Under the pieces are notes generated by a model. The model saw only the letters and a program-made list of their open reading frames with translations. It was not told the origin of the DNA and made no database searches. A stretch of DNA of 64,000 nt from Gimesia aquarii (GTDB taxonomy: Bacteria; Planctomycetota; Planctomycetia; Planctomycetales; Planctomycetaceae). Below are positions 1 to 64,000 of the stretch, one piece after another (the first letter of the stretch is position 1; every line of letters begins with the position of its first letter). The stretch spans positions 6,387,300 to 6,451,299 of the forward strand of contig NZ_CP037920.1 of assembly GCF_007748195.1 (NCBI RefSeq), read 5' to 3'. The position numbers and the translations under genes were made by a program.

Positions 1-403
1 TGCCGGATATCGGTATAAACGACGCATCATCGATCGCCTCACAAAAAAAGGATATCAAGTTGAAGATCTGGGGACTGATTCCACAGAGTCGGTTGATTAT
101 CCAGACTTTATCTTTCCAGCAGCAAAAGCCGTTGCTGAAGGGAAGTTCGAACGAGGGATTGTGCTGGGCGGTTCGGGGAATGGTGAAGCCATGGCCGCAA
201 ATCGAATCAAGGGAATTCGCTGTGCCGTCTGCTGGAATGAAAAATCTGCCCGTTTAGCCCGCATGCATAATAATGCGAATATGATTTCGTTAGGCGAGCG
301 CATGATTTCCATTGAGGATGTTTACGAAATCATTGACATCTGGCTGAGCACTCCCTTCGAAGAAGGTCGGCATAACACTCGTATTCAGAAGCTTGACCAA
401 TAA
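1..403 (+). CDS. rpiB: RpiB/LacAB family sugar-phosphate isomerase, 3' part
   Basis: The frame is open from the window edge (first full codon at base 2), so the start lies outside. The protein would interconvert ribose 5-phosphate and ribulose 5-phosphate in the pentose phosphate pathway. The core reads GIVLGGSGNGEAMAANR, followed by GIRCAVCW and an ARMHNNANM segment, all typical of the RpiB/LacA/LacB fold. The cysteine base of E. coli RpiB (CGTG motif) is absent. The GGSGNGE form matches the actinobacterial-type enzyme, in which a glutamate is the base, and that glutamate is present here. The terminal HNTRIQKL is also family-like. The family assignment is firm; the exact sugar substrate is inferred. 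Confidence 0.85.
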   Translation, partial: AGYRYKRRIIDRLTKKGYQVEDLGTDSTESVDYPDFIFPAAKAVAEGKFERGIVLGGSGNGEAMAANRIKGIRCAVCWNEKSARLARMHNNANMISLGERMISIEDVYEIIDIWLSTPFEEGRHNTRIQKLDQ

Positions 404-807
404 GCCAATCAATCACAGAAATACTAAAAAGCAATATAGCGCACTGATGCGACATTCAGGATACGTACTCTCTACAAAATTTTCTGTTTCTAGAACGCCT
501 TCTGTCCCTCACAAAAACAAAACGGCTTTTCTCAGTTCACCTCTACCCGTCAACCTCTCTCGGTTTGTTCAGATCCTAATACACGGAGTGATAACAACGG
601 GACATCAGGCCTCATAATAAACACATTGGTCGAACATTCGTTCGATTTCTAGTAAGCAAAAGATAAACAAGAAAACGGTTTCCATTCAACGTAGTCATCA
701 GAAATCAACCTTGTTTTGTAAACGGCGTTGACAAAATAAAATTGTCGTGTAGACTGAATAGATTCAACAGAAAATCCGTGTTTTTGAATCAACCGAAAGT
801 ACACACG
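404..807. other. Intergenic region upstream of PSD1 gene
   Basis: No convincing gene is seen in these roughly 400 bases. The 3' end holds a promoter-like pair of hexamers (listed separately) and a short dyad GACAA...TTGTC at 730-746. The rest is A+T-rich sequence with no strong hairpin followed by a T-run. Confidence 0.5.
728..755 (+). promoter_or_regulatory. Putative sigma-70-type promoter for PSD1/DUF1501 operon
   Basis: A perfect TTGACA at 728-733 is followed after 16 bases by TAGACT at 750-755 (4 of 6 matches to TATAAT). Transcription would begin near 762, downstream of the TTG codon at 742. This supports the ATG at 808 as the real start of the following gene. Confidence 0.45.
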
Positions 808-3792
808 ATGCATTCGCGATTCGCTTCACTGCTGCTCTTTATGAGTCTGCTCGTTTTATGCCCAGCTACCCTAACAAAAGCCGCTGAGGGACCACCTGAT
901 TTTGAAACAAAGATTGCTCCCTTATTGATTAAACGTTGTGTCGAGTGTCACCAGGGGCACAATCCCTCCGGGAACTTGTCCCTCATCTCTCGGTCAGGTT
1001 TGCTCAAAGGGGGAGACTCCGGGGCAGTCGTTGATTTTGACACAGCGGAAACGAGTTCCCTGCTCCAAAGAGTTCATGATGGAGAAATGCCTCCCGAAAA
1101 ACAGGGACGTCCGCAAAAATTGCCGGCAGAGGAAATCAAACTACTCGAAAGCTGGATTGCATCAGGCGCGCCTTGGCCTCAAGGGCGAACATTAGATTTG
1201 TTCGAACGAACGACAGAAATACGCGCCGGGCGAGACTGGTGGTCTCTACAACCGGTTGAACGTCCTAAAATTCCAAGATTGAAATCACAACAGCAACCAA
1301 CGAATCCTATTGATGCCTTCATTCTCGCACGGTTGGAAAAAAGACAGATGTCGCCGGCTCCCCTGGCGGACAAACGAACTCTGATAAGACGCTTGTACTA
1401 CAATTTGATTGGTCTTCCACCAACGAATGCACAGATCAAGCATTTTGTAAATGATAGCTCACCTCAAGCCTGGGAAAAGGTCATCGACAAATTACTTGAT
1501 TCTCCACAATACGGAGAACGCTGGGCTCGTTATTGGCTTGATCTCGTCCGCTATGCAGATACGAGTGGTTATGAACGTGATCAGGAAAAACCGTTCGCGT
1601 GGAAATACCGTGACTGGGTCGTACAGGCATTCAATTCAGATTTGCCCTACCACCAGTTTATCGTTGAACAACTTGCAGGAGATGAAATTCCCAATCGCAG
1701 CAAACGTTCGGTCATCGCAACAGGTTTCCTTCGTTTGGGAACCTGGAATGATGAACCCAACGATCCTCTCGACTATCAATATGATCGGCTGGAAGATCTG
1801 GTGCATACTACCTCGTCGGCGTTTCTTGGTATGACTGTCAAATGCGCACGCTGTCACGCACACAAATTTGATCCCATCACTCAGGAAGATTACTATCGAA
1901 TGGCCTCCGCATTTTGGGCGGGTCCCATTGCACCGCGCGCCCGCAAGCTGCTGGGAGGCCCCAATACAGATGAGCTGGGTTTTTCAGATGTTCTCGGATG
2001 GACTGATCTGAATGCAGAAACTCCACCACTTTATGTACTGAAAAATGGAGAACGAGAACATCCTCTACAAGAAGTAATACCGGCTTCGTTGTCGATGATT
2101 CCAAAACTGGAACACCCCTTCGCCACTCCCCCAGAGGAAGCAAAAACGACTCACCGACGATTACAACTCGCACACTGGATTACCAACTCAAATCATCCGC
2201 TGACTGCGAGAGTCTTAGTGAATCGGTTGTGGCTGCATCATTTTGGAGAAGGCATTGTTCGCTCCCCAAACAACTTTGGTTTTCTGGCAGATCCGCCTAC
2301 TCACCCAGACCTCCTGGATTGGCTGTCCGCAGAATTCACCAGTGGTGGCTGGACCATAAAACGAATGCATAAATTAATCCTGACATCAAGAACCTGGCGA
2401 CAATCCTCTTTGCATCCCAGATTCGCAGAGTATCAAGATCAGGATGCGGGAAACCGTCTCTGGTGGCGGGCAGAACGAAGGCGTCTTGACGCGGAAGCCT
2501 TACGAGATTCAATGTTAGCAACAACGGGTGAACTTGATTTGCAACTAGGAGGCCCCGGCTTTCACCCCACAATCAGCCCTGAAGCGCTTGAAGGACTTTC
2601 AAAAAAGTCAGCCGACTGGCAAGCATCGCCGGCTGAACAACAAAAAAGACGCAGTCTTTATATGTATGCTAAGCGCGGGTTGCTTCCACCGATGATGACC
2701 ACTTTTGATTTTTGCAACCCAACACAACCTTGTGGGAAACGCGATGTGACAACCGTTCCCACACAATCGTTGGCACTTTTGAATAATCAATTCACTCATC
2801 TTCGAAGTGAGGCACTGGCGCAGAAAATTTCGGCTGAGAATATCGAACCCCGGATCCAAGTTCGGCAATTGTGGAGAAAAGTTTACGGGAGAGAGCCATC
2901 GCTCGATGAAACAGGCTTAGCAATGCAGCACCTTTCGATTCAACGTCAGCGATTTGAGAAAAATCACCTCCATCCACAATCTCAAAATAACAAAGGACTT
3001 GCTCCGCAATTAGAGAAGATGCAAAAAGCGCTGGTTCTACTCCTTCGTGCAGACGAAGGGATTACCGCCGATTCATCTGGTCGAGTTTCCGAATGGCGGG
3101 ATCAATCGGGGCATCACCATCACGCCTGGCAGACAACAACTCACAGCCAACCACTTTTGGATCTTGAAGGATTTGGCAACAGACATCCGGCCATTCTATT
3201 TGACGGAAAACGGCGTTTTCTGCATTTACAAGGTGCATTGCTTAAAAAACAGGAGCATACCATCATCGCTGTTGTCAACGATCAAGGGGCTCCCGGGCAT
3301 CGGGAAATTCTCTCCAATTGGAATGGCGCAGCAGGTAATGCAGGAACATCTCTGTTCCTGGGGCTGACTGCAAAGCAGACTGTCCGATTCAGCGATTACT
3401 TCCCAAACGCAGGAACAATCCAGAACCGGAAGAAGCCGTTTCTCATCACTGCAATCAACGGAGCGGAAAAGTCAGCCGTATATCAAAACGGACATCAGTT
3501 AGCATCCCGTGCACACTCTCTTGCTCCTCGAAATCTCTCGACAGACTGGGTGATCGGACAACAGGGAAATATCAACGGTGAATTTTGGAATGGTGGAATC
3601 GCAGAGCTTCGCGTTTATTCCCGCGCCCTTTCGGACGTCGAGCGAATGTTAGTCGAATTTGAAATTTGCCGACGTCATGGTATCCCTTTTCAAAAACCCA
3701 AAGTCACACCACAGCTGACACCAAAAGTCCTCGCACTGGCTTCGCTCTGTCATGTCTTGTTGAACTCGAATGAATTTCTATACGTAGATTGA
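808..3792 (+). CDS. PSD1 and planctomycete cytochrome c domain protein (DUF1549/DUF1553) with LamG-like insert
   Basis: This large exported protein belongs to the planctomycete family that carries an N-terminal cytochrome-c-like domain (PSCyt1), DUF1549 and DUF1553. The ATG at 808 opens a clear signal peptide (SLLLFMSLLVLCPATLTKAA); an in-frame TTG at 742 would precede it with implausible sequence. A haem-attachment motif RCVECH lies about 30 residues into the mature protein. The DUF1549 signature CARCHAHKFDP is present near base 1840. The C-terminal DUF1553 is interrupted: bases about 3020-3690 encode a concanavalin/LamG-like beta domain (LLRADEG ... AELRVYSRALSD), after which DUF1553 resumes and ends at NSNEFLYVD. 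The gene lies 8 bases upstream of a DUF1501 gene, its usual partner. The reaction is unknown; a role at the cell surface in polysaccharide handling is inferred. Confidence 0.88.
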   Translation: MHSRFASLLLFMSLLVLCPATLTKAAEGPPDFETKIAPLLIKRCVECHQGHNPSGNLSLISRSGLLKGGDSGAVVDFDTAETSSLLQRVHDGEMPPEKQGRPQKLPAEEIKLLESWIASGAPWPQGRTLDLFERTTEIRAGRDWWSLQPVERPKIPRLKSQQQPTNPIDAFILARLEKRQMSPAPLADKRTLIRRLYYNLIGLPPTNAQIKHFVNDSSPQAWEKVIDKLLDSPQYGERWARYWLDLVRYADTSGYERDQEKPFAWKYRDWVVQAFNSDLPYHQFIVEQLAGDEIPNRSKRSVIATGFLRLGTWNDEPNDPLDYQYDRLEDLVHTTSSAFLGMTVKCARCHAHKFDPITQEDYYRMASAFWAGPIAPRARKLLGGPNTDELGFSDVLGWTDLNAETPPLYVLKNGEREHPLQEVIPASLSMIPKLEHPFATPPEEAKTTHRRLQLAHWITNSNHPLTARVLVNRLWLHHFGEGIVRSPNNFGFLADPPTHPDLLDWLSAEFTSGGWTIKRMHKLILTSRTWRQSSLHPRFAEYQDQDAGNRLWWRAERRRLDAEALRDSMLATTGELDLQLGGPGFHPTISPEALEGLSKKSADWQASPAEQQKRRSLYMYAKRGLLPPMMTTFDFCNPTQPCGKRDVTTVPTQSLALLNNQFTHLRSEALAQKISAENIEPRIQVRQLWRKVYGREPSLDETGLAMQHLSIQRQRFEKNHLHPQSQNNKGLAPQLEKMQKALVLLLRADEGITADSSGRVSEWRDQSGHHHHAWQTTTHSQPLLDLEGFGNRHPAILFDGKRRFLHLQGALLKKQEHTIIAVVNDQGAPGHREILSNWNGAAGNAGTSLFLGLTAKQTVRFSDYFPNAGTIQNRKKPFLITAINGAEKSAVYQNGHQLASRAHSLAPRNLSTDWVIGQQGNINGEFWNGGIAELRVYSRALSDVERMLVEFEICRRHGIPFQKPKVTPQLTPKVLALASLCHVLLNSNEFLYVD

Positions 3793-3800
3793 GAATTGCC

Positions 3801-5264
3801 ATGCCGAATCATGTTTTATTTCCCTGCCGCCGATCACGACGTGAGTTTGTCTGGGAAATGGGTGCCGGTTTCGCAGGACTTGCACTGACAAGTTTACTCA
3901 GCAAAGATGGCTTCTTCGAACGATATGCCTTAGCTGAGAGCCCACAAAGAACATTAAATCCAGCCGCTGCGAAAAGACCACAACTCAAGCCACGGGCCAA
4001 AGCATGCATCTTTCTGATGATGAACGGTGCGCCCTCACAAGTCGATACATTTGATTATAAGCCAGAGCTGCAAAAGTTTGCCGGAAAGCAACTCCCAGCA
4101 GACAAAAAATTCACTAATTCTGGTGGTCGAAAAGTGGGATACTTGACGCCAGCCTGGAGGAAATTTCAGCCTGGTGGTGAAAGTGGTTTACTGATCTCAG
4201 ACTATTTCCCCAATGTCCGCAAGCATGCTGATAAACTTTGTGTGCTCAACTCCTGCCATACTGACAGCCATGCTCATGGGTCAGCACTTGTTGCAATGAA
4301 TACTGGAAAAACTCTCATTGGAAGACCATCACTGGGAAGCTGGTGTGTTTATGGACTGGGAACAGAAAATGAAAGTCTTCCCGGATATGTCGTGATTCTG
4401 GACAAGCGAGGTGGTCCCATTAGTGGGCAACCAAACTGGTCGAGTGGATTCATGCCCGCCACTCATACGGGTACGCTGTTTCGACCTCAGGGTGATCCTA
4501 TTCTCGACTTGAAAGGTCCCGGCCATATTACCCAGGCTGTCCAACGCGAACAGCTTGACCTCCTGGCACAAATCAACCAACGTCATCTCGACGCCAGACC
4601 TGGTGGACAGGAACTCGCAGCGCGGATCAATAGCTACGAACTCGCCTATCGCATGCAGACGGCGACACCTGACGCTGTCGACTTATCACAGGAAACCGAA
4701 AGTACCCTCAAGATGTATGGTATAGGTAAGCAGCCAACCGACGAATATGGCCGCAATTGTCTCATTGCACGCCGTCTCGTGGAAAAAGGCGTTCGATTCA
4801 TTCAACTCTATTCCGGTGGAGGGCATCTCGAAGAAACCTGGGACGCACATGAAAGCATCGAAAAGAACCACGGTCGACATGGAGCAGAAGTTGATCAACC
4901 GATCGCCGCACTCTTGACCGACCTCGAACAGCGTGGGATGTTAGAAGACACATTGATTGTCTGGGGAGGAGAATTTGGCCGCATGCCATTCAGTGAAGGG
5001 AAAGACGCTCCGGGACGAAATCATAATCCCTATGGGTTCAGTATGTGGCTGGCCGGAGGTGGAGTCAAACCTGGAACAACCTATGGCAAAACAGATGAGT
5101 TCGGTTTTGAGGCTGCTGAAAATAAGGTCCATCTTCATGATCTCCACGCTACAATTCTACAAATTATGGGGCTAGACCATGAACGACTGACCTATTTTCA
5201 TCAGGGGAGAGATGAAAGCTTGACGGATGTCGGAGGGAAGGTTATTCATGATATTCTTGCCTGA
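3801..5264 (+). CDS. DUF1501 domain-containing protein, Tat-exported
   Basis: A DUF1501 protein (alkaline phosphatase/sulfatase-like fold, no established reaction) of about 487 residues. The ATG at 3801 gives an N-terminus with a twin-arginine signal, CRRSRREFVWEMGAGFAG, and an AL-rich hydrophobic stretch. Family motifs visible are FLMMNGAPSQVDTFDYKP, the SCHTDSHAHGSAL segment, GGHLEETWDAHE and the late WGGEFGRMPF. It follows the PSD1 gene by 8 bases, so the two are almost certainly one transcript. This pairing is a hallmark of planctomycete genomes, where tens of copies are common. An in-frame TTG at 3789 is a less likely start because it lies before the Tat motif and overlaps the upstream stop. 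Confidence 0.9.
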   Translation: MPNHVLFPCRRSRREFVWEMGAGFAGLALTSLLSKDGFFERYALAESPQRTLNPAAAKRPQLKPRAKACIFLMMNGAPSQVDTFDYKPELQKFAGKQLPADKKFTNSGGRKVGYLTPAWRKFQPGGESGLLISDYFPNVRKHADKLCVLNSCHTDSHAHGSALVAMNTGKTLIGRPSLGSWCVYGLGTENESLPGYVVILDKRGGPISGQPNWSSGFMPATHTGTLFRPQGDPILDLKGPGHITQAVQREQLDLLAQINQRHLDARPGGQELAARINSYELAYRMQTATPDAVDLSQETESTLKMYGIGKQPTDEYGRNCLIARRLVEKGVRFIQLYSGGGHLEETWDAHESIEKNHGRHGAEVDQPIAALLTDLEQRGMLEDTLIVWGGEFGRMPFSEGKDAPGRNHNPYGFSMWLAGGGVKPGTTYGKTDEFGFEAAENKVHLHDLHATILQIMGLDHERLTYFHQGRDESLTDVGGKVIHDILA

Positions 5265-5378
5265 AACGGTTTGTTATCATCACGGTTGAAAATCGTGAGC
5301 CTCTTTGAGTAGTAATAAATCGATTATCCAAATTTGTTTCAATTGGTAACGGTAGTAGTTTTTTTCTCAAGGAATTTT

Positions 5379-6566
5379 ATGACCACTTTCGTATCTTCTC
5401 AGCCACAAATACTCAGCCAGATGAATGAGCGTATGGTGTTGCGCATCTTGCGCGATAACGGCCCCAGTTCTCGAGCTGAAGTCAAGCGGCTTTCAGGAGT
5501 CACAGCTCCCACAGTTTCCAAAGCAGTCTCTTCACTCTTGAAGTCAGGAATGCTTGAGGAATTTGATACACCGGTGAATATGCGTGGTCGGCCGGCCAAA
5601 AGACTTCGTCTGGCAGAAAAAACGGCACAGGTGGTAGGGCTGGTTGTCGATTCTCCACACTGCCGTATTGTTACGACTGGCCTTGATGGTACGATTCGAG
5701 ATGGATCGCATCAAGAATTTCCTATCCCTGGTACTTACGAAGAGTTATTGGAAACGGTAATCAATCGCATCACGACATTGAAATCGATCGATGGAGTCAA
5801 AACATTGGGGGTTGGTATCAGTTTGCCTGGCCTCTTTGATTATCGAGAGGGTCGTTCCATTCTTTCACCCAATGTCCCGATTACAAACACTCAATGCATT
5901 GGGAAGGATCTATCGGAACGACTGGGACTAACGTGTGTTGTGCTACAGGAAACCGATGCACTCTGCCTTGCTGAAAGCAATTCTGGCCTGGCGCGAGGAA
6001 TTGACGACTTCGCGATGCTCGATGTCAGCACAGGTATTGGTTTAGGCGTGTTGATTGAAGGCCGCTTGCTCAAAGGAAGAAGCGGGTTTGCAGGTGAAAT
6101 CGGTCATTTGCCGATGGTTCCTGACGGAATCTTGTGCGGCTGTGGACGCGTTGGTTGCCTGGAAACGATAGCCAGCGACACCGCACTTGCCAGGCTCGTC
6201 TCAAATCGCATCGGTCGACAACTCGACATTGAAGAGATCATCGAACTCGTTCGGGCAGACGAACTCAATGTCGCTACCGAATTAGACCAGGTCGCACAAC
6301 AGCTCTCCTTTGCACTTGTCACTACAATTAATCTCTTTAACCCTCAGACGCTCTTTATTTACAGCCGTATGTTCGATATTGATCCCTCGCTCTTCGAGCG
6401 TCTCATTGAACGTACGGAAACAGCGGCACTGACATCTTCATTTCGTGACTGCCGCATTGAGCGTGCCAAAGGTAGCAAACGGGAAGGTGCCATTGCAGCC
6501 ATTATTGAACACTTAACCGACTCGCGTATCTCCGAATCGAATCCACACTTCTTGAAAGTATTATAA
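5379..6566 (+). CDS. ROK family transcriptional regulator (NagC/XylR-like)
   Basis: A 395-residue ROK repressor. The ATG at 5379 follows an AAGGA site by 5 bases and is preferred over the upstream in-frame ATG at 5334. Residues about 10-75 form a winged helix-turn-helix (MNERMVLRILRDNGPSSRAE ... VTAPTVSKAVSSLLKSGMLEE). The rest is the ROK sugar-kinase-like fold, with the DVSTGIGLG phosphate-loop region and the zinc site GH...CGCGRVGCLE. Such proteins repress sugar-catabolic genes and respond to a sugar or sugar phosphate. It lies after the PSD1/DUF1501 operon in the same direction but with its own gap, so linkage to that operon is only possible. The ligand cannot be read from the sequence. 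Confidence 0.9.
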   Translation: MTTFVSSQPQILSQMNERMVLRILRDNGPSSRAEVKRLSGVTAPTVSKAVSSLLKSGMLEEFDTPVNMRGRPAKRLRLAEKTAQVVGLVVDSPHCRIVTTGLDGTIRDGSHQEFPIPGTYEELLETVINRITTLKSIDGVKTLGVGISLPGLFDYREGRSILSPNVPITNTQCIGKDLSERLGLTCVVLQETDALCLAESNSGLARGIDDFAMLDVSTGIGLGVLIEGRLLKGRSGFAGEIGHLPMVPDGILCGCGRVGCLETIASDTALARLVSNRIGRQLDIEEIIELVRADELNVATELDQVAQQLSFALVTTINLFNPQTLFIYSRMFDIDPSLFERLIERTETAALTSSFRDCRIERAKGSKREGAIAAIIEHLTDSRISESNPHFLKVL

Positions 6567-6673
6567 CAAAATCATAAACCATTAAGGTTTGCTTTTCAGG
6601 TCAATATTAAATGGAGTGTGATCAACATCTACATTTATTTTGAGGGTGGATTTTTTGTTATACTACTCAGGAA

Positions 6674-6740
6674 TTTTAATCATCCCTCAATGAATGGCAT
6701 CACAAAGTCGGCGATTATCATTTGATTATAGGCCTTTTAA
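6674..6740 (+). repeat. Diverged 67-bp repeat, copy 1 (decayed terminator-like)
   Basis: This stretch aligns without gaps to 8221-8287 at 52 of 67 positions, and 13 of the 15 differences are transitions. In this copy the hairpin arms (AAGTCGGCG ... ATAGGCCTT) no longer pair well, whereas copy 2 forms a good terminator. The two copies bracket the sigma factor/membrane protein pair. Confidence 0.7.
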
Positions 6741-7117
6741 ATCCAAAATTGAGGCGATCTACCAACTATTTATTGTTCAAAACGAGAATTTGTCTGCGAC
6801 ATTAATCGTCTACATCGAACATCCCTAACATAGGGAGTGTAAAAAAATTCACGCAACGCGGGTCGCCATTCACTCTCAAATTCTTGCTGGGCAATCTCAT
6901 CATCGCTCTCAATTCTCCATGCGGCTATCTGGATGAATATCATTGCAGGCACCCTCTTGCATTCCGAATTTCGATTCGCATTCATATTAAGGTGCGTGTT
7001 GGAGTGATAAGGATTCAAGCTGATACAATAACAGAACGATCCCAACCGTCAGACCTTCTCATTCAGAGTTCATCGATGGTATTTGTGGACTAAGATTATA
7101 AGCTTTTCGGTACCCCC

Positions 7118-7134
7118 ATTTCGCGAAGCGAAAT
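7118..7134. promoter_or_regulatory. Perfect palindrome upstream of sigma factor gene
   Basis: ATTTCGC-GAA-GCGAAAT is a perfect 7-bp inverted repeat with a 3-base spacer, about 125 bases before the sigma gene. No T-run follows it, so it looks more like an operator or processing site than a terminator. Function is not known. Confidence 0.3.
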
Positions 7135-7259
7135 ATTCTCCAAATCAAAGAAAATTTTCACATATTCGCATATCTTTTTCGAACACTACGAACAAAAAAT
7201 GCCTCTTTAAAAGATAAACAAAAGAGAAAAGGCCCACAGATGTCTTCGGGGTTTAATAT

Positions 7260-7829
7260 ATGAAAAGCAGCCGGAAAGAGACTCAATGGGTATTGAGAGC
7301 ACAATCCGGAGACACTGATGCATTGGATTCGTTGCTTAATGCGATTCAGGAGCCCATTTATCGTTACATCGTCAATTTAGTGAACAATGAGCATTTGGCA
7401 GATGACATTCTTCAAGAAGTGTTCCTACTGGTTGTTCGAAAGATTTACTGGATCAAAGATGCACGTGCGTTCCGACCGTGGGTCTACCGTATCGCAAGCC
7501 GGGAAACTTTTCGTAGTCTTCGACGGGAACGTCACAAGCCTGAACAGCCCCAAGACCCACACTTATTAGAATCTGTGGAAGAGATGTCCCATTTTGTATT
7601 AACTGATCAAGAAATAGCAGAAGCTCTGATGAAATTGTTGGATCAAGTTTCGCCGGCAAGTAGTGCCGTCTTGAACCTGCACTACTTACACGAGATGAGC
7701 TTACAGGAAGTAGCCGACATTCTCGAGATTTCGATTGGCACAGCAAAATCTCGTCTTTCGTACGGTCTTTCAACACTGCGCGAAAAACTAGGCCCGAGTT
7801 TTCGAGACGGCCAACACAGTACTGAATGA
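7260..7829 (+). CDS. RNA polymerase sigma factor, sigma-70 family (ECF type)
   Basis: A 189-residue ECF-type sigma factor. Region 2 is visible as LADDILQEVFLLVVRKIYWI followed by AFRPWVYRIASRETFRSLRRER, which should contact the -10 element and core polymerase. Region 4 is LHEMSLQEVADILEISIG with a following TAKSRLSYGLSTLREKL helix, the -35-binding helix-turn-helix. The next gene, 37 bases downstream on the same strand, encodes a small two-helix membrane protein in the position usually held by an anti-sigma factor. The pair is flanked by the two copies of the 67-bp repeat. Its regulon is unknown. Confidence 0.88.
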   Translation: MKSSRKETQWVLRAQSGDTDALDSLLNAIQEPIYRYIVNLVNNEHLADDILQEVFLLVVRKIYWIKDARAFRPWVYRIASRETFRSLRRERHKPEQPQDPHLLESVEEMSHFVLTDQEIAEALMKLLDQVSPASSAVLNLHYLHEMSLQEVADILEISIGTAKSRLSYGLSTLREKLGPSFRDGQHSTE

Positions 7830-7866
7830 AATCAACATAACTAGATTCTGATTTGGGAGTGAATAC

Positions 7867-8205
7867 ATGAATAATTCATCAAAATTTGACAGGATCCGTC
7901 GATCAGCCCTAGACAGTGTCGAACAATCGGAACGTCATTTTCGAAAGGCAATCGTTGGATTTGCCTTTATTGAAGGGACGTGTTGGATTGGATATATCAC
8001 ACTGGCAGCGTTTTCCTTTTCGCTGCCCGTATTGATTGGGGTAGCTGCAGTCGCAGTGTATGTCATGGTGACCGGTGCCCTAATGGGGCTGAAACTTCAC
8101 ATGGACGCCTGCACGCAAAGAACACTTACCGCTATTGAACTGCTGGCGGAGGATGAACCGGATGATAACAACAGCGATACTGGTCTAAGCGATAAAAAGA
8201 CATAA
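7867..8205 (+). CDS. Small membrane protein, partner of ECF sigma factor
   Basis: A 112-residue protein I do not recognise. A GGGAG site precedes the ATG. The N-terminal 30 residues are charged and soluble. Two membrane segments follow (about residues 32-52, IVGFAFIEGTCWIGYITLAAF, and 56-78, LPVLIGVAAVAVYVMVTGAL). The tail is acidic and hydrophilic (LAEDEPDDNNSDTG). No zinc-finger anti-sigma motif (HxxxCxxC) is present, so it is not a classical ZAS anti-sigma factor. Its position directly behind a sigma gene suggests a membrane-linked regulator; that is inference from context only. Confidence 0.7.
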   Translation: MNNSSKFDRIRRSALDSVEQSERHFRKAIVGFAFIEGTCWIGYITLAAFSFSLPVLIGVAAVAVYVMVTGALMGLKLHMDACTQRTLTAIELLAEDEPDDNNSDTGLSDKKT

Positions 8206-8220
8206 AACGTCTTGAGAGAG

Positions 8221-8287
8221 TTTTAACCATCCTTCGATGAATGACATTACAAAGCCGGCAATCATTATTTGGTTGCTGGCTTTTTTA
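8221..8287 (+). terminator. Rho-independent terminator within 67-bp repeat, copy 2
   Basis: AAAGCCGGCAA (8251-8261) pairs with TTGCTGGCTTT (8273-8283), with one G-U pair, and runs into T6. It ends the sigma factor/membrane protein transcript and sits 9 bases before the end of the convergent gene. The whole 67-bp block is the better preserved copy of the sequence at 6674-6740. Confidence 0.75.
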
Positions 8288-8295
8288 CTGCGAAT

Positions 8296-9825
8296 TCAGG
8301 AAATAGCCCGCTGGATCAGATTATGAGTGATCTGTTGAACGCGTTCATCCGGGCCATGCGGTCGGGACCAGTGCGACCAGGGCAACATATGACCGGGTGG
8401 ACTGGCAAGGTCCTGACACCAGAAGATTGTAGAAGCATTAAACACAAAGTTCCCTTTGGGTCCCGGGTAGATCGTGGCCGTCCATTGCTGTGGATTCACG
8501 CCTCCCTGGAGAGCCGTACCTCGCGCGACGACTTCTAATCCTGGAATATCAGATGGTGGATCGCCATGATATTCCCAACCGATGAGGCCAGGAATGGAAT
8601 CACCTTTTTTCATCCCGGTGTTTTTAAACATCCAATGGTCGGGTAATTCACATACCCAGTCTCCGCCCCCGTTCACAGGATCCACATTCCGGGAGCCCAT
8701 TAAGTAACCTTCATCCGGGCCACGATGGGGAAACGGTCCATTATCTCGTTCACGTGCTTCGGCATACTTATACTTTCCGCCGTAAGGACCACCGCGAAAC
8801 ATAATCCGCTGTGGCCGTCCATCGGTACTCTCTAATAGTGGCGTTACCCAACATACCGAGTTACCGGAAAAGAAGAGCAGGTTCACACCGGAATCACGCA
8901 TCTTGACGACAGATTCGTACTGCTTAATGTCCCAGTACTCATCGTGCCCCACTGACAAAAACGACTTGCACTTTAAGCCATGATCTGGGGTGACCATATC
9001 ACTATTCGAGCAGTAGGTCACATCATAACCGTGCTTTTCCAGCCAGTAGGCAAACGGGAATTCAAAACAGAGCCACTCACCCGAACCGAGAGATTGCGGG
9101 TTATCATAAATCTGTGCGTACTTGGCATAGGGACGATCAAAACTGACATCAGCCCAGGGACCTTGATTTCCTTTGGGATGCGTATAAACAGAATAGTTAC
9201 TTGGCCATTTGTTATAAGCCTGCCAGGTGTTGTCAGAACATTGAAAGAGAATGTCGGCAGGACGATCATCTTTGACAATAAAGACGACATAATTTTGCCA
9301 ATAGCCATATCCTGTTTTATCTTTAAGTGTTGAAAGCCGACCCAGATAAACACCGCTTGGCCAGTCGTCAGGAATGGTTAAAGAAACAGCGGCGTCCCAA
9401 TGACACTCATGTAAATTCTTTTTGCCCGGTTTTGGTACAGGCTGAGGTTTACCTTGAAAGGGACCCAAATTTTGCATCAATCTTGCGCCACGTCCACCAT
9501 AATAACCGGTACGAAAAATTTCGATTTTGAATTCCTGGGCTGGACGTGTCGAAACCATAATCTCAATTTCGTCCCCGGCAGCAACGCTTTGCTTCGAACA
9601 ATACCCTTCGATCTTAGATGAGCGGAATCCCCCCCGTTTATCGAGCTGAACCCGTGTGAGTTGCCAATCCGAGGCCCCTGCTTTCAAGTTTTCACGATGG
9701 ATCAAATCGGGATCAGCACCTGCTGACTGAGATGCGTTCAAAGAAACAGTCCCCGCCAGCGACGCCAATGAAGTTGCTACGGCTCCTTTGAGGAGATTGC
9801 GGCGATCTGGGTTCACATCTTTCAT
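8296..9825 (-). CDS. N,N-dimethylformamidase beta-subunit-like protein, Tat-exported
   Basis: A 509-residue protein with an N-terminal twin-arginine-type leader (DRRNLLKGAVATSLASLAG). The body matches the large-subunit C-terminal domain of N,N-dimethylformamidase: EIFRTGYYGGRGAR, SDNTWQAYNKWP, FPFAYWLEKHGYDVTYCSNSD, SVGHDEYWD and FFSGNSVCWV are characteristic. The bacterial formamidase cleaves an amide, but many planctomycete homologues are exported and their substrates are untested, so the amidase activity is inferred. It is convergent with the sigma cassette and transcribed alone. Cytosolic formamidases lack a Tat leader, which makes exact function doubtful. Confidence 0.75.
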   Translation of the reverse strand: MKDVNPDRRNLLKGAVATSLASLAGTVSLNASQSAGADPDLIHRENLKAGASDWQLTRVQLDKRGGFRSSKIEGYCSKQSVAAGDEIEIMVSTRPAQEFKIEIFRTGYYGGRGARLMQNLGPFQGKPQPVPKPGKKNLHECHWDAAVSLTIPDDWPSGVYLGRLSTLKDKTGYGYWQNYVVFIVKDDRPADILFQCSDNTWQAYNKWPSNYSVYTHPKGNQGPWADVSFDRPYAKYAQIYDNPQSLGSGEWLCFEFPFAYWLEKHGYDVTYCSNSDMVTPDHGLKCKSFLSVGHDEYWDIKQYESVVKMRDSGVNLLFFSGNSVCWVTPLLESTDGRPQRIMFRGGPYGGKYKYAEARERDNGPFPHRGPDEGYLMGSRNVDPVNGGGDWVCELPDHWMFKNTGMKKGDSIPGLIGWEYHGDPPSDIPGLEVVARGTALQGGVNPQQWTATIYPGPKGNFVFNASTIFWCQDLASPPGHMLPWSHWSRPHGPDERVQQITHNLIQRAIS

Positions 9826-10055
9826 CTATCGAATTCCTTATGCTCAAAGCGGTCAATCATTACAAAGCAATTCAGTCTACTAACCCACTTATTATTTTTT
9901 TTAGAATTTCATAGTTTTTCAATTCTGACTTTATGATAACCGCAACATGACTAAAATAAGAGCATAATCAAATTTATTTTAAAGTCAGTTTGAGATTAAT
10001 AGACCTTATCGATGATAGCCGCTATTGATCGTGACTCACACATTGGGAGCTGTCA

Positions 10056-11333
10056 GTGGCATCATTTTCTCTGGATCAAGCCGAAATCAGAGCCTTCTAT
10101 CAAGCGTTTTCCAAACAGCTTGAAATAGAACTGAAAGAACTGGAACCGACACTCGTCGATATTCGACGCACACTTCACAAATTTCCCGAAGTCAGTGGTG
10201 AAGAGAAAAGAACATCCCAGTTGATCTCGGAAAAATTAAACGCAATTGGGCTGCAACCTCAAATTATGCGCAAAGACGTAGGCGTCACCGCAGACTTGAC
10301 TCTGGGTACAATTGCTCCCAATGCGCCTCTGATTGCCATTCGTGCCGACATTGATGCCTTACGAATTACAGATCAGAAAGAAGTTGATTATTGCTCTCAT
10401 AACCCGGGTATCGGGCATCTCTGTGGACATGACGCCCATACAGCGATCACTTTAGGAGTGGCACTTGGAGTCAATCGACTCGCCGAATATTTCAAAAACC
10501 AATGGAAGGGATTCGGACTCCGCTTGCGGTTTATTTTTCAGCCTGCTGAAGAAATTTGCTTAGGCGCACGCTGGCTGGTCAAACAAGGGGTCATGGAAGA
10601 CGTCGATGCCATTATTGGCCTGCATATGGACCCGGAAATTGAAGCGGGCGCTGCCAATATTCGCTATGGTGTCATGACAGCTTTCTGCGATGAAGTCCAA
10701 TTTAAAATCCACGGAACGGGAGGTCATGCAGCGCGACCGCATCATGTTGATGATCCAATTACCACAGCCGCTCAACTCATCTCGAGTCTCTATCAGAATC
10801 TCCCCCGATCCATCGATTCGCGCACGCCAGCTGTATTTACGATTGGGCAAATCGCTGCTGGACAGGCCCCGAATGTCGTTCCTGAAACTGCAGAATTGAG
10901 AGGGTCCTTGCGTTCCACCAATGAGCATGCTCGTTCCGTTTTACACAAGACGATCGAAGACATCGCTCAGGGGATTGCACTCAGCACCGGCACAAGAATT
11001 GATGTTCTCTTTAAATCCCCCCTGCCGGCAGTCGTCAATGATTCGATTATAACCGCTGCTTTTGAACAATCGGCAAAAGATGTGCTGGGACATCAGCAAG
11101 TAGGCCAGATCGACATGCCCAGTATGGGGGGGGAAGATTTTTCGATTTATCTGGATTCGGCTCCTGGTTCGATGTTACGGCTGGGCTGTGCACGACCAGA
11201 TCAGGAAGCGGTGTTTCTACATTCTCCTTATTTCGACATTGATGAACGCGTACTAGCCATCGGCAGCCGCATCATGCTGCAGACGGCACTTCTGCTTTCA
11301 CTCAATCCACAAATTCTTCAAAAAGGTGGCTAA
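10056..11333 (+). CDS. M20 family amidohydrolase
   Basis: A 425-residue zinc amidohydrolase of the M20D group (aminoacylase, IAA-amino-acid hydrolase and N-acyl-diaminopimelate deacylase relatives). The GTG start at 10056 has a GGGAG site 6 bases upstream. Metal-site motifs are GHLCGHDAHTA, FQPAEE and IGLHMDPE, and the dimerisation domain begins near GTGGHAARPH. A late MPSMGGEDFS contains the last metal ligand region. It would cleave an N-acyl or amide bond of an amino acid derivative. The next gene begins 4 bases after the stop and encodes a YbdK-like carboxylate-amine ligase, so synthesis and cleavage of an amide may be paired. The natural substrate cannot be deduced. Confidence 0.88.
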   Translation: MASFSLDQAEIRAFYQAFSKQLEIELKELEPTLVDIRRTLHKFPEVSGEEKRTSQLISEKLNAIGLQPQIMRKDVGVTADLTLGTIAPNAPLIAIRADIDALRITDQKEVDYCSHNPGIGHLCGHDAHTAITLGVALGVNRLAEYFKNQWKGFGLRLRFIFQPAEEICLGARWLVKQGVMEDVDAIIGLHMDPEIEAGAANIRYGVMTAFCDEVQFKIHGTGGHAARPHHVDDPITTAAQLISSLYQNLPRSIDSRTPAVFTIGQIAAGQAPNVVPETAELRGSLRSTNEHARSVLHKTIEDIAQGIALSTGTRIDVLFKSPLPAVVNDSIITAAFEQSAKDVLGHQQVGQIDMPSMGGEDFSIYLDSAPGSMLRLGCARPDQEAVFLHSPYFDIDERVLAIGSRIMLQTALLLSLNPQILQKGG

Positions 11334-11337
11334 TCAC

Positions 11338-12453
11338 ATGGGACCAATTTCTTTTGCAAGAAATGATTACCCGACTCTGGGAGTAGAACTCGAACTCCAG
11401 ATGGTGGATGCGGAAACATTTGCCCTTTCAAGTTCAATTACAGAGCTATTGGCGCAGCTTCCCGAAGAAACAGCTCAATCTGTCAAACCGGAACTAATGC
11501 AAAGTTACCTCGAAATCAACACGGGAATCTGCCGTACGGTTTCGGATGTCCGTGACGATCTGACAGGAAAACTAAAAGATGTCACTCAAGCCGCAGACAA
11601 ACTGGGGCTCAAACTGTTTTGGGCTGCCACGCATCCCTTTTCTTCCTGGCGGGATCAGGAAATTACTGTCAATGAACGCTACTACGAGCTGGTCGACCTG
11701 ATGCAGGATGTGGCCCGCAGGCTGGTCACCTTTGGTTTGCATATTCATGTGGGAGTCGATTCAGGCGATAAGGCCGTCATGGTCTGCGACCGTATGATGA
11801 GGCACTTGCCTTTACTGCTCTCGCTCTCTTCCAATTCTCCCTTCTGGGAAAATCGGGATACGGGCCTGCATTCGAATCGTTCCAAAATCATGGAAGGCTT
11901 ACCCACAGCCGGACTACCTCCCGCCATGCGTAACTGGAGTGAATATACGTGGCTGATCAACCACTTGATCAGTACTGGTTTCATCAATACGATTCGCGAA
12001 ATCTGGTGGGATATCCGTCCGCATCATAACTTCGGTACTGTGGAAATTCGCGTTTGTGATATGCCCGCTAATCTGGAACAGGTTTTATCTCTGACCGCTT
12101 TAGTGCAATGTCTCGTCAAATCCATCTCCAATGAAATTGATGAAGGCGCTTATCAACTACAGCATCACCCCATGATGGTCCAGCAAAATAAATGGCGCGC
12201 CACGCGCTATGGGATTGACGCCAGCCTGGTAAATAGCGACAGTTATCGGCTCTATTCCGTACTGGATTCGACCACCCATTTGGTTGATCTTCTTTCCGAT
12301 TCTTCAAAACAGCTGGAGTGTACAACTGAGTTACAAGGGATCTATGACTTGATCCAAAATTCTGGAGCCAAGCGACAATTGGAGATTATGAAAGAAACGG
12401 GGGATCGACGAGAAGTCGTCAAACAGATGATCGAAGAAAATAACACCTTCTGA
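11338..12453 (+). CDS. Carboxylate-amine ligase, glutamate-cysteine ligase type 2 family (YbdK-like)
   Basis: A 371-residue member of the GCS2 family, ATP-dependent ligases that join glutamate (or another carboxylate) to an amine. AAAGGTGG at 11322-11329 is well placed for the ATG at 11338, so I prefer it over the in-frame GTG at 11326. Visible motifs are YPTLGVELELQ, TFGLHIHVGVDSGDKA, LSLSSNSPFWENRDTG and HNFGTVEIRVCD, which build the ATP/metal site. It is translationally close to the upstream amidohydrolase. Family members such as E. coli YbdK have only weak glutamate-cysteine ligase activity, so glutathione synthesis should not be assumed. Confidence 0.85.
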   Translation: MGPISFARNDYPTLGVELELQMVDAETFALSSSITELLAQLPEETAQSVKPELMQSYLEINTGICRTVSDVRDDLTGKLKDVTQAADKLGLKLFWAATHPFSSWRDQEITVNERYYELVDLMQDVARRLVTFGLHIHVGVDSGDKAVMVCDRMMRHLPLLLSLSSNSPFWENRDTGLHSNRSKIMEGLPTAGLPPAMRNWSEYTWLINHLISTGFINTIREIWWDIRPHHNFGTVEIRVCDMPANLEQVLSLTALVQCLVKSISNEIDEGAYQLQHHPMMVQQNKWRATRYGIDASLVNSDSYRLYSVLDSTTHLVDLLSDSSKQLECTTELQGIYDLIQNSGAKRQLEIMKETGDRREVVKQMIEENNTF

Positions 12454-12533
12454 TTTCGTGTCGAATCTTCTATAATTCAGAAGCCCTTGCGAAATCAAAG
12501 AATACGTTTGACGTTTTTCAGGAATCTGATTCG

Positions 12534-13898
12534 GTGTCTGATACCGACAATCTCCCTAGCAATGAATCTCCAGCACCTGAGTCTGCAGACCAGAGTGCGC
12601 AGACACCTCAGGAAAAAGTGCGATCTTTCCCCACAACGGCCGGTATTTATCTGATGAAAGATGCGCAGGGGCGCGTGATTTATATCGGCAAAGCGGTCAA
12701 CTTGAAAAGCCGCGCTTCAAGTTATTTTACGCAAGCTGCCGCCGTTGACCGCCGTACCGCAGAACTGGTGACAGAAATCGCTGACATTGATTTCCTGGAA
12801 ACGGAAACGGAAGTCGATGCGCTGCTACTAGAAGCCCGACTGATCAAAGATATTAGGCCACGTTTCAATTCCGAACTCAAGGACGATAAAACGTTTCCGT
12901 ATCTCGAAATTACGACGCGTGAAGATTTCCCGCGAGTCGAGTTCACACGCAAGCCACATACTAAGGGAACGAAGCTGTATGGCCCCTTTACCAACGCCAA
13001 ACAACTCAGAGGCACAATCACCGTCTTACAGAAAATTTTCCGCTTCCGAAACTGCTCACTGGATATTGAAGAGGGAGACGAAAAATGGCGCTGGTTCCGC
13101 CCTTGCCTGCTGCACAGCATCAACCAATGCACGGCTCCCTGTAATTTGCGAATCAGTAAAGAAGATTATCGTAAAGACATCAACAAGCTAAAGCTGTTTC
13201 TGGATGGCAAAAAAGACCGTCTCTTGAATGAGATGAAAAAAGAGATGCAGGCTGCCTCAGAAAAAAAACTCTATGAGAAGGCGGCCCGCTTGCGGGATGA
13301 AATTCAATTGCTGGACAGCTTAAACCTGCGTGGTAATTTAGAAGATCATGCCCAGCCGGAAGTATTTTATATTGACCCGAAAAAAGGGATGCAGGGTTTA
13401 AAGAAAGTCTTCCAACTCCCTGAATTGCCTCGCCGTATCGAAGGCGTGGACATTGCCCACCTGCAGGGAGGTGAAACAGTCGCGAGCCTGGTACAGTTCA
13501 TCGACGGGTTACCTTTCAAACACGGTTATAAGCGTTTTAAAATTCGCACCGTCAAAGGCATTGACGATTTCGCCTCGATTCGCGAAGTCGTCAGCCGTCG
13601 CATCAGTCGTCTGCATCAGGAAGGCGAAAGCTTTCCCGATATTCTGCTCATCGACGGCGGGAAAGGCCAACTGAGCGCGGCGATGTCCGCAATGCACGAA
13701 CTGGGTGTGGAGCCCCCGTTTACGATTTCCCTCGCCAAACGCGAAGAAGAAGTCTTCGTCCCCGGCGAATCCGAACCCCGCCGCCTCAGCCGCCACTCGT
13801 ACGGCTTAAGACTCCTGCAATACGTGCGCGACGAATCCCACCGCTTTGCCCAGCACTATCATCATCTGCTGCGGAAGAAATCGCACTTTGACGAGTGA
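12534..13898 (+). CDS. uvrC: UvrC-like excinuclease subunit, short form
   Basis: The nucleotide-excision repair endonuclease makes both incisions with UvrA and UvrB. The 454-residue product has the GIY-YIG domain (TTAGIYLMKD ... VIYIGKAVNLKSRASSYF, residues 35-65), the cysteine-rich region (CTAPC), a UVR helix that contacts UvrB (about 238-262) and the RNase H-like 3' endonuclease core with D306 (GVDIAH), D374 (LLIDGGKGQL) and H436 (DESHRF). E. coli UvrC is about 610 residues. Here the segment between the UVR helix and the endonuclease core is nearly absent, and the protein stops 18 residues after the DESH motif, so the C-terminal double helix-hairpin-helix DNA-binding domain is missing. GTG start, no strong ribosome site. 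It may still act in repair, or may be a Cho-like variant. Confidence 0.85.
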   Translation: MSDTDNLPSNESPAPESADQSAQTPQEKVRSFPTTAGIYLMKDAQGRVIYIGKAVNLKSRASSYFTQAAAVDRRTAELVTEIADIDFLETETEVDALLLEARLIKDIRPRFNSELKDDKTFPYLEITTREDFPRVEFTRKPHTKGTKLYGPFTNAKQLRGTITVLQKIFRFRNCSLDIEEGDEKWRWFRPCLLHSINQCTAPCNLRISKEDYRKDINKLKLFLDGKKDRLLNEMKKEMQAASEKKLYEKAARLRDEIQLLDSLNLRGNLEDHAQPEVFYIDPKKGMQGLKKVFQLPELPRRIEGVDIAHLQGGETVASLVQFIDGLPFKHGYKRFKIRTVKGIDDFASIREVVSRRISRLHQEGESFPDILLIDGGKGQLSAAMSAMHELGVEPPFTISLAKREEEVFVPGESEPRRLSRHSYGLRLLQYVRDESHRFAQHYHHLLRKKSHFDE

Positions 13899-13923
13899 TT
13901 GTAAGAAGTTAGAGCCCTCCATA

Positions 13924-14340
13924 TTATTTGAGATGGTCGATGACTTCCCGAATCCACCATGTGGTTACCCATTCCAAATCATTAAATGGCATCACACGTG
14001 AGTTTGTCCAGCCGGCATCATTGAGTACCATTTCCATTCCAGGTGCGGCAATTGAATTTGTCGTGTGGATGATAACATGGCAAACGGGAGACTGTGTCGC
14101 AATAAAATCAGCAACATCGCGCCCCGTTCCAGGGTCGGGTTCTGCTTCGGATTGTGGGAACAGATCATGATCAAGGCTGATGAGAGCAGCAGACGATATG
14201 CTATCTTGTAACCAGGCAATGATATCAGGCGCATTTTTAAACATCGCAATCTTGTATTGCGAGAGTTCTTCAGACAGGACAGCGTTCATTGCTTCCAGTC
14301 GATCAAGCTCGTCATCAAGAATCACAATTGTTGATGTCAT
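13924..14340 (-). CDS. Receiver-like protein (cyclic-phosphate processing receiver domain type)
   Basis: A 138-residue single-domain protein starting at ATG 14340; an upstream GTG at 14364 is in frame but less likely. It opens with TIVILDDELDRLEAM and carries ISLDHDLFP followed by GTGRDVADFI and HVIIHTTNS. This pattern matches the receiver-like (cREC) domain named for proposed cyclic-phosphate processing, not ordinary CheY proteins: the SLDHDL block and the HTTNS strand replace the usual aspartate/threonine layout. It stands alone and is divergent from the next unknown gene. Published ideas link such domains to RNA repair or nucleotide signalling; here that is only family-based. Confidence 0.65.
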   Translation of the reverse strand: MTSTIVILDDELDRLEAMNAVLSEELSQYKIAMFKNAPDIIAWLQDSISSAALISLDHDLFPQSEAEPDPGTGRDVADFIATQSPVCHVIIHTTNSIAAPGMEMVLNDAGWTNSRVMPFNDLEWVTTWWIREVIDHLK

Positions 14341-14589
14341 AATGAAACTACCCAGGCGTCTCACTTAGTTAACCACTTTTTTCCATATTTACATCTTAAT
14401 AGATGGGAAAGTCTCGTGTTAACATTAATCTAACTGTTTCAATACTGGATATGAGCCAATGATTGTAGCGACCATAATTTCCTGGCTATTTTAAATACCA
14501 ATACTCATAATTAGAACAAGACATTCTTCGCGTTGATCAAGAGCTGTATTAAATGCTTAACTGACACCACTCTCATAAGGAAGGGGTGA

Positions 14590-15570
14590 ATGGCTATAAA
14601 TTCTGTACCCGAATTCAATCGAATATTCCTAGATCAATTGCCTGCTGAGACAATAAATGAAGCAGCAGAGCTCTTCGCCTGTGTTCTTCCCAACCGTAAA
14701 AAAACAACTGACAAGTTAACAAAACAAGGGCCGCACTTGTTAAATTTCATTCTCTATGAATTTGATATTCCTGCGAGCAACTTGAAAAAAGCAGCAAAGG
14801 CCTTGAGTATTGATGTTTCAGGTTTCACAAAAGACGAAATCATAGCTCACCTAAGGAAAATCTTACCTGAAATGGAAGAAGCCGTCAGGAAAGGTCGCTC
14901 ACTTTCAAATGTCAACACGACTTCTGCTGAATCGCAAGATTCTTCAGCGGGGATGAGCCTGGATGGCCTTTGGGAGGAGGCAGAACGAGTCGCAAAATCA
15001 GTGTTGCTATTGAAAGCAAGAAAAAGTGGGAAAACGTCAAAAAAACCGATTGCCGTTTGGAATCCAAAACTGCCCTCGAAGATGGAAAACGGCCTATGGT
15101 TCAGAATCGATATGCGCAAACATCCTGATCCAAAGCTTTGTGCCGATGGCGTGCTGGACGTGGATGTAGCCCCTTATGGTCCTGAAAGTACAGCGACGTT
15201 GAATAAAGGTCAATCATTGAAAATTAACAAGGGTGAACGACCATTATATGCTGAAGAAGCATGGGACTTTCCTTGCCAGGAAATTCTCGAAACGAAGGCG
15301 AAAAAATCGATTCGGGAAGCACTGGCTAATGATAGTGAGCTTTTGTCTGAGTATGATTCTGCATGGTGGGTCGAAGCGAACCCACGTGATATATTTACCC
15401 ACACCGCTGTTTATGCACAATTAGGTGGCTGGAATATTGGATGGCCCGATGAATCAATCGATGAACAACAAAATAAACGACTCATCGTAAGGACTTATCA
15501 GAACGCGGAACCATGGATCGAAGTGTTTCGTGTAGGACGGAAATACGAAGTGAGCGTTAGAATCACATAA
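14590..15570 (+). CDS. Uncharacterised protein, 326 residues
   Basis: I do not recognise this family. The start is well supported by AAGGAAGGGGTGA directly before the ATG. The N-terminal 90 residues are helical and resemble a short armadillo-like or SAP-like region (LLNFILYEFDIPASNLKKAA ... FTKDEIIAHLRKILPEM). A Ser-rich linker follows (residues about 105-122). The C-terminal half is rich in tryptophan and acidic residues, with DVDVAPYGPES, EEAWDFPCQEI, YDSAWWVEANPRD and AQLGGWNIGWPDE. No signal peptide or membrane segment is seen, so it is probably cytoplasmic. It is flanked by an EEP-family membrane protein and a divergent receiver-like protein, neither of which explains it. Confidence 0.7.
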   Translation: MAINSVPEFNRIFLDQLPAETINEAAELFACVLPNRKKTTDKLTKQGPHLLNFILYEFDIPASNLKKAAKALSIDVSGFTKDEIIAHLRKILPEMEEAVRKGRSLSNVNTTSAESQDSSAGMSLDGLWEEAERVAKSVLLLKARKSGKTSKKPIAVWNPKLPSKMENGLWFRIDMRKHPDPKLCADGVLDVDVAPYGPESTATLNKGQSLKINKGERPLYAEEAWDFPCQEILETKAKKSIREALANDSELLSEYDSAWWVEANPRDIFTHTAVYAQLGGWNIGWPDESIDEQQNKRLIVRTYQNAEPWIEVFRVGRKYEVSVRIT

Positions 15571-15624
15571 AAACCTGAGCCGCGAGCCACATTGCGCATA
15601 TACAAATCATTTCGCCCAATACTT

Positions 15625-16641
15625 ATGACGAATCGCCAACTAAGTACTCCACCTGAGAAACGAAGCCGTACCACCTGGATTCTGACGACACTTGTTACAG
15701 GTTTTTCTCTACTACTGTTGCTATTCCAGACACTTTGTTATACACAACAATACGATGCGTGTGCTGCCGTCACAGTTTATCCGAGTTGGGTCTGGTTTTT
15801 ATGTGGTTTGTGCTTCGCTCTCATTCTGATCAGAAACAAAAATAAGCGAACTGTGGTCGCTACACTCTGCTTGTGGCTTTTGTTTCTGGTTTTCTTTGCT
15901 GATACGCCTTTAAGTCTCTGGCGAGGCATTGGGAGTCCATCAGATCGCGAATGGATTGACGCCCGAGAGCAACAGCGCACCATGCGAGTGATTTCGCTAA
16001 ACTGTAGCGGCAGGAAAACATCGGTTCTCGCCTTAAAGCAATGGGAACCGGAACTGATTCTACTACAGGAGACGCCAAACAAAAATCAACTGACAGAAAT
16101 CACCAATGAACTCATGGGTGCTAACGGAGTCTTTCTGTCCGGCGTGGATACGTCCCTGATCACGCGAGGAGAGATTGAACTGATAGCCGCGACAGGGAAT
16201 TATATCGCAGGTAAGATCACTCTCCCCTCGGGCCAGGAATTGGTGGTCGCTTCTCTGCGACTCTCTCCCCCTCCGTTCCGCTTTGATTTATGGAATCCGG
16301 AGTGCTGGCGCGCGTTTCGAGATCACCGCATGAAACAGCGGGCTGAAGTTAAAGACCTTTCCCAAGTATTAGCGGCCCTTCCTACAGGGCTTCCCGTCAT
16401 TGTGGGAGGAGATTTCAACGCCAATCCTCGCGATCCGATTTTTGCGGAATTACCAGCGTCTCTACAAGATGCTTTTGTGAGTGCAGGCAGTGGATGGGGA
16501 AATACCATTATCAACGACATCCCGTTTTTACGAATCGACCAAATCTGGATCAACGATTCATTTCAGCCAGTACGAGTTATAGCAAACACCTCAGTCGACA
16601 CTGACCATCGGACAGTGATCGCCGATCTGATTTTTAAATAA
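15625..16641 (+). CDS. Membrane-anchored endonuclease/exonuclease/phosphatase (EEP) family protein
   Basis: About 338 residues. Three membrane segments occupy the first 100 residues (WILTTLVTGFSLLLLLFQTL, VWFLCGLCFALILI and VATLCLWLLFLVFF). The rest is an EEP fold: MRVISLNCSGR, LILLQETPNK (metal-binding glutamate), VIVGGDFNANPRDPIF and the final TDHRTVIADL with the catalytic histidine. Related planctomycete and proteobacterial proteins are phosphodiesterases of unknown substrate, with the catalytic domain outside the membrane. The ATG at 15625 is chosen over an in-frame TTG at 15592; neither has a strong ribosome site, so the start is uncertain. Confidence 0.8.
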   Translation: MTNRQLSTPPEKRSRTTWILTTLVTGFSLLLLLFQTLCYTQQYDACAAVTVYPSWVWFLCGLCFALILIRNKNKRTVVATLCLWLLFLVFFADTPLSLWRGIGSPSDREWIDAREQQRTMRVISLNCSGRKTSVLALKQWEPELILLQETPNKNQLTEITNELMGANGVFLSGVDTSLITRGEIELIAATGNYIAGKITLPSGQELVVASLRLSPPPFRFDLWNPECWRAFRDHRMKQRAEVKDLSQVLAALPTGLPVIVGGDFNANPRDPIFAELPASLQDAFVSAGSGWGNTIINDIPFLRIDQIWINDSFQPVRVIANTSVDTDHRTVIADLIFK

Positions 16642-16655
16642 ATATCACTCTTAAA

Positions 16656-16780
16656 CTGAGCGGTACGGCGCTAGCCGCCGGTATTGCACAAGTAGTCATA
16701 AAAACTAATGTCTGAAAGGAGTTTAATTTGATAGATGAAATTATTAAAGAACTACCGAGGGCTAGCGCCCTTTCGCTCAG
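16656..16780. repeat. REP-like inverted repeat pair (BIME/MITE-like element)
   Basis: The left arm 16656-16685 and the reverse complement of the right arm 16751-16780 match at 24 of 30 positions. Each arm contains its own hairpin: CGGC-GCTA-GCCG on the left and GGGC-TAGC-GCCC on the right. The outermost stem base pair differs as a compensatory C-G to G-C change. The 65-bp interior includes AAGGAG followed by a short open frame. No target duplication is visible. It lies between the stop codons of two convergent genes. Confidence 0.65.
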
Positions 16781-16822
16781 GTTCATATTCAAACTATAAA
16801 ATAACGTCCGTTGATTGTTGTT

Positions 16823-18622
16823 TTATTTTGCCAATGGCAGGCGAAAAGAGGCGGCCTGTTCTGCATTGCGGACGAATAACTGGTCGCCACGCAAAACGGG
16901 ATGATTCCAGGTTTTGCCGTCGATCGACTGAAACCTTGCCAGTTCTGTATGTGTTTTGGGATCGGCTTTCAGTAACACGACTTCACCTTGCTCGCTGATC
17001 ACTAACAACTGCCCGGAATCATCAAGTAACAAAACCTGACCTTTTCCGTAACGGCCCCGCTTCCATTTGCGTTTCCCGTCTTTGAGATCGAAGCACAAGA
17101 AAATGCTGCCGTCAAATCCATAAGCGTAACCTTCATGGATCACAAAGTCACTAAAGTCTGGTTTCAAACCGAGGGCAATCCAGACTTGTTCCGCCTCCCA
17201 TTTACCATCTGTGTTTGTGACGCGAACTCGTTGAACCCCCTTGCCCATTCCGGTCGCAATCAGGATGGAATCGTCTTCAATCACCTGAGGTTGTAATGCG
17301 CGAAAGCCATCAACGGCACATTCGTAATTGAGCAGCACAGTACCATCGGCTGGATTGAACAAGTTGAGTTCTTTGTTCGTCAACATCGCAATAACACTTT
17401 GTCCGGCAATAGTGAGCAACACAGGAGAGCTATAGGAGTGATCGCCAGACGGAGCCGACCACTTTAAATCACCGGTTTCGGTATCGAATGCCAGAACGCC
17501 TTTATCACCATTACCCCCCGCATGAACAATGACCAGTGAATCAACGACAAGAGGCGAAGAGCAGAACCCCCACATCGGTGGTTCTCGACCAGCAACTTCA
17601 CGAACGTCTTGTTGCCAGACAATTTTCCCCGTTTTGGGATCGAGCCTTATTAAGTGCCCTTTTGCTCCCATGACGTAAAGTTGCCCATCGGCAAGTGTGG
17701 GAGTGGCACGAGGACCAGCGCCCCCCATCGGTTCATAAAATCGAGATTGAATCTGTTGCTTCCAGATTTCGTTTCCAGAACGAGCGTCATAACAAACGAT
17801 CGCTTCGTAATCGCCGCGTTGCTCCTGAGTGAAAAGCAGGTTACCGGCAATGGCAAAGGAGGACCAACCAGGACCGATGGCGATCTTCCAGAGTGGGGTC
17901 GAAACTTCATTCGTCCATTTGTCAGCCAGAGTCACACCGCTGAGTACGCCATCTCGCTGATTGCCGCGGAATGCAGGCCACGCGGGATCAGTAAGTTGCT
18001 GGTCGAGTTCGGTGACTGTCAGTTGACTCAAATCACTCGGGGACTGTCCGTTATCTTTTGCCAGAAAACTGTCTTCCGCATTCGGGGTCCAGCGCCACGC
18101 TAAATCCATTTCGTAATGCCCCCACATTCCATCACTGCGCACCAGAGTAGAGAAGCCAAACCCAATGACAGAGCAGGCAGTGATAATCACTGTTCTCTTA
18201 AATGAGAGCATTTTCGAAACCAGAACCGCGGCAAGTCCAAACAGCCCCAGCCCCATGGGCACGGTGATTGACATCACAGCCGGTCCTTTCATCGAAGGGT
18301 CAATCAGGAACATCGTCGCGATCGCGGCCAAAACGACTACTGCGGTTCCCACGATTTTCTCTTTCACCGTGGCACGACTGGCAAACAGCCACCACAATAA
18401 AATCAAACCACCAAACACCATGGGACCAAAGATGACCACCATTAACATAAGAGTCGAGTTGACTTCGATCGCGCGGGTTAAAAACCGTGTCACCAGTATG
18501 CCGATCAGAAACAAAATCGGAGGCCAGCTGCGTAACGGTTGTAATTTAGTATCAGATGACACTGCATCATCTTCTTGTGGTTCGACTGGTTGACTTGTTT
18601 CTGATTTTTGATTTTCTGTCAT
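16823..18622 (-). CDS. PQQ-like beta-propeller repeat membrane protein (BamB-like)
   Basis: A 599-residue protein with a polar, acidic N-terminus and four to five membrane segments in residues about 30-165 (for example PPILFLIGILVTRFL, VVIFGPMVFGGLILLWWLF, VVVLAAIATMFLI). After DPAWPAFRGNQRDGV comes a seven- or eight-bladed PQQ-type propeller with blades such as IVCYDARSGNEIWKQQIQ, LIRLDPKTGKIVWQQDV, VLAFDTETGDLKWSAP and IFLCFDLKDGKRKWKRG. The propeller should lie outside the cytoplasmic membrane. Such proteins are abundant in planctomycetes and resemble BamB only in fold. The dehydrogenase catalytic residues are not evident, so a binding or scaffold role is more likely. Transcribed alone; its own regulation is not visible. 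Confidence 0.82.
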   Translation of the reverse strand: MTENQKSETSQPVEPQEDDAVSSDTKLQPLRSWPPILFLIGILVTRFLTRAIEVNSTLMLMVVIFGPMVFGGLILLWWLFASRATVKEKIVGTAVVVLAAIATMFLIDPSMKGPAVMSITVPMGLGLFGLAAVLVSKMLSFKRTVIITACSVIGFGFSTLVRSDGMWGHYEMDLAWRWTPNAEDSFLAKDNGQSPSDLSQLTVTELDQQLTDPAWPAFRGNQRDGVLSGVTLADKWTNEVSTPLWKIAIGPGWSSFAIAGNLLFTQEQRGDYEAIVCYDARSGNEIWKQQIQSRFYEPMGGAGPRATPTLADGQLYVMGAKGHLIRLDPKTGKIVWQQDVREVAGREPPMWGFCSSPLVVDSLVIVHAGGNGDKGVLAFDTETGDLKWSAPSGDHSYSSPVLLTIAGQSVIAMLTNKELNLFNPADGTVLLNYECAVDGFRALQPQVIEDDSILIATGMGKGVQRVRVTNTDGKWEAEQVWIALGLKPDFSDFVIHEGYAYGFDGSIFLCFDLKDGKRKWKRGRYGKGQVLLLDDSGQLLVISEQGEVVLLKADPKTHTELARFQSIDGKTWNHPVLRGDQLFVRNAEQAASFRLPLAK

Positions 18623-19324
18623 GCTGAATTCCCGATTGAGCTGGTTCTCATGTCTGATCTGAATGCGGTCATTTTAGATTGCAGAACTGATCTTTCAACC
18701 GGTGATTTATCCCGCTCTACCAGACCATATGAAAGGCAGACTTTCAGAAGAATATGGATTAATACCCGACGATTCAGACACCTTTCATTCACTAGCTTTT
18801 CTCGATATCTAGCAACTCGGCCTGCTGACCGACTGCTGCATTTTAAGGCATAACCTGCCATAAACAGCAGCAACCATCACAAACATATAGTATCTTTGAT
18901 CACACTTTAAGTTCCGGCATGGAAACAGCGACTCAAACTTCGCATACAAACAGTTTGATTGAGATACAGCGTTAATGATGGCTCAAACTCTGACAGATCC
19001 TGGAACAACAATGCTCAAACTCTCACAATTCATACTCTCTGTTGCTGGAGTCATCACTCTGTTCTGAGTAAAACGGGTAACAACAATCTGTTTGGCACAC
19101 ATTCTGCTTTGCTTAGTCTTATGGTTCATTTTTCAATGTGATCTCGTCAGTTTCGATACGTTCTGACAGACAAATGACCATGATCCCCAACCTGTTATTC
19201 AAACCGCTTGTAAAAATACCAATCGGATTTCACAGAAAAAAGTATGGCTCGTGTGAACCATACGACTGTGGTCCCTCCAATAATAATCGTAAGTTGTTCT
19301 TTCGCTCAAAGAAAAGGTAAAAAA
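18623..19324. other. Long regulatory region upstream of glutamine synthetase
   Basis: About 700 bases with no convincing gene. It holds three spaced copies of a CTCAAACT-type word (near 18932, 18979 and 19013; the last two share GCTCAAACTCT), which could be activator sites, and a sigma-54-type promoter at 19093-19108. The leader between that promoter and the GTG start is about 200 bases, long enough for leader control, but no known riboswitch was recognised. Confidence 0.5.
19093..19108 (+). promoter_or_regulatory. Sigma-54 (RpoN)-type -24/-12 promoter for glnN
   Basis: TGGCACACATTCTGCT matches the consensus TGGCACG-N4-TTGCW at all but two positions, with the GG and GC elements exactly 12 bases apart. 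Nitrogen-regulated glutamine synthetase genes are classic RpoN targets, which adds weight. Transcription should start near 19119. Confidence 0.6.
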
Positions 19325-21574
19325 GTGAACACGCAAATTCAAAGCTCAGACTCACCTACCACTTACCCTGGTGCCAACAATGGGAGTCAGAGCAAGCCCA
19401 GTTCCCCACGCTCTGCTGCTATCGCTGCAGTGACAGGTTACTCATCCAACCGGTCACCAATGAATTTTCGGGAAACCCCAACAGGTGATCTCTTTAACAA
19501 CAACGTGTTTTCTAAAAAGGTAATGAAAAAACGTTTGCCAAAAGAAATCTACAAAAAACTGGTCCGGACGATTGAAGACGGCGAGAAGCTGGACTGCTCA
19601 ACAGCCGATGTAGTGGCATCTGCCATTAAAGATTGGGCCATCGAAAAGGGGGCCACTCATTACGCCCACGTATTTTATCCCTTGACCGGATCAACGGCTG
19701 AAAAACACGACAGTTTCCTTTCACCTGATGGTGAAGGTAGCGCGATCGCGGAATTCAGCGGTTCTCAGCTCATTCAGGGTGAACCCGATGGTTCGAGCTT
19801 TCCCACTGGTGGAATTCGAGCCACGTTTGAAGCGCGGGGTTATACCATCTGGGATGTTACCAGTTCAGCTTATATTCTGGAAAATTCCAATGGAACGACA
19901 CTCTGTATTCCTACGGCCTTTGTTTCATGGACGGGAGAAGCATTAGATAAAAAGACACCCGTGCTGCGTTCCATGCAGGCCTTGAATACTCAGGCTCAAC
20001 GAATTTTGAAACTGTTTGGGCATGAGGATGGTGATCTGGTTTCATCGACCGCAGGTCCCGAACAGGAGTATTTTCTGATTGATCGTAACTTTTATTATGC
20101 AAGACCTGACCTGCTCACTGCAGGCCGCACTTTATTCGGAGCCAAACCACCGAAAGGTCAAGAGTTTGACGATCATTATTTTGGTGCGATTCCTGACCGC
20201 GTGCTGGCGTTTATGTTTGAAGCGGAACGAGAACTCTTCAAACTGGGAATTCCCGTTAAAACGCGACATAACGAAGTGGCACCAGGCCAATACGAAATCG
20301 CACCTCAATTTGAATCTGCGAATATCGCGACCGACCATCAACAATTGCTTATGACCACTTTGCGACGCACCGCAGAGAAACATGGCATGGTCTGTCTGAC
20401 TCATGAAAAACCGTTCGCCGGTGTGAATGGTTCAGGAAAACATGTCAACTGGTCACTGGGGAGTGCCTCACAAGGTAACTTGCTTGATCCGGGAGATACT
20501 CCCCATGAAAACGCACAATTTCTGCTCTTCTGTGCCGCCGTGATCCGTGCCGTGCATAAATACCAGGGCTTGCTGCGTGCTGTCGTTGCTTCTGCCAGTA
20601 ATGACCACCGTCTAGGCGCCAATGAAGCTCCTCCGGCGATCATTTCCATCTTCCTCGGTGATCAGCTTACGGATGTCTTTGAACAAATCAAAGCGGGTGG
20701 CGCGAACTCATCGATTCCCAAGGGAACCCTGACTGTGGGAGCGGACGTCTTGCCACCGCTGCCTAAAGATGCGGGAGACCGTAACCGTACCAGTCCCTTC
20801 GCGTTCACCGGAAACCGGTTTGAATTCCGTGCCGTTGGTGCAAACCAGTCGATTGCCGGCCCACTAGTAGCGATGAATACGATTGTCGCAGATTCACTTG
20901 AGTTTTGTGCCACCCGACTCGAAGAAGCAACCGGCGGTGATCCCGACAAACTCCATTCTGAGTTGCAAAAACTGTTGACAGAAATCATGAATGAACATGG
21001 TTCTATTGTCTTCAATGGAGATGGTTATAGCGAAGAATGGCATGCGGAAGCGGCCCGACGCGGTTTGCTCAATCTTAAAACCACCGTTGATGCTCTACCA
21101 ATCTTAGAATCGGAAGATGTCAAAACGCTGTTTACCAAGCATAAAGTTCTTTCAGAACGAGAACTGGCTAGCCGTCTTGAAACATACCTGGAACAGTATT
21201 GCATGACGATTAGTGTAGAAGTCAATCTGACGATTAAGATGGCAAAAACTTTCATCTTCCCGGCCGTGATTCGCTACCAGAGCGAACTGGTTTCCAATTG
21301 TGCCAACTTGAAAATGCTGGGTTATGATTTTGATACTGTCACCCTGGATCATGTCACAGACCTGGTAAAAATTCTCCAAGATACAATCGGCGAACTGGAA
21401 CTGGCTGTTTCAGAGTGTGAATCAGATGATATGCTTGCTGAAGCAAATCATAGTTGCAATGTTCTCTTGCCAATTATGAACAAGGTTCGGGCGATCGCAG
21501 ATGAACTGGAAGGGATCGTTGCCGACGACCTTTGGCCTCTACCGACTTATCAGGAAATGCTGTTTATCAAATAA
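19325..21574 (+). CDS. glnN: Glutamine synthetase type III
   Basis: ATP-dependent amidation of glutamate with ammonium, the entry point for nitrogen. The GTG at 19325 follows AAAAGG and gives 749 residues, the usual size for the large GSIII class; the upstream ATG at 19244 would add an unlikely leader. Class III features include [19 protein letters not shown] near the start, [21 protein letters not shown], the [10 protein letters not shown] metal site, [22 protein letters not shown] and [13 protein letters not shown] with the catalytic FEFR. The C-terminal helical domain is also typical. It has an RpoN-type promoter upstream and a strong terminator downstream, so it forms a single-gene unit probably controlled by nitrogen supply. 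Confidence 0.95.
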
Positions 21575-21606
21575 CAGCCCCTAGTTAAGATTCGATTCTT
21601 CAAACG

Positions 21607-21645
21607 AAAAGCCGACCAGTAGTATTTATACTGGTCGGCTTTTTC
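21607..21645 (+). terminator. Strong terminator after glnN
   Basis: AAAAGCCGACCAGTA and TACTGGTCGGCTTTT form a perfect long stem around GTATTTA, followed by T residues. With A-runs on the left side it could also stop minus-strand transcripts of the convergent lipoprotein gene. Confidence 0.9.
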
Positions 21646-21677
21646 TGCATTGTTCTCTGACCAAAGCAACAATCGGC

Positions 21678-22133
21678 CTATTTCTTTTTTTCCTTTGGTT
21701 CTAAATTGAACTGCAGTACGTTTGCTGTACCACTTTGAATCTCTGCAGTCAGGCCGGAAGTACTGGGGTTGTTGTATTTTTCCAGAATGAGAGAATTTCC
21801 CCCTCCCATGTAGTTGGGATCGAAGTCGGTGGTTTCTCCGGGATTCGCAACGACGGCACTTTTAGCTGTTTCCGTAGCAGTAATGGAAACTTGATGAGTA
21901 CCTACAGGAGCACCGTCATTGGGTTCGTAAGTCATTACATTCAGAATTTCCCCATCTTTGATCACTCCCGAAGCAGGACGGCTACCGGTTGTTTCAAACG
22001 TAATTGTGCCCGAAGCAAGAGGCGCGCCATCGAGTGTCACCGTTCCGGAAACTGGTGCCGTTGATGAGCGATCAGGACCCCCACCGCAACCGATCACGGT
22101 GAGCAAGAACATACAAAAAAATAAACGTTTCAC
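21678..22133 (-). CDS. Small lipoprotein with carboxypeptidase-regulatory-like/transthyretin-like fold
   Basis: A 151-residue exported lipoprotein. The GTG at 22133 has GGAG 6 bases upstream and starts a short lipoprotein signal (LFFCMFLLTVIGCGGG), with lipidation at the cysteine. The mature part reads PVSGTVTLDGAPLASGTITF ... VGTHQVSITATE, the beta-sandwich pattern common in small planctomycete lipoproteins. Function is unknown. It is the last gene of a run with a DUF1559 protein, a FecR-like protein and an ECF sigma factor, all on the minus strand, and DUF1559 genes are often followed by such lipoproteins. The poly-lysine end (KEKKK) is unusual but unremarkable. Confidence 0.75.
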   Translation of the reverse strand: MKRLFFCMFLLTVIGCGGGPDRSSTAPVSGTVTLDGAPLASGTITFETTGSRPASGVIKDGEILNVMTYEPNDGAPVGTHQVSITATETAKSAVVANPGETTDFDPNYMGGGNSLILEKYNNPSTSGLTAEIQSGTANVLQFNLEPKEKKK

Positions 22134-22288
22134 CTTGAACTCCACTAATATTCCGAAAGAAAAAGACAATGAGATAACTACCCGGTTCATTGCTTGTTGA
22201 ACGGGCCAAGGAATAAAGCAACAATCAAACAGGAGCAGACAGACTCGGAACCGAACCTGTCTGTTTGCAAAGTATCTTTCTGTCAGAC

Positions 22289-23200
22289 TTAGTATTCTCC
22301 GAGAACTTCTCCGCCTGCACGGGAAGCGAGTCCGCGATAAGTGGCACCATCGATATTCTCACTGACGAAACGCACTGCACCATCACCCATCAGAAAATGA
22401 GTGCCTCCGACGTGGAAGCTTCGAAATCCAATGGATTCATCCCAACGGGCATTGGATTGGCTTGGTAAATTACTCCTCAAATCTTCGTTCATAAAGTTAA
22501 TCGGATGAGCCGTGGTTCCGAAACTCTGCACTCCCCAGTTTTGGGTAATACACATCGCACCAATACATTCACCGATTGCAAATGTATTGGAAAGGCCATC
22601 AGTGACATCTCTGATGCGCGCACTCCATGCCCAGCGACCGATCATGCCACGCACTGGTTGAAGACAGCCTACGTTTCCATAGGCGGGAGTCGCGCCGACG
22701 CCTGTACTGTTTACATAATCGCCGATCACAGCCGCATAGTCAGTCTGCGCAACAACCCAGGTTGGTGCTGCAAAAAACTCTTCATCACGGATTTCGTTTG
22801 CAAGCGGGTCTGAGGGACAAAGAAATGCGGGGTAAGGCTTCTGAAGATGCTGAAAATTGTTCCCTTGCCAGGAAGCCCGATCAAAATCAAAGGCATTATA
22901 AATATTGGCCTGATCCATATAGGGCAAAATCATTGGAATCCATCCGTACCGTTTGCTACCCACAGGTGCTCCCACATTGGGACAGCGCGGATTGGAAATT
23001 GGCAGCATAGAGAACGTACCATGATAATTATGAAGTGCTAAACCAATTTGTTTTAGATTATTTTTGCACTGAGAACGGCGTGCAGCTTCTCTCGCCTGCT
23101 GCACTGCCGGCAACAGTAACGCGATCAAGATGGCAATGATCGCAATCACGACTAATAACTCGATGAGCGTGAAACCTCGACGCAGCTTAAATGATGACAT
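22289..23200 (-). CDS. DUF1559 domain prepilin-like protein
   Basis: A 303-residue protein with a type IV pilin/pseudopilin N-terminus: [20 protein letters not shown], with cleavage expected after the glycine and a glutamate at mature position 5. The [20 protein letters not shown] segment continues the pilin helix. The remainder is DUF1559, ending in the family's C-terminal [17 protein letters not shown] motif. The ATG at 23200 follows AAGGGG. DUF1559 proteins are a large planctomycete-specific expansion and probably form surface fibres or secreted pseudopili through a type II/IV apparatus. Neighbours suggest expression under the ECF sigma factor encoded upstream. Confidence 0.92.
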
Positions 23201-23265
23201 CGCAAAGCCCCTTTTCTTCGAAAATGAAATATATAAAATATCTACACAACTACTTCGCATATAAA

Positions 23266-24699
23266 TCAGCGTGCGCGACGATACTCAAATGTGCCTGCCG
23301 AGTATCGATCTACGAACGTTTGATCAATTTTTATCGGGAAGTTCTCAGGATCAGATAACCACTGCGGTTGATCTGGTCTGACCTCGCCCAAGCCTCGCTC
23401 AAACCGGCTCGTACCGACAAACGAAATCAGGCCGCCGCCATCGTCGCGCGACTTCAAGTGCCGACGAGAGCCACTCACTCCATCATTTCCGTTTGGCTCT
23501 TTCTCTCCATAACCATATGCCACAATCGAGTAAGCCCCGGGTTCGAGTCGCAACGGAGATTTCAAAGGCTGAAATCGATTCGAGTCAATCAGTTCTGCAT
23601 CATCACCGGGAGCAAAGGCCACCACTGCCAGCCGCTTGGTCCCTTTATCGTCTTTAAAATCATCAGGTGTTCCCAAATCGTCGCGCTGCCAAAGCTCACA
23701 CACCAGCTGTTGTTTCAACCCATCGGAGCCGCTGTCAAATACACCCAAGCGTGTCACTTCGATCGGCTCGTTTACCACAAAATCGTGGCCCAGTTTACCG
23801 TGATATGCCTGTGTGCCTTTTGTATTCTTTCGAGTTCGGTAGGCAATCTTGAGTGAATCTTGATTCTGATCTGGCTCATCTCGCAAATCGACCGGTTCGA
23901 TCTCGATGTAGCCCTCTTTTAAAGGATCAACACGAACAGCCTCTTTTGTTTTGAGCATTCGCCGCTCAGTAGCTCCCATCTCATCAGAGCGTTTCACTTC
24001 GACGAGTCCCTGGTGAACCTGAATATCGACAACTTCCGCATCGTAGACACGAACTGTAAACTCGGTTCCAAAGTCAACCACCTCCGCGGCGGTTGTTGAC
24101 ACTTTAAATCCGATTGCCTGCCGGGGTACTTTTAAGGACGCTGTCCCGGAAAACAAGCGCACGACATCCGGGGAAACGATTTTGATTGTAGTATCCCCTC
24201 TCAATGTCAACTCAACACCATTCATAAAACGCAGTACTGCTTTACCATCTTCTAAATGCAGCCAGCGATCAACCTGAATGGTTTCACCCAGCTCTGCTCC
24301 GAGACCTGGATGCTCCCACCAACCATCCTGTGATTTCAAGGTCGCCACGCCTTTGTTAGCTGAACTATTCTCAAGCGACTGATAAATAATGACGCCCATC
24401 AGAAGCATTGCTGCGACAACAGAAACACCAGTGACCTTTTGCCAGAATCGCGGTGTCTGGTTTTCGTCCCAGCGTTTGGTTTCAAACAACGAAGTTGGAC
24501 CCTCAAAGAGTTCGGAACGCTTTGCGGTGACAGCTAAATGCCCCAGTAATCCCATGTGTTCAAGGTAAAATTTACGGGCATCCGCGTTTTCTTCGAGAAG
24601 CTTCGAAAGCAACTCCACTTGTTCGTTCGAAACAGTTCCGTCATCAATGGCAGCAAGCCATTCCTGCAGATTCGATTCCCAGTCATTCTGAATGCTCAT
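23266..24699 (-). CDS. FecR-domain protein, putative anti-sigma/sensor
   Basis: A 477-residue single-pass membrane protein. The N-terminal 80 residues are cytoplasmic ([20 protein letters not shown]), followed by a membrane helix ([18 protein letters not shown]). Beyond it is a FecR domain: [20 protein letters not shown] and [22 protein letters not shown]-terminal beta-rich domain of about 200 residues ([20 protein letters not shown] ...) is of a kind found in planctomycete and verrucomicrobial surface proteins. Its ATG overlaps the stop of the sigma gene in an ATGA, so the two are made together. By analogy with FecI-FecR it may control the sigma factor in response to an envelope signal. Confidence 0.85.
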
Positions 24700-25232
24700 G
24701 CTGACGGCCCCATTTCAAAACGACGCTGAATACAACTTTCAAGCCGCTTGAGAATTCTTCGAATCCATAGCCTGACAGTAACCTCGGATCGGCCCACCTG
24801 ACGTGCCGTCTCCTTGAGCGTTCCCTTGGATCGAAACCGTAACAGGATCAATTCTCGATCCGACTTTGTCAGACTCGCGATGCATTCATCCAATGCCTGG
24901 GAACGATATTCCAATTCATACCATAAATTACCAGTATCCGTAACAAGTTGTTCAACAACTTGTTCGTTTAAACACCGCGAACGCCTGTTTTTCGTTCGCC
25001 GATATTCGAGCACTTTGAAATGCGCAATGCGACAGGCCCAGGCAGAGAAGTTCGTTCCCTTCTCAAATTCGTCTAACTTCTCCCACATCAACGTGACGAC
25101 TTCCTGGACGATATCTTCCACGTCTTCGCAGCCGGGCAACAGCGCGCGCACGAGCCCAAACAAACGCCCTTCATTGGCCATAATCAGCCGGACGAATTCA
25201 TCAGGTTGGAGCTGAGATGAGTTTTTAGACAA
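24696..25232 (-). CDS. ECF sigma factor, planctomycete/verrucomicrobial type
   Basis: A 178-residue ECF sigma factor. Region 2 contains LPGCEDVEDIVQEVVTLMWEK and FSAWACRIAHFKVLEYRR. Region 4 contains SKGTLKETARQVGRSEVTVR followed by LWIRRILKRLESC. It belongs to the ECF group that in planctomycetes and verrucomicrobia precedes FecR genes. The stop overlaps the FecR start by 4 bases. The two downstream genes (DUF1559 and a lipoprotein) are likely output of the same cluster. No promoter is obvious in the 330 bases upstream. Confidence 0.9.
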   Translation of the reverse strand: MSKNSSQLQPDEFVRLIMANEGRLFGLVRALLPGCEDVEDIVQEVVTLMWEKLDEFEKGTNFSAWACRIAHFKVLEYRRTKNRRSRCLNEQVVEQLVTDTGNLWYELEYRSQALDECIASLTKSDRELILLRFRSKGTLKETARQVGRSEVTVRLWIRRILKRLESCIQRRFEMGPSA

Positions 25233-25565
25233 CAGTAGAATCTACTTATTACTGAAATGTTTCCGATAAATTCTTTACTACTTAATAAATGACCTTAGAC
25301 TGAAAAACCGAAAGAAAGTTTTTCGGACCTATCTTCAAAATGCTACGTATCCTTTTTTCATAGAAAGAGTTACGAATTTACTTATTTAGAGATTATTTTT
25401 GTGTGAGGAGAAGAATCAGTCGCTTATCAAAATCATTAAAGATTAGGGGGAGACTGTTATGGAGGGCTTAAGAGACCTGACATCCCATTACTATTTAATG
25501 AGGTGAATCAGTCTCTAATAACACTATTAATTGTTCTTGACTTCTCTAGATTGAGCTACTGCATT
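25233..25565. other. Intergenic region between ECF sigma gene and ada
   Basis: About 330 A+T-rich bases upstream of the sigma gene and downstream of ada. I see no gene, no strong hairpin and no recognisable operator. It presumably holds the sigma gene promoter. Confidence 0.4.
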
Positions 25566-26657
25566 TTATGTTGTATTCAGAGGTAATTCACGGCTTTCAA
25601 TTTCCAATAGTCGCTTCTTTCGCCAGAGCCCGCCGCCGTAACCTGTCAGCTTTCCGTCCGCACCGATCACACGGTGACAAGGAATCAGAATTGAAATGCG
25701 GTTATCGCCGTTGGCGCGGGCGACGGCACGTACTGCCGCTGGTTGGCCAATATTTTTAGCCTGCTCTGCATAGGAACGGGTTGTTCCGAACGGAATGGTT
25801 TGCAAAGCGGCCCAGACTTTTTGTTGAAACTCGGTTCCGGGCGTAATCAACGGGATATCAAAGTCAGTTCGCTTACCTGCAAAATAGGCCTGTAACTCCG
25901 CATCGAGTTGCGCAAAGAACGGACTATCTCCTGGCAGCGTTTTTGCATTCATGCGTTTGTGCAAACGATTGAGTTGGGTTTCCAGCATCGGACGGTCGGC
26001 GAATTCGAGCAAGCAGATCCCCTGCTCCGTCGCACCCGCTAACATCGGGCCAAGTGGCGTCAGTATCCTGGTGATGGCAATCACCTCTTGCCCGTTGGTC
26101 TTTGCTGGCGCGCTGCCGATGGTTTTCTTGAAGCCATCACCGAAGCCACTCAGCGATTCATAACCACTCTGAAAGGCGGCATCTGTGACTGATGTTTTGT
26201 GGCGAATTTGGCCAAAGGCCTGGTTGATCCGTCGCATTCTTAAGTAGGATGTGAAAGTCATGCCATGTAATTTCTGGAACCAACGACGAACACGTACGGG
26301 ATCAAGTCCCCGTTGCCTCAAATCTTCAGCCTGCAAGCGAATAGTGGCATCCTGTTCGACTTCTTCCAGTAAAGGTTGCAGCCATTCGGGTGTGGCGCCT
26401 AAATCGATCATAGGATGACAGATCTTGCAGGCACGATAGCCGCTGGCGATTGCCGACTTCGCATCGGGAAAGTACTCGACGTTCTCCGGTTTGGGTTTGC
26501 GGGCCGTACAAGAGGGTCGACAAAAAATTCCCGTTGTACGAATCGCTGCAACGAAAACACCTTCGAAGCTGGTATCTCTGCGACTGAGCGCATCGTACAT
26601 CGTTTCCCGGTCGGGAAGTGTGGCTGTGTCATTCATGTTTGTGTCTGTATTATCCAT
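25566..26657 (-). CDS. ada: Ada: bifunctional methylphosphotriester/O6-methylguanine methyltransferase and regulator
   Basis: Repairs alkylated DNA by suicidal methyl transfer and activates the adaptive response. With the ATG at 26657 the protein is 363 residues, close to E. coli Ada (354). The N-terminal zinc site has C46, C50, C77 and C80 (FCRPSC ... CKIC); C46 corresponds to the methyl-accepting cysteine. An AraC-type DNA-binding region follows (RVRRWFQKLHGMTFTSYLRM). The C-terminal domain has the active-site PCHRVIG with YGGGLWRKKRLL. The frame stays open to 27242, but that stretch overlaps the opposite-strand DinB-like gene and has no Ada homology. The divergent DinB-like neighbour may share its damage response. 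Confidence 0.93.
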   Translation of the reverse strand: MDNTDTNMNDTATLPDRETMYDALSRRDTSFEGVFVAAIRTTGIFCRPSCTARKPKPENVEYFPDAKSAIASGYRACKICHPMIDLGATPEWLQPLLEEVEQDATIRLQAEDLRQRGLDPVRVRRWFQKLHGMTFTSYLRMRRINQAFGQIRHKTSVTDAAFQSGYESLSGFGDGFKKTIGSAPAKTNGQEVIAITRILTPLGPMLAGATEQGICLLEFADRPMLETQLNRLHKRMNAKTLPGDSPFFAQLDAELQAYFAGKRTDFDIPLITPGTEFQQKVWAALQTIPFGTTRSYAEQAKNIGQPAAVRAVARANGDNRISILIPCHRVIGADGKLTGYGGGLWRKKRLLEIESRELPLNTT

Positions 26658-26835
26658 TTTATAGAACCCGAGTTTTTGAAGCCAAAATACCATCTCCAAA
26701 AATAATACCAGTTCCACAACCAGCGGCAACCGCGAAATGGACAAGGAATTTTCCGAGCACCCATTACCTGGAAAATTAGATTCCGGAGCCCTAAAATGAG
26801 CTACTAGAAATATCATACTAAAATGAGGAACTGAA

Positions 26836-27381
26836 ATGGATACCACAGGCCAATTTATGTCATCGATACTCAACGTATTCGAAACCCACAAACGAATGAC
26901 GGAGCGAGCCGTTGAACAAGTTCCCGATGAGAAACTCCATACCGCCCTCGATGAGAACACGAACTCTATTGCCGTGATCATGAAGCACGTTGCAGGAAAC
27001 CTGATCTCACGCTGGACCGATTTTCTGACAACCGATGGCGAGAAGTCGTGGAGGAATCGAGACGATGAGTTTGTAGACTCGTTTAAGAGCCGCGCGGAAC
27101 TCATGGCATACTGGGACCGTGGCTGGTCGTGTGTTTTGGAAGCCCTCAAGAGTTTGACGGCAGAAGATCTTGAAAAATCAGTCTCAATCCGCGGAGAAGC
27201 ACACACCGTACCGCTGGCAATTGAGCGCTCACTCGGACACACCTGTTACCACGTAGGTCAAATCGTGCAAGTCGCCCGCATCCAGGCGGGGGATAAATGG
27301 AACACACTGACCATTCCAAGAGGTGAATCTGAACAATTCAATAAAGCGAACTGGGGAGAGATTGGGAAGTCGCATTCGTAA
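26836..27381 (+). CDS. DinB-like protein, DUF1572 family
   Basis: A 181-residue four-helix-bundle protein of the DinB/YfiT superfamily. The start has a GAGGAA site. Candidate metal-binding histidines are in AVIMKHVAGNL and in HTCYHVGQIVQVARI, the family's usual triad positions; LISRWTDFLTTDGEKSWRNR is a DUF1572 hallmark. Superfamily members include thiol-dependent S-transferases that use bacillithiol or mycothiol. Its neighbour on the other strand is ada; detoxification or damage response is a plausible theme but not shown. It is the last typical chromosomal gene before the A+T-rich island. Confidence 0.85.
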   Translation: MDTTGQFMSSILNVFETHKRMTERAVEQVPDEKLHTALDENTNSIAVIMKHVAGNLISRWTDFLTTDGEKSWRNRDDEFVDSFKSRAELMAYWDRGWSCVLEALKSLTAEDLEKSVSIRGEAHTVPLAIERSLGHTCYHVGQIVQVARIQAGDKWNTLTIPRGESEQFNKANWGEIGKSHS

Positions 27382-27555
27382 GTTATAGATTCTATAGTAA
27401 TTGACTAGAAACATACGCGATTTTTAGCGGCACTCCTTTTGAAAAGAGCTAGAAATTAAAATCTATTCAGATCTGTTAATTGGGAATGATAATTGTAAAA
27501 TTTAATTGGCTCCAGTCTGATCTTCATCAATTATATTAATCACATTGTCCAAAGG

Positions 27556-27583
27556 TCGACCAATTCAAGAAAAACTGTATACT
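27556..27583 (+). promoter_or_regulatory. Putative promoter of the methylase-phosphoesterase-ATPase operon
   Basis: TCGACC (27556-27561, 4 of 6 to TTGACA) and TATACT (27578-27583, 5 of 6 to TATAAT) are 16 bases apart in an A+T-rich region. Transcription would start about 58 bases before the methylase ATG. Confidence 0.35.
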
Positions 27584-27647
27584 AAAACATACATCTGTTA
27601 ATTTCAGTTTCCAACTTCTAATCTCATTCTAATCTCAAAAACAGTAT

Positions 27648-28496
27648 ATGACTGTCAATCAATCAAATCACGTTGAATCGTTTCTTCGTTGGGCTGGCAG
27701 CAAACGGCAGTTAATCCCTCACTTAGCACAAGCTGCCCCTCCCCATTTCGAAAGATATGTCGAACCTTTCGCTGGTTCTGCTTGTTTCTTTTTCTATTTA
27801 CGTCCTAAGAAAGCAGTACTCAGTGATTTCAATGAGCATTTGATTCAATCGTATTTAGCAGTCAAGAAGCATCCGATAAAGTTGGCCCGATCTCTTACAT
27901 TGTTTGGCACTCAAGTAGAAGATTATTATGAAATTCGTAGAATCTTTGGAGATTCTTCTGTGATGTTAGAACGAGCAGCACAATTCATATATTTGAATTC
28001 ATACTGCTTTAATGGTGTCTACAGAACAAATCTTCGCGGGAAGTTCAATGTACCGCGTGGCTCAAAGACCAGAGGAGTGCCAAATGAAACCAATCTTCGG
28101 CGCTGTTCGATAGTATTGAGAAATGCCAACGTCTATTGCCAAGATTACAAGAAGACCTTGCGTAGTTGCACAGACACTGATTTTATTTATCTTGATCCGC
28201 CATATACTAAGCTAGGAGCAAGGTACCGAGGGGAATACGGTGTAGGTAGCTTTACATCACAAGATGAGCAAGATCTAGTATCTGAACTACGAAAACTTGA
28301 TCAAATCGGATCGCATTTCTTATTATCATATCGCGCCTCAGCTGCCTTTATTCGATTACTTGATCCAAACTGGCACATTCAACGTATTAGAGTTAGGCGA
28401 AATGTTGCAGGATTTTCAGATGCACGTCGAACTGCAATAGAGATCCTCGTGCGTAACTATGATAGTTGCGAATCGTTGAAGAGGACGAACTTGTGA
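27648..28496 (+). CDS. DNA adenine methylase (Dam/D12 class)
   Basis: A 282-residue N6-adenine methyltransferase of the Dam/DpnM group. Motifs are FLRWAGSKRQLIPHL (residues 12-26), the SAM-binding VEPFAGSACFFF (38-49), the FNGVYRTNLRGKFNVP block (121-136) and the catalytic DPPY (183-186). Late features SYRAS and NVAGFSDARRTAIEILVRN are typical of the C-terminus. It modifies DNA, probably at a GATC-like site, but the target is not readable. The TGA overlaps the next gene's GTG (GTGA), so it leads a four-gene coupled operon. No restriction endonuclease is encoded nearby, and composition is clearly more A+T-rich than in flanking genes, suggesting horizontal acquisition. Confidence 0.9.
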   Translation: MTVNQSNHVESFLRWAGSKRQLIPHLAQAAPPHFERYVEPFAGSACFFFYLRPKKAVLSDFNEHLIQSYLAVKKHPIKLARSLTLFGTQVEDYYEIRRIFGDSSVMLERAAQFIYLNSYCFNGVYRTNLRGKFNVPRGSKTRGVPNETNLRRCSIVLRNANVYCQDYKKTLRSCTDTDFIYLDPPYTKLGARYRGEYGVGSFTSQDEQDLVSELRKLDQIGSHFLLSYRASAAFIRLLDPNWHIQRIRVRRNVAGFSDARRTAIEILVRNYDSCESLKRTNL

Positions 28497-28624
28497 TTCG
28501 AATTGCAATAGTAAGTGATCTTCATGCATATGATTCAAAAAGCTGGACCAAAGATGGTGCTCCTAGTCATTTCGACATTACAGAGGGAAGAGCCGAACAA
28601 CAATGCCCGATGAAGTCAATGTAG
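28493..28624 (+). pseudogene. N-terminal part of metallophosphoesterase, cut by in-frame amber
   Basis: A GTG at 28493, overlapping the methylase stop as GTGA, opens MIRIAIVSDLHAYDSK. This contains D8 and H10 of the first metal motif (D-x-H) of calcineurin-like phosphoesterases. The frame then meets TAG at 28622-28624 (codon 44). Immediately after that codon the same frame continues with the rest of the enzyme, so a single base change, not a shift, separates the two parts. Either the gene is a recent pseudogene, the sequence has an error, or the amber is read through. Confidence 0.75.
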
Positions 28625-28627
28625 ACG

Positions 28628-29671
28628 TTGATTTCAAACGAAAACCTAGCAGCAGACTTCCTAATGTGCCCCGGTGATCTCTGCAACAATGCCTGTAAAG
28701 TGTCACTCCCGGTAGCTTGGAAAGCAGTAAACCAAGTTGGAAACGCGTTGGGTGTACAACAAATTCTCGCAACAGTTGGAAATCACGATGTAGACTCAAG
28801 GAGGCAACATAATACTTATGATCCTATCGAAGAGTTGAAAAAACTTTCTCCTGAATTTCCTGTAGTTGATCGTCAGTTGAGAAATCAATTTTGGAGCGAA
28901 CACTTTTTAGTTTATACAGATGAAATATTTAGGTGTTTGGTAATCAATAGCAGCGCATATCATTCGAGCACGGAAGAGATCCAACATGGTCGAATTGCTG
29001 AAAGCACTCTAAAATTAGTGAAAGAGTCGCTTGATCAAGATGATTTTCTTCTGAATATCATGCTTTGTCACCATAATCCACACAAACACAGTGAGATCCA
29101 GTTAGGTGAACATGACGAGATCAAGGGCGGACAACTACTATTGGATTTAATTGGAGAACCACAGCGACAGGATTGGCTTGTGATTCATGGACACAAACAT
29201 CATCCCAAAATTACATATGCCTCAGGTGGAAACTCATCCCCTATCGTGTTTTCAGCAGGAAGTAGTGCTTCAACATTATATCCAGAATTGATAAATGCGA
29301 CAGGTAACCAGTTTTACATTTTGGAGTTTGATGAAGAGTTAATCAAAAATCATGGCTTAATAGGCCGGTTTCGGTCTTGGGATTGGCATCCTGGATTTGG
29401 TTGGCAGGCAGCAGATAACATGAAGGGCTTACCTGCATTCGGAGGATTTGGTCATCGAGAAAACGCTGTACTATTAGCTCGTCGCATAGAAGAGAACTTG
29501 TCAAATTCGAATAACAAGCATCTCATGAGTGAGAAGGTTTACGATTCTTTTCCGGAACTCTACTATCTCACACCAAATGATCTTCTCTCACTAGAACGAG
29601 CCTTGGAAAGTCTATCGGTCGTTGTCGCGTTCTCTGATGAAGGCTTAATACATGAGGTTTGTAAAGTATGA
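28628..29671 (+). CDS. Calcineurin-like metallophosphoesterase, body downstream of amber codon
   Basis: This 347-residue frame can start at TTG 28628, 3 bases past the amber. It carries the remaining phosphoesterase motifs: CPGDLCNN (residues 14-21), TVGNHDVDS (49-57), the histidine pair in LCHHNPHKH (about 147-154) and IHGHKHHP (186-193). Without the upstream DLH motif it lacks two metal ligands and is probably inactive if made alone. Family members hydrolyse phosphodiesters, including nucleic acids and cyclic nucleotides. The stop overlaps the ATPase start as ATGA. The long, well preserved frame argues that the amber is recent. Confidence 0.75.
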   Translation: MISNENLAADFLMCPGDLCNNACKVSLPVAWKAVNQVGNALGVQQILATVGNHDVDSRRQHNTYDPIEELKKLSPEFPVVDRQLRNQFWSEHFLVYTDEIFRCLVINSSAYHSSTEEIQHGRIAESTLKLVKESLDQDDFLLNIMLCHHNPHKHSEIQLGEHDEIKGGQLLLDLIGEPQRQDWLVIHGHKHHPKITYASGGNSSPIVFSAGSSASTLYPELINATGNQFYILEFDEELIKNHGLIGRFRSWDWHPGFGWQAADNMKGLPAFGGFGHRENAVLLARRIEENLSNSNNKHLMSEKVYDSFPELYYLTPNDLLSLERALESLSVVVAFSDEGLIHEVCKV

Positions 29672-31584
29672 GTCAGCAATTGGACAAATATTTATTGTAT
29701 AGTTCATTCAATGCACGGGCATTGAACCCAGTCGAAGTCGCCAAAACGTTCATTCCACCGGAAGAGTTCCTTCGACTAGCGAATAATTCTCACACATTCG
29801 TCGTAGGACCACGTGGTAGCGGCAAAACAACTTTATTAAAGATGCTTCAACAACCTGCTCTTGAATCATGGAACCATGAAGATGCTGAAACTACTCGAAA
29901 AAATATTGGTTTCACAGGGGTATTTGTACCAACTGACGTCACTCTTACCAGTCAACTAGAGTCTGCAGTTCAAGGATTGGCAGAAGGACCAAGTATTATT
30001 CGGGCTGCGTATTCCATACATGTATTGCGTGCCGTCATGTCTGCGATTGAATATCGATGTGGTCGTTTTAATACTGAAATTATCCAACCATTCAATCGTA
30101 TAGAGATGACTCAGAAAATGGAGCATGAGTTGATAGAAGAGGTTTCTTATGGATTGAAACGAAAACCTAGAACACCTTCATTTGCTTCATTAAAAACTGA
30201 TCTAACTGCTTGGCTTTCAGAAGTATTTGAGTTTGCAGGACAGCAAAGACTCTTAGGACTTGAAAAACAAAGAGAGTCACTAGCGAATAGTGGACTCCTT
30301 CGATTGGACTTTACGAGATCTGCTTGCATAGCTATTGATGCATTTGAAAGCGTGACAGGCATTCAAGGGGAAAGATGGGCATTGTTGTGTGATGAACTAG
30401 AGTTAGCTCCTTCTATTATTGTAAATGACTTACTTAGGCTTGTGCGAAGCACAGATCAACGACTGTTATTTAAACTCTCATTAAGCCCCTATGTTGCAGG
30501 GGAATCGGAGTTAAGCAACGTGTTTGGCAGTGTCAAAAACACAAATCAACTCCACACTAATAAAGTAACTATTGAAAAATCAGCGCCACCCCAAGAACAT
30601 GAAGATTATGATACAATTCGGCTATGGTATCCGAACAAACAAGATGGCAGCAGATTTGCACGACGTCTTGCAGAATCCGTTATTGCCAACAATGGTATTC
30701 AAGATCAGAGTGTAGATGATATTCTAGGACGATCAGTATTCGATCCACCTGAAACTTCCCATCGTAGATCGGCATCTGCGTATGCACCTGGATCACCCCG
30801 CAATAAACGTATGAAACGATTGGCTGAAATCGACGAGAGCTTCAGAGAATATTTGCTAAGAAAATCGATTAATCTGGATTCCCCAATCATAGATGACGAT
30901 ATGCGTGCGAAAACACTTCGAAAAATAAATGCGATTGTCATTGTTCGAGAGGCCTTTCGAAAGCAGGATAGTGCAAGAAGCCGAAAGAATCCAACAGTAT
31001 ATGCAGGAGCTTCAGCATTTTTTGCGATTTGCGAGTCAAATCCAAGGTTTCTTATTGGAATGTTGAATCAACTACTGGGAAGCAAAGTAAAAACTGGTTC
31101 TCTAGTACGAGTCGAGGCTAGCGAACAGGCTGCAGTATATTCATCTGCAACAGCCAGATTTCGAGCTTATCTACGAACGATTCCCTCTCCTTCCATAGGA
31201 ACTAGGCCTTCCAGAGGATTGTTATCACTTATTGAACAGATCGGTAAATACTTTCATCAAGAAATTGTCGTTGGTGAATTCGACGATGATGCTGATGGAA
31301 GTTTTAAAGTAGACTCCAATGCTGATGCCGAACTGTGTAATGCTTTGCAGCGAGCTATTAATACTGGTGCAATCATCTGGGTTCCAGAGAAATCCGACGA
31401 AACTCTTTTGACTACAGTTCGTGGCAAAAGATTTAGAATGTCATATCTTCTCGCTCCATATTTTCAGTTACCACTTCACTTAGGACGGTCTGTCTCACTC
31501 GGTCGGATTCTTGGACTTACAAAATTGAACGAAACTCAAAGCGAACCTACTCTCTTTGATTCACTCGATGAGGAATCAATATGA
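29668..31584 (+). CDS. ORC/CDC6-like P-loop ATPase
   Basis: A 638-residue ATPase. The N-terminus FNARALNPVEVAKTFIPPEE leads to Walker A GPRGSGKT (47-54) and a following TGVFVPTDVT strand (83-92). Walker B is WALLCDELEL (237-246) with D242/E243. A SLSPYVAG sensor-like strand lies about 30 residues later. The last 130 residues look like a winged-helix region (RPSRGLLSLIEQIGKYFHQE). This pattern fits the ORC-CDC6-type AAA ATPases found in accessory islands, though the name is by recall of the pattern only. It overlaps both neighbours by 4 bases. It would sense DNA or a partner protein and gate the effector; that role is inferred. Confidence 0.8.
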   Translation: MSQQLDKYLLYSSFNARALNPVEVAKTFIPPEEFLRLANNSHTFVVGPRGSGKTTLLKMLQQPALESWNHEDAETTRKNIGFTGVFVPTDVTLTSQLESAVQGLAEGPSIIRAAYSIHVLRAVMSAIEYRCGRFNTEIIQPFNRIEMTQKMEHELIEEVSYGLKRKPRTPSFASLKTDLTAWLSEVFEFAGQQRLLGLEKQRESLANSGLLRLDFTRSACIAIDAFESVTGIQGERWALLCDELELAPSIIVNDLLRLVRSTDQRLLFKLSLSPYVAGESELSNVFGSVKNTNQLHTNKVTIEKSAPPQEHEDYDTIRLWYPNKQDGSRFARRLAESVIANNGIQDQSVDDILGRSVFDPPETSHRRSASAYAPGSPRNKRMKRLAEIDESFREYLLRKSINLDSPIIDDDMRAKTLRKINAIVIVREAFRKQDSARSRKNPTVYAGASAFFAICESNPRFLIGMLNQLLGSKVKTGSLVRVEASEQAAVYSSATARFRAYLRTIPSPSIGTRPSRGLLSLIEQIGKYFHQEIVVGEFDDDADGSFKVDSNADAELCNALQRAINTGAIIWVPEKSDETLLTTVRGKRFRMSYLLAPYFQLPLHLGRSVSLGRILGLTKLNETQSEPTLFDSLDEESI

Positions 31585-32603
31585 AAGTTATCTCCTCAGT
31601 TACTTCATGGAACAAGGACATAAATCATCAGTATGATGTAATGTTATGTGCCCTTGGTTATGAAAGCCGTTCGACTAATGTGGCTGCGATGCTTGTCAAT
31701 CAAACTAAACATCGACTAGCGATTGGTTTTGATTATCACCATACAGGATCTCTATCAGCGAATGCTGAGTGGTTCAGTAATAATGGTTTTTTTTCGTTCA
31801 ATAATGAAGAACCATACTTTGCAACGGACCAAGAATTTAGCGACAAGCTAATTTCAATGATTGAGTCGAGAGTTAAAAAAGATGGAGAATCACGATTTGC
31901 TGTGGATATTTCTAGCTTCTCCACAATTCGGCTCGCATCGGTTTTGGACGTATTCTGGTCTTTGGCATCACGTGAAAATAATATAGTAGTTGATTTCTTA
32001 TATTCTCCCGGCAAAGAGTACAAGGTTGAAAAAAATGTAGAACAGATTGAGTTCGCTGGGCCTGTCAATCGGAAATACGCTGGATGGTCATCCCAACCCG
32101 AAACCCCTGTTGTTGCTATTTTTGGACTAGGACTTGAATACGATTGTTCGATTGGTGCGTTTGAATACTTGAATCCTGGTCTTACATATACTTTCTCGAC
32201 TCACGGTGCAAAAAGCAAATTGGATGAGAAGATTACATTTGTGAATTCTAAGAATGACTTTGATGTCAACACTGACAATGAGTTTGAGATGCAATTAATC
32301 GAAGCGAATAAGCAACTACTTCCATTAGTGCCACCAGAAATGAGATTCGATTTTGACGTCGCTCGCCCCCTTGACTGCTACACGAAAGTGCGATCAGTTG
32401 CTATCGGTGCAATGCGGTATGGCAGAACTGTTTTCGTACCTCTAGGACCGAAGATATTCGCACTCACTACACTTCTAGTCGCCAACGAATTTTGTCCTGA
32501 AATCGCAGTGTGGCGAATTAGTACTGGACGATCAGCAAAACCAACTGACGTTTTAGCCAGGGGTGATGTGGTAGGTCTTCGGGTTAAATGGAGATCAGTC
32601 TAA
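31581..32603 (+). CDS. Unrecognised protein, possible effector or sensor of the operon
   Basis: A 340-residue soluble protein whose family I cannot name. It appears to have two related Rossmann-like halves. Half 1 has YDVMLCALGYESRS (18-31), FAVDISSFSTIRLASVLDVF (106-125) and VVDFLYSPGKEY (136-147). Half 2 has VVAIFGLGLEYDCS (177-190), FDFDVARPLDCYTKVRSVAI (256-275), TVFVPLGPKIFALTTLLVA (283-301) and IAVWRIS (308-314). No nuclease, protease or membrane motif stands out. It is the last gene of the coupled operon, overlapping the ATPase by ATGA. Its conserved-looking YESR and DISS motifs suggest a nucleotide- or ligand-binding site. Confidence 0.75.
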   Translation: MKVISSVTSWNKDINHQYDVMLCALGYESRSTNVAAMLVNQTKHRLAIGFDYHHTGSLSANAEWFSNNGFFSFNNEEPYFATDQEFSDKLISMIESRVKKDGESRFAVDISSFSTIRLASVLDVFWSLASRENNIVVDFLYSPGKEYKVEKNVEQIEFAGPVNRKYAGWSSQPETPVVAIFGLGLEYDCSIGAFEYLNPGLTYTFSTHGAKSKLDEKITFVNSKNDFDVNTDNEFEMQLIEANKQLLPLVPPEMRFDFDVARPLDCYTKVRSVAIGAMRYGRTVFVPLGPKIFALTTLLVANEFCPEIAVWRISTGRSAKPTDVLARGDVVGLRVKWRSV

Positions 32604-32817
32604 ATTCGCTTACAAGCTTCTCTCGCAAGATCTTAAACCTTTCCTTGAAATGCTCTAGTTCTTCCTAGTTTGGAATATGATATTATTATTTCAATCTCCT
32701 AGGATTTTGCTTTAATTCATTTTCTGACTTTTTATAGGCGACAATCGACATGTTTCTCAAATTAGTGTTTCAAAATCGTTCACTTAGTTATACATAACAT
32801 CCTATCCAAACACCGCA

Positions 32818-32847
32818 CAAAAAAAAGAGAGAACGACGTTCGTTCTC
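32818..32847 (-). terminator. Terminator downstream of sugar isomerase gene (minus strand)
   Basis: Read on the minus strand, GAGAACGA-ACG-TCGTTCTC forms a perfect 8-bp stem (32829-32847) and is followed by TCTTTTTTTT. It ends the transcript of the isomerase gene and marks the right edge of the A+T-rich island. Confidence 0.85.
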
Positions 32848-32890
32848 CCTTTCCGCATTGAGCCGATCTAACCGAAGCTCTGTATTGTAA

Positions 32891-33886
32891 TCAATCTCCA
32901 AAGGCGCCGTCGAAGGCGATGTCGGAGGGTGAAAAGTCGACGTTTTTAACGAACTGGCACGCTTCGCGGGCACCCTGATCGCGGTTCATGCCCATGTCTT
33001 CCCATTCGATGGAAAGCGGGCCGTTGTATTTGATGTCGTTTAACGCGCGGATAATTTCTTCGAAGCGAACGCCGCCACGTCCGACGCTACGGAAATCCCA
33101 GCCGCGGCGTTGATCGCCGAACGACAGGTGACTGGTCAGGATACCGGTGCGACCGTTGAGTGTCACCGAAGCATCTTTCATGTGTGCGTGATAAATACGA
33201 TCGGGAAAGTAGCGAATGAATTCGACAGGGTCCACGCCTTGCCAGATCAAATGGCTGGGGTCGAAGTTGAAACCGAACTCTTCGCGGTTGTCGATGGCCT
33301 TCAGCGCCGTTTCTGCAGAATATATATCGAAGGCGATTTCCGTGGGATGCACTTCTAATGCAAACTTGACGCCGCACTCCTGGAAGACGTCCAGAATCGG
33401 ATTCCAGCGATCCGCGAACAATTGAAATCCACCGTCGATCATTTCTCGCGGCGTGGGAGGGAAATCATACAGCAGATGCCAGATGCTGGATCCGGTGAAA
33501 CCATTGACCACACTCACGCCCAGTTTTTGCGCGGCGCGAGCCGTGTTCTTCATTTCCTCAATCGCACGGTCATTCACACCAGAGGGATCGCCATCGCCCC
33601 AGACATATTCAGGCAGGATCGCTTTGTGGCGTTCGTCGATGTTGTCGAGTACGGCCTGTCCCACCAGGTGATTGGAAATGGAGAAGAGTTGCAAATCGTA
33701 TTTTTCGAGCAACTCGCGTTTGCGATTACAATAAGTATCGTCGGACAGTGCTTTGTCGACTTCGAAATGGTCTCCCCAGCAGGCTAATTCCAAGCCATCA
33801 TACCCGAAGTCTTGTGCTTTTTTACACATCTCTTCCAGTGGGAGGTCGGCCCATTGTCCGGTGAATAATGTTACAGGGCGTGCCAT
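32891..33886 (-). CDS. Sugar phosphate isomerase/epimerase (xylose isomerase-like TIM barrel)
   Basis: A 331-residue AP-endonuclease-2-type TIM barrel. It opens with [20 protein letters not shown] and [16 protein letters not shown]. Metal-site strands are [35 protein letters not shown] and the terminal [10 protein letters not shown] with its glutamate. These features match sugar isomerases/epimerases common in planctomycetes (IolE/IolI relatives), not DNA endonucleases. The substrate is unknown. The gene stands alone with a strong terminator. The start ATG at 33886 is preceded by a GGATC-like site. Confidence 0.88.
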
Positions 33887-34136
33887 GAGAAGATCCTTTC
33901 ATATTGTCACATCTGGGAATGAATAAATCGTCTCTAACACTAGACCAGAGTGCACAGAATGTCAAACGAACCCGCACTTGTCCTGGGCAGCCTGCAAAAA
34001 AAGGGGATCGCAGACTCCAATCAGGTAAAGAAATTGATTATTATGCACAGCCAAGTCCAACCGGAGTATCATAATTTTGCTTAGAAATTAGCGACTTTCG
34101 CTGATTTCATTCGTCTCAAAACATGAAAGTTCCATT

Positions 34137-34631
34137 ATGTCAGAAAAGAGTCCCCCCCTGGTGGGTGTGATCATGGGTAGTCAATCCGATTGGGATACGA
34201 TGAAAGAGGCGGCTGCCCTGCTGGAACAGTTCAATGTAGCTCATGAATGCCGCGTGGTCTCGGCACACCGGACTCCCGATTGGATGAACGAATACGCCAA
34301 GACTGCGGAAGAACGGGGGCTGGAAGTCATCATCGCAGGGGCCGGAGGTGCCGCCCATCTGCCGGGAATGGTCGCCGCACAAACAGTGTTGCCGGTTCTC
34401 GGCGTGCCTGTCAAAAGTCGGGCTTTAAAAGGGCTTGATTCGCTGCTCTCAATTGTACAGATGCCGGGTGGTGTGCCTGTCGGAACGTTGGCCATTGGAG
34501 AGTCGGGGGCAAAGAATGCGGCGCTATTGGCGATACGTATTCTGAGCAACTCCCGCCCCGAACTACGCCAACAGATGCACGAGTTCTGTAAAAATCAAAC
34601 CGACAACGTACTGGATAATTCTGAACTATGA
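34137..34631 (+). CDS. purE: 5-(carboxyamino)imidazole ribonucleotide mutase, PurE class I
   Basis: Converts N5-CAIR to CAIR in de novo purine synthesis. The 164-residue protein has [17 protein letters not shown], the [15 protein letters not shown] loop with the catalytic histidine, and [16 protein letters not shown]. The presence of purK directly downstream, with an ATGA overlap at 34628, indicates the bacterial two-step route (class I PurE). Confidence 0.97.
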
Positions 34632-35767
34632 GTGATTTGATTCCTCCCGGTTCAACGCTGGGCATGCTGGGAAGCGGCCAACTAGGCCGTATGTTTACCA
34701 TCGAAGCCCGCCGCCTGGGATATGGTGTGCATGTATTTTCCCCCGAAAGTCAGACGCCCACGGGTCAAGTGGCTGATGTCGAAATCTGCGCGGAGTATGA
34801 CGATCTGGAAGCGGTCGCCAATTTCGCCAAGAACGTCGATGTGATCTCGTTCGAGTTTGAAAATGTGCTTTCGGAAACCACAGAGACCGCGTCAAAATAC
34901 GCACCGGTAAGACCCGGCGCAAATGTGTTGCATATGGCACAAAATCGGATTCGTGAAAAGTCGCAACTGCGCGATGCGGGCATTCCGGTCACACCGTTTG
35001 CTGTTGTACGTTCGGTTGAGGAATTGAACGGCGCGTTGAATGAGTTGGGCTGTCCGGCTGTCCTGAAGTCGGCCACGTCCGGCTATGATGGCAAAGGACA
35101 GGTCAAAATTGATACTCCTGATGAGGCAGCTGCGGCCTGGAAAGAAGTTGGCGCGGATGAAACCGTTCTCGAAGCCTTCATCGATTACATGTGTGAGCTC
35201 TCGGTCGTGGGTGTGCGGGGGGTCGATGGAGACTTTGCCGTCTATGGTCCGATGAAAAATGACCATGTAAATCACATCCTCGATATTTCCGTTTTTCCGT
35301 CGGGCATCGGAGACACCATTGCAAAAGAGGCGATCGAAATCACGCGGGCCGTGTTTGAGCACCTGGACGTAGTCGGGGTGATGTGCGTCGAATTCTTTCT
35401 GACCGGAGACCAACGGTTGATGATCAACGAAATCGCACCGCGGCCGCACAATTCCGGGCACCTCACCATCGATGGCCATGTAACGTGTCAATTCGAACAA
35501 CAGGTGCGAGCGATTTGTGGACTGCCTTTAGGCAGCACAGACTCTCTCGGACCAACGGCGATGGCGAATTTACTCGGCGATCATTTGGAAGCGGGACCGC
35601 CGAACTGGAATGTGCTGAAACAATTCAGCGATGTCAAACTGCATCTCTACGGCAAGCATGAATCAAGAATTGGTCGCAAAATGGGACACCTGACGGCGCT
35701 GGCGGAAACTCCTGAAGCGGCGGTCGAACGAGTCCAACAGGCACGCACAGCGATTTTTAACGGCTGA
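34628..35767 (+). CDS. purK: 5-(carboxyamino)imidazole ribonucleotide synthase, PurK
   Basis: ATP-grasp enzyme that makes N5-CAIR from AIR, bicarbonate and ATP, feeding PurE. The 379-residue sequence has the N-terminal [20 protein letters not shown], the ATP-grasp core ([19 protein letters not shown]) and [20 protein letters not shown] with the metal-binding glutamate and asparagine. Its ATG overlaps the purE stop. The C-terminal KMGHLTAL block is also family-typical. Confidence 0.97.
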
Positions 35768-35768
35768 G

Positions 35769-36449
35769 TTATTTGCCGCGCACATTACCCCAGAGTTCGA
35801 TGTGCATCCGCCGCGAGACCTGACAACCGGCTTGCTTTGCCGCTTCCTGCAACCATTCCATCCGTTCGTCGAGCATCTTTGCTGTTGTCCCTTGCGGCAT
35901 CAAATAAACATGTGCCCGGTCAATTTCGGGATAGCGTTCCAGATACGCTTCGATTTCGTGCAGGTCTTCCCGTTGATCGACAACAAATTTGATCTGATAG
36001 GGATACTGCTTGATGAGCTCATGTATCACGTTCGGCTGATCGCGTCGCGCGTCATGTCGGTGTGCCCAAGCAGGGTCTTTGACGGGCGTGGAGTTTGATA
36101 GTTTGGGACTGATTGACATCAGGTCCACCTGCACTTCCTGCAAGATGGTCCCTGCCGTCTCGATGGTGATCACCTTACCTGCCGCACGCAGACGTTGTGT
36201 CAACGTTTCAACTTCGTGGGTCACCATGGGTTCTCCACCAGTCACCACCGCATGCTCACAATCGTATTGTGCGATGTGTTCCATGATGGCGTCGACCGAC
36301 ATTTTCTCTCCCTCGGGCTCCCACGACGTATAAGGAGTATCACAGAACCAGCACCGCAAATTGCAGCCACTGGTGCGAATGAAAATCGAGGGGACTCCGA
36401 TCCACTTACCTTCACCCTGGGGTGAGTGAAAAATTTCTGAGATCAACAA
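35769..36449 (-). CDS. queE: 7-carboxy-7-deazaguanine synthase, QueE
   Basis: Radical-SAM enzyme that converts CPH4 to CDG in the queuosine/7-deazaguanine pathway. The 226-residue protein has the QueE cluster motif GCNLRCWFCDT (CxxxCxxC), the substrate region SPQGEGKWIGVPSIFIR and the VVTGGEPM SAM-binding strand. No queC or queD gene lies beside it. It converges on purK with a single base between the two stop codons and diverges from rph. Confidence 0.93.
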   Translation of the reverse strand: MLISEIFHSPQGEGKWIGVPSIFIRTSGCNLRCWFCDTPYTSWEPEGEKMSVDAIMEHIAQYDCEHAVVTGGEPMVTHEVETLTQRLRAAGKVITIETAGTILQEVQVDLMSISPKLSNSTPVKDPAWAHRHDARRDQPNVIHELIKQYPYQIKFVVDQREDLHEIEAYLERYPEIDRAHVYLMPQGTTAKMLDERMEWLQEAAKQAGCQVSRRMHIELWGNVRGK

Positions 36450-36609
36450 AAGAAACGCATCCTGAAACGAGAGGAAAAAAGAATGATCCTCATCTTAATA
36501 GAAAGCGTTCCTTCTTGCATTGAAATGCGCGGTCAAAGCGTGGTAACTTTAGCGAAAAAACAATTCAACGTGGATAACTATTTGACTCTTCAGAATTTAG
36601 GACAATACC

Positions 36610-37350
36610 ATGCGCCATGACTCTCGCCAGCCTGATCAACTTCGCCCCATCAAAGTCGAACGTGGATACACCAAAGCCACCCCCGGCAGTATTCTGATTT
36701 CGGCTGGTGATACCGTCGTGCTTTGCACAGCCAGTCTGGATGATAGTGTTCCCCCCTGGAAAAAGCATGAAGAAAATCCCGGTGGCTGGGTCACGGCAGA
36801 ATACAATATGCTCCCTGGCAGTACATCGCCAAGGAAAAGAAGAAAAGCAGATGGACGCTCAAGCGAAATTCAACGGCTCATTGGTCGCAGTCTGCGGGCG
36901 GTTGTCGACTTTGATGCGTTAGGACCACGGACGATTACCGTTGACTGTGATGTCCTGCAGGCCGATGGCGGTACTCGTACGCTGAGTATTACCGGTGGCT
37001 TTCTGGCGCTATTGGATACGGTACTTTCAATTCCCGATACGTGCGAACTGGCCGAAGGGGAAATCTTCGATCCGAAAAAAGTATTCTCAAACAGCGTTGC
37101 CGCAGTAAGTGTGGGCGTGGTGAATAATCAACCTGTGCTCGACCTGGATTATATTGAAGACAGCACGGCAGGCGTGGATATGAATGTGGTAATGACCGGT
37201 AGCGGGGATTTCGTTGAGGTTCAGGGAACCGCCGAAGGACAAATTTTTGACCGCGGATTACTCGATGCACAACTCGAGCTGGCTACGTCTGGAATTCAGC
37301 AACTATCTGCAATTCAGAAAGAGTGTATTGGAGAGGCGTGGCCGATTTAA
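36610..37350 (+). CDS. rph: Ribonuclease PH
   Basis: Phosphorolytic 3'-5' exoribonuclease that trims tRNA 3' ends. At 246 residues it has the usual size. Motifs include [20 protein letters not shown], the [13 protein letters not shown] segment, [15 protein letters not shown] and the active-site [19 protein letters not shown]. The end ([20 protein letters not shown]) is complete, unlike the frameshifted E. coli K-12 copy. The ATG at 36610 is the second residue block after a stop and has no strong ribosome site. Confidence 0.96.
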
Positions 37351-37422
37351 GGAAGAAAGGAAATACGATTCTGGTTTACTTGCCTCTGTTAAATTTCATT
37401 TCGACCAAACAAAAAAATCACT

Positions 37423-37830
37423 ATGAGCAATCTCAATTTTCGAGGGTCATTTCGACCAGAGGATATTTCTCAATGGTTCTGGTCGATTATCGATTTGGCA
37501 AATAGTAGTCGAGATCGGCTTGAAACGCGATTGCGTGAAATGTCAAAAGATGAACTCATTCGTTTCCACAACGAATTTGATGAGGCAGCTACTCAATTAG
37601 TGGATGAACCGTTCTCGAAGTATCTACCAATTGATACTTCAGAAGACCATTTGCGAGATATTGCTGAGTGGATCGTTTCACAAGGACAATCATATTTTAC
37701 TGAAGTCTGGAATAACCCACAAAAAATTAGCGAAGTAACCGATGTAACGGAAGGTGTTACCTATTCCAGCATCTCGGACAATGTTTACTGGGATCGATTC
37801 AACGATATCGTCCCAGATGCTGGTTTTTAG
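37423..37830 (+). CDS. DUF4240-like protein
   Basis: A 135-residue soluble protein. Its opening FWSIIDLANSSRDRLETRLREMSKDELIRFHNEFDE is split into the helix pattern of DUF4240, a family of unknown function with a WGR-like distribution. An acidic C-terminus (YWDRFNDIVPDAGF) and a SDNVYWDRF block are visible. It follows rph by 72 bases and may be cotranscribed, but no functional link is known. No strong ribosome site precedes the ATG. Confidence 0.65.
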   Translation: MSNLNFRGSFRPEDISQWFWSIIDLANSSRDRLETRLREMSKDELIRFHNEFDEAATQLVDEPFSKYLPIDTSEDHLRDIAEWIVSQGQSYFTEVWNNPQKISEVTDVTEGVTYSSISDNVYWDRFNDIVPDAGF

Positions 37831-37951
37831 TATTTGGCTTTGGCAGGTTATATCGCTAAAAGCACAGTGATTGAAGGTTTAACCGGCAAAAAGAGATCAG
37901 AGTTCTCGATGTATTTTTGTTTGCGAAAAAACTGCAACTGGAGGAATGTCA

Positions 37952-38599
37952 ATGCTCTTTACGCTTGGTAAGCTCATTGTGAAGGGTTATGGACTTTTGT
38001 TGGCGATGGCCGTCGGTGGTCTGGTTTTTGCCAACCTGTTTGGGTTGATTGCTTTTTTTGTGCTTGCACAGGAATGGGTCTCTGATCGTCTACAAGCCTC
38101 TGGTGGTACTGAATCAGTACTCTGGTGGATGCATTGCGGCTGGTTTGTGGGTGCGGGACTGGCTCTCTTCGGAACTGTGACACAAAATCAAAAAATAAAA
38201 AAACGATCTTTCCAGGTATCGGTAGATCATGAAGATGAGCCAGAGACGCCTGCCCCAAAGAAATGGAAGAAAAAACGACGTACCAAGCCGAGTGGTATTC
38301 TTTCCTCGATCGGAGTCTTCAGCCTCTTCGGCGGATTCCTGGGTCTGATGCTGGGTGGCTCGCTGTTGCTATTCTGGTTCTCGCTTACCTATAGTCCTTT
38401 TGCTCCCGCAGGCTGGGCGTCATCTGTCTCCGTTGAGCAACGACAAGAACCCGGTTCTGGTCAAACAAAAAGTATGATGACGACAAACCATCCCGTGGCC
38501 TTTTACCTCTTTGGCACTCCGATTGTCCTGGGCATCACAGCCGGAGCACTAGCGGGTGGCATTGGTGCTGCCATGGGGAAGGTGGAAGACATCGAATGA
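37952..38599 (+). CDS. Membrane protein of unknown function
   Basis: About 215 residues. GGAGG at 37940-37944 is 7 bases from the ATG at 37952 and only 1 base from that at 37946, so the second ATG is preferred. Four membrane segments are visible: VGGLVFANLFGLIAFFVLA, the CGWFVGAGLALFGTV pair, GVFSLFGGFLGLMLGGSLLLFWF and LFGTPIVLGITAGALAGGIGAAMG. A basic loop (KKWKKKRRTKPSG) lies between segments 2 and 3. I do not recognise the family. It stands between the DUF4240 gene and a convergent globin gene. Confidence 0.7.
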   Translation: MLFTLGKLIVKGYGLLLAMAVGGLVFANLFGLIAFFVLAQEWVSDRLQASGGTESVLWWMHCGWFVGAGLALFGTVTQNQKIKKRSFQVSVDHEDEPETPAPKKWKKKRRTKPSGILSSIGVFSLFGGFLGLMLGGSLLLFWFSLTYSPFAPAGWASSVSVEQRQEPGSGQTKSMMTTNHPVAFYLFGTPIVLGITAGALAGGIGAAMGKVEDIE

Positions 38600-38627
38600 A
38601 AAGAAAACCTGATACAAAAGCGATCCA

Positions 38628-39035
38628 TCAATATCGCTTGACCATATAGCTAATCACATATCCGAGAATGGTGCGCCAGGTATTTTCAACAGCTTCGCTC
38701 CACTCCTCATCAAACTCATGCACCGTTTCGATGACTGACTCCAACCAGACATCGTAATGTTGTGATTCAATATTGAGATGGTTTCGATCGTGCGTTCTGG
38801 CGCGTTCCCGTAATTCACGAAGGGACTCAGGATCGCCGGCTGTGGCACCGGCGGCTAATCTGAGTGATCGAAGCAACATCTTATTCTGCTGTTCGAAATC
38901 GGTATTGCGGAATTTATCGCGGATTTCATCGGACGTTGACAGAAAGCGATCATAAAAGGCTGGAATAAAGCCTTCATGTTCCATACAGCGGTCAAGGCTT
39001 TGTAGAAACTGATCTTTGGGCGTCAACGCTTCCAT
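38628..39035 (-). CDS. Single-domain globin
   Basis: A 135-residue globin when started at ATG 39035; the longer frame to 39173 adds unlikely sequence. The CD region reads KFRNTDFEQQNKMLL with a phenylalanine at the expected CD1 area. H82 in RARTHDRNHLNIE is the likely proximal haem ligand, and the helix G/H end WRTILGYVISYMV is typical. Such bacterial globins bind O2, NO or CO, and stand-alone forms often serve in sensing or detoxification. No linked reductase or signalling domain is encoded next to it. Confidence 0.75.
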   Translation of the reverse strand: MEALTPKDQFLQSLDRCMEHEGFIPAFYDRFLSTSDEIRDKFRNTDFEQQNKMLLRSLRLAAGATAGDPESLRELRERARTHDRNHLNIESQHYDVWLESVIETVHEFDEEWSEAVENTWRTILGYVISYMVKRY

Positions 39036-39266
39036 AGGTAATCCAATCCAGAGAGGATGTTTCTCTGCCAGCGAACTTGTAACTGTATTAGCACTTGTGT
39101 GGTTAGAAATCAATATGCAATCTGATTTGAGTGATCTGTCTGTGAAATAATCTCGCTCGCAAATCCTGTGCAAGGCATTCAGTAAACTGATTTGAAATCC
39201 TTCTGCGATTCAACCACATGGCAAAATACCAGGCCTGAATATTGTCATCCAAAGTATTAATTCGAC

Positions 39267-40687
39267 TTAGTTTTGGCTTTTGTTTTCCCTGACAAAACTC
39301 GGATCACCGGCGTCAACAGGCATTGATTGATTCCACTTGAGTACTGCTGCGATGAGTCGACTGGTCAATTGGGGATGCTGATCAGCAAGATTTGTTGATT
39401 CGGAGGGGTCGCTTTCCAGATTGTATAATCGAGGTCGTTTACCTCCGTAGTCACAGAGCAACTTCCATTTGCCCTCACGGACCGCGAGGTCGGGCAGATT
39501 TTTAAAACTACGAAAATCTTTACGATCAGGAGGACGACGGAAAAAAAGTGGCGCCGACCGGGAGTTGTTAGATGTTCCGATGAGCGTCTCGGCAAGATTC
39601 TCGCCATCGAAGATCACCTTTTCGGGTGCTGAGACTCCGGCTAAATACAGCAATGAGGGAACCAGATCGATGGCGGCAAAGACAGATGATTTATTGAGCG
39701 TGCCCTGTTGTTCTTTTGGAATTAAACCCGGTCCCCAGACAATAAGAGGCGAACGGATACCCCCTTCAAACAGAGTCGCTTTCAGCCCGGAAAAGGGGGC
39801 GGCGGACCCCGCGTTTTCTTCAGGTCCATTGTCTGAACAGATTAGAATGAGCGTGTTCTCGCGCAAGATGGCGTCGTTTTGAATGCGTTGAAACAGGCGT
39901 GCGAACTGTTGATCCATTTCTTCCAACACCGACAGATAGAGGCCGCGTTGAGAATCAGCCCAACCTTCTAAAGAGGGGAAGAGCGGCGTATGAACATCAT
40001 CCGGCCAGACATTAATGTAAAACGGTTGACCTTTTTTCTGTGCCTGATCAACAAATCCGATCGCGCTATCTGCAAAACCACCGGTGATTCTTGAACGTAG
40101 AATCCATTTGACGGGTTCCCCCAGGCGAGTCGCATCCTGCCAGATGCGTCCCAATTTCACACCACCATTCTTTGTGGGTGTCTCTGTGAGCGGCAAGAGC
40201 TTCGGCCCCATACCTTCAAAGTTCGTCAGGGAGGTATCGAAGCCATAAGACGTAATAGCTGGTGCCTGATCGACATCCCGTTGTCCACCCATGTGCCATT
40301 TGCCGAAATGCCCCGTCGCATAGCCAGACTGTTGCAGAAAGCGTGCCAGCATGGGAGCCGCGGGATCGAGCCAATCTGCGATTCCTCTTTTCCGGTTCGC
40401 TTTTCGGCTGGCGAGATAGGAGGTGATCCGGTGACGATGCGGATACTGGCCGGTGGAGATGGCCACACGGGAGGGCGAGCAGATCGGAGAATTGACATAG
40501 AACTGCTGAAAGCGAATGCCTTCTTTGGCAAGCGCGTCAATATTGGCTGTGGTCGCATCGGTATTGCCAAAGCACGAAAAATCACCCAACCCATATCGTC
40601 AATGAACACGAGAATGATGTTAGGACGTTCGGCAGCAGAGACGGGCTGCACCAGAAAGATTAAGCAGAGAAAAAGAACTGTTTTCAT
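39267..40687 (-). pseudogene. Sulfatase, interrupted by a single-base frameshift
   Basis: A secreted arylsulfatase-type enzyme. The ATG at 40687 begins a signal peptide (TVLFLCLIFLVQPVSAA) and then RPNIILVFIDDMGW. Just after this the frame shifts, and the other frame continues with GDFSCFGNTDATTANIDALA and the formylglycine motif PICSPSR. Restoring one G in a GGG run near 40583 (minus strand TTGGGTG to TTGGGGTG) joins them into a typical product of about 470 residues. Later motifs (GKWHMGG, ICSDNGPEENAG) are intact. Either a recent pseudogene or a sequencing error in a homopolymer. Substrate would be a sulfated glycan, as for other planctomycete sulfatases. Confidence 0.8.
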
Positions 40688-40954
40688 CGGTCTCATTCTC
40701 ATCAGGTAGTCCTGTGACATTAGCAAAATATCGAATTTATTTTAGTCTCTCAAAAGACATTTGAAAGAAATGTATTAAGAAGTGATTATAGTCTTCGCTC
40801 TACTCGATTCCAATGCGCATTGAATCCAGAGATCCTGCCAGGTCGATACGTAGATATCAAACCGGGAAGTCTTGATTTCTGGCTGTATTCTTTAGAACAT
40901 AGACGGACCACTTCAATCTTCGCTGAAAAACGACTCTGAAAAGGAACCCCGATC

Positions 40955-41971
40955 ATGAAAGCCGTCGGCCTGACCCGTTATCTGCCCATTGAGGATCCTG
41001 AGTCTCTGATGGATGTCGAACTGGATCAACCGGAAGCGAACGGGAGGGACTTGCTCGTTTCGGTGAAAGCGATTGCCGTCAATCCGGTTGATACGAAGGT
41101 TCGCGCCCCCAAAGCTAATGTGGAGACCTCTCCCAAGGTTCTGGGTTGGGATGCGGCAGGCATTGTAGAAGCGGTGGGTCCTGATGTCGAGCTGTTCCAG
41201 CCTGGGGATGAAGTATTTTACGCCGGTGACATTACGAGGCCCGGATGTAATGCGGAATACCAACTGATCGACGAACGGATTGTTGGTGCGAAACCAAAAT
41301 CACTCGGTTTTTCGGAAGCGGCCGCCATTCCGCTCACGGCAATCACAGCCTATGAAGCCTTTTTTGATCGACTGAACCTGGACGTGGAAGGTGCGAACTC
41401 AGGTGAGACGCTGTTGATTGTCGGAGGTGCCGGCGGTGTCGGTTCGATCGGAATTCAGTTGGCGAAACTTGCGGGACTGACCGTCATCGCAACAGCATCA
41501 CGCCCCGAATCGACAGCGTGGGTGCAGAAGCAGGGTGCCGATCACGTCGTGAATCATTTCCAACCGTTGCGGCCTCAGATTGAGGCACTGGGTTTGAAGT
41601 ACATTGATCAGATTGCGCTGTTCAACAACACCGACCAGCACTGGGAAACCGCTGTTGACCTGATTCGTCCGCAAGGGAAAATTGTCTCGATCGTGGAAAA
41701 CCAGGAACCACTCGCACAATCCATGATGAAAACGAAATCAGCCACGTTTGTGTGGGAATTCATGTATACGCGTTCGATGTTCACAACACCGGACATGATC
41801 GAACAACATCATCTGCTGAACCGCGTGGCAAACTGGATCGACGCCGGCAAACTCAACTGTACTATCAACGAAATCCTTTCGCCCATTAACGCGGAGAATC
41901 TGCGAGCTGCTCATAAAACACTGGAATCAGGTCGTTCGATTGGCAAGATTGTGCTTCAAGGGTGGAAATAA
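40955..41971 (+). CDS. Zinc-type alcohol dehydrogenase-like MDR protein
   Basis: A 338-residue medium-chain dehydrogenase/reductase of the quinone-oxidoreductase-like group. It has NPVDTKVRA near the start, GWDAAGIVEAVGPDVELFQPGDEVFY, and the NADPH-binding LLIVGGAGGVGSIGIQLAKL. The structural-zinc cysteines are absent, typical of this subgroup. It would reduce an enone or quinone with NADPH. It is single and flanked by convergent genes. Confidence 0.88.
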   Translation: MKAVGLTRYLPIEDPESLMDVELDQPEANGRDLLVSVKAIAVNPVDTKVRAPKANVETSPKVLGWDAAGIVEAVGPDVELFQPGDEVFYAGDITRPGCNAEYQLIDERIVGAKPKSLGFSEAAAIPLTAITAYEAFFDRLNLDVEGANSGETLLIVGGAGGVGSIGIQLAKLAGLTVIATASRPESTAWVQKQGADHVVNHFQPLRPQIEALGLKYIDQIALFNNTDQHWETAVDLIRPQGKIVSIVENQEPLAQSMMKTKSATFVWEFMYTRSMFTTPDMIEQHHLLNRVANWIDAGKLNCTINEILSPINAENLRAAHKTLESGRSIGKIVLQGWK

Positions 41972-42055
41972 TTTTCTGGATTTCCAGATCCATACTCCTG
42001 CTAAACCAAATCGGACAATTAAAGACTGTTTCAATCGTTATTTTCTCATTGGAGT

Positions 42056-42523
42056 TTACGGTTCGGCGATGAAGCTCATATGCAATTCTGCATGTCGTCG
42101 ATGCAGGCGATCCCACTCATCGCGCGTCATCTCACCAAAAATGGGGCTGGCATAACGCTGCTCTTCAGTTTGCATGCGTTGGACCGATTTTTGTAAATGC
42201 TCCAGCCCTACCTGATCATCAATTGGCTCCGGCTCTAAAGCGCGTTTGAACGGTCCCTTCAGTTTAAAACCAGGAGACATCCCATTCTTAAAAATGTGAG
42301 ATTTATAATAATACGTCCCTACCATGCGAAAGAGCCAAGGCGCTTTAAACGGGAATCCATCCAACGACAAATCCATGGTCCGAGCCAGATGGTCGAAAAT
42401 TTGGCCTTTCGTCCAACCCCCTGTTGTGGATGCGCCTGCGGCTGTCAGCCGGTTGGCGTCATCGACAATCTCCTGTAGAGAACCATAAGAGAGTGTTCTT
42501 CGATTGGCAGTTTGTGTAGACAT
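42056..42523 (-). CDS. DUF1569 family protein (DinB-like fold)
   Basis: A 155-residue protein of the DUF1569 family. It shows GGWTKGQIFDHLARTMDLSL with a likely metal-binding histidine and DEWDRLHRRHAELHMSFI near the end, where HxxxH supplies further ligands. The DinB-like four-helix bundle is inferred from family knowledge. Function is unknown. It is convergent with the MDR gene and stands alone. Confidence 0.8.
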   Translation of the reverse strand: MSTQTANRRTLSYGSLQEIVDDANRLTAAGASTTGGWTKGQIFDHLARTMDLSLDGFPFKAPWLFRMVGTYYYKSHIFKNGMSPGFKLKGPFKRALEPEPIDDQVGLEHLQKSVQRMQTEEQRYASPIFGEMTRDEWDRLHRRHAELHMSFIAEP

Positions 42524-42627
42524 GGAATACTCCCCAATTCAATGTTTGTCTGAGAAACGACAGTGACAGGATCAATAGTTTATTTTTGGAATTCGAACAA
42601 AGAATAACAAGCCCCTAATTTTGAGAT

Positions 42628-43017
42628 TCAGCTCTGCTTAGTCCAGTTGCTCCCATTTTTTTTGAGATGAGTCACATCTCCCTGAAAATAGTATGCCTGA
42701 ACGATTTGGTCGTCGAATGAACTGATTAATTCGATTGTGTCTCGAGAAAACCAGTTTTCGGCAACGCCTTCGACTTCATCGAGCAGTTGTACTCCCGATT
42801 CATCGACACTCCATAATTCTCCCTGAATGCCAATGCCTTCTGCCACATCGACAACGAGACCTGGATATTCACCGCAATCATACATGGTGTAGTGAGGGGC
42901 TGTCGTCGCCTTTGTGAGAAATATTTGATTTTCCAAAAATTGAGAACGGCAAAAACCACGCTTTAACGTTCCATAGACAAAAATCAGAGTTCTGGATTCC
43001 TGATTCATCTTCCTCAT
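42628..43017 (-). CDS. Gamma-glutamylcyclotransferase-like (AIG2/GGCT) protein
   Basis: A 129-residue GGCT/AIG2-fold protein. The substrate loop FVYGTLKRGFCRS (YGTL motif) is near the N-terminus and the catalytic glutamate lies in DEVEGVAENWFSR, preceded by GIQGELWSVDE. Members cleave gamma-glutamyl or epsilon-lysyl peptides to 5-oxoproline, but the substrate here is unknown. The ATG at 43017 lies two bases past the stop of the upstream TfoX-like gene; a second ATG at 43008 after GAGGAAG is an alternative start. Confidence 0.82.
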   Translation of the reverse strand: MRKMNQESRTLIFVYGTLKRGFCRSQFLENQIFLTKATTAPHYTMYDCGEYPGLVVDVAEGIGIQGELWSVDESGVQLLDEVEGVAENWFSRDTIELISSFDDQIVQAYYFQGDVTHLKKNGSNWTKQS

Positions 43018-43019
43018 CT

Positions 43020-43295
43020 TTATTCATTCTGGACAGCAGTCCGCAGCCGTTGTTTCGTCTTTTCAGACAGCTTGTTCCAAGGCACACCAGTCAGCGCCCC
43101 CTCGAGGGCGTACAATAAATTCAGGCTGCATTGGGGCTCTTTGCGTTTCGCCATCAGATATGCGGCCACGGCACCTGTCTGTTTGAGATCGCCAAGGGTT
43201 CGAATTCCGACCTGTTCCAGCCAGCGAGCACTTTTCGGACCCAGATTTAATAATTCTTCACTGGGAACTGCATCATGTAAAGGATCAACCGACAT
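43020..43295 (-). CDS. TfoX C-terminal domain protein
   Basis: A 91-residue protein consisting only of a TfoX-C helix-hairpin-helix-like domain: LGPKSARWLEQVGIRTLGDL, AVAAYLMAKRKEPQCSLNLL, YALEGALTGVPWNKLSEKTK. The competence-regulator N-terminal domain of full TfoX is missing, as in many stand-alone relatives. It probably binds protein or nucleic acid; function is unknown. Forms a two-gene unit with the GGCT-like gene downstream. Confidence 0.88.
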   Translation of the reverse strand: MSVDPLHDAVPSEELLNLGPKSARWLEQVGIRTLGDLKQTGAVAAYLMAKRKEPQCSLNLLYALEGALTGVPWNKLSEKTKQRLRTAVQNE

Positions 43296-43431
43296 TACAT
43301 TTTCTCATTTGAAAGATTTGCAGGTGCAACCACACTTCGCAATCGCAGATGTTTCACTTAAAATCTGACGAGACGTTTTTCGTTTGTCTATATAGATAAA
43401 TTATACACACTCCCTTCCCTGAAAGCCCGCC

Positions 43432-43857
43432 ATGGAATGGTTTGCCTTTCTCATTTATTTTCTGATCGCTTTTTTCTGCACACTCGTTCTATGGTTCACA
43501 ATCAAAGTCGGCTTCCGTGGTTCCGCATCTTCTGAGCCAATGTTACCCGAACCAAAAGAGATCGACACCTTTCCCCTGGTCGCCAAAGAACGGCTGTACT
43601 GGAATTTTAGCAGCGTGCTCATTGTGATTCTGACTTTACTGCTAGTACTGGGGATCAGTGTGCGTGACTTGCCGCTCTCTCATCCAGTGGTATTAACATT
43701 GGGAGGCGCGCTGATTTTGATCTGGATGATCAGCCTCTGGTCAAAAATGTTGTCGTTTTGGCCTCCTGTGATGGCACTCTTTTCAGATGCTCGTGAATTA
43801 GAAGAGTTAATACCGCAGTCTTTATTAGAAACGACAGACAAAAGCGAGAACGCATAA
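43432..43857 (+). CDS. Small three-helix membrane protein at the NuoA position
   Basis: A 141-residue protein with three membrane helices (FAFLIYFLIAFFCTLVLWF, VLIVILTLLLVLGI, VVLTLGGALILIWMISLW). Size, topology and position first in a complex I-like operon fit NuoA, but the NuoA consensus (YECG ... loop, DxE helix) is not recognisable. Its stop overlaps the next ATG (TAATG). Call rests on context; it could be an unrelated accessory subunit. Confidence 0.6.
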   Translation: MEWFAFLIYFLIAFFCTLVLWFTIKVGFRGSASSEPMLPEPKEIDTFPLVAKERLYWNFSSVLIVILTLLLVLGISVRDLPLSHPVVLTLGGALILIWMISLWSKMLSFWPPVMALFSDARELEELIPQSLLETTDKSENA

Positions 43858-44864
43858 TGGTTTCGATTTTGGTGTTTCTGGTTCTCTTACCGCTCTCACT
43901 GATTCTTACAGGGCTTCAGCACCCGTCTTCACAACATGGAATCGGCGACCATTTTCTTAATGCGTTGCACAATATATCGCGTGTGCAGAACCAGATCGAA
44001 AAATTTTCCGAACGATGTCTGCTCTTTCTTTCACTGCTCTGTTGTCTGGTTGCGATGATTCTACTTCCCCATTTTATCGAAAGTCTGACAGCACAATCCT
44101 ACTCCATCATCCCGATGCCCCAACTGATCAAAGATGATGGATCATCGATCATTTTGCTGGGGCTACTATTGATTCTACACGCCACAGGTGAAATCTGCCT
44201 GGCGAAAGGGGAACGAGGTTACCAAAACCGATATGCAGTACTCTGTCTCAACAGTTTCTTCTGGTTACCCCTGCTCTTCGCGTGGAGCTCACTCGCGTAT
44301 TATCTTCGACTTGGCGACAATCACAGCACATCGGCTGCGGTTTCTACAGTGTGGCTGGTGTTGCTGCAACCACTGGGAAGCCTGGCACTGATTCTGGCAT
44401 TGCTCGGCCCCTATTTTATGGTCAACACGACACTTACCAGTAATAAAAAACAGGTATACTACTGGATTCGTGAATTGCGCATGCTGATCAGCCTGTTAAT
44501 CATTACAATGACCGTCGTTGGCAGTCGCACCTGTTTTTCACCCGCGGAAATACAAAATACCCCCGGTGAAATAATACAGTTTCTCACTTTACCCGTGGTG
44601 TTTCTTATTTTGTTACTACTGGTGAAACGATTCCATGTCCATTTTGAAAAGTGGGGATGGTTATTTATGCCATCATTTTGGAAATCAACACTGTGGCTGG
44701 CATTGATCGCATTGACGGCCTCATTTCTGGCATTCCACGTTTTGGGGATGTCGGACCCCTGGATGCATGTGTTACTTAATTTTAGTTTGCTGGCGATCTG
44801 GAGTGGACTGATCGCTCCCAAATTTCACATTCCACCAGCGACATCACTCAGGAAGCACTCATAG
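43857..44864 (+). CDS. NuoH-like membrane subunit, degenerate
   Basis: A 335-residue polytopic protein with about eight helices. The stretch IIPMPQLIKDDGSSIILLGL ... NRYAVLCLNSFFWLPLLFAW parallels the NuoH core (P..li..D...G.l, nskyallG.lRs). The end KWGWLFMPSFWKSTLWLAL matches the NuoH C-terminal pattern. The conserved charged blocks of NuoH (ERKxxGRxQxRxGPNRVG and the E-rich quinone-site loop) are missing. In canonical complex I this subunit forms the quinone chamber with the peripheral arm. Here that contact appears lost. It is coupled to the previous gene and followed by a NuoJ-like gene. Confidence 0.65.
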   Translation: MVSILVFLVLLPLSLILTGLQHPSSQHGIGDHFLNALHNISRVQNQIEKFSERCLLFLSLLCCLVAMILLPHFIESLTAQSYSIIPMPQLIKDDGSSIILLGLLLILHATGEICLAKGERGYQNRYAVLCLNSFFWLPLLFAWSSLAYYLRLGDNHSTSAAVSTVWLVLLQPLGSLALILALLGPYFMVNTTLTSNKKQVYYWIRELRMLISLLIITMTVVGSRTCFSPAEIQNTPGEIIQFLTLPVVFLILLLLVKRFHVHFEKWGWLFMPSFWKSTLWLALIALTASFLAFHVLGMSDPWMHVLLNFSLLAIWSGLIAPKFHIPPATSLRKHS

Positions 44865-44889
44865 AACTCCCTTCAGGAATCGATGTGAA

Positions 44890-45675
44890 ATGGACGAACT
44901 TTTATTTTACCTGCCAGGTTCGGCAGACAATTTACCGTTTTTGACGCTGGCCGTACTCGTGCTGCTGATAATAACAGGCATTTACGGATACGTGAGTACG
45001 CAAACAAGTTCTGCTACGAAGCTCCGTTGGGGATGGCCTGCACTATCTATGCTTGCATTAGCGATTTTATTTTTCTGGTTCGGACAACCACTCTCAGAGG
45101 AACAAAGCACTCGCCCCAGCGAAATTGTCATTTTGGTCAGCCAGTTTTTAACGGGAATGATCGTGTTGGGTTCGGCTGCTGCTGCTGTGCTCTCTTCTGA
45201 TTTGAAATGGTCGATGACAGCGGCGACGATTTCCTTTATGACAAGTGGACTCTTATTTCTCCAAACCGCTGTCTTACCTGTCGTGTTATTGTGCTGGTTG
45301 ATTTCAGGTGGAAGTGTGATCCTGTTTTTGTGGCACGGTGTGACACATCAAGATATAGATTCTGAGAGTACAGAGCACCAGACCCCGTTTCGCGAACCGT
45401 TTCTGTCCTGTCTGGTCTGTGGATTGTTACTTTGCAGTTGTCTGTGGGTTGTTCATCGAGAATGGGGCTCCACATCAACACATTCCATCGAGGCAGCGGA
45501 AACAACAACTGTTCTTTCAACTGTTTTAATTCAACGATTCTTAACAGAACATTGGCCGACCTTCATCCTGATACTGATTTTTATCGCAGCTTCCTTTGTG
45601 GGAGTCTCCCATCTGCTGGCGCTTCAAACCGAAAGCACTCGCTCAAATCAGAATCACAACAGGGAGGCTCACTAA
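44890..45675 (+). CDS. NuoJ-like membrane subunit
   Basis: A 261-residue protein with about six helices. The stretch SAAAAVLSSDLKWSMTAATI, SGLLFLQTAVLPVVLLCWLI and SGGSVILFLWHGVT parallels the NuoJ segment with AA.AV...N...A, FL.A.FLA and GAI.VLFLFVVM. A second helical block sits C-terminal to it. NuoJ contributes a pi-bulge helix that gates proton transfer. It precedes the NuoK-like gene by one base between stop and start, the usual order J-K. Confidence 0.68.
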   Translation: MDELLFYLPGSADNLPFLTLAVLVLLIITGIYGYVSTQTSSATKLRWGWPALSMLALAILFFWFGQPLSEEQSTRPSEIVILVSQFLTGMIVLGSAAAAVLSSDLKWSMTAATISFMTSGLLFLQTAVLPVVLLCWLISGGSVILFLWHGVTHQDIDSESTEHQTPFREPFLSCLVCGLLLCSCLWVVHREWGSTSTHSIEAAETTTVLSTVLIQRFLTEHWPTFILILIFIAASFVGVSHLLALQTESTRSNQNHNREAH

Positions 45676-45676
45676 G

Positions 45677-46036
45677 ATGGTCTTACTGCATGCGTTACCC
45701 ATGCTGCATAATCACCTCTTCATCGCCATCACGCTGATTGTACTCGGCTTTCTGGGGATGCTGCTGCAGCGAAATGCACTTGCAACCGTGTTCTCACTCT
45801 TAATCTGGTTGCAGGGAGCGGGCCTGATTTTTACGAGCTATAGTCAGTACCAAAACTCACGAGAAGGAAATCTTTATTTTCTCATCATCCTGTTTCTCGT
45901 TTTGACGTTGCTCAGTACACTCGCCGCACTCATATTTCGACTACGCGAATCCGAGGAACAGGACAACCTGGTAAGAGGAACCGACGAACCACAGAGTGTT
46001 TCCCAGAGTCAGGAAGGAACGCGCGATCGTGGCTAA
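45677..46036 (+). CDS. NuoK-like subunit lacking both conserved glutamates
   Basis: A 119-residue protein with three helices; GGGAGG precedes the ATG at 45677. The pattern LIVLGFLGMLLQRNALATVF, SLLIWLQGAGLIF and EGNLYFLIILFLVLTLLSTL aligns with NuoK (GxxGxxxRRNxxxxLMSIExMLNAxNL; DGQxFxLFxxxxAAAExAxGLA). The membrane glutamates equivalent to E. coli Glu36 and Glu72 fall at L42 and L78. No acidic residue at all occurs between residues 11 and 62. The gene overlaps the next GTG by 8 bases. A charged tail after residue 90 is extra. Confidence 0.75.
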   Translation: MVLLHALPMLHNHLFIAITLIVLGFLGMLLQRNALATVFSLLIWLQGAGLIFTSYSQYQNSREGNLYFLIILFLVLTLLSTLAALIFRLRESEEQDNLVRGTDEPQSVSQSQEGTRDRG

Positions 46037-47915
46037 AACCATCACGTTGTTACTTCAACTGAGTTTGATTATCCCCTTTGTGATGGTGATTGTCTCAGCG
46101 CTGATTGGTCTTCGCGTGCTAAAAGGCAATCCGCGCTGGCCCGCCCTGATTGGCGTCTCACTCACAACCATAGTGGCGTTGACATCAACACTTTTTTTCC
46201 GATCCACAATTCACAGTCAATCATATTCTCAGACTTTATTACATTGGCTCACACTTTCAGATCACCCGGAAGTGGCTCTGCAGATTGGTGTCCTGTTTGA
46301 CCCCCTCAGCCTTTCCTTTTTTATGCTGATCTCGTTAGTTTCACTCTTTTATCTAGTATTGAATAGTACATGGTCTGTTCCTTTCGCTTCAACTTCCCAC
46401 TCCAGCAGTCGTTTTACTTCGCTCCTGTTTTTAATGTGCTTCTTCGCCACGAGTGGCATCGTGCTCTCGACGAATTTCCTCCAATTACTGTTTTTCTGGT
46501 TCTGTTTATCAATGAGCATGAACCTGCTGCATGAAGTCACTCTCAACTTTGACACTCTCTCAGAACAACCACGTCGACAATGGTGGGGCTGGAATGCGTT
46601 TTCGGACGGCATGTTGCTTCTGGCTGTGTTTTTGATTGCAGACAATTTCAAAACAGTGAGTTACCTGCAATGCCTGCATCCGAGTGCCATCCAGGCCGTC
46701 CACATCAAAAACTCTGCCGCACTGCCAGGAATCGGAGTCGTGCTCTTCTTTGCCGCCCTGCCTCGACTGGGATTGTTTCCCGCTTCCACACTTGTCCTCA
46801 GCAATGAACGTCCCTGGAGTTCTTCGTCTCTAGCTGTGTTAAACCTGTTGGCGCTACCAGCGGGCCTGTTTTTACTACTTCGCTGCTCACCAATATTGCA
46901 GGCAGACGAAGCTAATCAACGGCTGTTGATTCAGGTAGGAAGTGCCTCCGCATTTCTGACGATGTTTTCCGCGATGAGTCTCTCTCCCCGTCAATACGGA
47001 GATCGCTTCCTGTGCTGGATTTCTACTACTCTGGGGGGAATGGGGGTTGCGATTCTAGGAATAAATGCCCCTCATTCGCTATCTCTGGTCCTGACAATGA
47101 TCTTACTTGACGGCTGTGTTTTCTCAGTCTTGATTCCGATGATCTGCCTGTTGCGAGCCAATGCCCTTTCTGCACATTCTTTGACTGCGTTTAAAATTTG
47201 TTATTTACTGCTCATGGTGGCTGAGCTCATTGGCCTTGGTTCACTGCTCGATCCATTAATTTTAGCTAGAAGCATGGCAAGTGACACGCGTGCCGAATTG
47301 ATGGTCTGGTTGATGATCCTGAATATCGCTGGAACTACATTCGGATTCGCCCGGTTTTATTTTTCACTCAATTTCAAATGGACGTCTTCTACTTCTTCAT
47401 GGAAGATGTCCCTGCTCCCACTCTGGGGAATCTCGCTTCTGATCAGCCTGACCGGTATATTCCTCTTATTGTCAGTCCCATTCTTCCAGCAAGTCTGGCC
47501 TGGGTTGACAAGGCAGGGAATGGAAAATCCGTTTGAACGTGACTGGTTCTTGTGCAGCGTGTTCTGTATGGCAATCATATTATCAATGGTTCTGGCCTGG
47601 ATGTGCGCGCCAAAAACAGATGTCAGCACATCAACGGAAAAACCAAAGTCCGCGTTCATTAATCTGGGACAGTCCCATTTCTATTCTCTTCGAATTCTGA
47701 ACCAGACATTGATCAATCCCCTGCATGTCATCGCAAAAATGATGTTCCTACTTGATGGCTGGATTCTCAATCGATTCAGTCGGGCTTCTCTCGAAAAGAC
47801 TCCTCGTTACTGGGGACACATTTTACATCAGATGCAGAATGGCCAATTTGCATTCCAGACTCTGGTTTTGCTGTTTACCCTTTCCATTTTGATGATCGTG
47901 ATACTGATATTGTAG
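46029..47915 (+). CDS. NuoL-like antiporter-type subunit, degenerate
   Basis: About 628 residues with 14 or more helices; GTG start at 46029 with an AGGAAGGAA site. The hallmark IGVLFDPLSLSFFMLISLVS corresponds to the NuoL DPLS helix. The channel glutamate motif (GWExVGxxSY) is replaced by LFFWFCLSMSMNLL, and the KAFxxNRxGD lysine helix by QWWGWNAFSDGMLLLAVFLI, where the lysine position is glutamine. The lateral helix and last helix are present at the C-terminus. Subunit L pumps protons in complex I and Mrp antiporters; loss of these residues makes standard pumping unlikely. Confidence 0.75.
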   Translation: MAKTITLLLQLSLIIPFVMVIVSALIGLRVLKGNPRWPALIGVSLTTIVALTSTLFFRSTIHSQSYSQTLLHWLTLSDHPEVALQIGVLFDPLSLSFFMLISLVSLFYLVLNSTWSVPFASTSHSSSRFTSLLFLMCFFATSGIVLSTNFLQLLFFWFCLSMSMNLLHEVTLNFDTLSEQPRRQWWGWNAFSDGMLLLAVFLIADNFKTVSYLQCLHPSAIQAVHIKNSAALPGIGVVLFFAALPRLGLFPASTLVLSNERPWSSSSLAVLNLLALPAGLFLLLRCSPILQADEANQRLLIQVGSASAFLTMFSAMSLSPRQYGDRFLCWISTTLGGMGVAILGINAPHSLSLVLTMILLDGCVFSVLIPMICLLRANALSAHSLTAFKICYLLLMVAELIGLGSLLDPLILARSMASDTRAELMVWLMILNIAGTTFGFARFYFSLNFKWTSSTSSWKMSLLPLWGISLLISLTGIFLLLSVPFFQQVWPGLTRQGMENPFERDWFLCSVFCMAIILSMVLAWMCAPKTDVSTSTEKPKSAFINLGQSHFYSLRILNQTLINPLHVIAKMMFLLDGWILNRFSRASLEKTPRYWGHILHQMQNGQFAFQTLVLLFTLSILMIVILIL

Positions 47916-47982
47916 ATCTAAGCACCGTCGTTCGTTTCAAAATTCTTACTGCTTACGAAATCAAATTCGCTTCGAGCCATAC

Positions 47983-49620
47983 ATGAACTCATTCCTGAAT
48001 CCCATCATTTCGCTGGCACCCGTTTTACTGGTCGCGATGCCAGTTGCCGGCGCCTGTTTTGGATGGGGGATTTCAAAATTAGGACTTGAATTCAATCGCT
48101 GGACTTCATTTTCTAATACGATTGTCACTGTTCTGATCCTGGGAACTGTGATATTTGCTCCCTTCAGAAAAGGCACGCAAGAGCAAATAGACTCACAACC
48201 GACGCGCCAAATCTCTGTTACTCTGAAACTTCCTGAAGTGACATCTGCTCAATCTGATGCTGTCTCTCCACGTACCTTCAAATGGTCTCTCGATTCCACG
48301 AGCGTCTGGTTTTTATTGCTGCCAACCTGCCTGTGGCCGATTCTGGTTCTCTTTTCGCACCAGATAATTGATGCTTCACGATTGCATTATTTTCTCCTGC
48401 TGCTTTTACAGTCAGTGCTCACAGGCGTCTTGGTCTCATATGATCTCATCAGTTTTCTTTCTTTTTTACTGCTCACCACGTTTTGTATGCTCTGCCTGAT
48501 CCGTCTCTGGAGCGGTTCTCGTTTCCGTGATGAATTTGAAAGCACAATGTACTTGCAGTTTCTTGGTGATGGGCTCATTCTCGGCGGGCTGTTATTGGCG
48601 GCCGTTGGCTATCAGTGGATGCAGGGAGTCCTACTCGAAGCACCACAGCCGGTCACATTTCAAATGACTCAGCTTTTGCAGGGCACCGCCAGCGACTTGT
48701 CACTCTACCCACTGGCCAAGGCTTATTGGAGTACGATTTCGCCCTGGATATTCTTACTTCTGCTGACGGGCTTTACGATCAAAGGTATGTTCTTTCCCGT
48801 ACATTACGGTGTGACACAGTGGTTGCATGTTGTCTCAGCGCAGCCCCTCTCTAAACCACTTCCGGTCGGCTGGTATCTGGTGCTGTTGGCACTGATAACA
48901 AAAATCTGCATTTACGGCATGATCCGCTTTATGATTCCCTTGAATTCTACAGTTGGTTCCCAGCTCTCTTCTGTTCTGGCGTTCTGGGGCGCTTGTGGTT
49001 TTCTACTGGCGGCACTCATTGCGTTTGTCCGCCGCGACCTGTTGCAAATCGTTGTCTGGTTTTTAATCGGACAGACTGCTTTAACATTGACTGTTTTATT
49101 TACAGCTGGATCAGCGTCCGTCTCGAACTTCATCTTGTTGAACGTGATTCAAGGCCTCGCCTGCTGTCTCCTCTTACTGACAACTCCGCTGATCTCCGAT
49201 CAGAAATTCAGTCGAACCAACAAACTGCTCCTTATGGTTTCAGCACTCTCAGTCATGACACTCATCGGTGCACCTGGACTGGGAGGCTTCACTGCACTGA
49301 TCGCTTTTCTCTGGAGTCTTGTCAATCAAAGTCTCGTTATTGGCTTTTGCTACCTGCTGGGCACGCTGTTGTTCAATCTCACTTTGATACGCGCGTTCTG
49401 GCAACTTGTAAAGCAGGAACACCAGGAGACATATGCTCTGAATGACGACAAAAAGACTGCTCTCAACGAAAAACTCGGACTTGCCTGTCTCGCGTTCAGT
49501 CCTGCGATGGCACTGATTCTCTTCATGGGAATTTCACCCACCACTCTGACAGAAACGAGTTCCTTCGCGCTGCACGAAAGTCACGTTCATTCTTCCGAAA
49601 GTCCCACCACCGAAAACTGA
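47983..49620 (+). CDS. NuoM/N-like antiporter-type subunit, partly degenerate
   Basis: A 545-residue polytopic protein. FTIKGMFFPVHYGVTQWLHV parallels the NuoM signature (K.P..PfHtWLPdAH) and retains its lysine; LLALITKICIYGMIRFMIPL matches LLKmGtYGllRf with the second lysine. The first-channel glutamate (DLllFfvfwElmLiP) is replaced in DLISFLSFLLLTTFCMLCLI. A histidine-rich tail (HESHVHSSES) is unusual. It ends the complex I-like operon, its stop codon abutting the stop of the convergent esterase gene with no spacer. Confidence 0.75.
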   Translation: MNSFLNPIISLAPVLLVAMPVAGACFGWGISKLGLEFNRWTSFSNTIVTVLILGTVIFAPFRKGTQEQIDSQPTRQISVTLKLPEVTSAQSDAVSPRTFKWSLDSTSVWFLLLPTCLWPILVLFSHQIIDASRLHYFLLLLLQSVLTGVLVSYDLISFLSFLLLTTFCMLCLIRLWSGSRFRDEFESTMYLQFLGDGLILGGLLLAAVGYQWMQGVLLEAPQPVTFQMTQLLQGTASDLSLYPLAKAYWSTISPWIFLLLLTGFTIKGMFFPVHYGVTQWLHVVSAQPLSKPLPVGWYLVLLALITKICIYGMIRFMIPLNSTVGSQLSSVLAFWGACGFLLAALIAFVRRDLLQIVVWFLIGQTALTLTVLFTAGSASVSNFILLNVIQGLACCLLLLTTPLISDQKFSRTNKLLLMVSALSVMTLIGAPGLGGFTALIAFLWSLVNQSLVIGFCYLLGTLLFNLTLIRAFWQLVKQEHQETYALNDDKKTALNEKLGLACLAFSPAMALILFMGISPTTLTETSSFALHESHVHSSESPTTEN

Positions 49621-52212
49621 TCAGTTATCGGCTGCTTCGTAGAGCACCACTTTCTGGGCATCACCCTCTGATTGAAATTCGTAATGTGAACCGGCCGATA
49701 ACGTGTAAACTTCCCTGCGATTGTTGACCGAGCGCCGGTACGTGAGCGGCGTCGCTGTGTCGAACGCATGGGACTCCCCTGGTTTCAATTTATAAGGTCC
49801 ACCCCAATCGCTGTAAGGACTTTTGAGTTCGTACTCGATTTCCTTTTTAGTCAGATTGGTAATCTTGAGTTCCGGTACTGAGAATGTCGCCAATAATTGT
49901 GGGGCAGCCCAGTTGACCTGATTCACTCGATATCTGCCAAAGCCTAATTCAATATCAGGAATGACGGTGGTGGAGGCGGGGCCTTGTTTGGTCCAGCCAT
50001 CCCAGGCGGCTTGTACAAGTTCTTGCATTTTTTTCTGATTGATTTTTGCGTCCTGTGGTTGATACTTCGGAGCAAAGCGCGCATTCCCGCCGATTTGAGA
50101 GTCTCCTTCCCAATCCAGACGTAGTGTCCGCTTGGAATAAGTGGGTTCCTGAATATCCGGTTCGACATCCTGACTCACCGCCAGGGAATATTCGGCAAAG
50201 GGAATCCACTCTTTATCCGATGCTGACTTCTTGATCGCCAGGGAAATCGCAGCTTGAGGTACGACAAACCGGAACTGATTTCGGCCATCTTTTTTGGCTT
50301 TCCCTCCATCTTCTACCTGAATCGGTTTCGTTAAAATCAGCTCTGACCAGATTTGCACATTGTCACCGTATCGTTTTAAGTCAGGAAACACTTGTTGCAG
50401 CGTTTTCGGATCGGCCAGGGGATCAAAAGAATGACCGGGGATGTCCAAGACTGGAATCCGCGCGATATCTGCCTCGACCAGCATGTCTGTTAACGGTTTG
50501 AGCATGCTGGGGGCCACTCCGATTTGCAAATCGGACACTTTGGGAATGTCGCTTACGGGCCTGCCTAGCGATGTCAGTCGTTTGACTTTTGCCTGGGGTT
50601 TGGTGGAATCCAGGGCAGCGATTGTTAGTCCAAAGCTCAATGAAATCCCTTTTTTATCGGTGGAAACTTCACTGGGTGAGAGTCTCATGCGGGGATGATA
50701 GACGGGTAAAGGCCAAATGGCATCGACGATGTCACTCGCTTCGTCGAAGTTCAACTGCTTTTCCAACTCATCAACCAACCCCGGTACGATGGCTTTCACT
50801 TCTTGTTCAATTCGTCCTTTACTGCCATAAATCCCACTGACTAAACCACTAGAAACTCTGTCTGATGTCATGCCGATGCCCCGTGTGGAAACACCATAGG
50901 GTCCGGAAACATTCCAGTTATCCTGTGGAATATTAAAGCGGGTGCGCAATAGTCGAAGCCGAATCTGGTTGTTCTGAATATAAGGTCTCACATCAAAGCT
51001 CAACCAGACGGGGCGCTGATAGCCGATACTTACGGAAATCGGGCCGGCGACGGCAGAGTGACGGTTACCGGAAACATAAGTCGTATTGATCGAAAGGTTC
51101 ACTTTCTGGATACCCAGTTGAATGTTGAGGGTGCCTGCCGCATAGGCTTCAATGGCCGCTCTGGCTAATTCACCTTGATACGAGATTCCGGAAAACTGGA
51201 CAGAGAAGCTGCGCCCCTGGGCGACAGTCGAATCGTAAATGTCATTGATACGTCCGACCAACATATCTTTGGGAACCATACTGGGAACGGCGTCGGCTAA
51301 CGACTTCAGAAACTGATTTCCCAGGCGTACCGAGACGGCATCGTCGATAATTAATGCTGGTGTGAAAGGACTCTTCGGGTCGACGTCCGCCGGTTGTTTT
51401 CGATCTGGCTTGACCAGCAATGGTGCATTGGAATCGGGAACGAGAGAAGGGTTTTGCATCCAGTCGAAGAGCGGCTTTGTGTAGGCCACTTTCCAGACAT
51501 CATGTCCCACCTTCGGTTCGGTAAAACGTGGAGTGCCACCCGCCTCTTTGATCGCTTTAATCATCCGTTCTGACTCGACGGGAAGTACAACGCGATCGTC
51601 GGCACCGTGAAAGGCCCAAATCGGAACCTCTTTCAATTTTGAAGCCCATTCGGTTTTTCCACCACCTGACATGGGTACAACGGCTGACCAGCGTTTAGGA
51701 AATGCTGCCGCCATACTGAAGGCACCATAGCCTCCCATCGACCAGCCTGTTAAAATTTGTTGACGGGCGTCAATAGAATAGTCCTGCATTACCGCATCCA
51801 GAATTTTGAGCGCCCGTTTACCATCACTGGTCTCCGCTAACCAACCTCCCAATAAACGTTCTTTCATGTTCTCTGCTTGGGGAAACACAACGACGAACGG
51901 AAAATCATCCGCTTGCTGTTTCACGATCGGACCGAGCCCGACCTGTGTTTGCTTGAGACCATCGTTTCCACGTTCACCAGCGCCATGCAGAAACAGAATC
52001 ACCGGATATTTTTTCTCCGGTGAGTAAGCCTTGGGAATAAACACGACATATCGGTGTTCACTTGCTTGGTCTTGATAGGTTGCGTTGACGAATCCCGTTT
52101 TGACCGGTTTTGTTTGGGCTTGAAGAACTGCCGAAGAATTCAGCAATAATATCAAAAGCAGCATTAATAAGCTTGGGAATGCAAACGTCCGATGTGTTGG
52201 TTTTGACAGCAT
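49621..52212 (-). CDS. Secreted alpha/beta hydrolase (esterase) with long C-terminal extension
   Basis: An 863-residue exported protein with a signal peptide (LLMLLLILLLNSSAVLQAQ). Residues about 40-270 are a phospholipase/carboxylesterase-like hydrolase: ILFLHGAGERG, the nucleophile elbow GWSMGGYGA, the acid in FHGADDRVV and the histidine in VGHDVW. The remaining 590 residues are beta-rich, of a planctomycete-type extension I cannot name, with repeated LxIxLxVP-type strands and a closing region on KPGESHAFDTATPLTYRR. Short-chain ester cleavage outside the cell (for example acetyl or feruloyl groups) is a reasonable guess. It is transcribed alone. Confidence 0.8.
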   Translation of the reverse strand: MLSKPTHRTFAFPSLLMLLLILLLNSSAVLQAQTKPVKTGFVNATYQDQASEHRYVVFIPKAYSPEKKYPVILFLHGAGERGNDGLKQTQVGLGPIVKQQADDFPFVVVFPQAENMKERLLGGWLAETSDGKRALKILDAVMQDYSIDARQQILTGWSMGGYGAFSMAAAFPKRWSAVVPMSGGGKTEWASKLKEVPIWAFHGADDRVVLPVESERMIKAIKEAGGTPRFTEPKVGHDVWKVAYTKPLFDWMQNPSLVPDSNAPLLVKPDRKQPADVDPKSPFTPALIIDDAVSVRLGNQFLKSLADAVPSMVPKDMLVGRINDIYDSTVAQGRSFSVQFSGISYQGELARAAIEAYAAGTLNIQLGIQKVNLSINTTYVSGNRHSAVAGPISVSIGYQRPVWLSFDVRPYIQNNQIRLRLLRTRFNIPQDNWNVSGPYGVSTRGIGMTSDRVSSGLVSGIYGSKGRIEQEVKAIVPGLVDELEKQLNFDEASDIVDAIWPLPVYHPRMRLSPSEVSTDKKGISLSFGLTIAALDSTKPQAKVKRLTSLGRPVSDIPKVSDLQIGVAPSMLKPLTDMLVEADIARIPVLDIPGHSFDPLADPKTLQQVFPDLKRYGDNVQIWSELILTKPIQVEDGGKAKKDGRNQFRFVVPQAAISLAIKKSASDKEWIPFAEYSLAVSQDVEPDIQEPTYSKRTLRLDWEGDSQIGGNARFAPKYQPQDAKINQKKMQELVQAAWDGWTKQGPASTTVIPDIELGFGRYRVNQVNWAAPQLLATFSVPELKITNLTKKEIEYELKSPYSDWGGPYKLKPGESHAFDTATPLTYRRSVNNRREVYTLSAGSHYEFQSEGDAQKVVLYEAADN

Positions 52213-52538
52213 GGGTCCAATCCGTTTCCAGATTCAGTAGAATCGGTTTGAGGGGTCGTTCAATCCTTGATTGAGAGAATTTAGCACCAGGCATTTATCA
52301 GGTGACTCATTACCTGATGTCTCGATTTTTGTTCCTCGAATGGTAACTGTCAACAGAACGCCCGTCTCGAGTCAGTATAATAGTACATTCCCGAAGTCGA
52401 CACCTGGACCGCCCAAAAGCTTATCATAAGAAAACCCTAAAAAGGCAGTGGATTTTAGTCTCATTGGCCCGTTATTTCATAAGATAAAGAACTTATGATT
52501 TTCACAGCATGTATGATTCCCATGAAGAGGACAGCTAA
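52213..52538. other. Divergent intergenic region with a dyad
   Basis: About 330 bases between the divergent esterase and YHYH genes. ATCAGGT (52297-52303) and ACCTGAT (52312-52318) form a perfect 7-bp dyad with an 8-base spacer, a possible operator. No gene is seen. Confidence 0.4.
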
Positions 52539-53438
52539 ATGATCCGATTGCTCGTATTCTGGTCCGCCATCGGTTTGCTTAACTCAGTGCCACTGTTTGG
52601 ATTTCCGCCTCCCGGTTTTCTCCCTGATTTTGGAGGGAATCGAGCTACAAATCAGGTGAAGATCGTCACTAAAGGAAATTACCGCTATATCTATTCCAAT
52701 GGGATACCTGATCACGAAACGGGGCGTTTTCCGAATCGCAACAATCCGAATACGATACGTCCACAACGTCAGGAATTGAGAATTCCTGCCAAGCCACAAG
52801 TGGCACGAAATATGACTCCTGCCGGGCATTCCGCATTTGGAGTTGCTCTCAATGGTGTTCTGTTCGACCCGGGCACTGCCGAGTATTGGAATCGAAATCG
52901 GCGATCTGGTTGGAATTATGAAGCATTGTCCGGAAAAATCAATCTGGGACTCGATCAGAGTAATGCACATGTTCAACCCACGGGTAGCTACCACTATCAT
53001 GGTTTACCTCATGCTCTGATTTCAAAATTAGGCAAGCCGGGACAGGTTGTTGCTATTGGATACGCAGCAGATGGGTTCCCAATTTATTCCCAATATGGGT
53101 ATACCGACGCGAATGATCCCGAGAGCAAAATCAAGAAAATGAAATCAAGCTATCAGATCAAACAGGGAAGAAGACCTAACGGTCCCCGCGGTCAATACGA
53201 TGGAACATTTGTCGCAGATTATGTCTTTGTCGCCGACTCAGGAGATTTGGACGAATGTAATGGTCGCGTAGGAGTGACTCCCGAATACCCTGAGGGGATT
53301 TACCATTATTATTTAACGGAAGATTTTCCATTCATTCCCCGTCATTACCGGGGAACGCCAGATCCCAGCTTTCAAAAGCGTGGACCTGGTCCAGGGGGAA
53401 GGCCACCAGGGCCGCCGCCCGGCAGAAGACCTTTTTAG
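52539..53438 (+). CDS. YHYH domain protein
   Basis: A 299-residue secreted protein with signal peptide LVFWSAIGLLNSVPLFGF. It contains the defining YHYH motif in GSYHYHGLPHAL, plus GVALNGVLFDPGTAEYW, VAIGYAADGFPIYSQYGY and a final GIYHYYLTEDFPFIPRHYRG. The C-terminal 25 residues are Gly/Pro-rich (GPGPGGRPPGPPPGRRP). The domain is widespread in planctomycetes and its function is unknown; metal binding by the histidines is plausible. AGAGGA precedes the ATG. It is convergent with an ECF sigma gene. Confidence 0.88.
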   Translation: MIRLLVFWSAIGLLNSVPLFGFPPPGFLPDFGGNRATNQVKIVTKGNYRYIYSNGIPDHETGRFPNRNNPNTIRPQRQELRIPAKPQVARNMTPAGHSAFGVALNGVLFDPGTAEYWNRNRRSGWNYEALSGKINLGLDQSNAHVQPTGSYHYHGLPHALISKLGKPGQVVAIGYAADGFPIYSQYGYTDANDPESKIKKMKSSYQIKQGRRPNGPRGQYDGTFVADYVFVADSGDLDECNGRVGVTPEYPEGIYHYYLTEDFPFIPRHYRGTPDPSFQKRGPGPGGRPPGPPPGRRPF

Positions 53439-53528
53439 TAAAATTCCAAATCCTGGAATACGTATTAGATTATCACCTAGACAATGAAACCTGATAGAAA
53501 ACACACTGAACCAGAATCGTCTGCTTTT

Positions 53529-54116
53529 TTAGAGCGTACGTGTCTTTGGTTTGGTGTCTCGCATCTGGCTCCGTGCGCGCGAGAGCGTAGGTCCAATCGA
53601 ATTTTCAGGAATGTCCAGATCCGTGCTGATCTGGCGGTAGGACTTTCCCTGCAAATGGTATTGCTCCACGATCTGCGCATCTGCAGCAGGTAGTTGCTTG
53701 ATCATGTTCTGAATTTCTTCCTGATCTTCCTGCAATTGTTGCTGACGAGATTGTTCATCAGGAATGCTCTCTAACTTCGATTGTGTGGCAACATGCCCCA
53801 AGGCTTCAGCCATGCGACGTTCCACCATTTTTTTCACAACCACACGACGAGAAACCACGGTCAGGTAGGTCGCCAGTGAACTGTTCCCGCGAAAGTTGCT
53901 CAGCACCCGATAGTCGTTTGCCAACAGAACTAGAAAGACTTCAGAAAGGAGGTCATCTACGTCGCTGTCAGTAACCCGAACACTGCGGGCGTGGGCGGTG
54001 TGATGAATCACATGCGTAAACAGACCAATGAACCGGTCTACAAAATCCTTCCATGCACCCGGCTCTTCCGCCAGACAGCGTTTGAGCAAATTCTTATCAA
54101 TGTCAGTGAGTGCCAC
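53529..54116 (-). CDS. Sigma-70 family RNA polymerase sigma factor
   Basis: About 195 residues with GTG start at 54116 preceded by GAGG at 6 bases; a TTG at 54128 is in frame but lacks support. Region 2 contains VDDLLSEVFLVLLANDYRVL and FRGNSSLATYLTVVSRRVV. Region 4 contains HLQGKSYRQISTDLDIPENS then IGPTLSRARSQMRD. A Gln/Glu-rich linker (SRQQQLQEDQEEIQNMIKQL) joins the two. No partner anti-sigma gene is adjacent. Regulon unknown. Confidence 0.88.
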   Translation of the reverse strand: MALTDIDKNLLKRCLAEEPGAWKDFVDRFIGLFTHVIHHTAHARSVRVTDSDVDDLLSEVFLVLLANDYRVLSNFRGNSSLATYLTVVSRRVVVKKMVERRMAEALGHVATQSKLESIPDEQSRQQQLQEDQEEIQNMIKQLPAADAQIVEQYHLQGKSYRQISTDLDIPENSIGPTLSRARSQMRDTKPKTRTL

Positions 54117-54707
54117 GAGTCGCCTCAATTCAGTTAAATTGCTACCATCTGGCAGCGAGCTGGTTTAGCCTGCACCCTATTATACGCGGGAACCGATCAT
54201 TCGTGTTGCAAAAAAACAACCGAATTTTAGACGCATGAATTCAGTCAGATTGTTGAATCAATCTGATAATTTTGCCCGAGAACTTTACAATGATCTACGA
54301 TTTAAGGCAATACGACCCCAAAGCATAAACATATAAACACATTCCAGCACCCAGACAAGTACTGAATGCCTGTTAAACTAGACGTTTGAGGCGGAGGGAT
54401 CTAACTGCCAGACTTTTACCAACCCTCAAATCACAAGACATCATTTGCAACAAATCGAAGTCAGTTCCTGAAACTTCTTCCATTTCACTCTCTTATCTTC
54501 GGGTCAATCCAGGACAAAAACTCAACAGTTGTCGCCTCCTGGTGTTAGAGATAGACTGAATTGCATAAAAAGGATCCTGCTTATACAGCGACACATCGAA
54601 CAGCAGGCAGGCTCAGGAAGAAATTAATCCGTTTCAATGGTTTATGAAGAGTTGAAGCGGATTGGTGCATCAGAACATAAGCATTAACGAATCAAGAAGG
54701 AAGATAG
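54117..54707. other. Long intergenic region upstream of sulfatase-esterase gene
   Basis: About 590 bases between divergent genes. I find no gene, strong hairpin or recognisable operator. It should contain the promoters of both flanking genes. Confidence 0.4.
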
Positions 54708-57008
54708 ATGTATCAAGGTCGATTAAGCAAGATAGGCTGGACTTTGTTGGCAGGAGTGCTTCTTTCTAGTTATCCCGCTTCATTGAAGGCCTTTTCCGAC
54801 CGTCCCCCCAATATCGTCTTTCTCTTGATTGATGATCAAGGCTACTACGATCTGGGTTGCTATGGAGCGACTGAGGTGAAGACACCACGGATCGATGCAA
54901 TGGCAAAGGAGGGAACGCGCTTTACAGACTACTATGCGGCGGCTCCCATTTGCAGTCCGTCTCGCGCAGGATTGTTGACCGGCTGTTACTCACGTCGGGT
55001 TGGTAACGAAATCTGGGTGCATCGGGCAGATTCACGCTCCGGTATCCACCCCAACGAATTAACGCTTGCTGAACTGTTTAAGGGTAACGGCTACGCTACC
55101 GCCTGCATTGGTAAGTGGCACCTCGGTTTTCATGAATCGTTCCTGCCACGTAATCAGGGGTTTGACCACTACTTCGGACTACTTCACAATCTGGACCCGG
55201 TTGAGATCGTCTATTTCAAGGACAAAGGAGGGGTACCTCTGATACGCAACGGCAAGGTTGTCAAACGTCCGGCCGATCCGACAGAACTGACAAAGCTCTA
55301 TACCGATGAAGCGATTCGCTTTATCGAACAGAACAAAAAGACTCCGTTCTTTCTCTATCTCCCACATACAATGCTCCACAATCCACTCGGAGTGAGCAAA
55401 AAATTCAAGGGCAGCTCAAACTGGGGAGTATATGGCGATGCCATTCAGGAACTCGACCACAATGTCGGCCGAATTTTTGACTCGCTGAAACAGTCAGGCA
55501 TCGATGACAACACGATCGTGATTTACGCCTCTGACAACGGCCGCGGGCCGGGACGCACACCCGAACAAAAAATTCGCGGACGTAAGCTTTCGACTTATGA
55601 AGGTGGTATTCGCGTGCCGGCAATCGCCTGGGGACCCGGACTGGGGTTACAATCGAATGCAGAATCTTCCGAAGTCGTCCGCGCGATGGACTGGTATCCA
55701 ACGCTTGCAACATTTGCGGGAATTACCATCCCCAAAGATCGTGTCATAGATGGACGCGATATCAGCCCGTTGTTGAAAGGTAAGACCAGGATCGTTCCCC
55801 CTCCGGGAATGAAAAAATCACTTAACGCGTCGGTCCCGCTTCGGCGTCGTTGGAATCCACCCCTCGAATGGGCATCCTTGATCCGCCGCAACGAATATAA
55901 CAACGCGTTTTTTTATCATGGTAGTCAGGGCACGCTGTCCGCTGTGCGCTGGCATCAATGGAAACTCTATTTGAATCCGAGTCTTGAGCTGTATGATCTG
56001 GAAAAAGACCCGGGAGAATCCAGGCTGGTCCGCAATCGTGAGATCACTCGCAAACTACGCGGTATGGCAGTTCTATTCCAGGAGGAAATGCGGCTTGACG
56101 CTCGTCCGGCAGGAGAGGCGCCACCGCAAACTCACGCCGATAGCCGAACCAGAATTTCACAGGCAACGCTCAACAGCCTGAATGTGAAACGGGGTGTAAC
56201 TTATGCACGCTATGGTAATCGCACATTGGAAATGGATGTGTATCGGCCCAAAAAAGCCTGGGGGAAGTTACCCGCAGTTGTGTGTATTCACGGTGGAGGT
56301 TGGGCTAAAGGTAATCGAGTCAATCACGAAAAGGTTGCGCAAGCGATCGCCGCACGCGGATATGTTGCCGCCACGATTTCGTATCGTTTAAGTGGTGAAG
56401 CACCTTTTCCGGCCGCAATTCACGACTGCAAGGCGGCAGTCCGTTTTCTGCGGGCGAATGCAAAAGAATATGGCATCGACACCGCGAACATCGGTGCGAT
56501 CGGGCTTTCCGCTGGTGGCCATTTAACGGCGTTGCTTGCAACGTCGGCTGGGGTAGATGAGCTTGAGGGGGAAGGAGGAAATCCGAACTTCAGCAGTACA
56601 ATTCAGGCAGCCGTGCCGATGGGTGCCCAAACGGATCTGCAGTCCCAACGAACGCGGGAAATTTCGAAGGCAAAAGATCGTGGCAAGATTTGGAGGCAGT
56701 TTCTCAACGGAGCACAAGAGGATAAACTAGAGACTTATCGTCTCGCCTCACCTCTGCACCACCTCGATCAAGGCGACCCGCCCTGCTTGTTCATTTCGGG
56801 CGAACGAGACGACCCCAGCACACATGCAGACACATTTCGACAACAAATGGATCAGTTAGGTATCCGTTCCGATCTCACTATCATTAAAGACGCTCCTCAT
56901 CCGTTCCTTGGTAAACAAATCTGGTTTGATAAGATGCTTGATGTGTCTGATGACTTCTTCACCAGACATCTGAAGAATCAGAAGCCTGCCTCCTCGGCCA
57001 AGCGTTAG
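54708..57008 (+). CDS. Sulfatase fused to an alpha/beta-hydrolase (esterase)
   Basis: A 766-residue secreted bifunctional protein; AAGGAAG precedes the ATG. After the signal peptide (TLLAGVLLSSYPASLKAF), residues about 30-480 are a sulfatase: NIVFLLIDDQGYYDLGCYGA, the formylglycine motif PICSPSRAGLLTG, CIGKWHLGF and IYASDNGRGPGR. Residues about 495-760 are a BD-FAE/LipE-type esterase: VCIHGGGWAKGNR (oxyanion), IGLSAGGHLTALL (nucleophile), the acid in FISGERDDPS and histidine in DAPHPFLG. It probably removes sulfate and acetyl-type esters from the same algal polysaccharide; that joint role is inferred from the fusion. Confidence 0.9.
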   Translation: MYQGRLSKIGWTLLAGVLLSSYPASLKAFSDRPPNIVFLLIDDQGYYDLGCYGATEVKTPRIDAMAKEGTRFTDYYAAAPICSPSRAGLLTGCYSRRVGNEIWVHRADSRSGIHPNELTLAELFKGNGYATACIGKWHLGFHESFLPRNQGFDHYFGLLHNLDPVEIVYFKDKGGVPLIRNGKVVKRPADPTELTKLYTDEAIRFIEQNKKTPFFLYLPHTMLHNPLGVSKKFKGSSNWGVYGDAIQELDHNVGRIFDSLKQSGIDDNTIVIYASDNGRGPGRTPEQKIRGRKLSTYEGGIRVPAIAWGPGLGLQSNAESSEVVRAMDWYPTLATFAGITIPKDRVIDGRDISPLLKGKTRIVPPPGMKKSLNASVPLRRRWNPPLEWASLIRRNEYNNAFFYHGSQGTLSAVRWHQWKLYLNPSLELYDLEKDPGESRLVRNREITRKLRGMAVLFQEEMRLDARPAGEAPPQTHADSRTRISQATLNSLNVKRGVTYARYGNRTLEMDVYRPKKAWGKLPAVVCIHGGGWAKGNRVNHEKVAQAIAARGYVAATISYRLSGEAPFPAAIHDCKAAVRFLRANAKEYGIDTANIGAIGLSAGGHLTALLATSAGVDELEGEGGNPNFSSTIQAAVPMGAQTDLQSQRTREISKAKDRGKIWRQFLNGAQEDKLETYRLASPLHHLDQGDPPCLFISGERDDPSTHADTFRQQMDQLGIRSDLTIIKDAPHPFLGKQIWFDKMLDVSDDFFTRHLKNQKPASSAKR

Positions 57009-57279
57009 ATGACCACACAATATCGACTACTAATACATACGCAAAGACATTCTTCTCTGATCAATTACCATTCGATTTGTTGCGTAGATGGCAGGTCGCA
57101 ATCACAGGCAAGCCACATCTGCTTCGCATCACAAAAATCTTTTAATTCGTTGCAGTCACGGTAAAAGACAAGACTTAGTGGTTGAGTCTACCAGTAAAAA
57201 CTCCTGCATCGTTGTTTTGTGAATCATGTCCCAAGAGATCAGGGGAATTCCATAATTTGTGAAAATTTAAAAGTAATTA
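57009..57279. other. Spacer between sulfatase-esterase gene and BlaI promoter
   Basis: No gene recognised. No clear terminator is seen after the sulfatase-esterase stop. The promoter/operator of the blaI-like gene follows immediately (57280-57322). Confidence 0.4.
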
Positions 57280-57322
57280 TTGACAATGACTACAAATGTA
57301 GCCACAATGACTACATTGTTAG
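57280..57322 (+). promoter_or_regulatory. Promoter with BlaI-type operators
   Basis: TTGACA (57280-57285) and CACAAT (57303-57308) are 17 bases apart. Between them lies CTACAAATGTAG (57290-57301), matching the BlaI/MecI TACAnnTGTA dyad. A second, imperfect dyad CTACATTGTTAG follows at 57311-57322. The two sites share ACAATGACTACA at a 21-bp period, two helical turns, suitable for cooperative repressor binding on one face. Autoregulation of the blaI-like gene is expected. Confidence 0.75.
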
Positions 57323-57337
57323 TTTAAAGGAAAGCGC

Positions 57338-57760
57338 ATGTCAGAATTAGATCACAAGTCGAGTCCCGTTCCACTCTCGAAGGGACAGCGAGAAATCATG
57401 GAGATCGTGTGGGACAAAGGCGAGGTGTCAGTCTTTGAGATCCGTCAAATATTAAGTGAAGTGCGTGATGTAGCGCGGAATACTGTGCGGACAATGGTAG
57501 AACGCATGGAGGACAAAGGCTGGTTGACGCATCGGGTCATCGGCCGTACCTATTTTTATTCTGCTCTCGTACCGCGAGAAGTCAGTTTGGGTGCGCGTGT
57601 GGTCGAGATGGTTGATAAAGCCTGCGGCGGACACCCCGAACGATTGATGACAGCCTTAATGGATTATCGCGGTTTGACCAGCGAAGAAGTACAGCGTATT
57701 CGCGAAATATTGGATCAGTCACAGGACAAAAAAACAGGAAAACGAAAGGCACAGTCATGA
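57338..57760 (+). CDS. BlaI/MecI/CopY family transcriptional repressor
   Basis: A 140-residue winged-helix repressor. LSKGQREIMEIVWDKGEVSV opens the DNA-binding domain; VARNTVRTMVERMEDKGWLT is the recognition helix and wing, and RTYFYSALVPREV is the usual wing end. Its own promoter carries BlaI-type dyads, so it should repress itself and the coupled M56 protease gene. In the classical system the sensor protease cleaves BlaI at a mid-protein site. Overlap with the next gene is ATGA. Confidence 0.93.
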   Translation: MSELDHKSSPVPLSKGQREIMEIVWDKGEVSVFEIRQILSEVRDVARNTVRTMVERMEDKGWLTHRVIGRTYFYSALVPREVSLGARVVEMVDKACGGHPERLMTALMDYRGLTSEEVQRIREILDQSQDKKTGKRKAQS

Positions 57761-60069
57761 CTGACCTGTGGAATGAAATTGCTGGCGTTGATGCATTGGT
57801 TCTCCTGATCAATGTGCTTGTGCAGAGTACGGTGTTGGTGACTCTGGCATTACTCGCTGCTCGTTTCTTGCGACAAAGGGCCTCGGTTCAGCATTGCGTA
57901 CTGATATCTGCACTCCTGGGTTTGATCATGATCCCTGTATTGACCGTCATATTCGCAAATCAAGGGATCGGAGTAATCTCAGTCCCATTCGCATCGAATT
58001 CAGCAACGAGTCTGCAGCCCAATACAAACAGGCAACCAGTTGAACTACCCAAAGTCACTGCAGCCCCATCCGCTCAAAAAGTCGTTGGTATGAATGAAGT
58101 CAACAACGAAGGAAACATCGAATCCAGTTTCATTAAGCCCCCCAGCATGACAACCACAGCTGATCCCCTTGTCCTTGATAACGACAATCAGGCCTGGACT
58201 CACCATAGTCTGACCCATTTTGTAGCCAACGTATTTATTTTGATCTGGTTAATGGGTTTGTGTCTTACCTTATTGGGAATCATTCGAAGTATCGGGAAGA
58301 TACAACATATCATCCGCCGTGCACATCCCTTAATGCTGGAAGACCAGAGCAAGATTGTGGCACAGGTGCGTCGAGTCCTGAATATTAAGTCGATGCCCCC
58401 CCTCGTTTGCTCTCCCGATGTCGCGGGGCCAATGATGACAGGAATCATTCGACCACAAATTATTCTGCCCACAAAAATCGTTGCCATTCTAAGCGAAAAT
58501 GAATTGCGAAACATTTTACTTCACGAAATGGCACATTTACTGCGCAGAGATCAATTCGTAGTTTTACTTCAGGAACTGGTCGCCGCGTTGTACTGGCTGA
58601 ACCCACTCGTAAGGATACTCAACCGCCAATTAGCCCGTGCGCGAGAAGAGATCTGCGACAATTATGTACTGTCCACTGTCGATCCTGTTGAATATTCAAA
58701 AACTCTGTTTCGCCTGGGACAAATGTTGCCTCGGCCCCGTTTATTGTCTACCTCGGTGGGCATTTTCAATACTGATTGGAAGCTGGAAGACCGCATTACC
58801 GATCTTCTTGATGAGAGGAGAATCACCATGATTCGCATGCAACCGAACTACGCTGCCGCCATTGTTGTTTCAGTATTTGTGCTCTCGATTGTCATTGCCG
58901 GCAGCAGCATCGGCTTGGCTCAAGGTAGTACAGACCCCATCGCAACTGAGAAGAAAGAGTCAAATGAACGCAAAGTAACGCATTCTGTCCAACGCACGAT
59001 CAAGTTGCTCAGCAAGCACCCAGCAACACCAACGGTCCAACAGGAACAGCTTTCCTTGTTTGCGATCGAGGTCGCTACAGGAAAAGTGACGTTGGTGGCT
59101 GACGAACCGCACGGAAACTTAACCTATATCGGCTCGCCCTGCTGGTCCGCTCAAGGCCGGCAGATTTTGTTTGATGCAACACCTGGCAAAGACTGGCTCA
59201 AAACTCGGTTAATTAAGATTGACATCACCAAGTCATCCACAGAGACCTCGGATCTCGGCGCGGGTAGTTGCCCTGTCTTCTCACCCGATGGCAAACAGAT
59301 TGCGTTCCTTCTGAACAGTAATAAAGTAACGGGAGCCAAAGCAGGCATATGGCTGATGGACAGCGACGGTGCTAATCGTCGTAGACTGGGTGGTTATGGG
59401 ATTCCTAAATGGTCGCCCGATGGCCGCCAACTGCTAATTACCAGTTTCTCAAGCCCGGCGCGAGTGACGTTGCTGGATGTTGAAACCGGTAAACAAAGTT
59501 TTATTCAAATTGCCAATCACAAGATTTTCTCAACTCCGAATTGGGCAGGCGACGGGCAGACAATTGTGGCTTTGTTGTCTACGAAAAATGGTCATGGCAT
59601 CGCGTTGATCGATGTCTCTCAACCTGAACAGGCCAAAGTCAAACAAATTCTCTGGCGGATTGGCGATCGGCTCGACGTAGGGGTTGCTTCTCCGATTTTT
59701 TCACCGGCTACGGGCCGTTGCATCTTTGTAGGAAAAACGAAAGCGGGAATGGCACTCTACTCGGTTCAGCCTGGATCGTTTGATCCACCGCAGCGATTGG
59801 AATCTGACAGTCTTGGTCTCGATAAAAAAATCGCCAGCCTCACATTTTCGCCTGACGGCCGTTATGTATTGTTTTGCAGCGACCGAAATACTCAGACAGC
59901 CCAAAAAGTTCCGATCAAATTAAAGGACAAAGCTGAAAATAAAAAACAACCTGACAACATCTCGAAGATAGAGCTTCCAAAAGAAGTCCTCACGTTCGAC
60001 TTCAACTTAAGCACTCGAACAGTAGACTTTATCGACAATCGTGGTGAAGATGATGCAGGACAAAAATGA
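57757..60069 (+). CDS. BlaR1-like M56 metalloprotease with C-terminal WD40/PD40 propeller
   Basis: A 770-residue membrane sensor. The N-terminal membrane helices (LLINVLVQSTVLVTLALLAA, LISALLGLIMIPVLTVIF) are followed by the M56 zinc site HEMAHLLRRD (HExxH) and an EEICDNYVL third ligand. After the last helix (AAIVVSVFVLSIVIAGSSIG) comes a TolB-like propeller with blades LFAIEVATGKVTLVAD, CPVFSPDGKQIAFLL, PKWSPDGRQLLIT and LTFSPDGRYVLFCSD. There is no penicillin-binding domain, so the signal is not a beta-lactam in any obvious way. The protease probably inactivates the coupled BlaI on signal. The propeller substitutes for the usual sensor. Confidence 0.88.
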   Translation: MTDLWNEIAGVDALVLLINVLVQSTVLVTLALLAARFLRQRASVQHCVLISALLGLIMIPVLTVIFANQGIGVISVPFASNSATSLQPNTNRQPVELPKVTAAPSAQKVVGMNEVNNEGNIESSFIKPPSMTTTADPLVLDNDNQAWTHHSLTHFVANVFILIWLMGLCLTLLGIIRSIGKIQHIIRRAHPLMLEDQSKIVAQVRRVLNIKSMPPLVCSPDVAGPMMTGIIRPQIILPTKIVAILSENELRNILLHEMAHLLRRDQFVVLLQELVAALYWLNPLVRILNRQLARAREEICDNYVLSTVDPVEYSKTLFRLGQMLPRPRLLSTSVGIFNTDWKLEDRITDLLDERRITMIRMQPNYAAAIVVSVFVLSIVIAGSSIGLAQGSTDPIATEKKESNERKVTHSVQRTIKLLSKHPATPTVQQEQLSLFAIEVATGKVTLVADEPHGNLTYIGSPCWSAQGRQILFDATPGKDWLKTRLIKIDITKSSTETSDLGAGSCPVFSPDGKQIAFLLNSNKVTGAKAGIWLMDSDGANRRRLGGYGIPKWSPDGRQLLITSFSSPARVTLLDVETGKQSFIQIANHKIFSTPNWAGDGQTIVALLSTKNGHGIALIDVSQPEQAKVKQILWRIGDRLDVGVASPIFSPATGRCIFVGKTKAGMALYSVQPGSFDPPQRLESDSLGLDKKIASLTFSPDGRYVLFCSDRNTQTAQKVPIKLKDKAENKKQPDNISKIELPKEVLTFDFNLSTRTVDFIDNRGEDDAGQK

Positions 60070-60107
60070 ACTTGTTCGCAGCAGAGTTGAGTCGAAAAAT
60101 GAAACTT

Positions 60108-62471
60108 TCAAGATCGATGGTTAACCCAACTCAATACGCTTGATGTCAGCGTGTATTTTTTGGCCAAATCGCGGCTTTTTTCTTCGAGGCCAAATCGGTT
60201 TGCTTGTGGAAGCAGTGCTGCGGCAAGCATCGCTTCACTTAATACCCGGTCGGACTCTTCTTTCGATATGACGAGGGTCAGATCATCCGGACTCAATACC
60301 TTCCGACGAAATAAATGATAAATGGCCAGACGACGGATCTGTTCGTCATCATCACTGAGCGCGTCTCTCAACACATCCGAGGCGCCTTCGATTTCGACAG
60401 CGATCTTATCATCACCGTGTCTCGTGTCCGGACCGTTTCCGAAGGCAATCACACTCAAAGCGATGCGTCGGACGGAAACCGATTCGTCCGACGTCAGCTT
60501 CAATAGTTCCGGAATAATCCGGTCATCGAGTCCGCGACTCAACCAATTGCCTAAGGTCGTCACAATGGCAGACCGTTCCACTGTTGAAGCATCCGCACTC
60601 AGCAATGAAAACAGGTACTGCAAATGCTCCCGCGTTACCGGATTGAAACCGTTCATGAGCCGAATCAGCTTGGCTTTCAGCAACGGAAATTCTTCTCTAA
60701 CAATGGTCGTGCGCAGTATTTCTTCCTGTTTTGTAAGATCAGCACCGAACTGCTCCATCGCTTCGATCACAGCCCAGCGTCTTTCTTTTTCAAGGTCCTG
60801 GTAATTAGAAAAGAACCACTCCTGGTAATCGTTTGACTTTGCAAAATTGTAACGGGCTCCAATAGAGGGGCCGAGATTGTTCGACATACAGTCGGTTGCT
60901 TGGATATCATAAACACGTGGGTCGTGTTCATCGAGTAGGCCGCGTTCGATCAGTGCCAGACGAGCCCAAGTGCGATCGGCGGACGGAATGTGATTAAACA
61001 ATTTCCAGAGTTGTTCGTCCGTGCCTTGTTTGCAGACAATTTCACGATACGTTTCCTGGTTCTTGCCAAAGCCTGACTCAAAGCGACCCGACACTAACCG
61101 GTCGCACATGCCCTCGCATTGTTGTTCTGAGAGTGAACATTCCTTGAGAACGTTGGCCAGACGTGTGTCACCGTCGTACAAGCGGTCAATCAGGGAATTG
61201 ATGATTGTATCCGACAAAGGCGTCGCATGCTGTACCAAACTCTGTGCCGCTGTGCTGACAAATCGGTCGTCGCTGTCGAGCAGTTTCAGAACTTCGTCCC
61301 AGACCAGATCGAGATACGGTTTGAACGGCTCGAATTCATCAAGGACGTCCTGTGGTAGCTTATCACGCTTGACATCCAGCCAGGCGTGCAGCCTGCGAAC
61401 GGCTGCCAACACATTATCACGGTCAAAGGCATTTGGTTGGACTTTGTAAATTGATGGATCTAACCACTTTCGTTTCCGAAGTGACATTTCACGCTGTCTG
61501 CGTGCTTTCAAAGCTGCCGATTTTTTTCTTGTGACCTTTTCGAGACGTAAAAGCAAATCTCCCCAGGGAAATGCCTCGTCCGGGTTATAGAGCTGTTGAG
61601 AGTATCCTACTAAATCATCGGCATCAAATTGGGCAGGCTTCGGATACACACCATCATCCGGCAATAGTATATCGTTTTGCAACGCTTGTTCGGCCACTTG
61701 CATTGCCAGGGCTCGTTGAGATTCATCCTTCGGCCGTTCATGCTTTCGTAAAGCACAATACGCGGCAGTAGCGACAAGTAAGGATACCGGGGTGTCCAAT
61801 TCGACAGAGCCATTTTTGAGCAGATCTGACAGGAGGTCGAAATACTGTTCTGCAACTGAACCGCCATTCAAATAGCTGCACGCAATCAGTGCCGAGCTGC
61901 GAACGAAATCGGATTGTGTTTCATCAGAGGAAATCGCCAATAGTCTGGGACAACTCTCGAATGCGTGAGCCGGAAAAAATGCCATTAGGTAGCATGCTGA
62001 AATTACAGTGCGGGGATGATCATCGTCCAGCAGGGCTTCGTACAACGGCATACCTGCGGCTACACCCAAATAGCATTCTCGCCCATACTCATCATTGGCG
62101 TGTGAATATTCACGCTTACTATGTCCTACAAATTCATTGAGCTTGACGTAATCCAAATCTTCAGGATATCCAAGTGCAAAGTTTGCCAGGAGTTCGAGGA
62201 TCAACGGTTTTTCGGCAACCGACTGATACCGCAAAAGTTGCTGAAAGAGCGGAATTGCAGCGACCGTCGCCGAGTACACGCTTCCCTGGTGAAAGAGATT
62301 CGAGGTAAACCCCCAAAGCAGACCGCCGCGTTCGTCTTTGTCGGCAGTCATCAGCGCACGAATCTGCTCAGGCACATCGATGGCTGCGCCGTATGCGTGT
62401 GATAATTCGATCCACGGAATCTGATCCAGCATTGACAGATCGAGATCTCCCGACAGATTCACGGCTTCCAC
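60108..62471 (-). CDS. HEAT-repeat protein of unknown function
   Basis: A 787-residue soluble protein made mostly of alpha-helical HEAT-like repeats, for example LTSDESVSVRRIALSVIAFG and LSDDDEQIRRLAIYHLFRR. The N-terminus (YGAAIDVPEQIRALMTADKD, GGLLWGFTSNLFHQGSVYSA) resembles large bacterial repeat proteins seen alone on chromosomes. No signal peptide, membrane helix or enzyme motif. Such proteins act as scaffolds or immunity-type partners, but no partner is encoded beside it. It is convergent with the BlaR1-like gene. Confidence 0.72.
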   Translation of the reverse strand: MEAVNLSGDLDLSMLDQIPWIELSHAYGAAIDVPEQIRALMTADKDERGGLLWGFTSNLFHQGSVYSATVAAIPLFQQLLRYQSVAEKPLILELLANFALGYPEDLDYVKLNEFVGHSKREYSHANDEYGRECYLGVAAGMPLYEALLDDDHPRTVISACYLMAFFPAHAFESCPRLLAISSDETQSDFVRSSALIACSYLNGGSVAEQYFDLLSDLLKNGSVELDTPVSLLVATAAYCALRKHERPKDESQRALAMQVAEQALQNDILLPDDGVYPKPAQFDADDLVGYSQQLYNPDEAFPWGDLLLRLEKVTRKKSAALKARRQREMSLRKRKWLDPSIYKVQPNAFDRDNVLAAVRRLHAWLDVKRDKLPQDVLDEFEPFKPYLDLVWDEVLKLLDSDDRFVSTAAQSLVQHATPLSDTIINSLIDRLYDGDTRLANVLKECSLSEQQCEGMCDRLVSGRFESGFGKNQETYREIVCKQGTDEQLWKLFNHIPSADRTWARLALIERGLLDEHDPRVYDIQATDCMSNNLGPSIGARYNFAKSNDYQEWFFSNYQDLEKERRWAVIEAMEQFGADLTKQEEILRTTIVREEFPLLKAKLIRLMNGFNPVTREHLQYLFSLLSADASTVERSAIVTTLGNWLSRGLDDRIIPELLKLTSDESVSVRRIALSVIAFGNGPDTRHGDDKIAVEIEGASDVLRDALSDDDEQIRRLAIYHLFRRKVLSPDDLTLVISKEESDRVLSEAMLAAALLPQANRFGLEEKSRDLAKKYTLTSSVLSWVNHRS

Positions 62472-62871
62472 AGTCTGAGCCTTTCTGAAATGTGAGTCAC
62501 ATTTATATCTGGATTAGTGAATTGAAACTGTCCAACGAATTACTTTTGCGACAAATAAAAAAAGGTTCAGGGACAGAATAATCGAGCCTCGAGACAAGAG
62601 GAAAACGGAACGCGGACACTGGCCCGTTCCATTTGCCTTCCTTAACGCCATGCCGATTAATCCATGACTCCTGCTGGTCTCAAATCTCTACCCCCTCTAC
62701 AATGAATCAGAAGCCTGTTCCAAAGTTTGCCATACCCAAAACAACCATCGCGCCGAACACTTTGGGACCTGCCTGCTTTATCGCCTTCAATAAGAACATA
62801 GACCGCTGTTTTGAGTATGATCTTTGTTGAATTGAACTATCATCATTATTGTTTGAACTACTATAGTAGGA
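62472..62871. other. Intergenic region with a possible minus-strand mini-ORF
   Basis: About 400 bases between divergent genes. A minus-strand ATG near 62799 could encode a 30-residue hydrophobic peptide (MFLLKAIKQAGPKVFGAM...) ending at 62707. It has no clear ribosome site and no known homologue, so it is noted but not called. No RNA gene recognised. Confidence 0.35.
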
Positions 62872-63360
62872 ATGAAGATGAAATTGCAAAGACATTCCAG
62901 ACTGATCTTAGTTATGCTAGGCTGCACGCTGTTTGGGGCTGCGATGGTTTTATTGTTTCAGCTCATATGGCAAGCTGCCGAGGAGCATGAACGCAACCCT
63001 AACAGAGTAAATCTGAGAAATCAAATCATGCGTAGAAAAACAAAAACAATGCATGACATCCTGGATGGAATGATTTATGGAGACTTAGGCCGCGTTGAAA
63101 CTGCTGCAAACAGAATGCAAGAATATAGTGAGACCATTAATGAATTTCTATTGGATCCCAGATACGAAAAACTCAGTCTCGAATTCGATCTCTCTATCAG
63201 TGAACTGAGTGATTCGGCCATTCAAAAAAACATGGACGCTGCTAAAGAGGCGACTCTCCGATTGGAGAGAAATTGCATCGAGTGCCATTCACATATCAAT
63301 CAGAAAAATCGCAACTTAAAACCAAAAGCGACAAATGAATCATCCTTCAATGAGAATTGA
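62872..63360 (+). CDS. Membrane-anchored monohaem cytochrome c-like protein
   Basis: A 162-residue protein with an N-terminal membrane anchor (LILVMLGCTLFGAAMVLLFQ) and a helical bundle outside the membrane (MHDILDGMIYGDLGRVETAA). A single haem-attachment motif, NCIECHSHI, is near the C-terminus, as in cytochrome c-prime-like proteins, where CxxCH comes late. Likely a small redox or gas-binding cytochrome. Neighbours do not suggest a pathway. The ATG follows GTAGGA. Confidence 0.72.
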   Translation: MKMKLQRHSRLILVMLGCTLFGAAMVLLFQLIWQAAEEHERNPNRVNLRNQIMRRKTKTMHDILDGMIYGDLGRVETAANRMQEYSETINEFLLDPRYEKLSLEFDLSISELSDSAIQKNMDAAKEATLRLERNCIECHSHINQKNRNLKPKATNESSFNEN

Positions 63361-63442
63361 GCAGAGATTAATAGCGCATCAGTTCAAGAACGTATTAACT
63401 CATTCTCGGAAGAAGACGATTCCTCCTCGATCCTCAGGTTAA

Positions 63443-63847
63443 TCACTTGGAACTGTCTGATTGACTCGCTTCTGCTTTTGCCATCTGGAAGTCTTCTAAG
63501 CCCTGTGCTGCTAACACGTCTGCGGGAGTGAGTCGAAAATGATCAAGGGCAAAGGAAATATGAGCACGATTCGACCCAGAGTTGAGAGGTACAGAAAAAC
63601 CAACCACTTCCATCGATAACCCCTCAAGATTCTGGAATAGCTCCGCGTCTTTTAGTGTTTCTTCGTCCTTTGGATCTTCACACTGACTAATCATCCTCTG
63701 CAAAACGTCATTGAGTTTAGATTCAATTTCAGTAAGCTCCCTTTCCTGCTTCCCGTTATTACCAGCAGAGCATCCACTCTCAGCGACCATCCATACCAGG
63801 CTCAGCAGACAGATCAAAGCTTTTACCGGTTTTCGAATCGGTCTCAT
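63443..63847 (-). CDS. Putative lipoprotein, unknown function
   Basis: About 134 residues starting at ATG 63847; the frame opens at 63865. The leader ALICLLSLVWMVAESGCSAG ends in an ESGC sequence that could be a weak lipobox. The mature part is acidic (ELTEIESKLNDVLQRMISQC, KDEETLKDAELFQ). No family is recognised. It converges on the cytochrome gene. The last 135 bases of the window beyond its start contain no recognisable feature. Confidence 0.55.
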   Translation of the reverse strand: MRPIRKPVKALICLLSLVWMVAESGCSAGNNGKQERELTEIESKLNDVLQRMISQCEDPKDEETLKDAELFQNLEGLSMEVVGFSVPLNSGSNRAHISFALDHFRLTPADVLAAQGLEDFQMAKAEASQSDSSK

Positions 63848-64000
63848 GGATAACATATGAGTCACTTACCCCTGTTGCCACCTAATATCACAGTGCCATT
63901 TACTTCAGATCATACAACCTGTTAAAAATTATATCTGGCTAATAGACAGACTCAATCAATAAGTTTGTCGTCATTATTCTTCCGAGAAATATTGATTAAT

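Follow-up and report, generated by a model that had tools for sequence, protein, structure and literature searches.

A conserved, horizontally mobile operon of phosphoesterase, ORC/CDC6-like ATPase and CARF6 genes coupled to a Dam-type adenine methyltransferase, with a candidate role in immunity

In a passage of PMC12839542, BREX is described as combining an adenine methyltransferase with an AAA+ ATPase of the ORC/Cdc6 type, a pairing that recurs in the four-gene operon found in the window, the 64,000-nucleotide stretch of the Gimesia aquarii genome analysed here (contig NZ_CP037920.1). Unlike that of BREX, the operon methylase is of the Dam type. Membership in BREX was rejected, as PglZ, BrxC and PglX had no match among the four operon proteins, and neither CARF6 nor the phosphoesterase is known to be a BREX part. 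PRTase-CE sets (PF24390) consist of three tandem genes (L003, L004) that include an ATPase of the same family as that of the operon (PF24389), followed by a CARF6-like protein. These sets carry a phosphoribosyltransferase-like protein where the operon has a phosphoesterase, and Dam is absent within the short stretches (<5 kb) read. Parts of the operon already have names, ORC-CDC6-like, wHTH-Calcineurin_assc and PRTase-CE in Pfam and CARF6 in PADLOC, and earlier in-silico notice is therefore likely; the names probably stem from Burroughs and Aravind 2020 (J Bacteriol) and, for the CARF classification, Makarova 2020 (NAR). The initial annotation knew of no named system with this set, which is half true, the parts having names in Pfam and PADLOC. 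No experimental description was found, and no published description of the operon appeared among the matches listed.

The features of the window copy are as follows.

27380..32821, no strand: inserted segment of 5.4 kb, flanked by a DUF1572/DinB gene and an isomerase gene (3′ side)
27648..28496, + strand: Dam-family (D12) N6-adenine DNA methyltransferase, 282 aa, intact, predicted to target GATC
28493..29671, + strand: calcineurin-type phosphoesterase with a wHTH at its C-terminus (PF24408), reading frame interrupted by TAG
28622..28624, + strand: in-frame TAG in the phosphoesterase gene, parting SDLH from the other metal-binding motifs
29668..31584, + strand: ORC-CDC6-like P-loop ATPase, 638 aa, intact, matching PF24389
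31581..32603, + strand: CARF6-family protein, 340 aa, intact, matching PADLOC PDLC01915

The four co-directional genes overlap in GTGA, ATGA and ATGA, in that order, which bears out the coordinates and junctions of the end-to-end overlapping frames first described. Three of these frames are open as described, but that of the phosphoesterase is interrupted by the TAG and open again from 28625, and the complete metal-binding motif set does not lie in one open frame, the interruption falling after SDLH. Profile matches support the proposed identities of Dam, phosphoesterase and ORC/CDC6-like ATPase, whereas the fourth protein, which had been considered unplaceable, is CARF6 by PADLOC profiles (PDLC01915, 1.3e-47; PDLC01918, 8e-41). 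The phosphoesterase profile is left uncovered in only two of the 73 loci with a phosphoesterase match, namely the window and a wrecked operon, L100. The window copy is probably impaired and, because its putative effector, the phosphoesterase, is truncated, probably now only methylates. It is fairly probable that this cassette is in decay and that GATC methylation is the only function left to it, given that the TAG deprives the phosphoesterase of its N-terminal metal motif, although the other three genes are open with their motifs kept, and a partial phosphoesterase could still arise from an internal start. This reading is about the window copy rather than the system at large, and is no rival to methylation-gated immunity.

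No part of the inserted segment aligns by blastn to any of seven fetched congener stretches. The three congener stretches that hold the left flank all stop aligning at 27379, and on the right side all seven stop at 32805-32822. The operon has a GC content of 0.413 and the insert one of 0.404, while the rest of the window, with the insert set aside, stands at 0.479, and the lowest value among 973 overlapping operon-length segments elsewhere is 0.454; the block had rightly been described as A+T-richer than its surroundings. CARF6 is absent from all 98 searched relatives of the window genome, the same insertion site is known with other cargo, and the operon also occurs on plasmids, all of which indicate mobility. 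Absence from the searched relatives and the occupied and empty states of the site show that the window copy arrived by horizontal transfer as an insertion, which confirms the acquisition proposed earlier.

With the ATPase as bait, 75 loci were recovered from seven phyla (by record title) and SAR324, L066 (same record as L033) and L108-L112 (distant ATPases) having been left out before counts were made. Contig ends cut L067, L068, L080 and L102 upstream and L100, L105 and L106 downstream. Every uncut locus carries genes for the phosphoesterase, ATPase and CARF6 in the same order, and Dam lies directly upstream of this three-gene core in 54 of the 75 loci. Over 50 loci the distance matrices of the four proteins are correlated (Mantel r 0.82-0.90, with 0/999 permutations as high). 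Alignment A4 was built without the near-copy L069, and A5 without L069 and L067, also a near-copy. As gene order is constant in all uncut loci the association is more than chance, and chance adjacency was ruled out by this order together with the Mantel correlation. The operon is thus a real unit, and the single unit seen by the initial annotation, which had allowed that the four families might never co-occur elsewhere, keeps its fixed order in many genomes far beyond that of G. aquarii. The ATPase had no match among phage records, and a Vibrio ATPase gene none in the E. coli genomes at blastn sensitivity. The operon spreads between very different bacteria and looks like an immune device that spares its own cell through a methyl mark on that cell's DNA.

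The window Dam matches PF02086 (4e-42) and TIGR00571 (5e-62), the latter at 210 bits against a curated cut-off of 114.85, which places it in the Dam subfamily. It is predicted to target GATC from its nearness to DpnM (3e-38) and E. coli Dam (6e-31), the nearest solved sequences. Dam is missing upstream in 17 uncut loci, 16 of them searchable, and each of the 16 has a D12 methyltransferase, whether in cis or in trans: three have another D12 enzyme in the Dam slot, two have Dam directly downstream, and 11 have a Dam above the curated cut-off elsewhere in the genome or nearby. The three alternative slot enzymes may not methylate GATC. As base rates, a second Dam above the cut-off was found in 5/49 genomes with cis Dam (L100 and L106 left out), and Dam in 8/98 relatives of the window genome and 3/14 named control genomes; Fisher's test of 11/11 against 5/49 gives p=1.3e-8 for genomes that are not independent. 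On the ATPase tree the loss of cis Dam calls for six changes, and well-supported branches force five of them. The trans-Dam genomes are partly clustered (Vibrio, Pseudoalteromonas), and so the 11 represent about six independent cases.

Three partial Dams are included in the 54, one at a contig end (L038), one interrupted by TAG in a genome that has a second Dam (L106), and one remnant beside an IS-like transposase (L100), in a genome with no other Dam and in a locus where the phosphoesterase is mostly lost as well. For the loci cut upstream, the genomes of L067 and L102 hold Dam above the cut-off. No Dam was found for L068, whose genome is a 1.3-Mb bin, or for L080, two loci whose own upstream genes are cut off. 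Since losses of cis Dam are matched by Dam in trans, another D12 enzyme or relocation, adenine methylation seems to be needed in cis or trans, as a self mark would be, which supports the self/non-self logic that the initial annotation had built on the methylase. The loci examined show a conserved unit, its spread, and its link with an adenine methyltransferase, be it in cis or in trans.

The metal-binding GD, GNHD, H and GHxH motifs are invariant in 66 aligned phosphoesterases. By profile the enzyme matches Lmo2642 (7e-18) and Rv0805 (6e-10) better than SbcD/Mre11 (3e-4), and its fold is nearer to Lmo2642, Rv0805, GpdQ and SMPDL3A, with Mre11 also matched by Foldseek (2e-7 and weaker). It is closer to the class III cyclic-nucleotide phosphodiesterases than to Mre11, and nuclease-like, the earlier description, is not the best label. 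The ATPase matches PF24389 over positions 3-571 of 571 (1.4e-103, 348 bits against a cut-off of 27), and so belongs to the ORC-CDC6-like family. The window protein has a Walker A motif GPRGSGKT and a Walker B motif DELE; Walker A is present in 74/74 ATPases and the strict Walker B pattern in 71/74. The CARF6 model (pLDDT 89, pTM 0.90) contains two Rossmann-like units and has Foldseek matches to Csm6, Cam1, Can2 and Cap5 at query TM 0.25-0.40, the top four matches being spurious transporters. When the two halves were compared by sequence for tandem origin the match was short and weak (23 columns, probability 15.8), and the reading as two units therefore rests on the model.

The reading that we favour, and consider reasonably likely, is an immune operon gated by methylation and able to move horizontally, with the phosphoesterase as effector and CARF6 as a nucleotide-sensing regulator. 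Dam would mark GATC sites of host DNA, and the ORC/CDC6-like ATPase would scan DNA for unmarked sites, perhaps helped by the phosphoesterase's wHTH. Where DNA is foreign or unmarked, the ATPase would turn on the phosphoesterase, which may attack DNA, or else the nucleotide pool or a messenger, and the infected cell or the invader would be halted; CARF6 would set the threshold or end the response. We infer the roles of sensor (ATPase), effector (phosphoesterase) and nucleotide sensor (CARF6) from the protein families; defence itself and a link between the ATPase and unmethylated DNA are likewise conjectured. A narrower version is tentative, in which the ATPase reads GATC methylation, the alarm passes through a messenger sensed by the double-CARF protein and controlled by the class III phosphodiesterase, none of the known immune cyclases makes the messenger, and the host's own Dam can supply the self mark.

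The methyltransferase requirement, the C-terminal wHTH of the phosphoesterase and its matches to Mre11 would also suit what is in effect restriction-modification, in which the phosphoesterase is a nuclease degrading unmethylated DNA, loaded by the ATPase in the manner of Mre11/SbcD, and CARF6 is an accessory. This is rather unlikely, as the enzyme is closer in profile and fold to the phosphodiesterases, and the CARF protein, present in all uncut loci, would be superfluous to plain restriction-modification. The core might instead ignore methylation, the methylase being a passenger or an expression regulator and not a self mark. The presence of Dam directly upstream in only 54/75 loci, beside three genes invariant in uncut loci, fits this, but the losses of cis Dam coincide with Dam elsewhere (11/11 searched) or with its replacement or relocation, making the proposal improbable.

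The profile and Foldseek matches of CARF6 also raise the prospect of an accessory to type III CRISPR or CBASS that responds to cyclic oligonucleotides produced by a Cas10 or CD-NTase present elsewhere in the same cell. However, a Cas10 palm above the cut-off occurs in 10/48 genomes and only one is strong (82 bits), a CD-NTase (SMODS) occurs in 6/48, and profile searches found neither in the window genome. The other nine palm matches (28-35 bits) are read as GGDEF-type cross-matches, the family matching in E. coli also. With so few of these enzymes in carriers, such a role is highly improbable and was rejected. The comparison with defence HMMs proposed by the initial annotation gave the CARF6 match in PADLOC, naming one part, and no BREX or CD-NTase match among the four operon proteins.

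Defence-island enrichment, also proposed earlier, is only suggestive. With genes called by a longest-ORF rule and the slot methyltransferases of L042 and L045 omitted, 126 of 158 flank genes (16/20 loci) gave 74 PADLOC families at E<=1e-10, against six for 122 of 149 control genes (one region from each of the same 16 genomes). These families overlap, with a single protein able to match many, the count is by family rather than by protein, and one member is the Dam near L095, so little weight is placed on this difference. If correct, methylation-gated immunity would join self-marking by DNA methylation to CARF-type nucleotide signalling, usually separate immunities, and give a role to CARF6 proteins living without Cas10. 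Operons in hosts that hold another Dam have lost their methylase gene repeatedly, which amounts to a natural experiment with a sharp prediction for dam+ versus dam- E. coli.

Relative to known systems, the methylase is nearest to DpnM and Dam, as in the DpnM/Dam branch of type II restriction-modification, but unlike those systems no restriction endonuclease was matched in profile searches of the operon proteins. Class III phosphodiesterases (Rv0805, Lmo2642, GpdQ, SMPDL3A) are nearest to the phosphoesterase by profile and among the nearest by fold, and share its metal-binding motifs, but the operon enzyme differs in its C-terminal wHTH and fixed coupling to an ATPase. Csm6, Can2 and Cam1 of type III CRISPR and the SAVED effector Cap5 of CBASS share a CARF-like profile with CARF6 and are among the low-scoring fold matches of its model, whereas no fused effector domain is seen in that model and, unlike type III CRISPR and CBASS, the operon mostly resides in genomes without a strong Cas10 and without a CD-NTase.

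The positions and overlaps of the four reading frames recognised in the initial annotation were confirmed in the window sequence. Three of the frames (Dam, the ATPase and the fourth protein) are open, as proposed, but the phosphoesterase frame is interrupted.

27380-32821, cargo spot between DUF1572/DinB and sugar isomerase genes; also in stretches L153 and L155, with different single genes in congeners
27648-28496, Dam, open frame
28493-29671, phosphoesterase, frame interrupted by TAG
28622-28624, in-frame TAG of the phosphoesterase, lying between the SDLH metal motif and the other motifs
29668-31584, ATPase, open frame
31581-32603, fourth (CARF6) protein, open frame

The TAG could reflect genuine decay or a sequencing error. 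Among 73 loci with a phosphoesterase match, the profile is not covered in only two, the window and L100, which carries a wrecked operon. Decaying copies include L100 (782-3008), where an IS-like transposase, recognised by eye, lies next to Dam and phosphoesterase remnants, and L106 (7911-8783), where a TAG breaks the adjoining (cis) Dam gene. An ORF listed at 25566-27242 of the window is by eye an Ada/Ogt-type DNA repair methyltransferase; its N-terminal extension, which overlaps the DUF1572 gene on the opposite strand, is probably spurious.

The window Dam matches TIGR00571 (210 bits), is nearest among solved sequences to DpnM and E. coli Dam, and is the sole match to the Dam family in its genome. 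The ATPase matches PF24389 (1.4e-103). The fourth protein, which had been left unplaced, matches PADLOC CARF6 (1.3e-47); Pfam and NCBIfam profile searches gave no match. Its predicted model (pLDDT 89, pTM 0.90) comprises two Rossmann-like alpha/beta units, and Foldseek returned Csm6, Cam1, Can2 and Cap5 with probabilities of 0.90-1.00 and low TM-scores, ranked under four spurious transporter matches.

The operon is one conserved unit that spreads horizontally. Searching with the ATPase (tblastn) recovered five plasmids, the same five that carry the CARF6 protein; three of four plasmid regions examined have the order Dam-phosphoesterase-ATPase-CARF6 and one lacks Dam. Two peptide patterns derived from aligned ATPases were scanned against one genome per species (84,980 species) and found at least 76 loci, with an E value of 1e-12 or better for 71. 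The set of 75 loci, which adds the window and four plasmids, leaves out one duplicate and, being baited with the ATPase, is biased towards its close kin, includes the phosphoesterase in 73 and CARF6 in 72, with all five misses at contig ends. Pairwise distances of the four proteins correlate across loci. By record title, carriers include Pseudomonadota, Bacteroidota, Actinomycetota, Acidobacteriota, Verrucomicrobiota, Gemmatimonadota, Planctomycetota and SAR324; locus L044, which the tree tool labels Cyanobacteriota, was placed by its conflicting record title instead. Within the window's phylum, PF24389 proteins that are more distant pair with PRTase-CE (L003 and L004) or form a fusion with a phosphoesterase (L012).

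A single-sequence search for the CARF6 protein in 98 relatives of the window genome, 16 belonging to its genus, gave no match. The flanking isomerase gene is present in 14 of the 16 same-genus relatives (94-100% identity) and the flanking DUF1572 gene in 15 (74-95%). These two genes are separated by 308 bases in congener G003, where the operon is absent. G002, with ~94% DNA identity on both sides, holds at the site a gene that encodes 461 aa and matches no Pfam family, and G010 a DUF4365 protein. Alignments break at 27379 (3 of 3) and 32805-32822 (7 of 7). The operon therefore occupies a cargo spot that different relatives fill with different genes, and GC is consistent with acquisition. Elsewhere, the Aliivibrio and Vibrio operons directly adjoin a putative thymidylate synthase gene (L085, 12769-13638; L092, 12756-13604), so named by eye and from a pooled Pfam count; this site may be an insertion hotspot.

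The core (phosphoesterase, ATPase and CARF6) is coupled to an adenine methyltransferase, either in cis or elsewhere in the genome (in trans). In 54 of the 75 loci the gene immediately upstream is Dam, three copies being partial (cut in L038, a remnant in L100, interrupted in L106). Four of the 21 loci without an upstream Dam are cut by contig ends, leaving 17. Another D12-class methyltransferase occupies the Dam slot in L041, L042 and L045, Dam is immediately downstream of CARF6 in L073 and L076 (opposite strand in L076), and L035 sits on a plasmid, its host chromosome lying outside the Dam search. For each of the other 11, a genome search gave one or more Dam matches above the curated cut-off, within 5 kb of the operon in two (L095 and L103). 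An additional Dam over cut-off occurs in 5 of 49 cis-Dam genomes (L038, L053, L059, L084 and L105), though the cis copy of L038 is cut by a contig end and the second Dam of L053 is borderline. In genomes that we take to be Gammaproteobacteria (class from record title or from the genus), another Dam is present in 8/8 without a cis Dam versus 0/7 with one; as a base rate, a Dam over cut-off occurs in 8 of the 98 window-genome relatives. On the ATPase tree, absence of a cis Dam requires six changes, five being forced by well-supported branches. Where the cis Dam is broken, the L106 genome has a second Dam, and the L100 genome has no other Dam and has lost the phosphoesterase too. This pattern is as expected if an active core needs an adenine mark on host DNA, whichever gene supplies the methylase. 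The only counter-cases are L068 and L080, whose genomes have no Dam match and whose own upstream genes lie beyond the contig end.

Several neighbouring genes were also recorded. At L095 (3644-5822), the Dam 3 kb upstream of the operon adjoins a candidate type II restriction enzyme gene, the REase_II and DUF6997 hits being pooled for the neighbourhood, not gene by gene. In L035 (3886-5730), the Dam-less Pseudoalteromonas plasmid, the gene upstream of the phosphoesterase predicts a 614-aa protein with no Pfam match, whose C-terminal end, judged by eye, resembles a PD-(D/E)xK nuclease. Three alphaproteobacterial loci (L041, 5635-6450; L045, 13014-15152; L055, 12827-14971) encode close to the operon a dCTP-deaminase-like protein whose C-terminal part is hydrophobic, joined in L045 and L055 by a small protein like MazG and another resembling an FMN oxidoreductase (names assigned by eye and with pooled Pfam counts); this set is possibly another conflict cassette. 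A small MazG/dUTPase-like ORF, also by eye, upstream of the PRTase-CE/ORC/CARF6-like set at L004 (4287-4763) points again to nucleotides.

Should CARF6 sense a cyclic oligonucleotide, the known makers of such molecules are absent from most of the 48 genomes searched (47 carriers and the window genome). The Cas10 palm family is over cut-off in 10, with one strong match (82 bits) and nine at 28-35 bits in a family that also matches in E. coli; CD-NTase (SMODS) is over cut-off in six, and the window genome matches neither. CARF6 may bind a ligand other than those known, or one made by the operon, or require none.

The initial annotation knew of no named system with this set. Its parts are already named in Pfam and PADLOC, and therefore pieces of it, at least, have been noticed by others, but none of the papers listed describes the operon or an experiment on it. 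The present analysis contributes the methylation test, the range over which the operon is spread, the rarity of known cyclases and the broken state of the window copy.

Enrichment of defence genes in the operon flanks is only suggestive. In the mechanism we propose, the phosphoesterase would be the effector and CARF6 a threshold or off-switch; the main rival explanation treats this enzyme as a plain nuclease. Three phosphoesterase relatives match Metallophos (PF00149), and wHTH-Calcineurin_assc (PF24408) is over cut-off for the window piece and two of three relatives, the third falling below. In profile and fold the enzyme is nearer to the class represented by Rv0805 and Lmo2642 than to SbcD/Mre11: the family profile gives 7e-18 for Lmo2642 and 6e-10 for Rv0805, well ahead of SbcD/Mre11 (3e-4), and the predicted model of the L039 relative (pLDDT 93.6) ranks Rv0805, Lmo2642, GpdQ and SMPDL3A all above Mre11, its top match being an integrative model of YydD-YydB. 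The ATPase may sense unmarked DNA, a role suggested by analogy with the BREX ATPases (PMC12839542).
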